Assembly: GCF_003344865.1 (NCBI RefSeq)
Contig: NZ_CP031165.1
Span: forward strand, 2,175,910 to 2,239,909
DNA length: 64,000 nt
DNA from: Euzebya pacifica
GTDB lineage: Bacteria > Actinomycetota > Nitriliruptoria > Euzebyales > Euzebyaceae
Reading direction: 5' to 3'
Part shown: positions 1 to 64,000 of the stretch, piece after piece
Layout of the letters: every line of letters starts with the position of its first letter
Numbering within the stretch: the stretch's first letter is position 1
Position numbers and translations under genes: made by a program
Notes under the pieces: generated by a model
Database searches by the model: none
Told to the model about the DNA's origin: nothing
The model's input: only the letters and a program-made list of their open reading frames with translations

Positions 1-37
1 CGGGTACATCACGATCAACGCGGAGTACACGACATGA
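1..37 (+). CDS. argJ: ArgJ C-terminus (partial), bifunctional ornithine/glutamate N-acetyltransferase
   Basis: Reading from base 2, the first 36 bases encode GYITINAEYTT and then TGA at 35-37. This matches the conserved C-terminus of ArgJ, which transfers the acetyl group between N-acetylornithine and glutamate in arginine synthesis. The stop overlaps the argB start as ATGA (34-37), as expected for translationally coupled argJB. Only the last 11 residues are visible, so the call rests on this tail and on the argB neighbour. Confidence 0.75.
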   Translation, partial: GYITINAEYTT

Positions 38-948
38 GTGCCGAGGTGCTGGTCGACGACCGGCTGAAGCGTGCGCAGGACAAGGCGAGGGTGCTGCAGG
101 AGGCCCTGCCGTGGATGACGCGGTGGGCCGGCCAGACGTTGGTGGTCAAGTACGGCGGCAACGCCCTGACCCCCACCGAGACCGGGCCGGGGGAGGACCC
201 GTCGTTCGCGCGTGACATCGCCCTGCTGCACTCCATCGGCGTCCGCGTCGTCGTGGTGCACGGCGGCGGGCCGCAGATCAGCCAGCTCGCCGACCGGCTG
301 GGGCTGGAGACCACCTTCGTCGAGGGCCGTCGGGTGACCGACGCGCCGACGCTCCAGGCCGTCCAGATGGCGCTGCTCGGCCAGGTCAACCCGATGCTGG
401 TGCGGATGATCTCCGACGCCGGGGCGCCGGCCGTCGGCGTGGCCGGGACCGACTCGGGTCAGGTCATGGCCATCCAGCACGACCCGCGCATGGGGCTCGT
501 CGGACGGGTCGACCGCGTCGACCCGACGCTGCTGCACCAGATGCTCGACTCCGGCCGGATCCCCGTCATGGCGACGCTGTGCACAACCGCCGACGGCCAG
601 ACGGTCAACGTCAACGCCGACGAGGTGGCGGGGGCGGTCGCCCAGGCGCTGGGCGCGGACAAGCTGATCTACCTGACCAACGTCGCCGGCCTGTACGAGA
701 ACTTCGGCACCCCCGCGTCCACCTTGCTCAGCGAGGTCGGCGTCGGTCGGCTGCGGCAGATGATCGCCGACGACGAGCTGGTCACCGGCATGATCCCCAA
801 GATCGCCAGCATCGTCGCGGCCCTCGACGGCGGCGTGCCCCAGGCCCACCTCCTCGACGGTCGCATCGAACACGCCATCCTGCTGGAGATCTTCACCGAC
901 GCCGGCGTGGGCACCATGATCCTCCCCTCCCCGGACGCACCGCGGTGA
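34..948 (+). CDS. argB: Acetylglutamate kinase
   Basis: ArgB phosphorylates N-acetylglutamate with ATP, the second step of arginine synthesis, in the cytoplasm. The 304-residue product has the amino-acid-kinase pattern: VVKYGGNAL with Lys39, the glycine loop VVHGGGPQI around residues 74-82, and VNVNADEVAGAVA in the C-terminal half. The N-terminal extension of about 30 residues resembles the N-terminal helix of arginine-sensitive ArgB enzymes, so feedback inhibition is plausible but inferred. The ATG overlaps the argJ stop, and the argB stop overlaps the argD start by four bases. Confidence 0.96.
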   Translation: MSAEVLVDDRLKRAQDKARVLQEALPWMTRWAGQTLVVKYGGNALTPTETGPGEDPSFARDIALLHSIGVRVVVVHGGGPQISQLADRLGLETTFVEGRRVTDAPTLQAVQMALLGQVNPMLVRMISDAGAPAVGVAGTDSGQVMAIQHDPRMGLVGRVDRVDPTLLHQMLDSGRIPVMATLCTTADGQTVNVNADEVAGAVAQALGADKLIYLTNVAGLYENFGTPASTLLSEVGVGRLRQMIADDELVTGMIPKIASIVAALDGGVPQAHLLDGRIEHAILLEIFTDAGVGTMILPSPDAPR

Positions 949-2144
949 GCACGCCGACTCCCGACCAGGTCCTGCTGCCGACCTACGGCGCGCCGGCGCG
1001 CACGTTCGTGTCCGGTCACGGCAGCTGGCTGACCGACGACGCCGGCCGCGACCACCTCGACTTCCTGTGCGGGCTGGCCGTCACCAGCCTCGGCCACGCC
1101 CATCCGGCGATCACCGAGGCCATCACCGCCCAGGCAAGCACGCTGAGCCACACCTCCAACCTGTTCGCCACCACCCCCGCGCTGGAGCTGGCCGCCAAGC
1201 TGCGCGACGCCGCCGGCTGGGCCGATGGTCGGGCGTTCTTCTGCAACTCCGGCGCCGAGGCCAACGAGGCCGCCATCAAGCTGGCCCGCCGTCACGGCAA
1301 GCACCGTGACCCGGGCAAGGTCAACGTCGTCGCCCTGACCGGCAGCTTCCACGGGCGCCTGCTGGGCGCGCTCAAGCTGACCGGCAACCCGGCCAAGCAC
1401 GAGCCGTTCGAGCCGCTGGGCAGCTGGGTCACCCACGTCCCGCACGACGACCCCGACGCGCTGGCTGCGGCGGTCGACGACCGGACCTGCGCGGTCTGGG
1501 TCGAGGTCGTGCAGGGCGAGGGCGGTGTGCGACCGCTCGACGCCGCGATGCTGGAGCGGGCCCGCGAGGTCTGCGACGCCCACGACGCCCTGCTGGTCGT
1601 CGACGAGGTCCAGACCGGGATCGGCCGGCTGGGGGAGTGGTACGGCTGGCAGACCACGTCGGTCGTGCCCGACGTGATCTGCCTGGCCAAGGGCCTTGCC
1701 AACGGCCTGCCCATCGGCGCGATCCTGGCCCACGGGGTGGCGGCGAAGGCCTTCCAGCCGGGTGACCACGCCTCGACCTTCGGCGGCAACCCGGTGGCCT
1801 GTGCCGCCGCGAACGCCGTGATGGACGTCATCGACCGCGAGGACCTGCTGGCCAACACGCGTGCCATGGGGGAGCGGCTGGCCGATGGGATGATCGCGCT
1901 GGACAGTCCCCACGTGGTCGGACAGCGCGGTCGCGGACTGCTCCGCGCGCTGCTGCTCGACGCCCCCGTTTCGGCGACCGTGACCGGACATGCCCTCGAG
2001 CAGCTGCTCGTGGTGAACAATGTCGCCAGCGACGCGGTGCGCCTGGCCCCACCGCTGAACGTCACTCCCGACGAGATCGACGAGGGCCTCCGCAGGCTGG
2101 GACTCGCCCTGTCCGCGGCCACCCACGAGAACGGAACCTCCTGA
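945..2144 (+). CDS. argD: Acetylornithine aminotransferase
   Basis: ArgD is a PLP-dependent class III aminotransferase that makes N-acetylornithine from the semialdehyde, using glutamate. The GTG at 945 overlaps the argB stop (GTGA) and gives 399 residues, the usual size; the frame stays open further upstream but that part is argB shadow. Visible motifs are the CNSGAEANEAA phosphate-binding region, VDEVQTGIGR with the cofactor-contacting Asp, and AKGLANG with the Schiff-base lysine near residue 249. The stop overlaps the start of the response regulator by one base. Confidence 0.95.
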   Translation: MSTPTPDQVLLPTYGAPARTFVSGHGSWLTDDAGRDHLDFLCGLAVTSLGHAHPAITEAITAQASTLSHTSNLFATTPALELAAKLRDAAGWADGRAFFCNSGAEANEAAIKLARRHGKHRDPGKVNVVALTGSFHGRLLGALKLTGNPAKHEPFEPLGSWVTHVPHDDPDALAAAVDDRTCAVWVEVVQGEGGVRPLDAAMLERAREVCDAHDALLVVDEVQTGIGRLGEWYGWQTTSVVPDVICLAKGLANGLPIGAILAHGVAAKAFQPGDHASTFGGNPVACAAANAVMDVIDREDLLANTRAMGERLADGMIALDSPHVVGQRGRGLLRALLLDAPVSATVTGHALEQLLVVNNVASDAVRLAPPLNVTPDEIDEGLRRLGLALSAATHENGTS

Positions 2145-2530
2145 TGGACCGCCCCGCCGACAGCCCCGACCCCGTCGTCCTCGTCGTCGAGGACGACCGT
2201 GCCGTCCGTGACCTCATCGAGGTCCTGTTCGCCGCCGAGGGCATCGACGTCAGGACCGCACGCGACGGGCTCGAGGGCCTGCTGAAGCTGCGGATGCACC
2301 GGCCGGCCGTGGTCGTGCTGGACATCATGATGCCGGACGTCGGTGGCCTGCGGGTCCTCGACGAGCTCGCGGAGGAGCACTCCGACACCCCGGTCATCGT
2401 CGTGACCGGCAAGCCCGAAGCGGCCGACGAGGCTCGCAAGCGGCTCGGCAACGCCAACGTCTTCAACAAGCCCTTCGAGGTCGAGGACCTGCTCCTGCGG
2501 GTCCAGCAGATCGTCGGGGGAGAGGGATAG
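2144..2530 (+). CDS. Stand-alone response regulator receiver protein
   Basis: A single-domain CheY-like receiver of 128 residues with no output domain. All expected phosphorylation residues are present: the acidic pair Asp17/Asp18 (VEDD), acceptor Asp60 (VLDIMMP), Thr88 (VVTG) and Lys109 (NKPF). Its ATG overlaps the argD stop and argF starts 4 bases after its stop, so it must be co-transcribed and probably coupled with arginine genes. No histidine kinase lies in the window. The role is unknown; it may act by protein-protein contact. It is not a normal member of arginine operons. Confidence 0.93.
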   Translation: MDRPADSPDPVVLVVEDDRAVRDLIEVLFAAEGIDVRTARDGLEGLLKLRMHRPAVVVLDIMMPDVGGLRVLDELAEEHSDTPVIVVTGKPEAADEARKRLGNANVFNKPFEVEDLLLRVQQIVGGEG

Positions 2531-2534
2531 TCCC

Positions 2535-3485
2535 GTGACCGACACCCCGATCAGGCACTTCCTCACGGTCGACGACCTGCAGCCCGAGGAGCTGCTGGCC
2601 GTGCTCGACCTCGCCGACGACCTGAAGGCGGAACGGCCGACCCCTGCCAGCCGCGCGTCAAGCACCTGGGGCGACGTCCTGCACGGCAAGTCCGTGGCGT
2701 TGATCTTCGAGAAGCCATCGACCCGGACCCGCGTGTCGTTCGAGGTCGGCGTCCGCGAGCTGGGCGGCCATCCCGTGGTGCTGACCGGCCAGCAGCTGCA
2801 GCTCGGCCGCGGCGAGACCGTTGCCGACACCGCCCGGGTCCTGTCCCGCTACGTGCACGCCATCGTGCTGCGCACCTTCGGGCAGGACCGGCTGGAGGAC
2901 CTCGCCGAAGCCGGCGACATCCCGATCATCAACGCGCTGTCGGACCTGACCCACCCCTGTCAGGCGGTCGCGGACCTGCAGACCATCCGCGAGTACAAGG
3001 GCACCCTGGCCGGCCTCAAGCTGACCTACCTCGGTGATGGCAACAACATGGCCCACTCGCTGCTGAAGGCCGGTGCCATGACCGGCATGCACGTGGTCAT
3101 CGGGCACCCGGAGGGGTACGCGCCGAACGGCCAGATCGTCGACGAGGCGCGGACGCTGGCGGAGTTCAGCGGCGGCGCCATCACCGTCACCACCGACCCG
3201 GAGACCGCCTGCGTCGACGCCGACGTGCTGTACACCGACGTGTGGGCCTCCATGGGGCAGGAGTCGGAGTCGACGGAACGGGCCGCCCTGTTCAGGCCGT
3301 ACCAGCTGAACTCCGGCGCCATGGCGCTGGCCCGGCCGGACGCCATCGTCATGCACTGCCTGCCCGCCCACCGCGGTGAGGAGATCAGCGCCCAGGCGAT
3401 CGACGGCGACGCCAGCGTCGTCTTCAGCCAGGCCGAGAACCGGCTGCACGCCCAGAAGGCGCTGCTCATCACGTTGCTGACCTGA
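2535..3485 (+). CDS. argF: Ornithine carbamoyltransferase
   Basis: ArgF joins ornithine and carbamoyl phosphate to citrulline. The 316-residue product carries the carbamoyl-phosphate motif STRTRVSFE, the HPCQAVADL segment, and the ornithine-binding HCLPAHRGEE near the C-terminus, all family hallmarks. GTG at 2535 follows the response regulator stop by four bases with GGGGGAGAGG just upstream as ribosome binding site. Length and motifs are normal. It is cytoplasmic and in operon with argBD upstream and argR downstream. Confidence 0.96.
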   Translation: MTDTPIRHFLTVDDLQPEELLAVLDLADDLKAERPTPASRASSTWGDVLHGKSVALIFEKPSTRTRVSFEVGVRELGGHPVVLTGQQLQLGRGETVADTARVLSRYVHAIVLRTFGQDRLEDLAEAGDIPIINALSDLTHPCQAVADLQTIREYKGTLAGLKLTYLGDGNNMAHSLLKAGAMTGMHVVIGHPEGYAPNGQIVDEARTLAEFSGGAITVTTDPETACVDADVLYTDVWASMGQESESTERAALFRPYQLNSGAMALARPDAIVMHCLPAHRGEEISAQAIDGDASVVFSQAENRLHAQKALLITLLT

Positions 3486-3515
3486 CACTGCTGACCTGAC
3501 CCGCCCCTCGCACCC

Positions 3516-4007
3516 ATGACCGACCGCGCCCACCGGCAGGACCTGATCGTCCAGCTCGTCGCGACCTACGAGATCGCCTCGCAGGGCGAGCTCGTCGAGC
3601 TGCTGTCGCGCCACGGTGTCGAGGTGAACCAGGCCACGATCTCCCGCGACCTCGAGCAGCTCGGCATCGGCAAGCAACGTGGGGCCGACGGCACGCTGGC
3701 CTACGCCGGGACCGAACGCCCCGGCCTTGCCCAGCTGATGCGCCAGTTCGTCACGACCATCGAGGCCAGCGGCAACCTGGCCGTCCTCAAGACCCCGCCC
3801 GGGGCGGCCTCCACGGTCGCCAGCGCCATCGACATGGCCGACGTGGCCGGCACGCTCGCCACCCTCCAGGGCGACGACACCGTCCTCGTCGTGGCCCGCG
3901 AGCCGGCGACCGGACACGACGTGGCCGCGACCCTCCGCGCGATCAAGACCCCCACGATCCCCGCACGGCAGGTTCCGGCTCGAGCAGAAGGTCCCGACCA
4001 TCCGTGA
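3516..4007 (+). CDS. argR: Arginine repressor
   Basis: The N-terminal half is a winged-helix domain (ATISRDLEQLGI recognition region near residues 37-48). The C-terminal half is the oligomerisation and arginine-binding domain ending in GDDTVLVVARE. ArgR hexamers bind ARG boxes with arginine as co-repressor, and here the gene lies inside the operon it presumably controls. At 163 residues it is of normal length. The 30-base argF-argR gap shows no obvious operator; the operon promoter is outside the window. Confidence 0.94.
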   Translation: MTDRAHRQDLIVQLVATYEIASQGELVELLSRHGVEVNQATISRDLEQLGIGKQRGADGTLAYAGTERPGLAQLMRQFVTTIEASGNLAVLKTPPGAASTVASAIDMADVAGTLATLQGDDTVLVVAREPATGHDVAATLRAIKTPTIPARQVPARAEGPDHP

Positions 4008-4020
4008 CGAGGCAGGGCAG

Positions 4021-4659
4021 GTGACCCGTCCCCCGAGCAGTCGTCGCACGAGTCGGCGCCTGCTGGCCGTGGCGACCCTCGTGGTCCTCGCGGCCTGCGG
4101 CGCGTCGGAGGACGAACCCACCGTCTTCCAGACCCTGCCCGAGGTCACGCCGACCCCGAGCACGGCCGCGACGTCCCCCTCCGCACCGTCCGGGCCCGAG
4201 GCGACGCCGCCGTCGAGCGCCGCACCCTCAGTGCCGGCAGGGCCCGAGGCGACACCGACCGACGGCGACGGGTCGGACAGCGATGGGTCGGACGGCGGGT
4301 CGGTCAACGGGGCGGCAGCTGCGCCGTCGGATCCCGCCGACATCGCCCGGGAGCTGGGGCTGGAGGGGATGATCGAGCTGATCGGGCAGGATCCCGAGGC
4401 GGCAGGCGAACGCGGCGAGGACCTGCTCCGCGAGCTCGAACGTGTTCGCGACAAGCCCGACGACAAGCGGATCGAGCGCGCCCTGGACCGACTGCGGGAC
4501 TGGGCCGACGACGGCGACATCCATCCCGACGTCGCCGAGGCCATCCGCGTGGTCCTGACGGAGCTCGAGGCCGCCCCGGACAGCGAGGACCCCGACAACG
4601 CCGACCCGGACAACCCGGACAACCCCGACAACCACGAGGACGACGACGATGACGACTGA
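4021..4659 (+). CDS. Putative lipoprotein with acidic C-terminus
   Basis: GTG at 4021 gives 212 residues. The N-terminus is a lipoprotein signal: Arg-rich start, hydrophobic stretch, lipobox LAAC with the lipidated Cys at 26. A Pro/Ser/Thr/Ala-rich linker (about 30-100) leads to a small helical, charged domain (about 108-185) and a tail of DPDN repeats ending in a run of Asp. I do not recognise the domain. It sits between argR and argH, where many actinobacteria carry argG, and its end overlaps the argH start by 11 bases. The acidic tail might bind cations; that is speculation. Confidence 0.85.
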   Translation: MTRPPSSRRTSRRLLAVATLVVLAACGASEDEPTVFQTLPEVTPTPSTAATSPSAPSGPEATPPSSAAPSVPAGPEATPTDGDGSDSDGSDGGSVNGAAAAPSDPADIARELGLEGMIELIGQDPEAAGERGEDLLRELERVRDKPDDKRIERALDRLRDWADDGDIHPDVAEAIRVVLTELEAAPDSEDPDNADPDNPDNPDNHEDDDDDD

Positions 4660-6067
4660 CGGCAGCGGCACCACCGGGACGACCGGGGAGGGTCGCCTGT
4701 GGGGCGGACGCTTCGCCAGCGGACCCGACCGGGCGGCGTGGGACCTGGGCCGCTCGATCCACTTCGACGCCCGCCTGTGGCCCTACGACCTGTCCGGATC
4801 CCGGGCCCACGCCGACGAGCTGCAGCGCCTCGACCTGGTGACCGACGACGACCACGACGCGATCGTCACGGCCCTCGCCACCATCGAGGAGGAGTTCACC
4901 GACGGGACCTTCGCCTTCCTCGACGACGACGAGGACCTCCACGGCGCGGTCGAACGACGGCTGATCGAGCTGTGCGGTGCGGCGGGCGGCCGCCTGCGGG
5001 CCGGGCGCAGCCGCAACGACCAGATCGTCGGTGACCTCCGGCTGTACCTGGCCGACACCATCCCCGTGCTGACCGAGCAGCTCCGCAACATCCAGACCGC
5101 CCTGGCCGACCAGGCCGAGGGTGCGGTCGACTGGATCGCGCCGGGGTTCACCCACCTGCAGCGCGCCCAGCCGGTCACCCTCGCCCACCACCTGCTGGCC
5201 CATGCGTGGGCGCTGGACCGCGACGTCGCCCGGCTGGCCGACTGCCGGGCCCGGCTGCTGGACTTCTCACCGCTCGGGTCGGGCGCGATGGCCGGGCTGA
5301 CCCTGCCGCTGGACCCACAGCGCTACGCCGACGCCCTCGGCTACACCGGTGTCGGCCCCAACTCCATGGACACCGTCGCCGACCGCGACTTCGCCGTGGA
5401 GTTCCTGTCCGCCACCGCCATGATCGGCGTGCACCTCTCCCGCCTCTGCGAGGAGGTCGTGCTGTGGGCCAGCACCGAGTTCGGCTGGTGCCGCGTCGGC
5501 GACGCCTTCTCGACGGGATCCAGCATCATGCCGCAGAAGCGCAACCCCGACGTCGCCGAGCTGGTCCGCGGCAAGACCGGACGGCTGATCGGCAGCCTCG
5601 TCACGCTGCTGGTCACGCTGAAGGGGCTGCCCCTGACCTACAACCGCGACCTGCAGGAGGACAAGGAGCCGGTCTTCGACGCGGTCGACACGTTGATGCT
5701 CGCCCTGCCCGCCGTCGCCGGGATGATGGCCAGCCTCGTGTTCGATCGCCAGCGGCTGGCAGGGACGGCTGCGGGTGGGTTCTCCCTTGCCACCGACGTG
5801 GCCGAGGCGCTCGTCGTCGCCGGCGTCCCGTTCCGCAGCGCCCACGAACGGGTCGGCGAGCTGGTCGCCACCTGCGAGGGACGCGGGATCGACATCACCG
5901 ACCTGACTCCCGACGAGCTGGTCGGGACCATGCCCGAGCTCGACGCCGACCAGGTCAGCAGCCTGCTGGATCCGATGGGTGCGGTGCATCGCCGCAACGC
6001 CGTGCAGGGCCCCGCCCCGGAGGCCGTGCGGGGCCAGCTGGCGACGCTGCGCGACCGGATCGGCTGA
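4649..6067 (+). CDS. argH: Argininosuccinate lyase
   Basis: ArgH splits argininosuccinate into arginine and fumarate, the last step of the pathway. The 472-residue product opens with LWGGRF, which is typical of ArgH, contains [12 protein letters not shown] in the middle, and has the fumarase/aspartase-superfamily signature [12 protein letters not shown] in the flexible catalytic loop. ATG at 4649 lies inside the end of the lipoprotein gene, implying coupling. The partner enzyme ArgG is not in this window. Confidence 0.96.
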
Positions 6068-6074
6068 GCGCCCC

Positions 6075-7298
6075 GTGGGGGCGGTTCGCCACATCGACGA
6101 CGCCGAGCGACGGGCCCGGCTGGTCCTCCGCCACCACGTCGGTCATTCCGCTGCCGATGCGGAGACGGCGGTGTCGGACCTCGTCGTGATGCACTCGACG
6201 GACCCGGCCACCCCGTACCTGGGGATCCGGGCCTGTGTGGCCGGGGTGAGCCTCGACGACGTCGACCGGTCCCTGTACGTCGATCGCACCCTCTGGCGCC
6301 TGCATGCGATGCGACGCACCTTGTGGATCGCCACGCTCGCCGACGCGCCGGTGGTCATGGCCGGCGCCGCGAGGGCCGTGGCCGACAAGGAACGTCGCCG
6401 GGTCGAGCGGTTCGTCGAGGCGTCGGGAATCGACCACGCCCCTGCGTTCCTCGCGGACCTCGAGGGTCGGATCCTGGCGGCGCTCGACGTCGCCGGGACG
6501 CCGATGTCGACGACTGCCCTCAACAACCGCGTCGAGGGGATGCGGACGCCGGTCCTGCTCGGATCCGGCAAGTGGGTCCAGGAACAACCCGTCGGCCCCC
6601 GACTGCTGTACGTCATGGCCATGGAGGGCACGATCGTCCGGACCGCACCGGCCGGGTCGTGGCGTGCCAGCCAGTACGCGTGGATGCCGACCGCGTCGTG
6701 GTTCGAGGCGCGACCCGGGTCTGCGGTGGCGCTGGACGAGACCGCCGGCCGGACCGCGCTGGCCGGCCGCTACCTGGCCCGCTTCGGACCGGTCACCACC
6801 GACGACGTGAAGTGGTGGACCGGCTGGACCGTCCGGCAGACCCGGGCGGCGCTGGCCGATGCGGGCGCGGTGGCGGTCACCGTGACCGTCGATGGCACGA
6901 CCGTGGACGCGTGGGTCGCGCCGGGTGACGAGCCCCCGGGGGACGAGCCCCCGGGTGACGTGCCCAGCGGCGTGGTGACCCTCCTCCCCGCGCTGGACCC
7001 GACCCCCATGGGGTGGAAGGAACGGGGCTGGTACCTGGGCGAGCACGGCGCGTTCGGCGGCCCGCTGTTCGACCGCAACGGCAACGTCGGCCCCACGATC
7101 TGGTTCGAGGGGCAGGTCGTGGGCGGCTGGGCGCAGCAAGCGGACGGACAGGTGGTCACGAGACTTCTGGCCGACATCGGTCATCATGGGTCGGACGCGG
7201 TCGCCGTCGAAGCCGAACGGCTGACCACGTGGCTACGGGGCCATGTGGTGATTCCGCGCTTTCGCACGCCCATGGAGAAGGAGATGGCCCTTGGCTGA
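6075..7298 (+). CDS. Winged-helix DNA-binding domain protein (HTH_42/YcaQ-like)
   Basis: GTG at 6075, seven bases after the argH stop, gives 407 residues; the frame is open upstream but overlaps argH. The pattern (HIDDAERRARLVLRHH, LWRLHAMRRTLW, ARYLARFGPVTTDDVKWWTG, LLPALDPTPMGWKERGWYLG) matches the winged-helix family PF06224, whose members include the interstrand-crosslink glycosylase YcaQ. A glycosylase activity is possible but unproven. An oddity is a short in-frame duplication giving GDEPPGDEPPGD near residues 285-296 (tandem 14-15 base units at about 6928-6960). The 3' end overlaps the next gene. Confidence 0.85.
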   Translation: MGAVRHIDDAERRARLVLRHHVGHSAADAETAVSDLVVMHSTDPATPYLGIRACVAGVSLDDVDRSLYVDRTLWRLHAMRRTLWIATLADAPVVMAGAARAVADKERRRVERFVEASGIDHAPAFLADLEGRILAALDVAGTPMSTTALNNRVEGMRTPVLLGSGKWVQEQPVGPRLLYVMAMEGTIVRTAPAGSWRASQYAWMPTASWFEARPGSAVALDETAGRTALAGRYLARFGPVTTDDVKWWTGWTVRQTRAALADAGAVAVTVTVDGTTVDAWVAPGDEPPGDEPPGDVPSGVVTLLPALDPTPMGWKERGWYLGEHGAFGGPLFDRNGNVGPTIWFEGQVVGGWAQQADGQVVTRLLADIGHHGSDAVAVEAERLTTWLRGHVVIPRFRTPMEKEMALG

Positions 7299-7755
7299 GG
7301 TCCACGCGAGCGCCGAGATCGACATCGAGGCCACCCCCGAGACGGTCTGGGACGTCCTGACCGACCTGGAGGCGTTCCCCACCTGGTCGAAGATCCACAA
7401 GGACGTCCGCATCGAGAGCCACAACGACGAGGGCTGGCCCGAGCGGGTGTGGATGAAGATGTCGGTGGTCGGCATCCACGACGAGCAGGTCGTCGACCAT
7501 CACTGGACCGACGACTCCGTCAGCTGGGAGCTGGTCAGCGGGGGCGTGCAGCGGGCGCAGCGGGGGACCTACACGATCACCCCGACCGAGACCGGCTGCC
7601 GCGCGGAGCTCGAGGGCATGGTCGACCTGGTCATCCCGCTGCCCAAGCTCGTGATCAAGCAGGGCCAGAAGCTGGTCATGTCGATCGCGACCAAGGGCAT
7701 CAAGGCGGAGGCGGAGAAGCGCCAGAAGCGCATCGACGCCGGCGAGGTTGTCTGA
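7291..7755 (+). CDS. SRPBCC (polyketide cyclase/START-like) family protein
   Basis: The TTG at 7291 has the AGGAGAT sequence a few bases upstream and overlaps the previous gene by eight bases. The 154-residue protein begins with the typical SRPBCC strand-helix pattern (EIDIEATPETVWDVLTDLEAFPTWS), continues with a beta-rich middle, and ends in a long C-terminal helix (ATKGIKAEAEKRQKRIDAG). These proteins form a hydrophobic cavity that binds lipids or other small ligands. No specific substrate can be assigned. It is cytoplasmic, with no signal or membrane segment. Confidence 0.85.
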   Translation: MAEVHASAEIDIEATPETVWDVLTDLEAFPTWSKIHKDVRIESHNDEGWPERVWMKMSVVGIHDEQVVDHHWTDDSVSWELVSGGVQRAQRGTYTITPTETGCRAELEGMVDLVIPLPKLVIKQGQKLVMSIATKGIKAEAEKRQKRIDAGEVV

Positions 7756-7787
7756 GCCGACGCGACGCCGTCGATAGCATCCCCCGC

Positions 7788-8165
7788 ATGGCACCCAGCA
7801 TCGAGGTTCAGCTGCTCGCCCGGATCGACGAGCTCGCTCGGCGTGAGGGCCTGCTCGTGGCCGAGACCGGCAAGGCCCGCATCTACCGCGACCGCGTCGG
7901 CGGCACGGTCGCCTGGCTGCCCCACGGCAAGCAGCGCATCGAGCTGACCCTCATCCAGATCCGCATGCAGGACGAGGCGCGCGCCAACCGGCTGCACGGC
8001 CTGCTGGTGCAGACCTGTGACCGCACCACCGCCGACATCCCCTCCAACGACCTCGGCCTGGATGCCGCGCTGGCGGTGGAGTACTGGTCACGGCTGGAAC
8101 GGGACTTCTTCCCCGCCTACCTGCACGCCCACCGTGACGTGCAGTCTTCGGGTCGTCCCTCCTAA
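7788..8165 (+). CDS. Conserved hypothetical protein (125 aa)
   Basis: ATG at 7788 gives a 125-residue soluble protein of mixed charge. The frame is open further upstream but overlaps the SRPBCC gene, so this start is preferred. I do not recognise a family. It has a helix-rich start (IEVQLLARIDELARREGLL), a central strand region and a C-terminal helix ending near FFPAYLHAHRD. Its stop overlaps the stop of the convergent minus-strand gene by four bases (8162-8165). Confidence 0.7.
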   Translation: MAPSIEVQLLARIDELARREGLLVAETGKARIYRDRVGGTVAWLPHGKQRIELTLIQIRMQDEARANRLHGLLVQTCDRTTADIPSNDLGLDAALAVEYWSRLERDFFPAYLHAHRDVQSSGRPS

Positions 8166-8530
8166 GTCGCGCCGGGACCGGTCGGGTCCTGGTCGGCGAC
8201 CTCGGTGACCTCCACCGACGGTTCGATGGCGAACGCCCCGACGTCCATGCCCTGCTCCTCCAGCGCCGCCCGTGCGTTGGTGCGCAGCACCGGATCCACC
8301 AGGGCAGCGACCCAACGGGTCATCGACTCCTCGGCCAGCCCGTGGGGAACGTCCAGGCGGACGGTGATGCGCGCCTCGACGGTGCCCGTCGGCAGCGGCT
8401 GACACTTCGCGGTCGGCACGACGATCATCTGCCGGTCACCCGGGTTGAACACGGTGACCGTGCCGTCGGGGTCGACCTTCGAGACGATGCCGACGACGCC
8501 GTCGGCGCGGGCCCAGGATCCGATGTTCAT
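8162..8530 (-). CDS. Hypothetical protein, SRPBCC-like in outline
   Basis: ATG at 8530 gives 122 residues. The first part is beta-rich (GVVGIVSKVDPDGTVTVFNPGDRQ) and a strand-rich region with EARITVRLDVP leads to a long helix (AEESMTRWVAALVDPVLRTNARAALEEQG). No membrane segment or signal is visible. I do not recognise it with confidence. It is divergent from polX, with 72 bases between the starts, and convergent with the upstream gene, so it is probably transcribed alone. Confidence 0.65.
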   Translation of the reverse strand: MNIGSWARADGVVGIVSKVDPDGTVTVFNPGDRQMIVVPTAKCQPLPTGTVEARITVRLDVPHGLAEESMTRWVAALVDPVLRTNARAALEEQGMDVGAFAIEPSVEVTEVADQDPTGPGAT

Positions 8531-8589
8531 GCATCGCAGTCTTGCAGGGGCGGTCGAGGAGCACAGCAGCCGGTGTCGCACGCGGGTCG

Positions 8590-8595
8590 TAGGCT
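8590..8595 (+). promoter_or_regulatory. Candidate -10 element of polX, leaderless transcript
   Basis: TAGGCT lies seven bases before the polX ATG at 8603, so transcription would begin at or next to the start codon. Leaderless mRNAs are common in actinobacteria. No convincing -35 hexamer is seen 16-18 bases upstream. Confidence 0.4.
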
Positions 8596-8602
8596 GCGCG
8601 CC

Positions 8603-10354
8603 ATGGCTTGGGTCAACGAGGAGCTGCACCGCCGGTTCGCCGAGATCGCGTCGCTGCTGAAGATCAGTGGCGCCGATCGCTTCCGTGTCCGGGCCTACGA
8701 ACGTGCCGCCGATGCCGTCGGTGCCGCCTCGGTGGACCTGGGCACCCTCGACGACGCGGCGCTGGCAGAGGTGAAGGGGATCGGCGCGTCGACGGCGAAG
8801 AAGATCCGCGAGTACCTGGACTCCGGCACCATCGGGATGCTGGAGGACCTGCGCGAGAAGGTCCCCGCCGGCGTGGTCGAGCTGACCCGGGTGCCCGGGC
8901 TGGGACCGAAGACGGCGGTGCTGATGCACGATTCCCTCGGGATCGACTCCATCGAGGCGTTGACGGCGGCGATGGAGGACGGCCGGGTGGCCGGACTGCC
9001 GGGGCTGGGCGCGAAGACCGTCGCCAACCTCAAGGAGTCCCTGCGCCGGATGGGCAGCAAGGACACCGACCGTGTCCCCGCCGCCGACGCGATCGCGCTG
9101 GCCGAAGAGATCTGCACGCGGTTGCGGGCACGGGACGACGTCGACCAGGTCGACTACGCCGGCTCGCTGCGGCGCATGCGCGACACGATCGGCGACATCG
9201 ACGTGCTCGTGGCAAGCGACGCCGACCCCGTGCCGATCCACGAGGCGTTCCGCGGCTACGACCTGGTCCAGTCCGTGATCGCAGCCGGCGAGAAGAAGTC
9301 CTCGGTCATCACCGTGCGCGGGATCCAGGTCGACCTGCGGGTGGTCGAGCCCGACGCGTGGGGTGCGGCGCTGCAGTACTTCACCGGGTCGAAGGCCCAC
9401 AACGTGCGCGTGCGGGAACGGGCGGTACGCCGCGGGCTGCTGCTCAACGAGTACGGCATCTGGACGCGGACCGAGGAGGGCACGCAGGGCGAGCGGGTCG
9501 CCAGCCGCACCGAAGCCGACGTCTACGCCGCGGTCGACCTGGCCTGGGTACCGCCGACCATGCGCGAGGACACCGGCGAGGTCGACGCCGCCATCGACGG
9601 CAGCCTGCCTGCGGTCGTCACCCTCGACGACATCACCGGCGACCTGCACGGCCACTCCGACTGGTCCGGCGACGGCAAGGCCACGCTGGAGGAGATGATC
9701 GGCCGCGCCGCCGGCAAGGGCTACGCCTACTGGGCGGTCACCGATCACGCCGAGGACCTGTCGATGAACGGCCTGTCACGCCAGCAGGTCCTCGACCGTC
9801 GAGGGGCCATCCGCGCCCTGCAGGATCGCTACGAGATGGCCGTGCTCGACGCCTCGGAGCTGAACATCGGGCTCGAGGGCGGACTGGACTACGACCCCGA
9901 CTTCCTGCTGGAGTTCGACTGGACCGTCGCCAGCGTGCACTCGGGGCTGGAACGTGACAGCGCCGCACAGACCGCGCGGATCATGGCGGCCATCGAGTCG
10001 CCCGCCGTCAACGCGATCGGCCACCTGACCGGGCGCAAGCTCGGCAAGCGTCCCGGATTCGAGGTCGACCTGGCCGCGATCCTCGAGGCCTGCCGCGAGA
10101 CCGGCACGGCGCTCGAGGTCAACGCCTCCCCGCGCAGGCTCGACCTGTCGGGGGAGATGGTCCGGCGGGCGGTCGAGGCCGGCGTGAGCCTCACCATCTC
10201 GTGCGACGCCCACTCCGTCGGCGACCTCGACGCGATGCGGTACGGCGTGTGGACCGCCCAGCGGGGCTGGGCCACGCCGTCGGACGTGCTCAACACCGGC
10301 ACGCTGGAGCAGCTGCGGGCGTTCGTGGCGGCCAAGCGCGACCGGCTCGGATGA
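8603..10354 (+). CDS. polX: DNA polymerase/3'-5' exonuclease PolX
   Basis: The 583-residue product has the full bacterial PolX layout. N-terminal helix-hairpin-helix repeats (about 1-150, with ADRFRVRAYERAADAV and VPGLGPKTAVLM) are followed by a family X nucleotidyltransferase domain (about 170-320; YAGSLRRMRDTIGDIDVLV carries the catalytic acidic residues). A C-terminal PHP phosphoesterase domain (about 340-583) has DLHGHSDWSGDGKATLEEM and later His/Asp metal ligands such as DHAEDL and SCDAHSVGD. It works in gap-filling base excision repair. ATG at 8603 lies next to a -10-like TAGGCT. Its stop overlaps the start of mpg, linking two repair genes. Confidence 0.95.
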   Translation: MAWVNEELHRRFAEIASLLKISGADRFRVRAYERAADAVGAASVDLGTLDDAALAEVKGIGASTAKKIREYLDSGTIGMLEDLREKVPAGVVELTRVPGLGPKTAVLMHDSLGIDSIEALTAAMEDGRVAGLPGLGAKTVANLKESLRRMGSKDTDRVPAADAIALAEEICTRLRARDDVDQVDYAGSLRRMRDTIGDIDVLVASDADPVPIHEAFRGYDLVQSVIAAGEKKSSVITVRGIQVDLRVVEPDAWGAALQYFTGSKAHNVRVRERAVRRGLLLNEYGIWTRTEEGTQGERVASRTEADVYAAVDLAWVPPTMREDTGEVDAAIDGSLPAVVTLDDITGDLHGHSDWSGDGKATLEEMIGRAAGKGYAYWAVTDHAEDLSMNGLSRQQVLDRRGAIRALQDRYEMAVLDASELNIGLEGGLDYDPDFLLEFDWTVASVHSGLERDSAAQTARIMAAIESPAVNAIGHLTGRKLGKRPGFEVDLAAILEACRETGTALEVNASPRRLDLSGEMVRRAVEAGVSLTISCDAHSVGDLDAMRYGVWTAQRGWATPSDVLNTGTLEQLRAFVAAKRDRLG

Positions 10355-10971
10355 CGGGCCGGCGCCTGCTGGACCGGTCCGTGCTGCAGGGGGACAGCCC
10401 CGTGGTCGCACCGCGGTTGCTGGGCACGATCCTGGAGCGCCCCGAGGAGGGGACCGCGGTCCGGATCATCGAGGTCGAGGCCTACGACGAGGACGATCCG
10501 GCGAGCCACACCTTCCGGGGCCGGACCCCTCGCAACGCGGTCATGTTCGGTGCGGCCGGGCATGCCTACGTCTACTTCACCTACGGCATGCACTGGTGCA
10601 TGAACGTGGTCACCGGCCCCGATGGGCACGGCCAGGCGGTCCTCCTCCGCGCCGCGGAGATCGTCGACGGCGAAGCGGTGCTGCGCGCCCGGCGTGGCGA
10701 CCGGGTCCGCGACCGCGACCTCCTGCGAGGCCCGGCACGCCTCGCCAGCGCCCTCGGCATCGACGGGGCCATGGGCGGCGTGGACCTGCTCGACCCGGCA
10801 TCACCGGTCCGGCTGGCCCGCGACGGCTACGAGCCGCCGGCGGTCGCCACGGGGCCTCGGGTGGGTGTCCGGCTGGCAGCCGACCGGCCGTGGCGGTTCT
10901 GGATCGACGGCCATCCGTTGGTCAGCCGGTACGTGCGGCACCGGCGGGCGGACGAGTCGAACGGGGACTGA
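10351..10971 (+). CDS. mpg: 3-methyladenine DNA glycosylase (MPG/AAG family)
   Basis: ATG at 10351 overlaps the polX stop (ATGA). The 206-residue protein matches the AAG-type methylpurine glycosylase fold, with IIEVEAYDEDDPASHTFRGRT holding the catalytic Glu region, then HAYVYFTYGMHWCMNVV, LLRAAE and RGPARLASALGI. It removes alkylated purines and feeds abasic sites to base excision repair, so pairing with PolX makes functional sense. Length is typical for the bacterial family. Confidence 0.95.
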   Translation: MTGRRLLDRSVLQGDSPVVAPRLLGTILERPEEGTAVRIIEVEAYDEDDPASHTFRGRTPRNAVMFGAAGHAYVYFTYGMHWCMNVVTGPDGHGQAVLLRAAEIVDGEAVLRARRGDRVRDRDLLRGPARLASALGIDGAMGGVDLLDPASPVRLARDGYEPPAVATGPRVGVRLAADRPWRFWIDGHPLVSRYVRHRRADESNGD

Positions 10972-11074
10972 TCCGGGGCCTGACGGTCACCTTGGGTACC
11001 TTCGGTAACAGTCGCAGCGGCGTGACGGGCGGATCTCCTTCAGTTGCCGGCGATTTCGACCGAATCCTGTGGTC

Positions 11075-11146
11075 GTCGGGCAGGAGAACCCTGCACCGAC
11101 GTCGAACTCTCCGATATGCAGCACTGTGCTCCGTCACCAACGGAGC
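11075..11146 (+). promoter_or_regulatory. Two strong stem-loops in the 5' region of the gene at 11203
   Basis: Stem-loop 1 (11075-11100): GTCGG-GCAGG pairs with CCTGC-A-CCGAC around an AGAAC loop, with one bulged A. Stem-loop 2 (11128-11146): GCTCCGT pairs with ACGGAGC around CACCA. Neither is followed by a T-run, so they do not look like terminators. They lie in the 216-base gap between mpg and the start at 11188 or 11203, and suggest a structured leader. No known riboswitch consensus could be matched with confidence. Confidence 0.45.
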
Positions 11147-11202
11147 CCGCTCGGGGGAGTGCGGCGCAGGAACCGAAGCCGACTGTGATGGGCCGACACG
11201 AC

Positions 11203-12759
11203 ATGACCAAGCCGCATCCCTCAACCCGGGGTCGCCACTCGGGACGCACCAGCGCAAGTGCGCTGCGTCCTGCTCACGACCTCCGGGCCTGGGCGCTGTT
11301 CTTCCTCGTGGGCACGATGTTGCTCGCGACCGTGCCGCTGGCCGGCAGCGCAGGCGCCCAGCTGCCCGACCTCCCCGTGCCGATCCCGGGATCCAGCGAG
11401 ACCGAGGACCCCGAGCCGACCCCCTCGCCCAGCGAGACCGAGGAGGAGTCGCCCATCCCATCGCTGCCCGGCGGCGACGAGGAGCCGCCCGCCGAGGGTG
11501 GCGGCGTCAAGACCGCGTTCTACACCTCGCCCACGAGCGCGCTGACCCCCGGGACGCTGACGGACTCCACGATCCAGTGCATCGTCATCCCCGAGTCCTG
11601 CACGCCGGATGCCCAGGCGATCACCGGTCCGGTCCTCGGCGGCGTCGTCGCTGGCCTGGAAGGCCTGGACACCGCGACCGAGCCGGTGCCGCAGCCCGTG
11701 CCGCCGGGCGCGCTCCCGGTCGGCCTGCTCAACGGCAACCAGCGCTACTCCTCGGCCGTCCAGATCGGTCCGCCCACCGTCGCCGAGGGCAAGACGGTCA
11801 GCGACTACACCATCAGCTTCCAGATGTCGTCGGCGTCCTTCGCCGTGGAGTCACCGGCGTTCCGCGAGTTCATGCTCGCCGTCGTCGCCCAGGCAGGCAC
11901 CGGTGGCCCGGAGATGTTCGAGGCCTTCTTCGGCAACGTGACCGGTGGCGAGACCGACCTGTTGACCCAGAACATCACGGGCCTCGAGGCGTGCGTCATC
12001 GCAGAACCGTGGGAGGCCGGTGACAACCAGCCGGTCCGCGAGCAGCCGGAGATCGACATCTTCTACTGCAGCCCCCGGGCCGAGCCGGACGACAACAACA
12101 TCGTCACCTTCGACATGACGTTCCCGGCACAGGACGCGCTCACCGACAACGAGCAGTTCAAGCTCGACTGGAGCAACGGCATCCTCATCCGCCCGCTGGC
12201 CGCGCAGAACCTGGCCTACGGCGACGCCGACTACTCCACGAACTACTACGCCTACCTCGAGCCGTTGGACGCCAACCCCCCGACGACCGAGTTCACCCAG
12301 GTCGACAAGCCCGAGCCGATCCCGGTCTCCCCGGGCAACAACACCAACACCGGTGGCAGCACCGGTGGGTCCACCTCGGGCAGCTCCGGCAGCACGGGTG
12401 GCACCAGCGGTGGCCGCGGGTCGTCGAGCTCGTCGTCCAGCGGATCGAGCTCCAGCAACCGACCGTCCTCGCCCGCCGCGTCGGGGACGACCAGCACGGC
12501 GGCGGCCCAGCCGGCGCCGGCAGCCGAGTCCGGCGTCACGTCGGCGGTGCAGGACAACACCAGCAGCGTCGCTGACGAAGCGTTCGCCCCGGTGAACGAG
12601 GAGTCGGCCGGATCCTTCCCGATCGCGTGGATCCTGCTGCCGATGATGCTCGGCGGTGCCTTCTGGTACGGCCGTGTCCTGGACGGCGCGCCCGTCACCG
12701 CCGCGGTGCGTTCCGGGGCGATGACCCGCCTCCTGCGCGATCGCGGATTCCAGATCTAG
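11203..12759 (+). CDS. Exported protein of unknown function with C-terminal membrane anchor
   Basis: ATG at 11203 (alternative 11188) gives 518 residues. A long Arg/His-rich N-terminus precedes a hydrophobic export segment (FFLVGTMLLATVPLAG, about residues 30-53). Then comes a Pro/Glu/Ser-rich stretch, an uncharacterised beta-rich domain (about 95-365), a Gly/Ser/Thr low-complexity linker (about 380-430), and one transmembrane helix near residues 470-490 with a basic tail (RLLRDRG). There is no LPXTG motif. It sits 51 bases before livJ, which has a similar linker, so both may act at the cell surface together. Function unknown. Confidence 0.8.
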   Translation: MTKPHPSTRGRHSGRTSASALRPAHDLRAWALFFLVGTMLLATVPLAGSAGAQLPDLPVPIPGSSETEDPEPTPSPSETEEESPIPSLPGGDEEPPAEGGGVKTAFYTSPTSALTPGTLTDSTIQCIVIPESCTPDAQAITGPVLGGVVAGLEGLDTATEPVPQPVPPGALPVGLLNGNQRYSSAVQIGPPTVAEGKTVSDYTISFQMSSASFAVESPAFREFMLAVVAQAGTGGPEMFEAFFGNVTGGETDLLTQNITGLEACVIAEPWEAGDNQPVREQPEIDIFYCSPRAEPDDNNIVTFDMTFPAQDALTDNEQFKLDWSNGILIRPLAAQNLAYGDADYSTNYYAYLEPLDANPPTTEFTQVDKPEPIPVSPGNNTNTGGSTGGSTSGSSGSTGGTSGGRGSSSSSSSGSSSSNRPSSPAASGTTSTAAAQPAPAAESGVTSAVQDNTSSVADEAFAPVNEESAGSFPIAWILLPMMLGGAFWYGRVLDGAPVTAAVRSGAMTRLLRDRGFQI

Positions 12760-12810
12760 TCCGGGGTCGCCGCACCCCGTTCCCTGCTCCCTCCCCGAAG
12801 AAGAGAGTCG

Positions 12811-14499
12811 ATGCCCACCATGTCCATTTACCGACGCCTGCGTTTCCTCGCAGCCCTCGCGGTCTTCGCGATGCTCGCGGCCGCCTGCGGCCTGAAGGCC
12901 GAAACGCGTGAACAGATCGGTTTCGCCGCTGGCGGAACGAACGGCTTCACCGACCAGACCGCGTTCGACTCGGGGACCGGCAGCCAGGTCGCCGGCGGGA
13001 CCACCGGCTCGACCGGTGGCGCGACCGGCGGCACCACGGGGAGCACCACGGGGGGCACGACCGGGACGACCGGAACGACGGGCACGACCGGGACCACCGG
13101 GACGACCGGTGGTTCGACCAGCACCGGCGGGTCCACGGGTGGCAGCACCGGTGGCTCGACGGGCGGGTCCACGGGTGGCAGCACCGGTGGCTCGACGGGC
13201 GGGTCCACGGGTGGCAGCACCGGTGGCTCGACGGGCGGGACCACGGGTGGCAGCACCGGCGGAACCACCGGGGGCAACACCGGCGGGACCACGGGCGGGG
13301 ACACCGGCGGTGACACGGGTGGCGACACGGGTGGCGACACCGGTGGGAACACGGGCGGCGGTACCGCGGCCATCAGCGGTTCGGACCGCACCGGCGTCGA
13401 CGCCGCAGCCGGTTCCATCAACATCGCGGTCCACGCGCCGGTGACCGGCGCCGCTCCGCTGCCCGTCACCTCCTTCGAGGAGGCTCGCGACCTCTACTAC
13501 CGGTACAAGGTGGGGCAGGACGGCGACATCGCCGGGTTCACCCAGTTCAACATCTCCTTCGCCGATGACCGCTACCAGCCCTCCACCGCCGTGCAGGCCT
13601 GCCGCCAGCTGGCCGCCGACAACTTCCTGCTGACCGGCGCCGGCGGTACCGACCAGATCCAGGCCTGCGGCACCTTCGCGGAGCAGCAGAACATCCCCTA
13701 CTTCTCCGCGGGCGTCACCGAGGCCGGCCTCCTGGGCCTGCGCAACTACTTCGCCTTCTCCATGAGCTACCGGGCCCAGGGCCTCCTGCTCGCCCAGTGG
13801 GTCAAGGCCCAGCACCCCGGCCAGAAGGTCGCGGCGGTCATCACCGACACCCCGAACTTCCAGGATGCCGTCGACGGCTGGGAGCAGGGCGTCGCGGCGT
13901 CCGGCCTGGACTACTACCGCACCCTGCGACACCCCAAGGGTGACAACTCCTGGTACAACACCTACGCCGCGGACCTGCAGCAGAACGGTGTCGACGTCGT
14001 CTACATCCTCACCGCCCCGGTGGACTACATCCAGTTCGCCCAGCAGGCCAACCTGGCCAACTACAACCCCCAGTTCGTGGGCGTGGGTGTCTCCATGGGC
14101 CTCAACGCCGTCCTCGGATCGGGCTGCCCCAACGTCGACGGCGGCGAGTTCTTCTCGCCCTTCCCCGGCCTGGACTGGGCGCGCAACAACGTGCCGGAGT
14201 TCTTCTCCGCAGCCCAGCAGTTCGGCACCCCCAGCGACGACATCGCCTTGTCCCTGTGGGCCACCGGCATGATCTTCTCCGACCTGCTCGAGCAGTACGT
14301 CAGCACCTACGGGAGCAACGACGTGACGCGCGAGGACTTCCGCAACCTCGTCGAGAACTCGACGGTGGAGACCGGCATCTTCCCGAGCACCTCCTACTCC
14401 CCGGACAACCACTTCGGGGCCAACCAGGTGCACGTGATCAAGGCCAACTGCACCACCGAGGAATACGAGACCGTCGCCAGCTTCGCCACCGGGTTCTAG
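12811..14499 (+). CDS. livJ: Branched-chain amino acid-type ABC transporter substrate-binding lipoprotein
   Basis: The 562-residue product starts with a lipoprotein signal (lipobox LAAAC, Cys26) preceded by the ribosome site AAGAAGAGAG. Residues about 62-186 form an extreme Gly/Thr/Ser linker of GGT, GGS and GGD repeats. Residues about 187-562 are a type I periplasmic-binding domain (Peripla_BP_6) that should bind branched-chain amino acids, amides or urea outside the membrane. The liv permeases and ATPases follow at once, so it is the receptor of that importer. The very long linker is unusual and may lift the domain through the wall. The substrate cannot be deduced. Confidence 0.9.
   Translation: MPTMSIYRRLRFLAALAVFAMLAAACGLKAETREQIGFAAGGTNGFTDQTAFDSGTGSQVAGGTTGSTGGATGGTTGSTTGGTTGTTGTTGTTGTTGTTGGSTSTGGSTGGSTGGSTGGSTGGSTGGSTGGSTGGSTGGSTGGTTGGSTGGTTGGNTGGTTGGDTGGDTGGDTGGDTGGNTGGGTAAISGSDRTGVDAAAGSINIAVHAPVTGAAPLPVTSFEEARDLYYRYKVGQDGDIAGFTQFNISFADDRYQPSTAVQACRQLAADNFLLTGAGGTDQIQACGTFAEQQNIPYFSAGVTEAGLLGLRNYFAFSMSYRAQGLLLAQWVKAQHPGQKVAAVITDTPNFQDAVDGWEQGVAASGLDYYRTLRHPKGDNSWYNTYAADLQQNGVDVVYILTAPVDYIQFAQQANLANYNPQFVGVGVSMGLNAVLGSGCPNVDGGEFFSPFPGLDWARNNVPEFFSAAQQFGTPSDDIALSLWATGMIFSDLLEQYVSTYGSNDVTREDFRNLVENSTVETGIFPSTSYSPDNHFGANQVHVIKANCTTEEYETVASFATGF
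13127..13234 (+). repeat. Three tandem 36-bp repeats within the livJ linker
   Basis: Units begin at 13127, 13163 and 13199 and look identical. Each encodes 12 residues of the Gly/Ser/Thr linker. Degenerate shorter repeats of the same composition extend from about 12,995 to 13,365. Identical units suggest recent slippage or unequal exchange. Confidence 0.9.
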
Positions 14500-14507
14500 G
14501 ACCTGAC

Positions 14508-15443
14508 ATGGACGAGCTGATCAACATCTTCGTCATCGGTGTCCGCACCGGTGCGATCTACGCCCTCATCGCCCTCGGCTTGGCGCTGGTCTTCAAGGCC
14601 ACCAAGGTCCTCAACTTCGCCCACGGCGAGATCGGCACGTCCAGCGCGTTCGTGTCGCTGTTCATCATGGAGCGGATGGAGGCGCTGTCGATCTTCAGCA
14701 GCGCCGACAACCCCGGCACCCTCACCGGCGGCCAGCTGCTGGTCTCCGTCATCCCCGCGTTGCTCGCCGGCGCCATGCTGAGCGTGATGGTCAAGGTCAT
14801 CCTCGACCGGCTCAAGGACTCCACGCCCGTCACCCAGCTGGTGCTCACCATCGGTGTGGCCGTGTTCATGGTGGGCCTGCAGGCCAAGCTGTTCGGCGTC
14901 ACCGGCGACCCGTTCCCCCGCTTCATCAACGGCAACGCGTTCACCATCCCCGGCTCGACGATCCCCGTCGACTGGCACACGATCATCATCGTGGTCGTGC
15001 TGGGTGGCGCAGCGGCGCTGCTGGCTCTGTACTTCAAGACGCCCTACGGCGTGGCGCTGCTTGCCACCTCCCAGGACCCGTTCGCCGCCGAGCTGCAGGG
15101 CATCAACACCAACGCGATCACGATGAGCGCGTGGGCGGTTGCCGGTGCGATGGCCGGTGCAGCCGGCCTGCTCGCCGCTGGTGTCTTCAACCTGCTCGGC
15201 CCGGGCCTGCTCCTGGCCCGGTTCCTCATCCCGGCCTTCACCGGCGCGCTGCTCGGAGGCCTGACCAGCATGGTCGGTGCCGTCGTCGGCGGCCTGCTGC
15301 TCGGTGTGATCGTCGCCACCGCCAACCAGATCAACCTCACCCTCGACCTGGGTCTCCCGGGTCCGCCGCAGATCGCGGTCCTCATGTCGCTGCTGCTCGT
15401 GCTGCTGTTGCGTCCACGGGGCCTGCTCGGAAAGGAGGCCTGA
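14508..15443 (+). CDS. livH: Branched-chain amino acid ABC transporter permease LivH
   Basis: ATG at 14508, eight bases after the livJ stop, gives 311 residues with about eight hydrophobic helices. The opening GVRTGAIYALIALGLALVFKATKVLNFAHGEIG is the standard LivH N-terminal pattern. ALRATSQDPFAAEL-like sequence (here LLATSQDPFAAELQGIN) marks the cytoplasmic loop that contacts the ATPases. The C-terminus LLLRPRGLLGKEA is also typical. It forms the inner-membrane channel with LivM. Confidence 0.95.
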   Translation: MDELINIFVIGVRTGAIYALIALGLALVFKATKVLNFAHGEIGTSSAFVSLFIMERMEALSIFSSADNPGTLTGGQLLVSVIPALLAGAMLSVMVKVILDRLKDSTPVTQLVLTIGVAVFMVGLQAKLFGVTGDPFPRFINGNAFTIPGSTIPVDWHTIIIVVVLGGAAALLALYFKTPYGVALLATSQDPFAAELQGINTNAITMSAWAVAGAMAGAAGLLAAGVFNLLGPGLLLARFLIPAFTGALLGGLTSMVGAVVGGLLLGVIVATANQINLTLDLGLPGPPQIAVLMSLLLVLLLRPRGLLGKEA

Positions 15444-15444
15444 G

Positions 15445-16686
15445 ATGTCGGTCGACGTCACCGCTCCGGCCCCCCAGCCCATGCCCTCGGGCACCACGAC
15501 CGCCCGTCCGTCCGCGCCGCCGCCACGCCTCGTCGTGGAGCAGTGGGCCCCCGACTCCCGGGGACGCGCCCAGCGCCACGCCGTACGCATCGGCCTGGTC
15601 CTCCTCGTCCTGTTCGTCACCTCCCTGGTACCGGACGTCTACACCAACCTGGTCAGCAAGGCCGCCGTGTTCGCCATCGTGGCGCTGAGCATGAACATCC
15701 TCGTCGGCTACGCCGGCCAGGTGTCGCTCGGGCATGCGGCCTTCTTCGGCGCCGGGGCGTTCGCCGCCGGCTACACCCTCACCGAGCTCGACCTTCCTTG
15801 GGGTGCTGGCCTCGTCGTCGCCGCCCTCTCGGGGGCGTTCGCCGCGGTCCTCCTGGGCGCGGTCGCGCTGCGAGTCAAGGGCCTGTACCTGGCGATCGTC
15901 ACGATCTCCTACGGCTTGTTCGCCCAGGAAGTGGTGTTCAACATCACTTCCCTGACCGGTGGCGGTGCAGGTCAGGTCGCCCCGCGTCCGGTCATGCCCG
16001 GCTTCATCGTGTCGTTCATGGACGGGCTCGGTGGCCCGTTCTCGGCCATGGCCGGCGGGCTCGACGGCTTCACGAGCGACCTCAGCTACGCCTACCTCTG
16101 CATCGCCTTCCTCGCGGTGTTCCTGCTGTTCGACACCCTCTTCGCCGGCTCCAAGGCAGGCCGGGCCGTCCGCGCCCTTCGCGAGAGCGAGCGGGTGGCG
16201 GCCTCCTGGGGCATCAACGTCACCGGGTACAAGCTGCTGGCGTTCGTCCTCTCCGGCCTCATCGCCGCCGTGGCGGGCGGCCTGTTCGCCTCCATCGAGC
16301 AGCGCGTGGCGCCGGCTGACTTCCAGTTCCTGCTCTCCATCACCTTCCTGCTGATGGCCGTCGTGGGTGGCGTGGGCAACCGATGGGGAGTGGTGCAGGG
16401 CGGTGTGTTGTTCGCGGTCCTTCCCACGCTGCTGGAGCGGTCCCACGAGAACCTCCACTTCTGGCCGTTCACCGCGATCGACATCACCCTCGAGCCGGTG
16501 ATCAGCGCAGCGCTGCTGATCCTGACGTTGACCCTGTACCCGGGCGGTATCGCCCAGCAGCAGCACCATCTGCACTCGTGGCTGCGCATGGGCAAGTTCA
16601 AGGACGACACGGCAGATCCGCTGACCGACCCGCCCGCGGTCTACCGTGAGGACCCGCTGGCCGACCCGGAAGGAGCCCGGCTGTGA
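15445..16686 (+). CDS. livM: Branched-chain amino acid ABC transporter permease LivM
   Basis: ATG at 15445 follows livH by one base with AAAGGAGG upstream as ribosome site. The 413-residue protein has a soluble N-terminus of about 45 residues, then about nine to ten membrane helices. LSMNILVGYAGQVSLGHAAFFGAGAFAAGY is the LivM hallmark, and RALRESERVAASWGINVTGYKLLAF is the ATPase-contact loop. A longer C-terminal tail (about 40 polar residues) is present. It pairs with LivH and its stop overlaps the livG start by four bases. Confidence 0.95.
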   Translation: MSVDVTAPAPQPMPSGTTTARPSAPPPRLVVEQWAPDSRGRAQRHAVRIGLVLLVLFVTSLVPDVYTNLVSKAAVFAIVALSMNILVGYAGQVSLGHAAFFGAGAFAAGYTLTELDLPWGAGLVVAALSGAFAAVLLGAVALRVKGLYLAIVTISYGLFAQEVVFNITSLTGGGAGQVAPRPVMPGFIVSFMDGLGGPFSAMAGGLDGFTSDLSYAYLCIAFLAVFLLFDTLFAGSKAGRAVRALRESERVAASWGINVTGYKLLAFVLSGLIAAVAGGLFASIEQRVAPADFQFLLSITFLLMAVVGGVGNRWGVVQGGVLFAVLPTLLERSHENLHFWPFTAIDITLEPVISAALLILTLTLYPGGIAQQQHHLHSWLRMGKFKDDTADPLTDPPAVYREDPLADPEGARL

Positions 16687-17528
16687 CACAGCTCGACACT
16701 CCCGTGCCCGACACGGCCACACCACCCCTTGCCATCCCCAAGGGCGACTCCCGGTACCTGCTGGAGACCAAGGGGATCGCCATCCGCTTCGGCGGTGTCC
16801 AGGCGCTCGGCGGCGTCGACTTCCGGGTCGCCCCCAACGAGATCGTCGGGGTGCTCGGTCCCAACGGCGCCGGCAAGACCACCTTCTTCAACTGCGTCAG
16901 CGGCTTCGCGAGCCCCAACGAGGGCCGCGTCTTCATCAAGGGTGAGGACGTCACCGCGCTGCGACCCGACGAACGCGTCATCCGCGGCCTCGGACGCACC
17001 TTCCAGCAGGTGGGCCTCATCCGGTCCTTCACCCTCCTGGAGAACCTGCTCGTCGCCCACCACCACAAGGTGGCCTACGGCGACGGGGCCGGCATGTTCG
17101 GCATGCCCTGGGCCCGGCGCGAGGAACGCGAGCTGCGGCGACGGGCCATGGAGGTGCTGGAGTTCTTCGGCATCGCCCACCTCGCCCATCGCACGCTCGA
17201 CGGGATGCCCTACGGCATGCTCAAGCTGTGCGAGGTCGCGGCGGTGATGGCCGTCGACCCCGACATCCTCATGCTGGACGAGCCGCTGGCCGGCATGGCG
17301 CCGGAGGAGGCCGCGGAGTTCTGCGATCGCCTGCTCGTCATGCGTGACCAGCTCAACATCTCCATCGTGATGATCGACCACCACGTGCCGCAGGTGCTGC
17401 GCGTCAGCGACTACGTCTTCGTCCTGTCCTTCGGCAAGCTGCTTGCCGAGGGTCGCGCCGAGGAGATCCGCACCAACCCGGCTGTGGCCGAGGCCTACAT
17501 GGGTGAGGGGGCGACGACCCTTGACTGA
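16683..17528 (+). CDS. livG: Branched-chain amino acid ABC transporter ATP-binding protein LivG
   Basis: GTG at 16683 (overlapping the livM stop, GTGA) gives 281 residues. It has Walker A GPNGAGKTTFFN, the LivG-type GLGRTFQQVGLI Q-loop region and Walker B DILMLDEPLAGMAPEEA. The ABC signature position reads MPYGMLKLCEVA rather than the usual LSGGQ-like LPYGxQRRLE; this is common drift in LivG but worth noting because the second Gly-Gln is missing. LivG pairs with LivF at the cytoplasmic face. Confidence 0.94.
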   Translation: MTQLDTPVPDTATPPLAIPKGDSRYLLETKGIAIRFGGVQALGGVDFRVAPNEIVGVLGPNGAGKTTFFNCVSGFASPNEGRVFIKGEDVTALRPDERVIRGLGRTFQQVGLIRSFTLLENLLVAHHHKVAYGDGAGMFGMPWARREERELRRRAMEVLEFFGIAHLAHRTLDGMPYGMLKLCEVAAVMAVDPDILMLDEPLAGMAPEEAAEFCDRLLVMRDQLNISIVMIDHHVPQVLRVSDYVFVLSFGKLLAEGRAEEIRTNPAVAEAYMGEGATTLD

Positions 17529-18378
17529 CGCACTGTGGAAGCCACCGTCGAGCGGTGAGGCGGTGGGGGAGTACGAGGAGTACGACCCCAGCACCGACCT
17601 CTCCCGCGATCCGACCATGCCGCTGCCGAGCGACGAGATCGCCGCCGTCGGTGGCGAGACGGCGCCCGGCGAGACGTTGCTGGAGGTGTCGGGCCTGACC
17701 GCCGGGTACGGCGGCCTGCAGGTCCTGCACGGCATCGACTTCACCATCCGCACCGGCGAGACCGCGGTGCTCCTCGGCCTCAACGGGGCAGGGAAGACCA
17801 CCACCGCCTCGGTGCTGTGCGGGAAGGTCAAGCCCACGGGCGGGACCGTGTCCTTCGAGGGGCGTGATGCCTCCAAGTGGTCGGTCCGACAGGCGGTGTC
17901 CAACGGCATCGTCATGTGTCCCGAGGGCCGGCGGGTGTTCCCCCAGCTGTCGGTGCGCGCCAACCTCGACGTCGGTGGCTGGACGCACCGGTCCGACGGC
18001 GACTGGATGGAGCAGCAGCGGGAGAAGGTCTACGACTACTTCCCGCGGCTCCGCGAACGCCACGACCAGATGGCCGGCACGCTGTCGGGCGGTGAGCAGC
18101 AGATGGTCGCCATCGGGCGGAGCCTGATGGCCAAGCCGAAGCTGCTGATCATCGACGAGGCGTCCATGGGCCTGGCCCCCGTCATCGTCAAGGACGTCTT
18201 CGAGATCGTCCGCCAGATCAACGCCGACGGCACCACCGTCATCCTCATCGAGCAGAACATCGGCGCGCTCGACGTGGCCACCCTGGGCTTGATCATGGAG
18301 CAGGGAACCATCGTGCAGGAGGTCCGGGGCGCCGAGCTATCCGACCCCGAGAACGTCCGGAAGGTGTTCCTCGGATGA
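17521..18378 (+). CDS. livF: Branched-chain amino acid ABC transporter ATP-binding protein LivF
   Basis: TTG at 17521 is preferred: GAGGGGG lies about ten bases upstream and it overlaps the livG stop by eight bases. ATG at 17617 is an alternative that would drop a 32-residue acidic leader. From TTG the product has 285 residues, with Walker A GLNGAGKTTTAS, signature LSGGEQQMVAIGRSL and Walker B LLIIDEASMGLAP. The N-terminal extension before the ABC domain is longer than usual for LivF. It completes the importer livJHMGF. Confidence 0.93.
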   Translation: MTDALWKPPSSGEAVGEYEEYDPSTDLSRDPTMPLPSDEIAAVGGETAPGETLLEVSGLTAGYGGLQVLHGIDFTIRTGETAVLLGLNGAGKTTTASVLCGKVKPTGGTVSFEGRDASKWSVRQAVSNGIVMCPEGRRVFPQLSVRANLDVGGWTHRSDGDWMEQQREKVYDYFPRLRERHDQMAGTLSGGEQQMVAIGRSLMAKPKLLIIDEASMGLAPVIVKDVFEIVRQINADGTTVILIEQNIGALDVATLGLIMEQGTIVQEVRGAELSDPENVRKVFLG

Positions 18379-18445
18379 CGCATTCGCCCACCCTCGTCCC
18401 ACCCACCGCCGACCCCACCCGTCTCGCACGCAGGAGCGCGCACGC

Positions 18446-18817
18446 ATGAACAACATCTCACCCAACGCAACCAGGTACACCGCGATCGGGCTCGTCGTCT
18501 TCGGGCTCCTGTTCATCTTCTTCGCCTGGAACGGTGCGGCAGGGCTGGACAACGGCGTCGACATCCGCACGCAGTTCCCTTTCCTCATCTCAGGCGGGAT
18601 CGGCGGGCTCGCGCTCGTCGGTGCCGGGCTGACGCTCATCCGCGTCTTCGAGGGCCGCAGGGACACCAAGGAGGTGGTGCGCCACCTCGAGCGGCTCACC
18701 GCTGCCGTGGAGTGCCTTGCCGCCCAGGAGGAGGTGCCGGCACACCCGTCCATGAACGGACTGGGTAGTGCACCGGCGATGCCACCGCCTGCACCCCCGT
18801 TCGAGCACGCCTCCTGA
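18446..18817 (+). CDS. Small membrane protein, unknown
   Basis: The 123-residue product has two hydrophobic helices (about 13-30 and 48-66), a short outside loop between them (GAAGLDNGVDIRTQFPF), then a charged helix (RRDTKEVVRHLERLTAAVECL) and a Pro-rich tail. I do not recognise a family. It lies 68 bases after livF and before a terminator, so it may be the last gene of the liv operon; a role in the transporter is only inferred from position. Confidence 0.7.
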   Translation: MNNISPNATRYTAIGLVVFGLLFIFFAWNGAAGLDNGVDIRTQFPFLISGGIGGLALVGAGLTLIRVFEGRRDTKEVVRHLERLTAAVECLAAQEEVPAHPSMNGLGSAPAMPPPAPPFEHAS

Positions 18818-18865
18818 GCGCGCCCACGTTCGCCCCGACGCGCCCTTGCTGGGTTGCATCGCCAC

Positions 18866-18898
18866 ACGCCGTCCCCGAGCTGGGGGCGGCGTTGTTGG
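18866..18898 (+). terminator. Rho-independent terminator after the liv operon
   Basis: ACGCCG-T-CCCC pairs with GGGG-G-CGGCGT around a GAGCT loop, giving an 11-bp stem with one G-T pair, followed by the T-rich TTGTTGGTTT. It separates the liv transcript from the rRNA promoter region. Confidence 0.8.
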
Positions 18899-19046
18899 TT
18901 TCCGGGCGGGTGGACGGGGTAGACAGGGGACCTGCAGCTACCGCTGCTGCGCCCCTGTCAGGGATTCCCAGAACATGTTCTGACTGCCTTTTCGCAGGTC
19001 AGCGTGCGTTTGGCGTCCGGGCATCCAGAAAATCCCGGTCCAGGGG
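18899..19046 (+). promoter_or_regulatory. Upstream region of rRNA operon 1
   Basis: No gene is seen. Two blocks are shared with the region upstream of operon 2. One is CGGGGTAGAC at 18915-18924 (30610-30619 in the other), where TAGACA could be an extra -10 element. The other is CCCAGAACATG at 18967-18977. Here the second block sits in a perfect 14-bp palindrome, CAGAACATGTTCTG (18969-18982), which could be a regulator site; in operon 2 the same core is the loop of a 10-bp hairpin. Confidence 0.5.
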
Positions 19047-19075
19047 TTGCAGGGGCCCGGGGGGAGGCGTACATT
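19047..19075 (+). promoter_or_regulatory. Promoter of rRNA operon 1
   Basis: TTGCAG (19047-19052), a 17-base spacer, and TACATT (19070-19075) form a good sigma-70-type promoter. Transcription would start near 19082, about 400 bases before the 16S gene. The equivalent place upstream of operon 2 carries TTGCGA-17-TATTGT, shifted by one base. Confidence 0.7.
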
Positions 19076-19081
19076 ACTCGT

Positions 19082-19481
19082 CCGCCGCAAGAAGGGGTTC
19101 GCCCCCCGGAAGCGGTGCAGTCCATAGTGATCGGCTCTCGTGTTCTGCGGGAGGTCTTCGATTCAGGACTTGGAGCCCGGACGGTTGTCCGGTTGCATGG
19201 TTGACCGAAAGCCTTTGGTTGCCGGCGGTTGTCGGTTCGGAGGAACTCGGGAGATTGTGTCCCCCGCTCCTTGAAAACTACACAGTGTGCCAAAAGTCAG
19301 TGCACTTTATACATGCAAGCCCCGTCTGGGGTGTTGTGCTTCGGTATGGCATCTCGACGAGTTTGTAGATTCCTTGATTCAGGATGACTGACAACGAAAA
19401 TTTGTCAGTGTTCATTCCATAACCAAGGTCATTTATCTCCACAGGATGTGTGGTTGCAGCTTTGCTGTTCGCTACAGGTCT
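19082..19481 (+). other. 16S rRNA leader, operon 1
   Basis: About 400 bases of leader without a gene. GCTCCTTGAAAACTAC (19266-19281) is a boxA-type antitermination motif as in actinobacterial rRNA leaders. ACTGACAA (19387-19394) pairs with TTGTCAGT (19402-19409) in an 8-bp hairpin. TCCACAGGA near 19438-19446 can pair with TTCTGTGGA near 21060 after the 16S gene, a candidate RNase III processing stem. The same leader precedes operon 2. Confidence 0.65.
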
Positions 19482-24259
<4,778 letters not shown>

Positions 24260-24327
24260 GTGATGCTCGCGCTCGCTATGTGGTTCATCCTGGGACGGGA
24301 TGGAACCCTATACACAAATTTCATAGA

Positions 24328-24446
24328 GTTCCGTGGTCATTGCGGAGGGGGTACACCCGGTTCCATTCCGAACCCGGAAGTTAAGCCCTCCAGCGCCGAT
24401 GGTACTGCGCGGGAGACTGCGTGGGAGAGTAGGACGTCGCGGACCA
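24328..24446 (+). rRNA. rrf: 5S ribosomal RNA, operon 1
   Basis: About 119 bases. The conserved core CCATTCCGAACCCGGAAG and AGCGCCGATGGTACTG is present, and the ends GTTCCGTG and CGCGGAC pair. The 68-base 23S-5S spacer has one difference between copies (A at 24318, G at 35987). Confidence 0.95.
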
Positions 24447-24452
24447 CCACAA

Positions 24453-24491
24453 CTGGCCACCTTCATCACGAAGGTGGCCAGTGTGCTTTTT
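24453..24491 (+). terminator. rRNA operon 1 terminator
   Basis: CTGGCCACCTTC pairs perfectly with GAAGGTGGCCAG around ATCAC (12-bp stem), followed by TGTGC and five T. Sequence identity with operon 2 ends right here, at about 24492. Confidence 0.92.
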
Positions 24492-24579
24492 GCAATCAAC
24501 TGCTCCGCGTTCGGGGCTCGGGTGATCACCACTCGGGTCGCGGGCGAAGGGGCTGACCCCAAGAGGACGTGGACTGACC

Positions 24580-25644
24580 ATGGCAGGAGAACGCAGCGGT
24601 TCCGGCGGCTCCGACCGTCGAGGCGGTGGCGGCCAGGGCGGCCGCGGAGACAGGCCTCGGGTCAACCGAGGTGGCTCGAGCCCCTCTGGCGGCCGCAGCG
24701 GTGGAGGTTCCCGTGGCGGGTCGCGTGATGGCGGCTCGGGCGGCGGCCGTGGCGGCTCGTCCGGCGGTAGCCGTGGTGGCTCCGGTGGGGGAGGCGGCTA
24801 TCGCGGTGGCGGTAGCGGTCGCAGCTCCGACGGGCGCCCGGGAGGGCCTCGTCGTGGACCCGGTCGTCCTCGCGATGACGAGGAACGGGAGTCCAAGCCG
24901 ATCCGGCGAAGCCTCAGCGGCAAGCCGGCCCCGACCCGGCGCCCCAAGCCGGCGGCGGCCACCCAGGTGACCCGGCCGGACCTGCCAGCCGAGCGCCCCG
25001 AGCTGCCGGGCAGCGTCTATCGCGAGATCAAGCGCACGTCGCAGCCGGGTCAGGTCGACGATGTCGCCAACGCTGTCGGCACGGCGGCCGAGGCCATGGC
25101 AGAGGGCGACCTTCCCCGTGCCCTCGAGCTGCTGGAGTGGGCCAAGGCCAAGGCGCCGCGAAGCGTGGCGATCCGTGAGGGTCTCGGTGTCGCACATTAC
25201 CTCGACCAGGACTTCGAGGCTGCCCAGCGGGAGCTGCAGGCCTACCGGCGCATGTCGGGCAAGGCCGACCAGAACCACCTGCTCGCCGACGCCGCCCGAG
25301 CGCTCGGTCGTCCCGAGCGGGTGGGCGAGCTGGCCGAGGAGGTCATCGCTGCCCACGAGAAGGGACAGGTCCCCCTGGACCGGGTCATCGAGACCATCAT
25401 CGTCCAGGCCGGCATGACCGCAGATCAAGGCAAGCCCGACGTGGCGTTGGCGATCCTGGATCGTGCGCCGCTGCCCGACGGTGGCGTCAGCATTCCGCAC
25501 GGCCGGGTCTGGTTCGCAGCCGGCGACATCGCCGAGTCGATGGGTGACCTCGAGCGGGCCCGGGAGTACTTCGCGGCCGCCGTCCTCGTCGAGGACGACT
25601 TCCTCGACGCAGAGGAACGGCTCGAGTCCCTCGGCGAGGACTGA
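24580..25644 (+). CDS. TPR-like protein with RGG/Gly-Ser-Arg-rich N-terminus
   Basis: ATG at 24580 gives 354 residues. Residues 1 to about 100 are almost only Gly, Ser and Arg with many RGG/SRGG units, an arrangement found in RNA-binding and condensate-forming proteins. A basic linker with RPRDDEERESKPIRR and PTRRPKP follows. Residues about 145-354 are helical tetratricopeptide-like repeats (AEAMAEGDLPRALELLEWAKAKAP, DFEAAQRELQAYRRM, MGDLERAREYFAAAVLVEDDF). Related actinobacterial proteins, as I recall, lie near tlyA; here it follows a 5S gene. A ribosome or RNA link is inference. A terminator follows. Confidence 0.85.
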   Translation: MAGERSGSGGSDRRGGGGQGGRGDRPRVNRGGSSPSGGRSGGGSRGGSRDGGSGGGRGGSSGGSRGGSGGGGGYRGGGSGRSSDGRPGGPRRGPGRPRDDEERESKPIRRSLSGKPAPTRRPKPAAATQVTRPDLPAERPELPGSVYREIKRTSQPGQVDDVANAVGTAAEAMAEGDLPRALELLEWAKAKAPRSVAIREGLGVAHYLDQDFEAAQRELQAYRRMSGKADQNHLLADAARALGRPERVGELAEEVIAAHEKGQVPLDRVIETIIVQAGMTADQGKPDVALAILDRAPLPDGGVSIPHGRVWFAAGDIAESMGDLERAREYFAAAVLVEDDFLDAEERLESLGED

Positions 25645-25708
25645 CCCGCTCACGCTCGCGCTCGACTTCGGTGCACCCCACGGGGGCGTGCCGACACATA
25701 CACACACG

Positions 25709-25748
25709 AGGCCTCGTGTCCCCCCGGGACACGGGGCCTTCGTCGTGT
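25709..25748 (+). terminator. Rho-independent terminator after the RGG-TPR gene
   Basis: AGGCCTCGTGTCCC pairs with GGGACACGGGGCCT (one T-G pair) around a short C loop, followed by TCGTCGT. The T-run is weak but the stem is very strong. Confidence 0.7.
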
Positions 25749-26117
25749 CCGGACACCGTTCGCAGCGGCCGGGTCGTGACAAGCGGACGGGGTTGCGCCT
25801 TCGCTACGTCGACGCAGCCTCCGGCAGGCCGTTCGTCAGCGGCCTCAGGGTCAGCCCGTTCGCCGTCCTCGATGGAGCCCGTTCGGCAGACCGGCCGCGG
25901 GGCGGCGGTGGCCGGGGGCCGTGGCCACGGTGTCGGGTGGGCCGCCCGCCTCCCCTTCCACCAGGGCCTTGAAGGGAGCGGATCTCGAGCTCGAGACGCG
26001 CTGGGCAAGTCGCCCCTCAATCCGTCCGAGCCCCACGGCCCAGGGCCTCCCCGCCTGTCGCGCGTCTGCGGCGAGTGGCCCTAGACCCCGACAGGCACGT
26101 CGGCCGGGCCAGGGCCG
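25749..26117. other. Intergenic stretch without a supported gene
   Basis: About 370 bases of GC-rich sequence. Open frames exist on both strands but their composition (Arg/Pro/Gly-rich, no recognisable motif) looks like antisense or random frames. A diverged relative of the following 73-bp repeat, with CCTGTCG...CGACAGG ends, lies at about 26053-26096. Confidence 0.5.
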
Positions 26118-26314
26118 CGTGTCGGGTGTTTGCGGCGGGTGGCCCGATATCCGACAGGCGTGGGGGAGTGGGTGGCCCGTGTGGAGGGGGCGTGTCGGGT
26201 GTTTGCGGCGGGTGGTCCGATATCCGACAGGCGTGGGGGAGTGGGTGGCCCGTGTGGAGGGGGCGTGTCGGGTGTTTGCGGCGGGTGGCCCGATACCCGA
26301 CAAGCGCTGGGAGG
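26118..26314 (+). repeat. 73-bp tandem repeat array with internal inverted ends (left array)
   Basis: Units start at 26118, 26191 and 26264 (the last is partial), each beginning CGTGTCGGG. Units 1 and 2 differ by about one base. Within each, TGTCGG and CCGACA form inverted ends of a roughly 40-base element, followed by a G-rich tail GTGGGGGAGTGGGTGG. A related array with the same 73-base period lies at 30217-30340, beyond the IS. Nothing suggests coding. Confidence 0.85.
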
Positions 26315-26464
26315 TGTGTGGACCGGGGTCGGTCTGGGGGAGGGGTTACCGGCCGTTCGAGTGGACTGTGTCGGTAGCGGCCCAATACTGACCCCCTGAC
26401 GACGGGCGAATCTTGACCCCCTTCGTCGTGGTTCACCTGCTGTGGGCGGGTGGGATCTGACCCT

Positions 26465-26486
26465 GACTCGATCGTGTCGTCGAGTC
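26465..26486 (+). promoter_or_regulatory. Stem-loop before istA
   Basis: GACTCGA (26465-26471) pairs with TCGAGTC (26480-26486). It lies directly before the istA ribosome site AGGAGGAAGG and may limit translation of transposase from outside transcripts; that role is inferred. Confidence 0.4.
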
Positions 26487-26499
26487 AGGAGGAAGGGTT

Positions 26500-26992
26500 G
26501 TGATTGACGTGGAGCAGTGGGCTGAGGTCCGCCGGTTGCATTTCGCTGAGGGGATGGCGATCAAGGCGATCGTGCGGGCGACGGGGTTGTCGCGCAACAC
26601 GGTGCGGGCGGCGATCCGCTCGGCGTCGCCACCGAAGTACGAGCGGGAGGCGGCGGGGTCGGCGGTGGATGCGTTCGAGCCGCAGATCCGCCAGTTGCTC
26701 AAGGCCACGCCGGACATGCCGGCCACGGTGATCGCCGAGCGGATCGGCTGGTCGCGGGGGATGACGGTGCTGCGCGACCGGGTGCGTGAGCTGCGTCCGG
26801 CCTACCTGCTGCCGGAGGGGTATGGCCGCACCGTCTATCGGGAGGGCGAGCTGGCCCAGTGGGACCTGTGGTTCCCCGAGGACCTGAAGGTGCCGGTCGG
26901 GTTCGGACAGACCGCGGTGCTGCCGGTGATCGTCGGGGTGCCCTGCTACTCGCGGTGGATCACCGCCCGGATGATCCCGTCCAAGGACAAAC
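26500..26992 (+). pseudogene. istA: istA, 5' part (IS21 transposase, split by ISL3 insertion)
   Basis: GTG at 26500 follows AGGAGGAAGG. The 164 residues before the break include a helix-turn-helix (GMAIKAIVRATGLSRNTVRAAI, about 19-40) and the start of the DDE integrase domain with the likely first catalytic Asp in QWDLWFPED. The frame breaks at the 8-bp duplication GGACAAAC (26985-26992). Removing the nested IS joins Lys-Asp-Lys to His-Asp-Val-Leu-Gly-Gly of the 3' part and restores a 405-residue IstA, so the insertion is the only damage I see. Confidence 0.92.
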
Positions 26993-28418
26993 GGGTCTTC
27001 CTCACGAAGCGTGGCGAGGGCCTCGCAGTCTCGCGGCAGGTTGATCCTGCCATGCGGGCTTGCCGCAGAACAGCAGGAGCCGGAGGCGGTAGTTGGCGAG
27101 GTTGCGAAAGCCGTGGCCGACGCGCTTGATGCGCTTGATGAGCGCGTTGATGGCCTCGGTCTTGCCGTTGGAGAGGCCGTCGCATCGCCAGTAGGCGAGC
27201 AGTTGATGGTGCCAGTGGCGCAGGGTGCGGGCGAGTCGTCGGATCTCGGGGATCTCCACGAACTGGCAGGCCTCGTGGAACTCCTCGAGTCGGTCTGCGG
27301 CCTCGTCGTGAGCATCGGCGCGGTACACCCTGCGGAGCAGCTCCTTGACGTGGTGGGCGTACCAGACCTCGCAGTCGGGGTCGCCCGCGACCAGCGCGGC
27401 TTCCAGCCGCGCCTTGCCCTTGTCGGTGAGCCGTTCTGTACCGACGAGCAGGGTGCGCCGGATGCCGTACAGCGGATCGCCCTTGTGGCCGCGGTGGCCC
27501 ATCTCGTCTTGTTGGACACGACGGCGGACCTCGTCGACCACGGTGTTGGCCAGCTTGATCACGTGGAAGGCGTCGACGACGGCGGTGGGCGCGTCCAGCC
27601 CTTCCAGCAACGCGTTGAGGTAGCCGCGGTGCGGATCCAGGGCGACCCGCCTGACCGCCGAGAGCCAGCCGTCACCACGCTGCTGCAGCCAGCCGGCCAC
27701 CGACGTGCCGGCACGGCCGTCGACCACGTCCAGCAGCCGGCCGGTGTCGAGGTCGACCAGCCCGGTCACGAACGTCGTCCGCCGCCTGGGCCCGGCCGCT
27801 TGGAAGCTGGTCTCATCCACCCCCAACGAGGCCACCCCAGCGGTGCGTGCCGGGTCCTCGGTCAGCGGCAGGCCGTGGTCGCGGACCGCGGCCATCGCGG
27901 TGTTCCAGCCGGTGCCGAACTCGCGGGCCAGCTGGGCAACCGGCCGGCCATGACGGCCCACTTGGACACACACGTGGGCGCGGGCCCGCTCGGTCAGCAC
28001 CGCCCGCGGCAGGGCCGCGTCATCGCGTCGCTCGGTCCACGTCCGCTTCGGGCACAACTGTTCCTCGCAACGCCACAGCCGCTTGGACCACGCCAACCGG
28101 CACGGCCGACCGCCCATCGCTACGTCACGCACCACGGTGGCGCGGCGGCCGTGCGCACGCGCGACCACCCCGCACTCCGGGCAGCCGGTGGTCACCGCCA
28201 TTGTCTCAACGGCGAGCTCGACCTCGCCGTCCACCTCCCTGGCTTCGAGCAGCACGAAGCCTTCCAAGCCGAGCACAACAGTGCCCAGCGCCGTATCGTC
28301 GGCCATCCCTGGGGTCCTTCTGATCGCAGTCTTCGAACAACCGCGATCCAAGCGGGACCCCAGGGACCTACACGTCAGGCTCGACGACCCCCGCCGCCAC
28401 GCTCAGGGAGGAAGAGCC
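26993..28418 (-). mobile_element. ISL3-family insertion sequence nested in istA
   Basis: The 1,426-bp element has imperfect inverted ends: the left reads GGGTCTTCCTC then AGCGTGGCG, and the right, read inward, GGCTCTTCCTC then AGCGTGGCG. It is flanked by the 8-bp direct repeat GGACAAAC (26985-26992 and 28419-28426), the duplication size typical of ISL3. It holds one transposase gene on the minus strand. Confidence 0.95.
27002..28306 (-). CDS. ISL3-family transposase
   Basis: ATG at 28306 gives 434 residues; an in-frame extension upstream is possible but less likely. The N-terminus has a zinc-ribbon pair (TTGCPECGVVARAHGRR and WRCEEQLCPKRTW), then a helix-turn-helix (QLAREFGTGWNTAMAAVRDHG). 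The DDE domain follows with LGVDETSF and VALDPHRGY, and the C-terminal SNGKTEAINALIKRIKRVGHGFRNLANYR, which contains the catalytic Glu, is typical for ISL3. The gene appears intact, so the element may still be active. Confidence 0.95.
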   Translation of the reverse strand: MADDTALGTVVLGLEGFVLLEAREVDGEVELAVETMAVTTGCPECGVVARAHGRRATVVRDVAMGGRPCRLAWSKRLWRCEEQLCPKRTWTERRDDAALPRAVLTERARAHVCVQVGRHGRPVAQLAREFGTGWNTAMAAVRDHGLPLTEDPARTAGVASLGVDETSFQAAGPRRRTTFVTGLVDLDTGRLLDVVDGRAGTSVAGWLQQRGDGWLSAVRRVALDPHRGYLNALLEGLDAPTAVVDAFHVIKLANTVVDEVRRRVQQDEMGHRGHKGDPLYGIRRTLLVGTERLTDKGKARLEAALVAGDPDCEVWYAHHVKELLRRVYRADAHDEAADRLEEFHEACQFVEIPEIRRLARTLRHWHHQLLAYWRCDGLSNGKTEAINALIKRIKRVGHGFRNLANYRLRLLLFCGKPAWQDQPAARLRGPRHAS

Positions 28419-28426
28419 GGACAAAC

Positions 28427-29151
28427 ACGACGTGCTCGGCGGGCACCTGTGGTGCCTCCGCGACCTGGGCCGGGTGCCCCGCAAGGGGGTGTATGACGGC
28501 GAGCCCGCGATCAGCGTCCGGCGGGGCCGCAAGCTGGTCTACACCCAGGAGTACTTGGCGTTCCGAGGCACGTTGGGGATGGGCTCGATCGTGCTGGCCA
28601 AGGGCCACCCGGAGCGCAAGGGGGTGGTGGAGCGGGCCAACGGCTACCTGGAAACGAGCTTCATGCCCGGACGCAGCTTCGGCTCGATCGACGACTTCAA
28701 CACCCAGCTGGGCCTGTGGCTTGAGGACCGGGCCAACGTCAGGGTCCACGCCGGGCTGCGCCAGCGGCCCTCCGAACGCATCGACGCCGACCTGGCCGCG
28801 ATGCTGCCGCTGCCGCCGGTGCCGCCCGATGTCGATTGGACCCACACCGTCCGGTTGGGCGCCGACCACTGGGTGCGGGTGGACACCAACGACTACTCCG
28901 TCCACCCGGGCGCGATCGGCCGCAAGGTCACCATCCGCCGCACCGCCGATCAGGTCGTGGTGACCTGTGGCCGCGACGAGGTCGCCCGCCACGACCGGGT
29001 CCTCGCCAAGCATCAGACCATCACCGACCCGGCCCACGACGCCGCCCGCAAGGCCCGCGCCCAGCTGCTCGAGCTGCCCGTCGCCGGCCCCGACACCGGT
29101 GTGGAGCAGCGGGACCTCGCCGACTACGACCGGCTGCTCGGGGTGGCCTGA
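28427..29151 (+). pseudogene. istA: istA, 3' part (IS21 transposase)
   Basis: This part resumes the frame after the second GGACAAAC copy. It carries VYDGEPAI (probable second catalytic Asp) and KGVVERANGYLE (catalytic Glu), then the C-terminal beta domain (DTNDYSVHPGAIGRKV). Its stop overlaps the istB ATG by one base. Translation from the internal GTG at 28432 could make a fragment, but without the N-terminal DNA-binding part it should not transpose. Confidence 0.92.
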
Positions 29152-29936
29152 TGGCAACCACGCCGGCGTCGGCCACCGACAGCCACCTGGCCTACCTGTG
29201 CCGGGCCATGAAGGCCCCGTCCCTCGCGGCGGCCGCCCCGCGGCTGGCCGACCGGGCCCGCGAGGAGGGCTGGACCCACGAGGCGTTCCTCGCCGCGTGC
29301 CTTGAGAAAGAAGTCGACGCCCGCGCCGCCCACGGCGGCCAGGCCCGCATCAAAGCCGCGAAGTTCCCGGCCCGCAAGACCCTGGAGGACTTCGACTTCG
29401 ACCACCAGACCTCCGTCAAGCGCGAATTGATCGGCCATCTCGGCCAGCTCGACTTCGTCGACGCCCGCGCCAACGTGGTGTTCCTCGGCCCGCCCGGCAC
29501 CGGCAAGACCCACCTCTCCATCGCGCTGGGCATCCGCGCCTGCCTGGCCGGTCACCGCGTCGCCTTCGCCACCGCCGCCCAATGGGTCGACCGGCTCGGC
29601 GCCGCCCACGCCGCCGGCCGGCTCCAGGACGAACTCCGCGCCCTCGGCCGCGTCCCCGTCGTGGTCATCGACGAGGTCGGCTACATCCCGTTTGAGGCCG
29701 AGGCCGCCAACCTGTTCTTCCAACTCATCGCCGCCAGATACGAACGCGCCAGCGTGATCATGAGCTCCAACAAGCCATTCAGCCGGTGGGGCGAGGTCTT
29801 CGGCGACCCCGTCGTGGCCGCAGCCATGATCGACCGGCTCGTCCACCACGCCGACGTCGTCCCGCTCAAGGGCGACAGCTACCGCCTCAAGGACCGCGAC
29901 CTCGGCCGCGTCCCCGCCGCCGACCCAGCACCATGA
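29151..29936 (+). CDS. istB: IS21-family helper ATPase IstB
   Basis: The 261-residue AAA+ protein resembles DnaC. It has Walker A GPPGTGKTHLS (about residues 111-121), Walker B VVVIDEVGYIPF, and sensor SNKPFSRWGEVF. The N-terminal helical domain (about 1-70) contacts DNA and IstA. IstB selects targets and activates IstA. The gene itself looks intact, but with istA broken the element cannot move without an IstA from elsewhere. Expression may depend on the upstream istA promoter and so may be reduced by the insertion. Confidence 0.95.
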   Translation: MATTPASATDSHLAYLCRAMKAPSLAAAAPRLADRAREEGWTHEAFLAACLEKEVDARAAHGGQARIKAAKFPARKTLEDFDFDHQTSVKRELIGHLGQLDFVDARANVVFLGPPGTGKTHLSIALGIRACLAGHRVAFATAAQWVDRLGAAHAAGRLQDELRALGRVPVVVIDEVGYIPFEAEAANLFFQLIAARYERASVIMSSNKPFSRWGEVFGDPVVAAAMIDRLVHHADVVPLKGDSYRLKDRDLGRVPAADPAP

Positions 29937-30216
29937 ACTCCAGAGGGGGTCAAGATTCAACCGCTGCAAGGGGGTCAGATTTCGCCCGCTGTTGACAGAC
30001 TGGCCATGTGGGAGGGGGAGGCCGGGGTGGCCGCCGGTTCGAGCTCCGGCTGACGTGCCCGGGAGGCGAGCGGCCAAGGGGGCCAACCCCGCCCCGTGCG
30101 GGGTGCTACGGCCCGGTCTCTGGACGCGCCCGCGCCAAGGGCACCGGCCGACGTAGGCCGATCGCCGTCAGCCGCCGGCGGGAGCGACCGGCGCGGCGGT
30201 GGGTCCCCATGCGTGC

Positions 30217-30340
30217 AACCGGTGTGTCGGCGAACTGCGGTCTGTGGCCGGTTGGGCGACACAGTGGGGGACCTGGCGTGCGTGGATGGAACCGGTGTGT
30301 CGGCGAACCGCGGTCTGTAGCCGGTTGGGCGACACAGTGC
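30217..30340 (+). repeat. 73-bp tandem repeat array (right array), related to the array at 26118
   Basis: Two units start at 30217 and 30290, each AACCGGTGTGTCGGCGAA; the two copies differ at about two bases over the first 50. GTGTCG and CGACAC form inverted ends. The unit shares the skeleton TGTCGG, TGCGG, GTGGCCGG, CGACA and GTGGGGGA, and the 73-base period, with the array left of the IS. Confidence 0.8.
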
Positions 30341-30360
30341 GGAGCGACGGCGGACTTCCC

Positions 30361-30452
30361 GCGGCCAGCCCCCGACGCGGCCAGCCCCCGACGCCGCCCG
30401 TCGCCCTTTCGGTACGGCACCTCGCCCGTCGCGCTGTCCGTACGGCACCTCG
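30361..30452 (+). repeat. Short tandem repeats upstream of rRNA operon 2
   Basis: GCGGCCAGCCCCCGAC is repeated twice (30361-30392). A 28-base unit beginning CCCGTCGC and ending TACGGCACCTCG is repeated at 30397 and 30425 with about three differences. No function is evident. Confidence 0.75.
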
Positions 30453-30714
30453 TCATGTCCCCGCGGCACATGCCCCGGCCCTCGAAGGGGCGCGTTCGGC
30501 ACCCGGTCGGGAGCGACGGGAGCGACGGGGTCGCCCTCCGGGCAGCTGGGCCGTCGGCCCCGAACAGGCGCGGGCGCGCCAAGTTCCTCTGGACGCGCAT
30601 GTGGGTGGTCGGGGTAGACTGTCCGAAGAAATCTGAATACGCGCTGGAGCCCCAGAACATGGGCTCCAGCAGGTCTCGGAGGACCCTGCCGGGGCGAAAA
30701 TGTGATGCCCAGGG
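30453..30714 (+). promoter_or_regulatory. Upstream region of rRNA operon 2
   Basis: No gene is seen. CGGGGTAGACT (30610-30620) matches the block upstream of operon 1 and could hold a -10 element TAGACT. GCTGGAGCCC (30643-30652) pairs perfectly with GGGCTCCAGC (30661-30670), placing CAGAACAT in the loop; the shared core CCCAGAACATG is inside a palindrome in operon 1. The stretch 30003-30216 after the IS likewise shows no gene. Confidence 0.5.
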
Positions 30715-30743
30715 TTGCGAACCCCCCGAGGGTCGCCTATTGT
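30715..30743 (+). promoter_or_regulatory. Promoter of rRNA operon 2
   Basis: TTGCGA (30715-30720), a 17-base spacer and TATTGT (30738-30743). The spacer and -10 differ from operon 1 although the transcribed region just downstream is identical. Confidence 0.65.
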
Positions 30744-30934
30744 TCTCCGTCCGCCGCAAGAAGGGGTTCGCCCCCCGGAAGCGGTGCAGTCCATAGTGAT
30801 CGGCTCTCGTGTTCTGCGGGAGGTCTTCGATTCAGGACTTGGAGCCCGGACGGTTGTCCGGTTGCATGGTTGACCGAAAGCCTTTGGTTGCCGGCGGTTG
30901 TCGGTTCGGAGGAACTCGGGAGATTGTGTCCCCC

Positions 30935-30950
30935 GCTCCTTGAAAACTAC
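30935..30950 (+). promoter_or_regulatory. boxA-like motif in the operon 2 leader
   Basis: GCTCCTTGAAAACTAC, identical to the copy in operon 1. It is a probable antitermination signal for the long untranslated transcript. Confidence 0.65.
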
Positions 30951-31150
30951 ACAGTGTGCCAAAAGTCAGTGCACTTTATACATGCAAGCCCCGTCTGGGG
31001 TGTTGTGCTTCGGTATGGCATCTCGACGAGTTTGTAGATTCCTTGATTCAGGATGACTGACAACGAAAATTTGTCAGTGTTCATTCCATAACCAAGGTCA
31101 TTTATCTCCACAGGATGTGTGGTTGCAGCTTTGCTGTTCGCTACAGGTCT

Positions 31151-35928
<4,778 letters not shown>

Positions 35929-35996
35929 GTGATGCTCGCGCTCGCTATGTGGTTCATCCTGGGACGGGATGGAACCCTATACACAAGTTTCATAGA

Positions 35997-36115
35997 GTTC
36001 CGTGGTCATTGCGGAGGGGGTACACCCGGTTCCATTCCGAACCCGGAAGTTAAGCCCTCCAGCGCCGATGGTACTGCGCGGGAGACTGCGTGGGAGAGTA
36101 GGACGTCGCGGACCA
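35997..36115 (+). rRNA. rrf: 5S ribosomal RNA, operon 2
   Basis: Matches copy 1, with the conserved CCGAACCCGGAAG and GCGCCGATGGTA segments. The spacer before it has the G at 35987 variant. Confidence 0.95.
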
Positions 36116-36121
36116 CCACAA

Positions 36122-36160
36122 CTGGCCACCTTCATCACGAAGGTGGCCAGTGTGCTTTTT
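36122..36160 (+). terminator. rRNA operon 2 terminator
   Basis: Same 12-bp stem (CTGGCCACCTTC/GAAGGTGGCCAG) and T-run as operon 1. It also separates the operon from the convergent minus-strand gene ending at 36181. Confidence 0.92.
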
Positions 36161-36180
36161 GTCGTCAGTCGCCATGTCGT

Positions 36181-37152
36181 TCAGGTGGCCACACGCCCCT
36201 GTTCCTTCAGGTCGAGATAACGGACCAGCCCCATGGCGTTGGAACGGATCCCGCTGAGGAGCTCGACGCGGCCCTTGGCGTCGGGATCGCCGTCGACGTC
36301 GGTGACCTCGGACGCGAACCGGTGGCCGAGGGTCTCCGCAACGTGATCCAGGTCCGCGTTGTCGGTCCAGGCGGCTTCGGCTGCCTCCATCCAGATCTCC
36401 AGCCGGTCCTTGGCCTCCTGCAGCGCCTCCATCGGTGGATCGACCGCCCCGTAGTGGGCGAGATGCACCGTTTCGGGGGCAAGGGACAGGTAGGTGTCCA
36501 GCGACCGCTGGGCCAGCACGTAGTCGAAGTCGGGTGGCGGGGTCGCCGGCCTGATGACATCCATGCCCGGCATCTTCACCCCCACCGAATCGCCGACGAA
36601 CAGGTCGCCGGTGTCGGGGTCGAAGATGCCGATGTGGTGTTTGGCGTGTCCGGGGGTCTGGAACAGCTCCAGGCGCCGGCCACCTCCCAGATCCAGCGTC
36701 TCGCGCTCGCCCACCCCGAGGATGCGATCCTCGTCGATCGGGGTGCAGGCCCCGTAGACGGAGTCGTAGAGGGGGCCGTACACCCGCTTGGAGCTGGCGT
36801 TGAGCCGCTCCGGGTCGACCATGTGCCGGACACCGACCTCGTGCACCACGATGGTGGCGTTGGGGAACGCCTCGGCGACGTCGCCGGCACCGCCCCCGTG
36901 GTCGAGGTGGATGTGGGAGATGACCAGGTACGCGAGGTCGTCGGGGTCCAGCCCGTGGGCACGAATCCCTTCGATGACCGACTGGATCGACACCGCAGGT
37001 CCGCACTCGACCAGCGTTGGCCGGGGGGTCTGCAACAGGAAGCCGGCGGTGACCTTGGTCATCCCGGCCGTCAGGGTGTCGACCGCGGCCAGGTCGTCGC
37101 GGATGGCCTCGATGGGGGAGGGGCGGACTGGGTCGTCAGGTCTGGGGCTCAT
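36181..37152 (-). CDS. MBL-fold metallo-hydrolase
   Basis: The 323-residue protein has the metallo-beta-lactamase metal motif SHIHLDHGGG (His80, His82, Asp84, His85), a further His in TPGHAKHHIG, Asp in LFVGDSVG and His in VHLAHYGAV, so all two-metal ligands are present. A C-terminal helical part (about 240-323) follows, as in the glyoxalase-II-like or lactonase-like subfamilies. The substrate is not predictable. It is cytoplasmic, convergent with rRNA operon 2, and close downstream of the permease gene. Confidence 0.92.
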   Translation of the reverse strand: MSPRPDDPVRPSPIEAIRDDLAAVDTLTAGMTKVTAGFLLQTPRPTLVECGPAVSIQSVIEGIRAHGLDPDDLAYLVISHIHLDHGGGAGDVAEAFPNATIVVHEVGVRHMVDPERLNASSKRVYGPLYDSVYGACTPIDEDRILGVGERETLDLGGGRRLELFQTPGHAKHHIGIFDPDTGDLFVGDSVGVKMPGMDVIRPATPPPDFDYVLAQRSLDTYLSLAPETVHLAHYGAVDPPMEALQEAKDRLEIWMEAAEAAWTDNADLDHVAETLGHRFASEVTDVDGDPDAKGRVELLSGIRSNAMGLVRYLDLKEQGRVAT

Positions 37153-37176
37153 GCGAGCGGATGCTAGCCCCGTCGG

Positions 37177-38469
37177 TCAGGTCGCCGGGTCGGCCCTGAC
37201 ATCCATGGGCGGCAGCGGCCGCGGGATCTCCTGGTCGAGCTGCGCCGAGACCTCCGTCAGCTCGGCGATGAGCTCGTGGCGATGCAGGTACGTCGACGCG
37301 ACTGCCTGGATGATCGCGGTCGCCGGCAGCGCAAGCAGGGCCCCGACGGCACCGAGGAGGGTGGCGCCGACGAGGACCGACACGAACGCGACGGCGGGGT
37401 GGATGTCCATCGTGGCCGCCTGCAGCCGCGGGGCGATCAGGTAGTTCTCCAGCTGCTGGTAGGTGGCGAGGAAGATCAGGACCCACAGCGCCTTCGACGG
37501 CTGGTCCGCCAACGCCACGACAAGGGCGAGGATGCCGCCGAGGTAGGTGCCGACCACCGGGACGAAGGCGCCGGTGACCCCGACCCACAGGCCCAGCGGC
37601 AGCGGGTAGGGCACCTGGATGATCGCGAGGAAGGCCGACGTGACCGCGGTGGCAACCGCCGCAAGGAGGAGGCGGGAGTAGATGTAGCCGCCCGTCTTGG
37701 CGACGGCGATCTCCCAGATGGCGAGCAGCTCGCGCTGTCGGTGCTGGGGGAGCGGACGGGCAAGCGTGGCCCGGAACCTGGGGCCGTCGGCGACGAGGTA
37801 GAACGAGACGAGCAGGACCGTCAGCCCCTGGAAGACCGCGCCGATGGCGGTGCCAGCGAGGGTGACCACGTTGCCCGCCGCGCCGAGCAGGTTGCCGGCC
37901 ATGGACGTGAGGCTGTCCTGCAGTGTGCTGGTGAGGTCGCTCCCGATCGCCAGCAGCTCCTGGTTGACGTCGGACCCCGGGTCGAGCTCGAGGTCGACGA
38001 ACGGCAGGTGCTGGACCAGGTCGTTGAGCTCCGCCACCGAGCGGGGGACCGACCGGAGCAGCTCGCTGACCTGGTCGACCAACAACGGGATGATCGAGCC
38101 GAAGCTGGCCGCCATGGCGAGGAACACGCCGAAGAACACCAGCGCGGTGGCCGGTCCACGGCGCCACCCCCACCTGCGTCCCATGAACTGGACCGCCGGC
38201 TCCACCGCGAACGCGATGAACAGCGACACGAGCAACATCACCAGGATCGTGCGGAGGGACGCGATCATCAGCACCGCGCCGTAGCTGAGGACCACGACGC
38301 CGATCAGGCTGGCAAGCTGCCCCGGCGCGGGCAGGTCGCGCCAGCCACGACGGACCTCGTCGTCGAACTCCCGCGGCCCGTCCGGCGTCGCCGGAGCCGC
38401 GGCAGGCAGGACCGGAGTCTCGGTGGGGGCACCCGCCGAAGGGTCGGGATCCTCTGGTGTGGTCGCCAT
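37177..38469 (-). CDS. AI-2E family transporter (PerM/YdiK-like permease)
   Basis: ATG at 38469 gives 430 residues; a TTG three codons upstream is an alternative. After a soluble Pro/Asp-rich N-terminus of about 50 residues there are about seven hydrophobic helices. FAVEPAVQFMGRRWGWRRGPATALVFFGVF, VGVTGAFVPVVGTYLGGILALVVAL and LVGATLLGAVGALLALPATA match the AI-2E transporter family, whose members export small solutes or exchange sodium and protons. The central part (about 120-240) is an amphipathic non-membrane region, as in the family. Substrate unknown. Confidence 0.92.
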   Translation of the reverse strand: MATTPEDPDPSAGAPTETPVLPAAAPATPDGPREFDDEVRRGWRDLPAPGQLASLIGVVVLSYGAVLMIASLRTILVMLLVSLFIAFAVEPAVQFMGRRWGWRRGPATALVFFGVFLAMAASFGSIIPLLVDQVSELLRSVPRSVAELNDLVQHLPFVDLELDPGSDVNQELLAIGSDLTSTLQDSLTSMAGNLLGAAGNVVTLAGTAIGAVFQGLTVLLVSFYLVADGPRFRATLARPLPQHRQRELLAIWEIAVAKTGGYIYSRLLLAAVATAVTSAFLAIIQVPYPLPLGLWVGVTGAFVPVVGTYLGGILALVVALADQPSKALWVLIFLATYQQLENYLIAPRLQAATMDIHPAVAFVSVLVGATLLGAVGALLALPATAIIQAVASTYLHRHELIAELTEVSAQLDQEIPRPLPPMDVRADPAT

Positions 38470-38482
38470 CCGGCGCAACGTA

Positions 38483-39763
38483 TCAGGGCGAGGTCCGCTC
38501 GGCGGGAACCTCTGTGTCGAGCCGCCGCATCACCAGACCCGCACGCGGCTTGGGCCAGAACCATGTCGTCTTGGCGGGCATCCGCAGGCCGGATCGAGCG
38601 ACCTCGAGCACCTGCTGGACGGTGGGTGGGGACAGCAGCACCAACGCGTCGGGCGGAACCGTCCCATCGGTTGCCGCTGGTGCCGTCAACGCCGTGACCG
38701 CCGCGTCGACCTCGGCGATCGCCCGGTCGTCGACGACGCCCATGACGGGGAAGAGGACCTCGCGCAGCACGACCATGTCCAGCTGGCGAAGGACGTCGGG
38801 GATGCCGAGGTCGACGAGCAGCGGTTCGCCGGTGCCGTTGTGCAGCTCGACCAGCCACGTCCCGGAGGTCGTGACGACTCCGAACCGCCGGGGGCCGGGA
38901 CGCTCCAGCTCAGCGGCGAGGTCCGAGGCGGACCCGGACCAGCGCTCGACCGAAACACCGTCCATCTCGGCCAGGCGGTCGGGAAGGTCCTCCCGGGTCC
39001 ATCTGACGAGCCGATGGACCGCCCGAAGACGCGGCCCCTCGTGGGTGGCGTCCAGCACCATGGCCAGCGTGTGTCCGGAACCGGACGGGGCGTCGCCGAG
39101 GTCTCGCGCCAACCGGCTGGCTGCCGCCAGGCGGTGGTGGCCATCGGCGAGGACGGCGGTGACGTCGGCCAGCCCGTGCACGAGTGCCTCGATGAGGTCC
39201 TGATCCGTGATGTGCCAGAGGCGATGGACCACGTCCTGTTCGTCGGTGAAGTCGATGTCGGGCCGGCCGGCGCAGACGGACTCCAGCGTCTCGAACACGA
39301 CGTCGGGGGCCCCGAGGTGGACGGCGACCACCGGTGTCAGGTCCACGGGGACGTGGCGCAGCCGGTTGGCCCGTGCCCGGGCCCGAGCCCCGTCGACGTC
39401 CTCGTGGAGCAGCAGTCGGCCCTCGTCGACGTCGGCGAGGGCGACCAGCCCGACGAGCCCGCGCTGGACGTGGCCCATGGCGCCGTCGCGTTGCTCGTAG
39501 ACCACGAGGCCCGCGTCGTCGTCCTCGGCGAGGACGCCGGTCCGGGACCAGCGTTCGAGGGTGGCACGTGCGGTCGCGTACCGGCCGGCCGTCGTGACGG
39601 CCGGGTCGGTCGTCAGCAGCTCGAGCACCGTGTAGGGGTTGGAGGTGCGGTGGCTGGCGTGGTCGAACGGGTCGGGGTCGCTGTACGGCGGAGCGGACGT
39701 CTCCGACGGTGGACCGGCGGAGGCGGCCACGTATCGCAGCGCCCTGAACGCACGCAGCTTCAC
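38483..39763 (-). CDS. DUF1015 family protein
   Basis: The 426-residue protein matches DUF1015 along its length: an N-terminal RALRYVAASAG and SNPYTVLELL region, a central LADGHHRLAAASRLARDLG with the family's DGHHR motif, and a C-terminal LRMPAKTTWFWPKPRAGLVMRRL. The DGHHR motif resembles the ParB/sulfiredoxin nucleotide-binding fold, so ATP- or phosphoryl-related chemistry is possible, but the function is unknown. No signal peptide is visible. It is divergent from the TPR gene at 39842. Confidence 0.9.
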   Translation of the reverse strand: MKLRAFRALRYVAASAGPPSETSAPPYSDPDPFDHASHRTSNPYTVLELLTTDPAVTTAGRYATARATLERWSRTGVLAEDDDAGLVVYEQRDGAMGHVQRGLVGLVALADVDEGRLLLHEDVDGARARARANRLRHVPVDLTPVVAVHLGAPDVVFETLESVCAGRPDIDFTDEQDVVHRLWHITDQDLIEALVHGLADVTAVLADGHHRLAAASRLARDLGDAPSGSGHTLAMVLDATHEGPRLRAVHRLVRWTREDLPDRLAEMDGVSVERWSGSASDLAAELERPGPRRFGVVTTSGTWLVELHNGTGEPLLVDLGIPDVLRQLDMVVLREVLFPVMGVVDDRAIAEVDAAVTALTAPAATDGTVPPDALVLLSPPTVQQVLEVARSGLRMPAKTTWFWPKPRAGLVMRRLDTEVPAERTSP

Positions 39764-39841
39764 GCGGCCAGTCCTCCGACTTCGTCTGGGACCCTGCCGG
39801 TGGGCGGGTCCGATGGAGGACAGACGCTACCGTGGACCGTG

Positions 39842-40222
39842 GTGAGCGCTGGTCAACCGAACGTCTACGACCTGTTCCGCACGGCGGAGGGGCTGCTCGA
39901 GGACGGGATGTCCCACGCGGCGGTGGAGCTGGCCGAGGCAGCGGTTCGGGCCAGTCCCGAATCGGCATCGTTGCTGGAGCTGCTGGGACGGGCGCGCTAC
40001 GCCGCGCGTGACCACATGGGGGCGGTCGAGGCCTTCGAGCGGCTCGAGGAGCTCGAACCGTCCAACGCCTACGCCCACTTCGGGCTCGGACGTGCGCTGG
40101 AACGAGTCGGACAGCTCGTCGATGCCCGGGCCCACCTCCGGTTGGCTGCGGCGCTCAGCGACCGCACGGTGTACGCACGCCACCTGCGCCGCGTCGAGGC
40201 GCGCCTCGAAGACGCCGCTTGA
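39842..40222 (+). CDS. Small tetratricopeptide repeat protein
   Basis: GTG at 39842 (or the GTG codon just before it) gives 126 residues with about three TPR units: DLFRTAEGLLEDGMSHAAVELAEAAVRA, LLELLGRARYAARDHMGAVEAFERLEEL, and AYAHFGLGRALERVGQLVDARAHLRLAA. It is a protein-interaction scaffold with no catalytic part. A TPR gene also precedes tlyA in mycobacteria (Rv1691 region), so this is probably conserved context. The gap to the next gene is 96 bases. Confidence 0.88.
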   Translation: MSAGQPNVYDLFRTAEGLLEDGMSHAAVELAEAAVRASPESASLLELLGRARYAARDHMGAVEAFERLEELEPSNAYAHFGLGRALERVGQLVDARAHLRLAAALSDRTVYARHLRRVEARLEDAA

Positions 40223-40318
40223 GGGGTCCGCCCGGATGGCCATCGCGTAGCGAAGGCGCCGCGTGGTTATGCTGCGTGGACCATCGACCGCCACACGATC
40301 GAATTTCGGGAGCGCACA

Positions 40319-41161
40319 GTGGAGTCTGCCTGGAGGAAGTACCTGGACATGGCGTCCGGCCTGACGGAGGTCCCTCGCCGCAAGGCCGAGGATGCCGTGA
40401 AGGCCCTGGTCGCCCGCGGAGAGGTTGCCGCGAACGCCAGTGAGCACCTCGTCGACAGCCTGCTGGGTCAGGTCGAGACCAACCGCAAGGCCGTGCAGAA
40501 CCTTGTCGGCCAGGAGGTAGAGCGGGCGCTGAAGAACGTCGACCTCGTCCGCAAGAGCGCCCTCGATGCCCTGGAGAGCCGCATCTCCCTGCTCGAACGC
40601 GTCCGCGGGAACGACGACGACAAGGACTCGTCCTCCGGTTCGACGTCGGACACGCCGGCCCCGGCCGAGAAGGCGGCCGCGAAGAAGTCGGCCAAGAAGG
40701 CCACCGCGAAGAAGGCCCCGGCGAAGAAGAGCACCGCCAAGAAGAGCACCGCCAAGAAGGCTGCGGCCAAGTCGACGGCGAAGAAGGCGACCGCCTCGAC
40801 GGGGTCTGCGACGGCGAAGAAGGCCACGGCGAAGAAGTCGACGACGGCGAAGAAGACCGCGGCCAAGACGACGGCCAAGAAAGCCACCGCCAAGAAGGCC
40901 ACCGCCAAGAAGAGCACCGCGAAGAAGAGCAACGCCGCCAAGTCGACGGCGAAGAAGGCCACCGCCAAGAAGTCGACGACGGCGAAGAAGACCGCGGCCA
41001 AGGCGACCGCCAAGAAGAGCACCGCCAAGAAGAGCACCGCCAAGAAGAGCACGGCCAAGAAGAGCACAGCCAAGAAGAGCACGGCCAAGAAGTCGACGGC
41101 CAAGAAGGCGACGCCGCCCGCGGCGTCGGGTGGCGACAGCGGCTCGTCGGCGGAGAGCTAG
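40319..41161 (+). CDS. Histone H1-like Lys/Ala-rich protein with helical N-terminus
   Basis: GTG at 40319 gives 280 residues. Residues 1 to about 100 form a coiled-coil-like helical domain (LTEVPRRKAEDAVKALVARG, SLLGQVETNRKAVQNLVGQEVERAL) resembling phasin-like or PHA-granule regulator helices. After an acidic Asp/Ser spacer, residues about 115-268 are tandem AKKST, AKKAT and AKKTA units, like the tail of histone H1 and of mycobacterial HU. Nucleic-acid binding by the tail is likely by composition; the target is unknown. It sits between a TPR gene and tlyA. Confidence 0.85.
   Translation: MESAWRKYLDMASGLTEVPRRKAEDAVKALVARGEVAANASEHLVDSLLGQVETNRKAVQNLVGQEVERALKNVDLVRKSALDALESRISLLERVRGNDDDKDSSSGSTSDTPAPAEKAAAKKSAKKATAKKAPAKKSTAKKSTAKKAAAKSTAKKATASTGSATAKKATAKKSTTAKKTAAKTTAKKATAKKATAKKSTAKKSNAAKSTAKKATAKKSTTAKKTAAKATAKKSTAKKSTAKKSTAKKSTAKKSTAKKSTAKKATPPAASGGDSGSSAES
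41012..41104 (+). repeat. 15-bp tandem repeats encoding AKKST units
   Basis: At least five near-identical 15-base units (AAGAAGAGCACCGCC and variants) in a row in the gene above. Similar but diverged units extend back to about 40,680. Confidence 0.9.
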
Positions 41162-41164
41162 CCG

Positions 41165-41323
41165 ATGACCGACGCCTCGGAGGTCATCGAGCGTCTCCGG
41201 ACCGAGCTCGATGCGATGGACGACCTGCCCGTCGCCGAGCACGTCCAGCGGCTGACCCGCACGCTCGACACCATCGTCGGCGAGCTCGACGAGCTGGCCA
41301 GGACGATCCCTCCGGCGCGGTGA
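41165..41323 (+). CDS. Small conserved-context ORF (52 aa)
   Basis: ATG at 41165, three bases after the previous stop, encodes 52 residues: MTDASEVIERLRTELDAMDD at the start, then a heptad-like helix (VQRLTRTLDTIVGELDEL). Composition and third-base G+C fit coding. A similarly small gene (Rv1693) lies just upstream of tlyA in mycobacteria, which supports it. Function unknown; it may form a short coiled coil. Confidence 0.7.
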   Translation: MTDASEVIERLRTELDAMDDLPVAEHVQRLTRTLDTIVGELDELARTIPPAR

Positions 41324-41348
41324 CGCCCGGGCATCCAACGGGCGCTCG

Positions 41349-42212
41349 ATGACCGCCGCCCGTCGGACCCGGCTCGACGCCGAGCTCGTGCGTCGTGAGC
41401 TCGCGCCGTCGCGGACCGTGGCCCGCGCCCTCATCGACGCCGGGTCGGTTCGGGTCGACGGCGTCGCCGTGCCCAAACCGGCCAGCCAGGTGACCCGTGA
41501 CCAGGCCATCCACGTCACGGAGGAGGGGCCTCGCTTCGCCTCGCGCGGCGGCCTGAAGCTCGACGGGGCGTTGGAGGACCTCGGCGTCGACGTCGCCGGC
41601 GCGGTGGCGCTGGACGCCGGTGCGGCCCACGGGGGTTTCACCGACGTCCTGCTGCGCCGCGGCGCAGCCCACGTCGTGGCCGTCGACGTCGCCTACGGCC
41701 AGCTCGACTGGCGGCTGCGCAGCGACGACCGCGTCACGCTCCTCGAGCGCACCAACGTCCGGCACCTGACGCCCGAGGACCTCGCGCCGCACCGCCCCGA
41801 CGTGATCGTGGCGGACCTCTCCTTCATCTCCCTCGGGAAGGTGCTTCCCACGTTGGCGTCGCTGGCCGCCGATCGCGCCACGGCCCTGCCGATGGTCAAA
41901 CCCCAGTTCGAGGCCGGGGCGGCCGCTGTCGGCAAGGGCGGTGTGGTGCGTGACCCGGCCACCTGGATCCGGACGATGCGCGAGGTCGCGACGACCGCCG
42001 CCGAGCTGGGATTCCGGACCCTCGGCGCCGCACCGTCCCGCGCGCCCGGCCCCGCAGGCAACATCGAGTTCTTCCTGCACCTCCACCGTGGCCCCCACAC
42101 CGTGCCCACGGACGAGGGCGAGTCCGCAGCATCCCGCCGCACGGACGCCGAGACGGACCTGGACGCACTCCTGGCCGCCGCTGCAGAAGCCGGTCTGGCG
42201 CTGCAGGGCTGA
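41349..42212 (+). CDS. tlyA: TlyA family rRNA (cytidine-2'-O)-methyltransferase
   Basis: The 287-residue protein has an N-terminal S4 RNA-binding domain (TRLDAELVRRELAPSRTVARALIDAGSVRVDG, about 6-65) and an FtsJ-like SAM methyltransferase domain (FASRGGLKLDGAL; SAM motif LDAGAAHGGFTDVLL; DVIVADLSFISL; MVKPQFEAG). TlyA methylates 16S C1409 and 23S C1920 and conditions capreomycin sensitivity in mycobacteria. The SAM loop reads GAAHGG instead of the usual GASTGG. About 45 extra residues follow the core at the C-terminus. Confidence 0.94.
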   Translation: MTAARRTRLDAELVRRELAPSRTVARALIDAGSVRVDGVAVPKPASQVTRDQAIHVTEEGPRFASRGGLKLDGALEDLGVDVAGAVALDAGAAHGGFTDVLLRRGAAHVVAVDVAYGQLDWRLRSDDRVTLLERTNVRHLTPEDLAPHRPDVIVADLSFISLGKVLPTLASLAADRATALPMVKPQFEAGAAAVGKGGVVRDPATWIRTMREVATTAAELGFRTLGAAPSRAPGPAGNIEFFLHLHRGPHTVPTDEGESAASRRTDAETDLDALLAAAAEAGLALQG

Positions 42213-42277
42213 CCGCCCGACGCGCCCCTGTCCACACCGCGTCGAGACCGGTCACGGACGGTGTCGCACGACAGCCG

Positions 42278-42283
42278 TAGAAT
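42278..42283 (+). promoter_or_regulatory. Candidate -10 element of the TetR gene
   Basis: TAGAAT lies nine bases before the ATG at 42293, implying a very short or absent leader. No clear -35 hexamer. Confidence 0.35.
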
Positions 42284-42292
42284 GCCGAGACC

Positions 42293-42934
42293 ATGCATCG
42301 TTCACGGCTCACGGCAGATGTCACCCTGCCCCGGGAGCCCAAGCAGGAACGAAGCCGTCGCAAGCAGGAGAAGCTCCTGAAGGCCGCGGCCGAGCTTTTC
42401 GCTGACCCGGGGTTCGAAGCGGTGACCGCAGACGTCATCGCCGCCCACGCCGGGTTCGGGACCGGCACCTTCTACAACTACTTCACCAACAAGACCCAGG
42501 CCTTCCTGATGGTCGCGGGCCAGCACGAGATGGCCGTGGCGCCCACCCTCGACCGCGTGACCGACGCCATGGCCGAGGGTGTCTCGCTCCACACCCTGGT
42601 GCAGTCCATCGTCGCCTCCGTCATCGAGGACCGACAGTCCGTCCCGTGGCTGCGCCGCACGTGGCTGCGACTCGCCCTGACCGACGACGAGGTGCAAACC
42701 GTCCAGCGCCGCCTCGACGAGGAATGGGATGCGGCCGTCGCCGGCGTGATCGACGGCATCGTGCAGTCCGGCATGGCGGAGATGCCCGCCGCCGGCGCCA
42801 AGGCCCTCGCCACCACCATCCGGGTCATGGTCGACGCCGTCAGCGACGAGGTCGTCCTCGTCGGCAGCATCACCGCCGACGAAGCGGCCCAGACCGTTGC
42901 CGACATGCTGGTCGCGCTGCTGAGCCAGCCCTGA
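42293..42934 (+). CDS. TetR family transcriptional regulator
   Basis: The 213-residue protein has the TetR N-terminal helix-turn-helix (EKLLKAAAELFADPGFEAVTADVIAAHAGFGTGTFYNYFTNKTQAFLMV, about 22-71) and an all-helical ligand-binding domain. The basic start RLTADVTLPREPKQERSRRKQ is typical. Ligand and target are unknown. It takes the position between tlyA and recN where NAD kinase is found in many actinobacteria. No membrane gene or enzyme is adjacent as an obvious target. Confidence 0.92.
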   Translation: MHRSRLTADVTLPREPKQERSRRKQEKLLKAAAELFADPGFEAVTADVIAAHAGFGTGTFYNYFTNKTQAFLMVAGQHEMAVAPTLDRVTDAMAEGVSLHTLVQSIVASVIEDRQSVPWLRRTWLRLALTDDEVQTVQRRLDEEWDAAVAGVIDGIVQSGMAEMPAAGAKALATTIRVMVDAVSDEVVLVGSITADEAAQTVADMLVALLSQP

Positions 42935-43004
42935 CCGCCCCGACCACAGGCCCCGTCCGTCCCGCCATGATGAGGACGGCCCCACCCGATGGAATGATCG
43001 TCAC

Positions 43005-44681
43005 GTGCTGACCGACCTCGAAATCAGCGACCTCGGCATCATCGACGAGGTGTCCCTGGCCCTCGGGCCCGGGCTCAACGTGCTGACCGGTGAGACGGGC
43101 GCTGGCAAGACCATGGTCGTCAGCGCCCTCCAGTGGCTGCTCGGCGGCCGGGCCGACCGCGACAAGGTCCGCACCGGCGCCCGCGCGGCGATCGTCCAGG
43201 CCCGCCTGGTGCCCGCGCCGGCCTCGGCGGCCGACTGGATCGACCCCGAGGACGAGGAGCTCGTCGTCAGCCGCGAGGTCGGGGCCAAGGGGGACGGTGA
43301 CGCCGCTGCCGGCCGATCGCGTGCCCGGATCGCCGGCCGCCTCTCCCCGGTGGCCAGCCTCGCGGAGGTGCTGGCACCGGTCGTGGAGATCCATTCCCAG
43401 CACGAGGCGCTGCGCCTGGCTGACCACCGGATGCAACGAGCACTGCTGGACCGGTTCGGTGGCGAGGCCATCGAGCGGGCCCGTGGCGCCTACGACGTCG
43501 CCTACCGCAGCTGGACCGAGGCCCGAACCGCGCTGGAGGACGCCGAGCAGGCCATGCGCGAAGGGGCCCGGGAGGCCGACCGGCTGCGCTTCGAGGTCGA
43601 CGAGATCGATTCGGTTGCCCCCGAGGAAGGGGAGGAGGATCGGCTCGACGGTGACATCGCCCGGCTCGAGCACGCCGAGTCGCTCCGGATCGCCTGCCAG
43701 ACCGTCGTCGATGCCGTCCAGGAGGAGGGTGGCGCCCGCGACACGCTGGGAACCGCCATCGCCGCGCTCCGGGGGGTGGTCTCTCACGACGAGTCGTTGG
43801 CCGACCCGCTGGAGCGGCTGCAGGCGCAGATGGCCGAGGTCCAGGAGGTCGCCATCGACCTGACCAGCTACCTGGACGGGCTCGAAGCCGACCCGTCGGC
43901 GCTCGACCACATCCTCGGGCGACGGTCGGCCATCGGTGGGTTGCTCCGCAAGTACGGGCCGTCCACGGTCGAGGTGCGCGCCTACGCCGCCCAGGCCCAC
44001 GAACGGCTGGCGCTGATCGACGGGGGAGAAACGCGCCTGGAGGAGCTGCGCGCCACCCTCGACGCGGCACGCCAGACCGTCGACGCGGCCGGCAAGACCC
44101 TCCGCGTGGCCCGCGAATCCGCCGGAACGGCCCTGTGCAGCACCGTCGACGGCCACCTGGCCGAGCTGTCGATGCCCGACGCGCACATGTCGGTCGACAT
44201 CGTCCCTGCCGACCCCGGTCCGGACGGGGCGGACCGCATCGAGTTCCTGCTCGCCGCAAACCGCGGCCAACCGGCCCTGCCGCTGTCGCGGTCGGCCAGC
44301 GGTGGTGAACGCAGCCGCGTGGCGCTCGGCCTGCGCGTCGCGCTCGCCGACGCCGACGACACGCCGATCCTGGTCTTCGACGAGGTCGACGCAGGCATAG
44401 GCGGCGAGACAGCCCTCGCCGTCGGCCAGAAGCTCGCGACCCTGGCACGTGGCCGGCAGGTGCTGTGCGTGACCCACCTCGCCCAGCTCGCGGCCTTCGC
44501 CGACGCCCATTTCGTGGTCAGGAAGGGCGTGACGGAGGACCGCACGACCACCGCCGTCACCCGCCTGGGCGACGACGAGCGTGCCGAGGAGCTCTCGCGC
44601 ATGCTGTCGGGCACCCCCGACAGCGATGCCGCGCTGACCCACGCCGCGGAGCTGCTGGAGCTCGCCCAGAAGGGCCGCTGA
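43005..44681 (+). CDS. recN: DNA repair protein RecN
   Basis: GTG at 43005 gives 558 residues. RecN is an SMC-like ATPase for double-strand break repair. Walker A GETGAGKT lies at residues 29-36, EIHSQHEALRL is the RecN Q-loop, a central coiled coil spans about 160-370, and the C-terminal half has the signature LSRSASGGERSRVALGLRVAL and Walker B PILVFDEVDAGIGG. Length is normal. No SOS box is visible in the 70 bases upstream. Confidence 0.95.
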   Translation: MLTDLEISDLGIIDEVSLALGPGLNVLTGETGAGKTMVVSALQWLLGGRADRDKVRTGARAAIVQARLVPAPASAADWIDPEDEELVVSREVGAKGDGDAAAGRSRARIAGRLSPVASLAEVLAPVVEIHSQHEALRLADHRMQRALLDRFGGEAIERARGAYDVAYRSWTEARTALEDAEQAMREGAREADRLRFEVDEIDSVAPEEGEEDRLDGDIARLEHAESLRIACQTVVDAVQEEGGARDTLGTAIAALRGVVSHDESLADPLERLQAQMAEVQEVAIDLTSYLDGLEADPSALDHILGRRSAIGGLLRKYGPSTVEVRAYAAQAHERLALIDGGETRLEELRATLDAARQTVDAAGKTLRVARESAGTALCSTVDGHLAELSMPDAHMSVDIVPADPGPDGADRIEFLLAANRGQPALPLSRSASGGERSRVALGLRVALADADDTPILVFDEVDAGIGGETALAVGQKLATLARGRQVLCVTHLAQLAAFADAHFVVRKGVTEDRTTTAVTRLGDDERAEELSRMLSGTPDSDAALTHAAELLELAQKGR

Positions 44682-44884
44682 GGACCGAACGGCGATCATT
44701 TCTGGACCGCCGGTATCACAGCGAGCGACCTGTCCGGCAGGACCATCGGGCCACCTGCGCTCGGCGAGGCGCCGCTGTTACCTTGCGTTCAAGTCCCGTG
44801 TCGTCGCGCCCTCCCAGGGCTGCCGACGCACGATCACCCGCCCTTCTGGGCCCCCCGCCCCCCCCCGAGGACCCCTCCCCCGAC

Positions 44885-45844
44885 GTGAGCACGCAGACCG
44901 ACTTCTCGACGCTGGGCCGACTCGGCACAGCAAGCGGCACCCTCTCCGGGGGCACGCTGCGTCGTCGACTCTCGCTCCGCGGGGCCCGCACCGTCCGTCG
45001 GTCCGCGACCAGCGGCATCTCGATACCGCCCCTGCGCATCGTCCTCGCCGCTGTCGGCGTCATCCTGATCGGGCTCTTCGTCCTGGGGCTGACCGCGACG
45101 AACCAGCTCGATCGTCCCTCGCCCCTCGCTTCGCAGATCCCCTCCCTCGACCCCGTCCTTGAGGCATCCCTGCTGAGCGGCGGCACACAGATGGCCGCGA
45201 CCGGCAGCCGCCTCATCGTCCCCGGTGGCGGTGCTGCCGCTGGCATGGTCGAGGTGCCCCCGGCGTTCGCCGGTGTGGAGGACCTGGCCCTCCGCCTGCC
45301 CGGTGTCGCCGACGCCGAGGTCATCTTCACCGAAGCCGACGCGCCCGAGATGCTGGCGCTTGCGCCCATCGGCGAGATGGTCACCAACGCCAACCCCACC
45401 GGCTACGACCCGGTGAAGACGTTCGAGGGGCCCGGCTACCACGTCGCCGAGGCCACGACCGGTGTGCGGCCGGCGACCGGCCTGGCCCGTGTCCTGCTGG
45501 CCCCCGGCACCCAGGTGACCAGCCCGCTGACCGGCACCGTCGTCGCGGTCGACGAGTACTCCGCTGCGGACGGTGGACGTGACTGGCGCGTCGTGGTGCA
45601 GCCCGACAACCGCGCGGACCTGCACGTCATCGTCCGTCGCCTGCAGTCCCCGACGGTGGCGGTCGGCGACCAGGTGGGTGTTGGCCAGACCGTGCTCGGT
45701 ACCGTCCGCTCCGGCGACGCGGCACCGAGCGAACAGAACTCGCTGGGCCTTCCCAGCGTCTGGATCTCGATCCGACCAGCGATGTCCGAAGAGGCCATCG
45801 ACCCCTATGCCCCGGCGGTAGCCGCCACCACCGCTGCCAGCTGA
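44885..45844 (+). CDS. Membrane-anchored protein of unknown function
   Basis: GTG at 44885 gives 319 residues; the frame is open further upstream without a better start. An Arg-rich cytoplasmic part (about 1-50) is followed by one transmembrane helix (IVLAAVGVILIGLFVLGL) and an external domain. The C-terminal part (about 190-290) has a barrel-sandwich look (LLAPGTQVTSPLTGTVVAVDEY, VAVGDQVGVGQTVLG) like M23-peptidase or biotinyl-type beta folds, but M23 zinc ligands are not evident. It stands where steA and mctB lie in mycobacteria (recN-pyrG interval), but I see no similarity to either. Confidence 0.8.
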   Translation: MSTQTDFSTLGRLGTASGTLSGGTLRRRLSLRGARTVRRSATSGISIPPLRIVLAAVGVILIGLFVLGLTATNQLDRPSPLASQIPSLDPVLEASLLSGGTQMAATGSRLIVPGGGAAAGMVEVPPAFAGVEDLALRLPGVADAEVIFTEADAPEMLALAPIGEMVTNANPTGYDPVKTFEGPGYHVAEATTGVRPATGLARVLLAPGTQVTSPLTGTVVAVDEYSAADGGRDWRVVVQPDNRADLHVIVRRLQSPTVAVGDQVGVGQTVLGTVRSGDAAPSEQNSLGLPSVWISIRPAMSEEAIDPYAPAVAATTAAS

Positions 45845-45878
45845 GCACACGGAGCGCGTTCGGCGCACGAGGGATGGT

Positions 45879-45906
45879 TTGAGGGGGCCAGCCTGACTGC
45901 TACGTT
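45879..45906 (+). promoter_or_regulatory. Candidate promoter of pyrG
   Basis: TTGAGG (45879-45884), a 16-base spacer and TACGTT (45901-45906). A transcript would start near 45913, about 54 bases before the gene. Confidence 0.5.
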
Positions 45907-45966
45907 GGCCGAGGCTCCGCATGCCCATGGCGGCCCCATCCGACCTCGACAGTCGTGGAGGACCCA

Positions 45967-47700
45967 TTGGCCAAGCACATCCTCGTCACCGGTGGAGTCT
46001 CGTCCTCCCTCGGGAAGGGCATCACCGCAGCGTCGCTGGGTCGCCTGCTGAAGGCCCGCGGCCTGCGGGTGACCATGCAGAAGCTGGACCCGTACGTGAA
46101 CGTGGACCCCGGCACCATGAACCCGTTCCAGCACGGCGAGGTGTTCGTCACCGACGACGGGGGCGAGACCGACCTCGACCTGGGCCACTACGAGCGGTTC
46201 ATCGACGTCAACCTTCCGCGTGCCTCGTCGGTGTCGACGGGTCAGGTGTACTCCACCGTCATCGCCAAGGAACGTCGCGGTGACTACATGGGCGAGACCG
46301 TGCAGGTCGTCCCGCACGTGACCAACGAGATCAAGTCGCGCATCCTGGAGCTGGCCGACGAGGCCGACGTCGTCATCACCGAGGTCGGCGGCACGGTCGG
46401 CGACATCGAGGGGCTGCCGTTCCTCGAGGCCATCCGGCAGATCCGCTACGACGTGGGCCGTGAGAACATCGTCTACGTCCACTGCGCGCTCGTCCCGTTC
46501 CTCGGCACGACCGGTGAGCTGAAGACCAAGCCGGCGCAGCACTCGGTGCGCGAGCTGCGGTCCATCGGTATCCAGCCCGACGCCGTCGTGTGCCGCTCCG
46601 ACCGGCCCCTGCCGCTGGAGCTCAAGCGCAAGATCGCGATGCTGTCCGACATCGACCTCGACGGGGTCGTCAGCGCGCACGACGCCCACTCCATCTACGC
46701 CGTGCCGGCCGTCCTCCGACACGAGGGCCTGGACCGCTTCGTGGTTCGCAAGCTGGGCCTCGACCCGGCCGTCGAGCCGGACATGGCCGAGTGGGACAAG
46801 ATGGTCCACCGGTTGGAGAACCCCGAGGACACCGTCACCATCGGGCTGGTCGGCAAGTACGTGTCGCTGCCCGACGCCTACCTCTCGGTCGTGGAGTCCC
46901 TCGAGCACGCGGGCATCCACCACGGCGTCGACGTCGACATCCGCTGGATCCAGTCCGACGAGCTGGCCAAGCCCGGCCAGGCCGACGAGCAGCTGGCCGG
47001 CCTCGACGGCGTCCTGGTCCCCGGTGGCTTCGGCGTGCGCGGGGTCGAGGGGAAGATCAACGCCGGTCGGTACGCCCGTGAACACCTCGTGCCGTACCTG
47101 GGTATCTGCCTCGGGTTGCAGACGGCCGTCATCGAGTTCGCCCGCAACGTGCTGGGCCTGGCGGAGGCGCACTCCTCGGAGTTCGACGCCGACACCCCGG
47201 ACCCGGTCATCGACCTCATGGCCGACCAGCGTGACGTGACCGACCTGGGCGGAACCATGCGGCTGGGGATCTACCCCTGCCGCCTGGTCCCCGGCAGCAA
47301 GGCCGAGGCCGCCTACGGCGAGCCGTTCGTCTACGAACGCCACCGCCACCGCTGGGAGGTTGCCAACAAGTACCGCAACCGCCTGGCCGACGCCGGCATG
47401 ATCGTGTCCGGCATGTCACCCGACCAGCGCCTCGTGGAGATGGTCGAGATCGCCGACCACCCGTGGTTCGTGGCCACGCAGGCACACCCGGAGTTCAAGT
47501 CGCGGCCGAACCGTCCGCACCCGCTGTTCCGCGACTTCGTGGGTGCGGCCCTCGAGCGGCTGCAGGCCCGTGAGGGGCGGCTTCCGCGTCCCGCAGACGA
47601 CGACGCTGTCGACGAGGGCGCATCGGGCGGTGCCGCCGCCAACGGCGACCCCTCCAACGGGAAGGCGACCGACGCCGTGTCCGAGGCTGCGCTGCGCTAG
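45967..47700 (+). CDS. pyrG: CTP synthase
   Basis: PyrG makes CTP from UTP using glutamine. TTG at 45967 is chosen because GGAGGA precedes it and the product then begins [10 protein letters not shown] as in the family; GTG at 45955 is an alternative adding four residues. The 577-residue protein has the N-terminal synthase domain ([13 protein letters not shown] phosphate loop, [22 protein letters not shown]) and a C-terminal class I glutamine amidotransferase (GICLGLQ with the nucleophile Cys; HPEF with catalytic His). The last 40 residues are a disordered acidic tail. Confidence 0.96.
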
Positions 47701-47725
47701 AGCGGGCCCTGGACAGCGGAGGGCG

Positions 47726-48031
47726 TCAGTCCTCGCCGTCGGGGTGTCGGGCCGCCCGTTCGGCCCGATGCGTCGCCACCTTGTGCTTCGTCGACTCCAC
47801 CGTCGACCGCCAGCGTTCCCTCGACCAGCGATGGGCGCGCTTGGCCCAGGTGTACTCGGTCGCCAGGATCGCCAGGCCGGCCACGATGCCGAGCAGACCC
47901 GGGCCCGGGGTGACGATCATCACCAGGCCAGCGGTCAGCACCGCGCCGCCGATGATGGTCACCACCAGCCGTCGTGCGGCCAGCTGCATGCGGCGGCCGA
48001 CGGTGCGACGCTCTGACGGCTCGGCGGTCAT
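47726..48031 (-). CDS. PGPGW-type small transmembrane protein
   Basis: ATG at 48031 gives 101 residues with two hydrophobic helices (about 23-45 and 50-65) around TPGPGLLGIVAGLAILATEY, the PGPG motif of the TIGR02611-like family. Basic N- and C-termini suggest both ends are cytoplasmic. The function of the family is unknown. It is on the opposite strand between pyrG and the Nudix gene, convergent with pyrG. Confidence 0.85.
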   Translation of the reverse strand: MTAEPSERRTVGRRMQLAARRLVVTIIGGAVLTAGLVMIVTPGPGLLGIVAGLAILATEYTWAKRAHRWSRERWRSTVESTKHKVATHRAERAARHPDGED

Positions 48032-48148
48032 GGGGCTCAGTCTGGCATCGTGGCGGCGCGGTGCCCACCGCCATGGGGGACAGATCAGGGGGAACCCCGA
48101 GTCCACCCGGGGTGTGCACGACACAACCGGTCGAGAAGGAGACACACA

Positions 48149-48712
48149 GTGAGTGACAGCACCACCGACGGCTACGAGGTCCTGGACTCCGAGGAGGCCT
48201 TCAGCTCCCGGTTCACCCGCATCCGGGTCGACACCGTCCGCATGCCCGACGGCAAGGTCACCGATCGCGAGATCGCCGAGCACATGTCCGCCGTCGGCGC
48301 GGTGCCGCTGGACGCCGACGGCAACGTCGTGCTGCTGCGGCAGTACCGCCACGCCTTCGGGCAGCACTTCCTCGAGGTCCCGGCCGGGAAGCTCGACGTC
48401 GAGGGGGAGGACACCGCCGAGGCGATGCAGCGCGAGCTGGCCGAGGAGGTGCAGCTGACCGCGGGGACGCTGACGCACCTGACGACGTTCACCAACTCCG
48501 CCGGGTGGACGACCGAGCGGACGACGGTGTACCTGGCGGAGGATCTGGAGCCCGCGCCGCGTCCCGACGACTTCGTCCTCGAGCACGAGGAAGCCGACAT
48601 GGAGGTCATCCGCGTGCCGCTGGACGAGGCCATCGCGATGGTCCACGACGGCCGCATCGTCGACGCCAAGACGGTCGTCGGGCTGCTCGCCATCGCCTCC
48701 CTCCAGCGCTGA
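48149..48712 (+). CDS. nudF: Nudix hydrolase, ADP-ribose pyrophosphatase type
   Basis: GTG at 48149 with AGAAGGAGA upstream gives 187 residues. The Nudix box is readable: AGKLDVEGEDTAEAMQRELAEEVQL holds the Gly, the REL and the EE metal ligands. VVLLRQYRHAFGQHFLEVPAGKL before it is typical of ADP-ribose pyrophosphatases. It would clear ADP-ribose and related sugars. The same gene is found between pyrG and xerD in mycobacteria (Rv1700), so the context is conserved. Confidence 0.93.
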   Translation: MSDSTTDGYEVLDSEEAFSSRFTRIRVDTVRMPDGKVTDREIAEHMSAVGAVPLDADGNVVLLRQYRHAFGQHFLEVPAGKLDVEGEDTAEAMQRELAEEVQLTAGTLTHLTTFTNSAGWTTERTTVYLAEDLEPAPRPDDFVLEHEEADMEVIRVPLDEAIAMVHDGRIVDAKTVVGLLAIASLQR

Positions 48713-48782
48713 GTTATGTCAATCACAGCGGCTACACTGCGGACCGACCGAACACCTTCCTGATCCTCGAGGTTCGAGCCCG

Positions 48783-49763
48783 TTGGCGCTTCCCCCACAC
48801 GCCCAGAGCTACCTGGACTACCTGGCCGCCGAGAAGGGCCTGTCCGATCACAGCCTGCAGGCCTACCGCCGGGACCTGACGCTCTACGGGACCTACCTGG
48901 ACCTCGAGGACATCGGCAGCCCGACGGCCGCCGACACCCGCGCGGTCACCGGGTTCGCGGTGTGGCTGCGCTCGCAGCAGACGTCACGTGGCACGCCGTA
49001 CGCGAAGTCCTCCATCGCCCGGACCCTCGTCGCGGTCAGGGGACTGCACCGCCACCTGGTGCGCGAGGGTCTGACCGACGTGGACACGGCGACGGAGCTG
49101 ACGACTCCGCCGCCGCAGCGCAAGCTGCCCGACACCCTCTCCCAGTCGCAGGTCGAGTCGTTGCTGGCCGCCGCAGAAGGCGAGGAGCCCGCACAGCGCC
49201 GGGACCTTGCGATGCTCGAGCTGCTCTACTCCGCCGGCCTGCGCATCTCCGAGCTGATCGACCTCGACGTCGACGACGTCGACCTGATCGAGATGAGCGT
49301 GCGCTGCATCGGCAAGGGGTCGCGGGAACGGATCGTGCCGATCGGCCGCATGGCCGCTGCCGCCGTCGATGCGTGGGTGCTGCACGGCCGGGCGGCGATG
49401 ACCCCGAAGGGGCCGTGGTTGTTCTGCAACAGCCGTGGGGGCCGGCTCAGCCGTCAGGGCGGGCACAAGATCGTCAAGCGACATGCCGTGTCGGCAGGAC
49501 TGCCCGACAGCGTCTCGCCGCACACCCTGCGCCACAGCTTCGCCACCCACCTGGTCGAGGGCGGTGCGGACATCCGCGTGGTGCAGGAGCTGCTCGGCCA
49601 TGCCAGCGTCAACACCACGCAGGTCTACACCCACACCTCGCAGGCCCGGCTGCGCGCGCTCTACGATCGGGCACACCCGCGGGCCACCATCGCCGACGCC
49701 GATGCGATGGGTGCCGAGGCCCAGCGCGTCACCACCGCCCCCCGAGAGGACCGTCCCGCATGA
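48783..49763 (+). CDS. xerD: Site-specific tyrosine recombinase XerD
   Basis: TTG at 48783 gives 326 residues. The N-terminal core-binding domain (SYLDYLAAEKGLSDHSLQAYRRDL) is followed by the catalytic domain with Arg in SAGLRISELIDL, Lys in IGKGSRERIVP, His and Arg in HTLRHSFATHLVEGG, His in ELLGHASV and the tyrosine in TTQVYTH. XerD resolves chromosome dimers at dif. It is chromosomal, in conserved context with no mobile element nearby. The stop overlaps the deoA start by four bases. Confidence 0.94.
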   Translation: MALPPHAQSYLDYLAAEKGLSDHSLQAYRRDLTLYGTYLDLEDIGSPTAADTRAVTGFAVWLRSQQTSRGTPYAKSSIARTLVAVRGLHRHLVREGLTDVDTATELTTPPPQRKLPDTLSQSQVESLLAAAEGEEPAQRRDLAMLELLYSAGLRISELIDLDVDDVDLIEMSVRCIGKGSRERIVPIGRMAAAAVDAWVLHGRAAMTPKGPWLFCNSRGGRLSRQGGHKIVKRHAVSAGLPDSVSPHTLRHSFATHLVEGGADIRVVQELLGHASVNTTQVYTHTSQARLRALYDRAHPRATIADADAMGAEAQRVTTAPREDRPA

Positions 49764-51070
49764 ACCCCGTCGAGCTGATCACCCGCAAGCGCGATGGCGG
49801 CGAGCTGGCGCTGGAGGAGCTGCGGGCGTTCGTCAGCGGCTACCTGGCCGAGGACGGCTCGGTCATGGAGGGCCAGATGGGTGCCTTCCTGATGGCCGGC
49901 GTGCTCAAGGGGTTCACGCTGGCCGAGGCCCGGGCGCTGACGACGGTGCTGCTGGAGTCCGGTGACCGCCTCGACCTCTCCGACCTGCGCGGCCCGACGA
50001 TCGACAAGCACTCCACCGGGGGAGTGGGGGATGGCACGACGCTGGTCGTGGCGCCCCTGCTGGCCGCTGCGGGCGCGCAGGTGGTCAAGCTGTCGGGGCG
50101 GGGACTGGGCCACACCGGCGGGACCCTGGACAAGCTCGAGGCCATCCCGGGGTTCAGCGTGCAGCTGTCCGGCGAGGCGATCATGGCGCAGGCCGAGGCG
50201 ATCGGCTGCGTCGTGGCGGCCCAGACCGGGGACCTCGTCCCGGCCGACAAGGCGCTGTACGCCCTGCGTGACGTGACCGCGACCGTGGAGTCCACCGCCC
50301 TCATCGCCTCCAGCGTGATGAGCAAGAAGCTGGCCAGCGGGGCGGGCACGATCGTGCTGGACGTCAAGGCCGGCGACGGGGCGTTCATGGGCACCGTGGA
50401 GGATGCTTCGGCGCTGGCCGAGCTGTGCGTGGCGATCGGCAACGACGCCGGCCGGCGCACCCGGGCGCTGGTGACGGACATGAACACCCCGCTCGGGTCG
50501 GGCATCGGCAACGGCCTGGAGGTCATCGAGGTCGTCGAGACGCTGCGAACCGCCCCCGAGGGACGCTTCGCCGAGGTGTGCCTGGCGCTGGCCACGACCG
50601 GACTGGCTGCCGCCACGGGGATCGATCCAGCCGACGCCCGCGATCGGCTGGTCGGCGTGTGGGAGTCCGGCGCGGCCCTCGAGACGCTGCAACGCATGAT
50701 CGAGGCACAGGGCGGCGACCCAGCGGTGTGCGACCGGCCCCGGGAGGTGATGCCGGTCGCGCCGGTGGTCCTCGACGTCCCGTCGCCGACGTCGGGATTG
50801 GTCGCTCGGCTGCCCGCGAAGGCCGTCGGGCTGCTGTCGATGTCGCTGGGAGCGGGTCGTCAGCACGCCAACGACGACGTCGACCCCGCCGTCGGAGTGG
50901 AGCTGCTGGTCCAGGAGGGCGATGCGGTCGAGGCAGGACAGCCCCTGGCCACCATCCACGCCCGCACCGACGACGCGGCCGCGGCGGCCGCAGCACGCCT
51001 GACCGAGCTGGTCCAGCTGGGCGAGGACGCTGCCGTACCCCCGACCATCCTGCGCACCATCGAGGCGTAG
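49760..51070 (+). CDS. deoA: Thymidine (pyrimidine-nucleoside) phosphorylase
   Basis: ATG at 49760 overlaps the xerD stop. The 436-residue product has the family's LITRKRDGGELALEEL start, the phosphate-binding DKHSTGGVGDGTTL, and KLSGRGLGHTGGTLDKLEAIPGF, which is the PROSITE thymidine/pyrimidine phosphorylase region. It splits thymidine or uridine to base and sugar phosphate for salvage. Length fits DeoA or Pdp; the C-terminal domain with its hammerhead fold (LVQEGDAVEAGQPLATIHA) is complete. Confidence 0.94.
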   Translation: MNPVELITRKRDGGELALEELRAFVSGYLAEDGSVMEGQMGAFLMAGVLKGFTLAEARALTTVLLESGDRLDLSDLRGPTIDKHSTGGVGDGTTLVVAPLLAAAGAQVVKLSGRGLGHTGGTLDKLEAIPGFSVQLSGEAIMAQAEAIGCVVAAQTGDLVPADKALYALRDVTATVESTALIASSVMSKKLASGAGTIVLDVKAGDGAFMGTVEDASALAELCVAIGNDAGRRTRALVTDMNTPLGSGIGNGLEVIEVVETLRTAPEGRFAEVCLALATTGLAAATGIDPADARDRLVGVWESGAALETLQRMIEAQGGDPAVCDRPREVMPVAPVVLDVPSPTSGLVARLPAKAVGLLSMSLGAGRQHANDDVDPAVGVELLVQEGDAVEAGQPLATIHARTDDAAAAAAARLTELVQLGEDAAVPPTILRTIEA

Positions 51071-51095
51071 CCGCGCCCGTCGGCGGCGAGGTCGC

Positions 51096-54000
51096 TCAGC
51101 CGAAGACCGCGCGAAGGGTGGTCTCGATGTCCTCCCCGAGGGCCGCGGGGCCGCCGTAGAGGTACAACCGCTCCAGCGACCGTGTGTGCGCGCCCAGCCA
51201 CTGCTCGGTCGCGAAGGGCAGCCGGTCGCGTTCGGCCAGCAGGATGGGCCCCTGACGACCAGCGATGTGGGCCACGCCGGCCAGGGCGTCGGCGAACGCC
51301 GCACCGGTCGCGACACCGGCCGACGTCGGGTCGTCGAAGACCGACTCGGCGACCAGCGCGGCCGTCTCGAAGCGGTTGTCGCCCACGAGCTGGTCGGTCC
51401 CGGGCGTGGCCTGCGCGGCCAGCCCGCCCACGGCGGTGACGGGAACCCCGTCGACGTCCTCCAGGTAGCCACGGGTCGCGGCGGGCAGCGCCGACCCAGC
51501 CGTGAGGACCACGACGCCGTCGGTGTGGGCCGCGGCCGCACCGGCGGCCAGCGCGTCGGGGAAGTCCCCGCCGGTGGCGACGAACACCCGCTCGGGGTCG
51601 CCGACCTCGCGGGCGATGGCGACGGCCGTCTCGAACCGGTCGTTGCCGCCGTGCCGTCGGACCTCCACGCCGAGCTGGCCCACGGCTGACTCCACGGCCG
51701 GGGACACGGCGTTGGCGCCGCCCAGCAGGTGCACGACCCCATCGTCGCCCAGCACGCGCTCGACCTCCTCGGCCACGGCGTCGGGCAGGGTGTCGGTCGG
51801 GGTCAGCAGCAGCGGACCCTGCACGGCTGCGGCCAGCGGACCACCGGCCAACGCGTCGGGGAACGCGTCGGCTCGGGCCAGCACGACCGCCCGTGCGGTG
51901 CCGTCGGGGTAGGCGTCCCGTGACGCGGCGACGGCCGTGGCGATCCGCTCGGGTCCCTGGAGCCGCACCACCGTCGGGTCCGGGCTGACGGCGGCCACCG
52001 ACACGACGTCCACCGCGGGAACGACCGCGTCACCGCCACGGGCGGTCCCGCCGACGTCCAGGTCGCCGACCCGCGTCGGCACCACAGCCAGCTCGACGTC
52101 GGCGGTTGCCCCCACCTCCAGCCCGGCAAACGACCCGGGCAGGTCGATCGGGCAGGTCACGACCTCGTCGTCCGCCGTGCAGTCCGCCGACCCGCCGACG
52201 TGCACCAGCCCGGGTGGGAGTGACAGGTCCAGGGTCACCTCGTCGATGGTCGTCGCACCGTCGTTGCCGACGGTGCCGGTCAGCACGATCGTCTGGCCGA
52301 CGGCGGGCGTTGCCTCGCTCGTCGACAGGTCGAGGGTCAACCCCTCGACCGGGAGCTCACCGCCACCGTCGCCTCCGCCACCCCCTCCGCCGGGGGCGAG
52401 GATGCGGACCACCGTGGAATCGGTGTCGTTGGCCGCGACCCGGTCGGTGGACGCCGAGGCGATCCGTGCCGACACCGTCACCGCACCGTCGGCGGTCGCC
52501 GTCGTGGGCACCTCGATGGTGGTGTCCGTGCCATCGCCCAGGGTGGCGCGCTGGCAGGTCACGACCCGGCCGTCTGCGCTGCATGCCTGCGGCAGGGTGC
52601 CGGGGGCCAGGGCAGCGGGGAGGGTCAGGGTCGTGGTGATCGCTGCCGCCGTGTCGGGGCCGTCGTTGGCCAGCTGCACGGTCACCGGAACGGCGTCGCC
52701 GACCTCGACCTGGCCCGGCGCGTCGACGGACACGGCGACGTCGGCGACCAGCAACGATTCGTCGTCGATGTCGACAGGCGTGACGGTCAGCGTCGCCCCC
52801 AGGGCGTTGAGCAGGACCTGGTACCCGGTGTCCAGCACGCCGTAGCTGTCGATGCCGTACAGCGTCCTGTCGTGGGCCACGGGCGGTGGCAGCAGCTGGC
52901 CGATCACGGTCACCCGACCCGAGCCGACGTCGACCCGGCCGAGGGCCGTCTGGCCGGCGATCGTGCCGACCGACGTGCCGCCGAGCCCGGTCCAGGTCGA
53001 CGTCGCCACCCGGTAGGCGGGCGTCAGGTCCTCGCCAGCGGTGTCGTAGCCGACCGTGGCCGGCTCGGTCATCAGGAACGCGATGTCGCGGATGCCGTCC
53101 AGCAGCGGATCGGTACGCGGCTGCGGGAAGTCGATCTGGTTGATGTCGGACAGGTCCACCGTCACGTCGCCTGCGGAGACCCCGTCGACCAGCCCCGGCA
53201 GCTCGACGAGGGCCGAGTCGGTCAGGACGAGGTTCCCGCCGCCGTCGGCCCAGGCACGCAGCGCCGCGACCGCACCGGCGTCCAGGACATCGGTGGCGAC
53301 GATCACGTTGTCGAGCCCGACCAGGTCGCCCGCGTCCAGCCCGGTCGGCGACAACGGCACCAGCGGCTGGTCGAGGTAGGCGTCGAGGTCGTCGAAGAAG
53401 TCCATCTGGGTCCGCTCGATCCCGCGGACCGGATCGATCACGACCGCCGGGTCACGCACGAACCCGGTCGGACCGGGCAGCTGCACCGACGGCACCCAGT
53501 CGATGACGGCCTGGTCGATCAACCCGCCGAGGATGCCGCGGACGGTCTCGCGGTAGATCTGGAACACGTCCCGTCGGAACGTCAGGGAGTTGACCCCGGG
53601 GGAGCCCTGCAGGTTGATCAGCTCGATGGTCGACAGGCTGGAGGAGTCCCCGCCGTTGGCCTGCGCCAGCCAGTCACCCTGGAACCCCGAGCCCGACCCG
53701 CCAACGCCGACGGGCCCGAACTCCGAGGAGGCATGCAGGATCGTCGGTTCGATGTCGCCCGACACGAGCTCCTGGAGGGCGAACACCGAGCTGTCGGAGA
53801 GCTCCGCATCGACGCTGGCGTGCAGCGCGTCGCCGTGGTTGCGCTGCTGCATGGACCCCTGGAGGTCGAACTGGCCGGCCGACAGCATCACCACGGCCGC
53901 CGCGTCGGGCACCTCACCGTGGATGTCGACCGACGCCTGGATGTCCTGTCCGGCGGCCAGGCGAGCGGTGACCTCGTCGAAGAGGGCCTGTGACTCCGGT

Positions 54001-54650
54001 TCGGACAGCGGGTCGGGCCGGCTGGTCGGGATCGGTCCGAACCAGGCGGCGTTGCGGTTGAGGTCCACGCCACCGATGTCGCCGACCCCCAGCGCACCGT
54101 TGCCGTTGCCGCGGGCCCACAGGCCGACCGAGTCGCCGTCGGGCACCTGGTCGTGGTCACCCGCCGTCCAGCCGTCGGGGTTGAGGAACACCTGCACCAG
54201 ACGCACCCGGTCCAGCAGTGCCCGCCGCGCGTCGTCCTCGCCGCGGAGCAGGTCCTCGACGTACCGGACGCCGCCCTCGCGGCCGCCCGGTTCGTTGCCG
54301 TGGATGGACTGCGAGACCAGCACGACCTTGCGGTCGTCCAGCGGCACCGTCGACGTCGGATCGGTCAGCTCGGCCATGACGATGGGGAAGCCGTCGAAGG
54401 ACGTCCCGATGGTGCTGACCACGAGCCACCCCTCCGACTCCGCCGCCAGGGCCTCGAGGCCGGCCACGGTCTCGTCGTAGGTCAACCCCGTCAACGACTC
54501 GATCGGGTCGGGGAACACCCGACCGCCGCACAGGACGTCGCGTGTGGCCGGGTCGGTGCACACCGGCGTCGCCGATGACGGCGGTGGTCCCACCACCACC
54601 AGCGCGCAGAGGAGAACGAGGACGGGAAGCACCTTGACCCATGACTGCAT
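51096..54650 (-). CDS. Secreted M14-type zinc carboxypeptidase with CWB2 wall-binding repeats
   Basis: ATG at 54650 places a signal peptide (VLPVLVLLCALVVVG, cleavage near residue 27) at the N-terminus; 1,184 residues in all. The M14 domain (about 45-400) shows zinc ligands HGNE (His117, Glu120) and the third His in VDIHGEVPDA (His244), plus the substrate-binding DLNRN (195-199) and a possible catalytic Glu in LSTIELINLQG. Residues about 400-640 are uncharacterised, two CARDB/DUF11-like beta domains follow (about 640-890), and three cell-wall-binding repeats (CWB2, PF04122, e.g. NDRFETAVAIARE) end the protein. Probably surface-attached and acting on peptides or wall stems. Confidence 0.92.
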   Translation of the reverse strand: MQSWVKVLPVLVLLCALVVVGPPPSSATPVCTDPATRDVLCGGRVFPDPIESLTGLTYDETVAGLEALAAESEGWLVVSTIGTSFDGFPIVMAELTDPTSTVPLDDRKVVLVSQSIHGNEPGGREGGVRYVEDLLRGEDDARRALLDRVRLVQVFLNPDGWTAGDHDQVPDGDSVGLWARGNGNGALGVGDIGGVDLNRNAAWFGPIPTSRPDPLSEPESQALFDEVTARLAAGQDIQASVDIHGEVPDAAAVVMLSAGQFDLQGSMQQRNHGDALHASVDAELSDSSVFALQELVSGDIEPTILHASSEFGPVGVGGSGSGFQGDWLAQANGGDSSSLSTIELINLQGSPGVNSLTFRRDVFQIYRETVRGILGGLIDQAVIDWVPSVQLPGPTGFVRDPAVVIDPVRGIERTQMDFFDDLDAYLDQPLVPLSPTGLDAGDLVGLDNVIVATDVLDAGAVAALRAWADGGGNLVLTDSALVELPGLVDGVSAGDVTVDLSDINQIDFPQPRTDPLLDGIRDIAFLMTEPATVGYDTAGEDLTPAYRVATSTWTGLGGTSVGTIAGQTALGRVDVGSGRVTVIGQLLPPPVAHDRTLYGIDSYGVLDTGYQVLLNALGATLTVTPVDIDDESLLVADVAVSVDAPGQVEVGDAVPVTVQLANDGPDTAAAITTTLTLPAALAPGTLPQACSADGRVVTCQRATLGDGTDTTIEVPTTATADGAVTVSARIASASTDRVAANDTDSTVVRILAPGGGGGGGDGGGELPVEGLTLDLSTSEATPAVGQTIVLTGTVGNDGATTIDEVTLDLSLPPGLVHVGGSADCTADDEVVTCPIDLPGSFAGLEVGATADVELAVVPTRVGDLDVGGTARGGDAVVPAVDVVSVAAVSPDPTVVRLQGPERIATAVAASRDAYPDGTARAVVLARADAFPDALAGGPLAAAVQGPLLLTPTDTLPDAVAEEVERVLGDDGVVHLLGGANAVSPAVESAVGQLGVEVRRHGGNDRFETAVAIAREVGDPERVFVATGGDFPDALAAGAAAAHTDGVVVLTAGSALPAATRGYLEDVDGVPVTAVGGLAAQATPGTDQLVGDNRFETAALVAESVFDDPTSAGVATGAAFADALAGVAHIAGRQGPILLAERDRLPFATEQWLGAHTRSLERLYLYGGPAALGEDIETTLRAVFG

Positions 54651-54717
54651 CCGCGCATCGTAACCGCCCGCCCGTTGCGGCTGTGTGTCGGGTGCCGCCG
54701 ATAGACTCCCTCCACCC

Positions 54718-55683
54718 ATGGCAGACATCCCGGTCGACGGCCCTGCCGTCGACACCGACGAGACCCGCGCGGACGAGACCCGCGACCGGGCCCGTTCGGG
54801 GACCTACCATGTCGCGATCCAGGCCTTCGAGGGCCCCTTCGACCTGCTGCTGCACCTGATCGCACGGCGCAAGGTCGACATCTACGAGGTCTCCATCGCC
54901 GAGATCACCGACGACTACCTCGCGGTGCTCGGCACGATGGACGTGCTCGACCTCGAGGTCACGACCGAGTTCCTCGTCGTCGCGGCCACGCTCATCGAGC
55001 TGAAGGCCGCGAGGCTGCTGCCGAGCGAGGACGACCCGGAGCTCGACGAGCTCGCGCTGGAGGCCCGGGACCTGCTGTACGCCAGGCTGCTGGAGTACCG
55101 GACGTTCCGCGAGGCCGCCGCGCACCTCCGCACGCTGCTGCAGGCCCACGACGGCTACATCCCCCGCGACGTCTCGCTGGAGTCGCCGTTCGACAAGCTC
55201 AGGCCCGAGGCATCGCTGGGCCTGACCCCCGACGCGTTCGCCCGGCTGGCCGCACGTGTCCTGGCCCCCTCGGCCGAGACGTCCATCGACCTGTCCCACA
55301 TCCAGCCGGTCCGCATGACCGTGCGCGAGGCCGCCGGCATGATCCTGGACGAGCTCACCCGCGCCGAACAGCCCCTCACCTTCGAGGAGCTCACCGCAGG
55401 CTGCCGACATGTCGCCGAGGTCGTCGTGCACTTCCTCGCCTGCCTCGAGCTGTACAAGCTGGACCACGTCGAGCTCGACCAGCCCGACAACTTCGGTCGG
55501 ATGACGGTGGAATGGACGCCCGACCGCGGCAGGATCGATTCGGCCACATTCGAGCTGGACACCTACGACGGCATGGACGTCGACGTGGATGCTGACGACG
55601 AGGACGACCCGGCCGCCACCAGCGACCCTGACACCGACCCCACCCCCGCACCCGCCGACGAGGCCGCACGACATGAGCAGTGA
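54718..55683 (+). CDS. scpA: Segregation and condensation protein A
   Basis: ATG at 54718 (a GTG at 54685 is less likely) gives 321 residues. ScpA is the kleisin that bridges SMC heads. The N-terminal YHVAIQAFEGPFDLLLHLIARRKVDIYEVSIAEITDDYL (read as AFEGPFDLLLHLI) is diagnostic, and the C-terminal winged helix (TFEELTAGCRHVAEVVVHFLACLELYKLDHVELDQ) is present. An acidic Asp-rich tail of about 35 residues follows. It overlaps scpB by 11 bases. It acts in chromosome condensation with ScpB and SMC. Confidence 0.95.
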   Translation: MADIPVDGPAVDTDETRADETRDRARSGTYHVAIQAFEGPFDLLLHLIARRKVDIYEVSIAEITDDYLAVLGTMDVLDLEVTTEFLVVAATLIELKAARLLPSEDDPELDELALEARDLLYARLLEYRTFREAAAHLRTLLQAHDGYIPRDVSLESPFDKLRPEASLGLTPDAFARLAARVLAPSAETSIDLSHIQPVRMTVREAAGMILDELTRAEQPLTFEELTAGCRHVAEVVVHFLACLELYKLDHVELDQPDNFGRMTVEWTPDRGRIDSATFELDTYDGMDVDVDADDEDDPAATSDPDTDPTPAPADEAARHEQ

Positions 55684-56623
55684 ACACCTGACCGAGACGT
55701 CGTCGGACGCGCAGTCCGCCGACGTCCACGACGGCGTCACCGACGAGCGTCCCCACGACGACAGCGCCCAGGAGCTGCGGCTGGAGCCGGAGCTGCGCAA
55801 GGCGCTGGAGGCGATCCTGCTCGTCGTCGACGAACCCGTTCCCGCCGAGACCCTCGCCCAGGTGCTCGAGGTCGGCATGGACGAGATCGAGGACGGCCTG
55901 CTGGCGCTCGCCGCGGAGTACGTCGAGCAGGGCCGCGGCTTCGTGCTGCGCCGGGCCGGTGGTGGCTGGCGGATGTACACCGACCCGGGCGCGGCGCCCT
56001 ACGTCGAGCGCTTCGTGCTGCACGGGCGCACCGGCAAGCTCAGCCAAGCGGCGCTGGAGACCCTGGCGATCGTGGCCTACAAGCAGCCCGTGACCCGTGC
56101 GGACATCTCCGAGATCCGAGGGGTCGACGCCGACTCCGGCGTGCGCAACCTGATGGCCCGCGGCCTGGTGGAGGAGGTCGGCCGTGCCGACGCGCCCGGC
56201 CAACCGCTGCTGTACGGCACCACGGCGTCGTTCCTGGAGAAGCTCGGGCTGGACGACCTGTCCACCCTGCCCGCCCTCCCCGCGCTGGTCCCCACCGGTC
56301 CGCCGCCACCCGAACCCGCCCCGGGCGGCTACCGTGCCGCCCGCAAGGAGCTGGTCGCGCTCGAACGCGAGGGCGACGCCGACGACGGTGACGACGCGCC
56401 CGCACCCGGCGCCCGGCTGACCGCCCTGCTCGACGACGCCGACAAGCAGGCCAACGCCGCCATCAAGGCCGCCAAGAACCTGGTCGAGGACATGACCCGG
56501 GTCGACGACGACCCCGACGAGGACGCTGGCGAGGATGCGGCGGCCCCAACCGAACAGACCACCGAACAGACCGACGACGAGGCGGCCACGACCGTCGAGG
56601 AGCCCACCGACGATGCCCGCTGA
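55673..56623 (+). CDS. scpB: Segregation and condensation protein B
   Basis: ATG at 55673 gives 316 residues, longer than the usual 180-230. The core (about 40-215) has two winged helices typical of ScpB, with LEAILLVVDEPVPAETLAQVLE, KLSQAALETLAIVAYKQPVTRADISEIRGVD, and PLLYGTTASFLEKLGL. The C-terminal extension of about 100 residues is acidic and low-complexity (many Asp, Glu, Thr) and probably disordered. Its end overlaps rluB. It dimerises and binds ScpA. Confidence 0.95.
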   Translation: MSSEHLTETSSDAQSADVHDGVTDERPHDDSAQELRLEPELRKALEAILLVVDEPVPAETLAQVLEVGMDEIEDGLLALAAEYVEQGRGFVLRRAGGGWRMYTDPGAAPYVERFVLHGRTGKLSQAALETLAIVAYKQPVTRADISEIRGVDADSGVRNLMARGLVEEVGRADAPGQPLLYGTTASFLEKLGLDDLSTLPALPALVPTGPPPPEPAPGGYRAARKELVALEREGDADDGDDAPAPGARLTALLDDADKQANAAIKAAKNLVEDMTRVDDDPDEDAGEDAAAPTEQTTEQTDDEAATTVEEPTDDAR

Positions 56624-57359
56624 ACGACTGCAGAAGGTCCTTGCCCACGCCGGCCAGGGCAGCCGACGAGTGTGCGAGGGCCTGATCGCCGAAGGACGCA
56701 TCAGCGTCAACGGCCGCACCGCGACCCTCGGCGACAAGGCCGACCCCAAGGTCGACGTGATCGCCATCGACGGCGAACGCATCCACGTCAACACCGACCT
56801 CGTGTACCTGCTGTTCAACAAGCCGGCCGGTGTCGTCACCACGGCCAACGACCCCGAGGGTCGACCGACCGTGATCGACTACGTCCCGGCCAACCCGCGG
56901 GTCTTCCCCGTCGGTCGGCTCGACCAGGACACCACCGGCCTGCTGCTGCTGACCAACGACGGCGAGCTGGCCAACCGGGTCACCCACCCCCGCTACGAGA
57001 TCGAGAAGACCTACATGGTCCAGATCCGTGGCCCGGTGTCCCGCAAGCACCTGCACCAGCTGCTCAACGGCGTCGAGCTCGACGACGGGCCGGCGAAGGC
57101 CCGCAAGGCCAACCTCAAGATCGCCGACCAGACACGGTCGCTGCTGGAGATCGTCATCGCCGAGGGCCGCAACCGCGAGGTCCGCCGCATGATGAAGGCG
57201 GTGGGGCTGGAGCTCGAGCAGCTCGTCCGCGTTCGTATCGGCCCGATATACCTCGGAGACATCGGCCCCGGCAAGGTTCGTCCGCTCAACGGCAAGGAGG
57301 TCCGCGAGCTGTACGCCGCGGTCGGCCTCGACGCCGCCCCGAACGAGGAGACCAGCTGA
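56613..57359 (+). CDS. rluB: 23S rRNA pseudouridine synthase (RluB/RsuA family)
   Basis: ATG at 56613 lies within the end of scpB. The 248-residue protein has an N-terminal S4 domain (ERLQKVLAHAGQGSRRVCEGLIAEGRISVNG) and the RsuA/RluB catalytic domain with VGRLDQDTTGLLLLTNDGEL, in which the Asp is the catalytic base. The scpAB-rluB order is widely conserved in Gram-positives. It modifies 23S rRNA (RluB) by family analogy. Confidence 0.94.
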   Translation: MPAERLQKVLAHAGQGSRRVCEGLIAEGRISVNGRTATLGDKADPKVDVIAIDGERIHVNTDLVYLLFNKPAGVVTTANDPEGRPTVIDYVPANPRVFPVGRLDQDTTGLLLLTNDGELANRVTHPRYEIEKTYMVQIRGPVSRKHLHQLLNGVELDDGPAKARKANLKIADQTRSLLEIVIAEGRNREVRRMMKAVGLELEQLVRVRIGPIYLGDIGPGKVRPLNGKEVRELYAAVGLDAAPNEETS

Positions 57360-57742
57360 TGCCGCCCGCCGGCCTGCGAGTGGAGGCGCTTCGCGGCGCC
57401 ATCACGCTCGACACCGACAGCCGCGAGGAAGTGCTCGTCCGCACCGCCCAGATGCTGGGCGAGCTGCTGCAGCGCAACGACCTGCAGCCCGACGACATCA
57501 TCTCCATGCTCTTCACCGCGACCGCCGACATCACCTCGGAGTTCCCCGCAGCTGCCGTCCGCAAGGCCGGTATCAGCGACGTCCCGATGGTGTGTGCCCG
57601 CGAGCTGGGGATCGTCGGCGAATCCAACATCCCGCTCTGCATCCGGGTGATGGCGCATGTCTATACGGAGCGGCCTCGCGCCGCCCTTCGACATGCCTAC
57701 CTGCGCGGCGCACGCCAGCTGCGCAGTGACCTGCCGGAATGA
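57359..57742 (+). CDS. aroH: Chorismate mutase, AroH type
   Basis: ATG at 57359 overlaps the rluB stop (TGATG). The 127-residue protein matches the trimeric Bacillus AroH type: LRGAITLD with the catalytic Arg, FTATADITSEFPAAAVRKAG, VPMVCARELGIVG, and CIRVMAHVYT. It converts chorismate to prephenate, the substrate of the TyrA encoded next. AroH-type enzymes are less common than AroQ, so the aroH-tyrA-aroA grouping is functionally sensible. Confidence 0.94.
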   Translation: MPPAGLRVEALRGAITLDTDSREEVLVRTAQMLGELLQRNDLQPDDIISMLFTATADITSEFPAAAVRKAGISDVPMVCARELGIVGESNIPLCIRVMAHVYTERPRAALRHAYLRGARQLRSDLPE

Positions 57743-57776
57743 CCGGCACCACACACGTCACCTGGAGACCCCCACC

Positions 57777-58877
57777 ATGCGAGTAGCAATCATCGGCACC
57801 GGCCTGATCGGTGCATCCCTCGGTCTGGCGTTCCGCCGGGCCGAGAGCGTCCGGACCGTCGTCGGCCACGACGCCGACAACGCCAACCTGGCCACCGCCC
57901 TCACCAAGGGCGCGCTCGACTCGGCCACCACCAACCTGACCGATGCCGCGGAGAACGCCGACGTCGTCGTCCTGGCCGTCCCCCCCTCGGTCATCGAGCG
58001 GGTCGCCGAGGCGGTCGTGCCCCACATGGCCGACGGCGCGGTCCTGACCGACGTCGGCAGCGTCAAGGGCGAGGTCGTCGCGGCCATGGAACGCGCGGTC
58101 GCGGGCAGCAACGTCCACGTCGTCGGCGGCCACCCCATGGCCGGTTCCCACGAGCACGGCCCCGAGACCGCCATGGCCGACATGTTCGTCGGGGCCACCT
58201 GGCTGCTGACCCCGACGGCCTCCACCGACCAGGCCGCGCTGGACCGGATGACGGCGCTGGTCGCCGACGTCGGTGCCCAGCCCGTCGTGGTCGACCCCAA
58301 GGCGCACGACCTGCTGGTGGCCGTCATCAGCCACGTCCCGCAGCTGACGGCCACGACCCTGATGACCCTGGCCGCCGAACGGGCCCGCAAGGAGGACGCG
58401 CGCCTGCTGCTGCTCGCCGGCGGTGGGTTCCGTGACGCCACACGGGTGGCCGCCAGCAACCCGGAGATGTGGCTGCAGATCTGCCAGGAGAACTCCGAGG
58501 CCATCGTGCAGGTGCTCGACGAGTACGCCGCACGGATCGGGCAGCTCCGCATGATGCTGCACGACTTCGACAGCGAGCGGCTGTCGACGATGCTCACCGA
58601 CGCCCGCGAGGCGCGCAACGCCATGCCCGGCAAGGGCGGGGTGTCCGGTCAGCTGGTCGAGCTGCGGGTGGTCATCCCCGATGCGCCCGGCGCCATCGCC
58701 GACATCACCTCCACCGTCAGCAGCCTCGGCATCAACATCGAGGACATCGGCATCGACCACGCCCCCGACGGCAAGCGGGGCCAGATGCGCCTCGCCGTCA
58801 ACGGCTTCGAGGCCGCCGAGAAGGCGCACGAAGCGCTCGGTGCCAACGGGTACGAAGTGCTGGAACGCGCGTCGTGA
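57777..58877 (+). CDS. tyrA: Prephenate dehydrogenase with ACT domain
   Basis: ATG at 57777 with TGGAGA upstream gives 366 residues. Residues 3-15 form the NAD-binding loop VAIIGTGLIGASL. LTDVGSVKGEVV and VGGHPMAGSHEHG are TyrA motifs. A C-terminal ACT domain (about 290-366; LRVVIPDAPGAIADITSTV) suggests allosteric control by tyrosine or another amino acid. The stop overlaps the aroA start. It oxidises and decarboxylates prephenate to 4-hydroxyphenylpyruvate. Confidence 0.95.
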   Translation: MRVAIIGTGLIGASLGLAFRRAESVRTVVGHDADNANLATALTKGALDSATTNLTDAAENADVVVLAVPPSVIERVAEAVVPHMADGAVLTDVGSVKGEVVAAMERAVAGSNVHVVGGHPMAGSHEHGPETAMADMFVGATWLLTPTASTDQAALDRMTALVADVGAQPVVVDPKAHDLLVAVISHVPQLTATTLMTLAAERARKEDARLLLLAGGGFRDATRVAASNPEMWLQICQENSEAIVQVLDEYAARIGQLRMMLHDFDSERLSTMLTDAREARNAMPGKGGVSGQLVELRVVIPDAPGAIADITSTVSSLGINIEDIGIDHAPDGKRGQMRLAVNGFEAAEKAHEALGANGYEVLERAS

Positions 58878-60181
58878 CCGCGATCCCGGACGCCTTCGAG
58901 ATCATCCCGACGGGGCCGCTGTCGGGCAGCGTCGCCCCACCCGCCAGCAAGAGCGTCACCAACCGGCTGCTGCTGCTGGCCAGCCTCGCCGACGGCACCT
59001 CGGTGCTGCGCAACCCGCTGGTCAGCAACGACTCCGCGGCCATGCGTGACGTCGTCACCGGCCTCGGCGCCGCAGTCGCCGACGTCGGATCACCGGGGGA
59101 GGCCGGCTACGCCTGGCACGTCTCGGGCACCGGCGGCCGCGTCAGCGCCCCCGACGTCCCGCTGGACTGCCGGCTGTCGGGCACGACGATCCGCTTCGCG
59201 ACGGCCGTGGCGGCCCTCGCCGACGGCGAGGTCACCCTGACCGGCGAGGAGCCGCTGCGGAACCGGCCCATCGGGCCGCTGGTCACCGCGCTGCGTGACC
59301 TCGGCGCCGCCGTTGCCACAGACCATGACGGCTATCCGCCCGTCACCGTCGGTGGGGGACTGGCCGGCGGCGAGGTCGCCATCGACGTCACCGGGTCCAG
59401 CCAGTACGCCTCGGCGGTCCTGCTGGCTGCCCCCTACGCCCGCGAGGCCGTCACCGTGCGTGCCCTCGGCGAGCACGCGGCCGCCTACGTCGAGCTGACC
59501 ACCTCCGCGATGGACGTGTGGGGTGCGCTGGTGGACCCCGTCGGGGACAACGCCTGGCAGGTCCGCACGGGTGGGTACACCGCCTGTGACCAGACCGTGG
59601 AGTACGACGCCTCGGCCGCAGCCCACCTGTTCGGCCTGGCGACCGCGACCGGCGGCCGGGTGGCCGTGGTGCACGCCAGCCCCGACACGCTGCAGCCCGA
59701 CGCGGTCTTCCCCGACATCCTGGCCCGCTTCGGTGCCGACGTGACCCGTGAGGGCGACGTGGTCGTGGTGGCCGGCCCGGACCGGCCCGTCGCCGCTGGC
59801 GACATCGACCTGTCCGACATGCCCGACCAGGTCACGACCTGCGCAGCCATCGCCGCGCTGGCTGACGGGGTGACCACCATCACCGGCGTGGAGGTCGCCC
59901 GTGGGCACGAGACCGACCGCCTGACCGCCCTCGCCACCGAGCTCCGCAAGATCGGTGCCGAGGTCGAGGAGCGGCCCGACGGACTGGTGATCGACGGGTC
60001 CAACGCCACCGGCCACGCCACGCTCGACACCTACGACGACCACCGCCTGGCGATGTCCTTCGCCTCCGTCGGGGCCCGGTTGCCCGGCGTGGTCATCGAC
60101 GACCCCGGCTGCGTCGCCAAGACCTACCCGGGGTTCTGGCAGGCGCTGGTTCGCCTCGGTGGCGAGGTCCGTCCGGCGTGA
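58874..60181 (+). CDS. aroA: 3-phosphoshikimate 1-carboxyvinyltransferase (EPSP synthase)
   Basis: GTG at 58874 overlaps the tyrA stop. The 435-residue product has ASKSVTNRLLLLASLA with the active-site Lys near residue 26, CRLSGTTIRFATAVAAL in the PEP-binding region, GSSQYASAVLLAAP, and TYDDHRLAMSFA with the C-terminal catalytic Asp/His/Arg. It makes EPSP, the precursor of chorismate. The SGTTIR loop (usual NAGTAMR or NSGTTMR) would be relevant to inhibitor sensitivity but cannot be classed from sequence alone. Confidence 0.95.
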   Translation: MTAIPDAFEIIPTGPLSGSVAPPASKSVTNRLLLLASLADGTSVLRNPLVSNDSAAMRDVVTGLGAAVADVGSPGEAGYAWHVSGTGGRVSAPDVPLDCRLSGTTIRFATAVAALADGEVTLTGEEPLRNRPIGPLVTALRDLGAAVATDHDGYPPVTVGGGLAGGEVAIDVTGSSQYASAVLLAAPYAREAVTVRALGEHAAAYVELTTSAMDVWGALVDPVGDNAWQVRTGGYTACDQTVEYDASAAAHLFGLATATGGRVAVVHASPDTLQPDAVFPDILARFGADVTREGDVVVVAGPDRPVAAGDIDLSDMPDQVTTCAAIAALADGVTTITGVEVARGHETDRLTALATELRKIGAEVEERPDGLVIDGSNATGHATLDTYDDHRLAMSFASVGARLPGVVIDDPGCVAKTYPGFWQALVRLGGEVRPA

Positions 60182-60816
60182 TCGTCGTGGCCATCGACGG
60201 GCCCGCCGGGTCCGGCAAGTCCACCGTCGCCGACGCGCTGGCGACCGCGCTCGGGGTCCCCCACGTCGACTCCGGTGCCTACTACCGGGCCGCCACCCTG
60301 GCGGTGCTGCGGGCCGAGGTCGACCCGACCGACGTCGATGCGGTCACCGCGGTGGTCGGGCGGGTGGCCATCGACCGGGTCGACGGGCGCACGCTCCTGG
60401 ACGGCGAGGACGTCGAGGACGACATCCGCGGCGCCACCGTCACCGCCAACGTGTCGGCCGTGGCAGCCCACCCGGCGGTGCGGGACCTGCTGTTGGTTGC
60501 ACAACGAAGCGGGATCGCCCGGGACGGTGGGGTCGTCGACGGTCGGGACGCGGCGACCCGCATCGTCCCCGACGCCGACCTGAAGGTCTGGCTGGACGCC
60601 GACGTGGAGGAACGCGGACGACGACGCGCCCTCCAGGCCGGCGAGCCCGAACGACTGGACCACCACATCGCCGACCTGCACCGCCGGGACGCCGCCGACG
60701 CCACGCAGATGGTGCGGGCCGATGACGCCGTGGTGGTCAATACCACCGGGCTGTCGCTGGATCACGTGGTTGCTACCGTGGCTGACCTCGCCCGAACTGC
60801 GGCCGGGGGCAGCTGA
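60178..60816 (+). CDS. cmk: Cytidylate kinase
   Basis: GTG at 60178 overlaps the aroA stop by four bases. The 212-residue P-loop kinase has GPAGSGKST at residues 8-16, VDSGAYYRAATLA (usual LDTGAMYRA), VVDGRDAATRIVPDADLKVWLDA and ERGRRRALQ. It phosphorylates CMP and dCMP with ATP. The order aroA-cmk-der is common across bacteria. The protein is a little shorter than the usual 220-230 residues. Confidence 0.94.
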   Translation: MIVVAIDGPAGSGKSTVADALATALGVPHVDSGAYYRAATLAVLRAEVDPTDVDAVTAVVGRVAIDRVDGRTLLDGEDVEDDIRGATVTANVSAVAAHPAVRDLLLVAQRSGIARDGGVVDGRDAATRIVPDADLKVWLDADVEERGRRRALQAGEPERLDHHIADLHRRDAADATQMVRADDAVVVNTTGLSLDHVVATVADLARTAAGGS

Positions 60817-60837
60817 GGGCACCGGAAGGCAACGAAG

Positions 60838-62229
60838 ATGAGTACATGGCAGGCGCGCGCGGTCGGGGGTGCCCGGGTTGCGATCGTCGGCCGTCCCAAT
60901 GTGGGCAAGTCGACGTTGGTCAACCGGTTCGCCGGCCGGCGGGACGCGATCGTGCAGGAGATGCCCGGCGTCACCCGTGACCGATCGACCCACCAGGCCA
61001 CTTGGCTGGGACGGTCCTTCACCGTCATCGACACCGGCGGATGGACGCCCGGCTGGGCACCCGACCGCACCACGATGGACGAGCTCGTCAGCGCCCAGGC
61101 CGAGCAGGCCACGACCGAAGCCGACCTCGTCCTGTTCGTGCTCGACGCCTCCGTCGGGGTGACCGCCGAGGACGAAGCCGTCGCCAAGTGGCTGCGGCGC
61201 TCCGGCATCCCGGTGCTGCTCGTGGCCAACAAGGGCGACACGCTCAAGCCCAACGACAGGATGGCCGTCGAGGCCGAGCTGTACGGCCTGGGACTGGGCG
61301 ACCCCTACACCCTGTCGGCGCTGCACGGCGAGGGCTCCGGTGACCTGCTGGACGTCGTCGTCAAGCGGCTGCGCGCCGTCGGTGCGTTCGACCGGCCGCA
61401 GGACGACGACGACGGCATTCCCGGCATCGCCCTGATCGGCCGTCCCAACGTCGGCAAGTCCAGCTTGTTCAACCGCCTCGTGGGCGAGGAACGGGTGATC
61501 GTCGACAACGTGCCCGGCACCACCCGCGACCCCGTCGACACGCTGCTGGAGGTCGAGGCCGACGACGGCACCCACCGGGTCTACCGGATGATCGACACCG
61601 CCGGACTGCGCAAGAAGAAGTCCAAGGTCGACACGACGGAGTACTACTCGACGGTCCGGACCCGCAAGACGCTGGACCGGTCCTCCGTGGCGCTGCTGCT
61701 GCTGGACGCCGGCGAGACGATCGGCGAGCAGGAGCAGAAGCTCGCCCGCGAGATCATCGACTCGGGCCGTGCGGTCCTGCTGGTGCAGAACAAGTGGGAC
61801 CTCGTCGACGACGAACGTCGTGCCCAGCTGGCCAAGGAACGCGACCGGCTGCTGGCCTTCCTCGACTTCGCCCCGATGCGTCGCATCTCCGCGACCTCGG
61901 GCCGTGGGGTCGGCAAGCTCTTCGGCGACATCGACCACGTCCTGGAGTGCTGGAACCGGCGTGTGCCGACCGGCCAGCTCAACGCCTGGCTCAAGGATGC
62001 GGTCGCCACCACGCCACCGCCCCTGGGGCAGAACCACCGCCCGGTTCGCATCCGCTACGTCACGCAGGTCGCCGTCGGGCCACCCCGGTTCAAGCTGTTC
62101 ACCAACCAGCGGCTGGAGGCCAGCTACCTGCGCTACCTGGAGCGCAAGCTGCGCGAGTCCTTCGACTTCACCGGCACGCCGCTGCGCCTGGGTGTGACCA
62201 TCCGGACGCAGTGGGAGGACCGCAAGTAG
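60838..62229 (+). CDS. der: Ribosome-assembly GTPase Der (EngA)
   Basis: The 463-residue protein has two tandem GTPase domains. The first has GRPNVGKST (about 18-26), the DTGGW switch and ANKGD; note ANKGD where NKxD is expected. The second has GRPNVGKSS (about 200-208), DTAGLRKK and QNKWD. A C-terminal KH-like domain follows (TSGRGVGKLF, RIRYVTQVAVGPPRFKLF). Der acts in 50S subunit maturation. A strong terminator lies 31 bases after the stop, ending the scpA-der run. Confidence 0.96.
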   Translation: MSTWQARAVGGARVAIVGRPNVGKSTLVNRFAGRRDAIVQEMPGVTRDRSTHQATWLGRSFTVIDTGGWTPGWAPDRTTMDELVSAQAEQATTEADLVLFVLDASVGVTAEDEAVAKWLRRSGIPVLLVANKGDTLKPNDRMAVEAELYGLGLGDPYTLSALHGEGSGDLLDVVVKRLRAVGAFDRPQDDDDGIPGIALIGRPNVGKSSLFNRLVGEERVIVDNVPGTTRDPVDTLLEVEADDGTHRVYRMIDTAGLRKKKSKVDTTEYYSTVRTRKTLDRSSVALLLLDAGETIGEQEQKLAREIIDSGRAVLLVQNKWDLVDDERRAQLAKERDRLLAFLDFAPMRRISATSGRGVGKLFGDIDHVLECWNRRVPTGQLNAWLKDAVATTPPPLGQNHRPVRIRYVTQVAVGPPRFKLFTNQRLEASYLRYLERKLRESFDFTGTPLRLGVTIRTQWEDRK

Positions 62230-62260
62230 CGATCCCACCGGCCCTGCCCGAGAACAACGG

Positions 62261-62298
62261 AACGCCCCGACCATCCGGTCGGGGCGTTCGTGTTGGTC
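62261..62298. terminator. Terminator after der, probably bidirectional
   Basis: AACGCCCCGACC (62261-62272) pairs perfectly with GGTCGGGGCGTT (62277-62288) around ATCC, followed by CGTGTTGGT. On the minus strand the stem is followed by CCGTTGTTCTCG, so it may also serve the convergent gene. Confidence 0.88.
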
Positions 62299-62320
62299 TG
62301 GTCATGCCGCGTCGGGCGGG

Positions 62321-63091
62321 CTACTGGCCCTCGGTGGTGCCGTCGCCGACGGGGCAGCCGGGGGTGCCGACCCAGGTGAGCGTCGGCGACGCGTCGGACT
62401 CGGCGTTGGCGGACACGATGCGCACGCCACCCTGCGACTCCACGTCGATCGTGGGCTCGACCGTCAGGACGAACGGGGTACCCGGCGGCTGCTCCAGCAG
62501 GAAGTAGGACTGGTACCCGCCCAGGACGTCCAGCTCGAGCCGTCCCTCGGCCTCGACCAGCGCCGTCGCCATGGGGGAGGGGGACGCCTTCAGGTCACCG
62601 TCGACCTGCTGGTTGTCGACCACGTTGGCGGCGTCGATCAGCGAGGAGGGGTAGATGCCCAGCTCGGTGGTCGACAGCACGTCCTCGACGCTCAGCCCGA
62701 GGGTCAACGACGACATGCAGCCGGGGTCGCCGGGGGGCAGGTCGAAGGCGACCACGATGCTGTCGGCCGGGTCATCGGACAGGATCAGCGAGGTGCCGTC
62801 GATGTCGGCGACCGTGTCGTTGACGTAGAAGTCCGCGATCGGCGCAGCCTGCCCGTCGGTGACGGGGCCGGTGGGCGGTGCCAGGGTCGGAACGGCGGTC
62901 GGGACAGTGGACACCGGCAGCTCGGTCTCGGTGGACTCGCTCTCCGGCGCCAGGATCGATCCCGACGCGTCGAACTCCACCAGGGTGTCGAGGGTGTCGA
63001 GGAACCGCGGGTAGGCGTAGTTCGCCACCGCGAGCAGGGCAACGATGGCGATGGGCCACCGGATGATGGTCCAGATCTTCGCAACGGTCAT
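62321..63091 (-). CDS. Membrane-anchored protein of unknown function
   Basis: ATG at 63091 gives 256 residues. A single N-terminal hydrophobic helix (WPIAIVALLAVANYAY, about 12-27) may be an anchor or uncleaved signal. A Thr/Pro/Ser linker (about 48-85) leads to a beta-rich external domain (about 88-245), with two Cys (GDPGCMS and GTPGCPV) that could form a disulphide. I do not recognise the family. It is convergent with der and followed upstream by a possible zinc-ribbon gene. Confidence 0.8.
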   Translation of the reverse strand: MTVAKIWTIIRWPIAIVALLAVANYAYPRFLDTLDTLVEFDASGSILAPESESTETELPVSTVPTAVPTLAPPTGPVTDGQAAPIADFYVNDTVADIDGTSLILSDDPADSIVVAFDLPPGDPGCMSSLTLGLSVEDVLSTTELGIYPSSLIDAANVVDNQQVDGDLKASPSPMATALVEAEGRLELDVLGGYQSYFLLEQPPGTPFVLTVEPTIDVESQGGVRIVSANAESDASPTLTWVGTPGCPVGDGTTEGQ

Positions 63092-63175
63092 GGCGTCAGA
63101 CTGTACCGACCCAGCCGCTCGGATCGGTGCAGCCGACGTGCCCGACCCGGCAGGGGTCTGCTGACGAGCGGTCGA

Positions 63176-63340
63176 TCACCGCGGCGGATGGACCCGGACG
63201 GGCTGTCGACACCAGGGACAGTCCAGCGCGCCCACGACCGGATCGACCCGCAGGTCGACCCGTGCCCGCAGGACCCCACGACACCGTGGACAGGGCGCGA
63301 ACAGGGGAACATCGCCGAGGGGCGGACGGGTGTGGGCCAT
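63176..63340 (-). CDS. Small zinc-ribbon protein (possible)
   Basis: ATG at 63340 encodes 54 residues with two Cys pairs, APCPRC near the start and CPWC near the end, spaced like a zinc ribbon, and Arg/Val-rich strands between. A longer start at 63370 exists. The Cys arrangement argues for a real gene, but the length is short and no family is recognised. Confidence 0.5.
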   Translation of the reverse strand: MAHTRPPLGDVPLFAPCPRCRGVLRARVDLRVDPVVGALDCPWCRQPVRVHPPR

Positions 63341-63409
63341 GCCGTGCACGGTACGCCTGCCCGGTGACATCCGGACAGGCGCAGCCTGGGGGTCACGACG
63401 TCCACGGGG

Positions 63410-64000
63410 TCACGGCGTCAGCAAGCGGTCGACGACGTCGAGCACCACGTCGCTGACCGCGGCGCGGCCACCTGCGACGTTGACCCGGACGATCTCGTCG
63501 GCATGGTCGGTCAGGAAGGTGCCCGCCTCCGGTGAGCCGGCCATGTCGACCCCATCGACCAGCAGCAGCGGGCCGCGGTCCAGCGCCGCAGCTGCGCCGG
63601 CGACCAGCCCGTCGGCGAAGTCCCGGCCGGTGGCCAGCCACACGGTGTCCGCCTGGAGGCCACGTGCCAGCGCCGCGTCGGCGATCACCCGTGACGTGGC
63701 GTACCTGGTCGGCCCGGCCAGGCGGGTCACCGTCCCGCCGAGGTCCTTGACGGCGTCCACGACCTCCTCGCCGACGGCCGCGGTGCCACCGACCACCAGG
63801 ACGTCGGCCCCGGGAGTCAGGACGTCGGCTGCGTCACCGAGGTCGTCGGGCTGGACCAGCAGGATCGGGAGCCCCTCCGCCGCGGCCAGCGCCGAGACGC
63901 TGAGGGCGTCGGCGAAGCTGTCCCTGGCGGTCAGGACCGCACCCTCGGCGGTACCCAGCTCGCGGGCGATGGCGATCGAGGTGCCCTCGCGGGTGGGACC
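63410..64000 (-). CDS. Cell wall-binding repeat 2 (CWB2) protein, C-terminal part
   Basis: The frame runs to the window edge, so the 5' part lies beyond 64000. The visible 196 residues hold the end of one and one complete CWB2 repeat: TREGTSIAIARELG with AVLTARDSFADALSVSALAAAEG, then RLAGPTRYATSRVIADAAL and WLATGRDFADGLVAGAAAAL. Such repeats bind wall polymers non-covalently. What the N-terminal domain does cannot be seen. It is a second CWB2 protein, besides the carboxypeptidase at 51096-54650. Confidence 0.88.
   Translation of the reverse strand, partial: GPTREGTSIAIARELGTAEGAVLTARDSFADALSVSALAAAEGLPILLVQPDDLGDAADVLTPGADVLVVGGTAAVGEEVVDAVKDLGGTVTRLAGPTRYATSRVIADAALARGLQADTVWLATGRDFADGLVAGAAAALDRGPLLLVDGVDMAGSPEAGTFLTDHADEIVRVNVAGGRAAVSDVVLDVVDRLLTP

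Follow-up and report, generated by a model that had tools for sequence, protein, structure and literature searches.

Dispersed extragenic palindromes with constant TGTCG/CGACA termini and changing interiors in Euzebya pacifica

The genome of Euzebya pacifica carries a dispersed family of short palindromic elements that lie at the 3′ ends of genes, keep a fixed length and period and share interior subtypes among themselves. They usually occur as head-to-tail arrays, with a period specific to the subfamily. At orthologous sites in a second genome of the genus, cores, usually together with the linker between them, have been replaced inside unchanged flanks. In addition, an IS30-family insertion sequence has repeatedly inserted into the element centres. 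Our best reading is that these repeats represent a superfamily distinct from the GTAG and CGTC classes already described, in which shared termini allow cassettes to be turned over in place. Put more specifically, they may form a REP-like, non-autonomous family whose TGTCG...CGACA termini, 37 bp end to end, guide their turnover, an account to which we give an even chance.

Anatomy, copies and genomic setting

The window, as we call the whole 64,000-nucleotide stretch analysed, holds six units in total, including arrays A and B, both with a period of 73 (Table 1). The units follow a common skeleton, TGTCG-N6-NGCGG-N3-GTGGCC-N7-CGACA, with small departures. This pattern occurs 11 times in the window against a shuffle mean of 3.1, and six of the 11 matches are the units of the two arrays and the diverged relative. 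A sequence-only reading of the window had described 73-base-period units sharing a skeleton on both sides of an insertion sequence, a diverged relative near 26053 and inverted ends; all of this was borne out, the ends proving to be near-invariant TGTCG/CGACA half-sites. The intervening IS21-family element is flanked by a GACTG target duplication (26364-26368 / 29998-30002).

Table 1. Repeat units, linkers and intervening insertion sequences in the window
Feature	Position	Strand	Remarks
Diverged unit	26052..26096, core 26056-26093	+	38-bp core, one base above the others; weak model match C1:2201961
Unit A1	26116..26160, 37-bp core 26120-26156	+	subtype 1
A1/A2 linker	26161..26188	+	28 bp
Unit A2	26189..26233, core 26193-26229	+	subtype 1
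A2/A3 linker	26234..26261	+	28 bp; same sequence as A1/A2 linker
Unit A3	26262..26306, core 26266-26302	+	subtype 1
IS21-family element	26369..29997	+	between arrays A and B; outside the repeat family; Pfam IstB_IS21 1.9e-78
ISL3-family transposase	27002-28351	-	nested in istA of the IS21-family element; Pfam DDE_Tnp_ISL3 1.1e-52
istB of the IS21-family element	29151-29936		
Unit B1	30221..30265, core 30225-30261	+	subtype 2
B1/B2 linker	30266..30293	+	28 bp; unrelated to array A linkers
Unit B2	30294..30338, core 30298-30334	+	subtype 2

These arrays have an unusual setting, with 408 bp between the end of the closest upstream gene and the first unit, and 812 bp from the last unit to the start of a 16S rRNA gene. 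The suggested link to rRNA operons found no support, since most copies lie elsewhere, between protein-coding genes, and the proximity is therefore incidental. Two other features of the window were seen in passing. About 403 bases upstream of both 16S genes are identical (about 19079-19481 and 30748-31150), marking leader regions common to the two rRNA operons, and positions 40662-41113 hold a Lys/Ala-rich coding tandem repeat (15- and 45-base units, AKK-type) resembling a histone H1-like tail.

In the own genome (G000; G002 denotes the same-genus genome and other G numbers the other genomes compared), a search allowing up to three mismatches gives 55 matches to the 37-bp skeleton TGTCG-N6-TGCGG-N3-GTGGCC-N7-CGACA and one to its reversed control. 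This strongly supports the earlier proposal of an intergenic element that recurs with its architecture conserved. A covariance model built from 34 copies located 95 places in 54 clusters of 1-4 units, all on the 5.80-Mb contig, so that the further copies on which that proposal hung do exist; the 572-kb second replicon has no cluster (p=0.006 for even spread). Simple slippage repeats without wider meaning are refuted by these copies. The identical linkers of array A would suit slippage, to which we nevertheless give almost no credence, because the 54 clusters are dispersed, their unrelated linkers are pinned in length and copies occur in other genera.

Within clusters, 29 of 41 spacings are 73 and nine are 72 (38 of 41 for the two together), and array partners at these distances lie in direct orientation, head to tail. 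What stays constant is the pair of inverted half-sites, while interiors vary. In a 45-base frame TGTCG occupies positions 5-9 and CGACA positions 37-41, each position being at least 98% conserved among 155 aligned units; the outer bases are weaker and the interior is asymmetrical. There are two main interior subtypes, CGCGTGTCGGG... (array A) and GGTGTGTCGgCC... (array B), and adjacent units belong to the same subtype in 57 of 59 cases (expected 0.51-0.62). The idea of conserved pairing survives in part: the palindrome arms change jointly between the subtypes, whereas within one subtype the observed pairing equals the expectation from independent columns and no compensatory changes appear. With pairing changes confined to the step between subtypes, RNA structure is not established, and selection for an RNA hairpin is unsupported within subtypes. 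Own-genome TGTCG-N27-CGACA subfamilies with unrelated interiors were also observed (L072:2571 and 2621; L107:2745; L062:3505 and 3605; L103:2820), and some pairs among such minor subfamilies have a 50-bp period, not 73.

Linkers measure 27-28 bp in nearly all arrays, and their similarity between arrays is low (0.40 vs 0.34 shuffled in G000). They are slightly closer to their own flanks (0.38-0.40) than to the flanks of others (0.34-0.36), too little for an origin of pairs by simple tandem duplication, which we reject. One or two pairs of arrays within a genome share linkers above the shuffled maximum and otherwise none do, giving no sign that entire arrays were copied recently. Most three-unit arrays, array A included, have near-identical linkers, which implies that the third unit was added by a 73-bp tandem duplication.

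Most elements are intergenic, and gaps between convergent genes are enriched among their sites, in G000 (23/46 vs 38/206 background gaps, p=3e-5) and in G002 (15/38, p=0.01). The median distance to the facing stop codon is 10-14 bp, individual gene distances carrying some error because genes were called with a simple, purpose-written codon-usage caller. A parS-like site at 5.795 Mb places the origin near 0. Relative to replication, the elements show a weak preference for one strand (34/54, p=0.08), and polarity between origin and terminus was rejected on this ground and because the one large cluster-free gap near the expected terminus, 653 kb (G000 C1:2755746-3408739), has p of about 0.1.

Turnover at orthologous sites and the wider family

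Among 60 relatives, the same interiors are present in number only in G002, which has 66 units with spacings of 73 (ten), 72 (nine) and 74 (one). Flanking proteins of the two genomes are a median 93% identical. With orthology defined by gene neighbours called with a simple script, an orthologous neighbour gene adjoins an element in G002 for 36 of 50 clusters, and relative orientation agrees in all 63 of 63 comparisons. Core identity is 69% between orthologous arrays vs 88-93% within an array. Of eight pairs of same-subtype orthologous arrays tested, five have homologous linkers (p 0.001-0.024); in pairs with a subtype switch, linker homology is found in L072/L127 only (p 0.013). Flank alignment in switched pairs is good at L049 and L052, and at L050 it is good on one side. 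When the interior family switches, then, the flanks stay while both cores are replaced, and with them almost always the linker; judged from this loss of linker homology beside retained flanks, the array acts largely as a block exchanged inside a fixed setting.

A thiolase site illustrates this turnover: its interior is another one in each of G000, G002 and G001, with 15, 14 and 16 nt, respectively, between stop codon and TGTCG. Such common ends around three interiors led to a search by termini alone. Matches to GTGTCG-N27-CGACA vs its reversed control number 109/0 in G000, 65/1 in G002, 80/2 in G015, 23/0 in G022, 20/0 in G017, 16/0 in G001, 12/1 in G008 and 12/0 in G012, and most other genomes have no such excess, G003, G013 and G018 counting as negative; genomes other than our own were scanned in part. 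TGTCG-N27-CGACA is thus over-represented in further genera of the order as well, with interiors that differ between genera. An exact-pattern scan returned four scattered single matches in other genomes and none in viral contigs.

The period of exact pairs differs as well: G008 and G012 have nine such pairs, each with a period of 62 bp, and G001 has periods of 60 and 73. Pairing within the interiors is above permutation in G001 (z 4.5), G008 (2.8) and, marginally, G022 (2.0) but not in G012 or G017, so that this part of the pairing claim stands for some genomes and not for others. In G012 the interiors are near-random, yet the ends and the 62-bp period are kept. The abundant repeat of G015 (L229-L240) has CGACAC-TG-TGTCG junctions at its ends, an GCATAGCGCAGGAAT interior and additional TGTCG/CGACA beyond the ends; these copies may be a distinct composite repeat.

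IS30-family insertions into the elements

The hunt for repeated genes around the elements returned mainly IS30 copies and generic families. The IS30-type transposase (317 aa, rve domain plus HTH; family assigned from motifs and Pfam) has nine near-full copies in the own genome (L100-L109). After removal of the short target duplication, an exact 37-bp TGTCG-N27-CGACA element surrounds seven of the eight copies with both ends readable, for which chance is about 1e-21; the remaining copy misses a unit by a few bases. The insertion point is about base 13-15 of the element, and two of the seven elements hit have unrelated interiors. IS30 is known to prefer hot spots described as nearly palindromic (PMC9333248), and in its near-palindromic character the target seen here is alike. 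It differs in being a genome-wide repeat family, hit at about the same base whatever its interior.

Origin of the family and its relation to known repeats

Known REPs offer the closest comparison. In GTAG-superfamily REPs, interiors differ between species and the end motif is kept, and head-to-tail dimers are reported absent or under-represented (PMC3733652). One published account has some insertion sequences, ISPpu9 for example, inserting in REPs (PMC8450116). Our elements resemble them in being short extragenic palindromes, present in tens to hundreds of copies and lying close to the 3′ ends of genes and where genes converge. In contrast to GTAG REPs, they have symmetrical TGTCG/CGACA ends with no unpaired GTAG tag in the 155 aligned units, their genome lacks a RAYT gene and their units stand head to tail at a fixed period; neighbouring units are direct, unlike the alternating, inverted units of BIMEs and REPINs. 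CGTC-tagged REPs are palindromic and dispersed without a dedicated transposase, with negligible head-to-tail dimers, and actinobacteria do not appear in the main text of the paper on that superfamily (PMC3733652). The present elements are also palindromic and dispersed, but lack an unpaired CGTC at one end and form head-to-tail arrays. As the family carries the unpaired tag of neither superfamily, we file it as REP-like, not as REP. CRISPR arrays combine a repeat with unrelated linkers of fixed length, identical repeats alternating with several different spacers beside cas genes. Linkers of fixed length occur here too (37 + 36 = 73 bp); on the other hand, the present family has 54 dispersed loci of 1-4 units, symmetrical ends, many interiors and near-identical linkers in most three-unit arrays. 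Integron attC sites are marked by RYYYAAC / GTTRRRY boxes within cassette arrays; the ends of the present elements read TGTCG/CGACA. We found no description of such repeats for this group in the literature.

Interiors shared within a genome require copying between sites, and the exchange of interiors with immobile flanks suggests that common termini guide the replacement. Under the REP-like reading, a trans-acting recombinase or transposase, or a recombination process, would recognise the common termini, copy elements between sites and swap interior families in place. Local conversion or slippage might keep the units of an array alike, and the IS30 transposase might target the same symmetrical architecture. 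The position just after a stop codon could be tolerated or weakly useful, as a 3′-end hairpin or an insulator between convergent genes. Several results count against this reading: no acting enzyme was identified, no clean empty-versus-filled site was found, and arrays of one genome hardly ever have linkers in common. RAYT (Y1_Tnp), the usual mobiliser of REPs, is absent from G000, which rejects it for this role here; of 13 further genomes tested, 12 lack it too, and G012 gave one short hit, an open frame of 77 aa.

The near-invariance of the half-sites in the 155 units also fits selection on a protein-binding site. In this rather unlikely alternative, the repeats are double-stranded DNA sites with a host function: inverted TGTCG half-sites, spaced by some three helical turns and with at least two units of an array on one helix face, would be recognised by a protein that serves chromosome organisation or the insulation of convergent genes. 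The geometry suits it (half-site centres 32 bp apart and a period of 73, about 3 and 7 turns), as do the absence of base-pair covariation within subtypes, the persistence of ends and period around the near-random interiors of G012 and the lack of clusters on the second replicon. However, one interior subtype spread over dozens of sites, and its replacement in blocks, require copying; interior palindromes rise above permutation in G001 and in G008, the other periods (50, 60 and 62 bp) do not all amount to whole turns, and the replication strand bias is weak. Less probable still are RNA hairpins in 3′ untranslated regions that stabilise or terminate mRNA, the hairpin families being interchangeable. 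The enrichment between convergent genes, so close to the facing stop codon, the folding of short cores better than shuffles and retention at one site in three species would agree with such a role. It is at odds with the absence of compensatory changes within subtypes, the weak interior pairing of G012 and G017 and the ordinary stability of the whole 73-nt unit (z -1.3). Moreover, no Rfam covariance model matches 25900-30700 at E up to 1, and a T-tract follows 0 of 155 units on either strand; with no terminator-like site at the units either, intrinsic terminators were rejected. The lack of a RAYT in the own genome, of T-tracts and of an Rfam family leads us to favour the REP-like, terminus-guided family over binding sites and RNA hairpins, although the three can coexist. 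A bolder version, improbable in our estimation, has this actinobacterial order possess a dedicated candidate recombination system, in which two-unit arrays with TGTCG-N27-CGACA termini would be swapped whole, with new fixed-length linkers, at conserved post-stop sites, and an IS30-family element would read the same code.

On the REP-like reading, extragenic palindromes would gain another class, found in actinobacteria lacking the known REP transposase and marked by symmetrical termini that stay constant, interiors that can replace one another and head-to-tail units at a fixed period. The insertion preference of the IS30-family element points to architecture, instead of sequence, as a possible target of an insertion sequence. 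Finally, the switching of whole arrays in place between close species amounts to a natural experiment on how repeats spread and are maintained.
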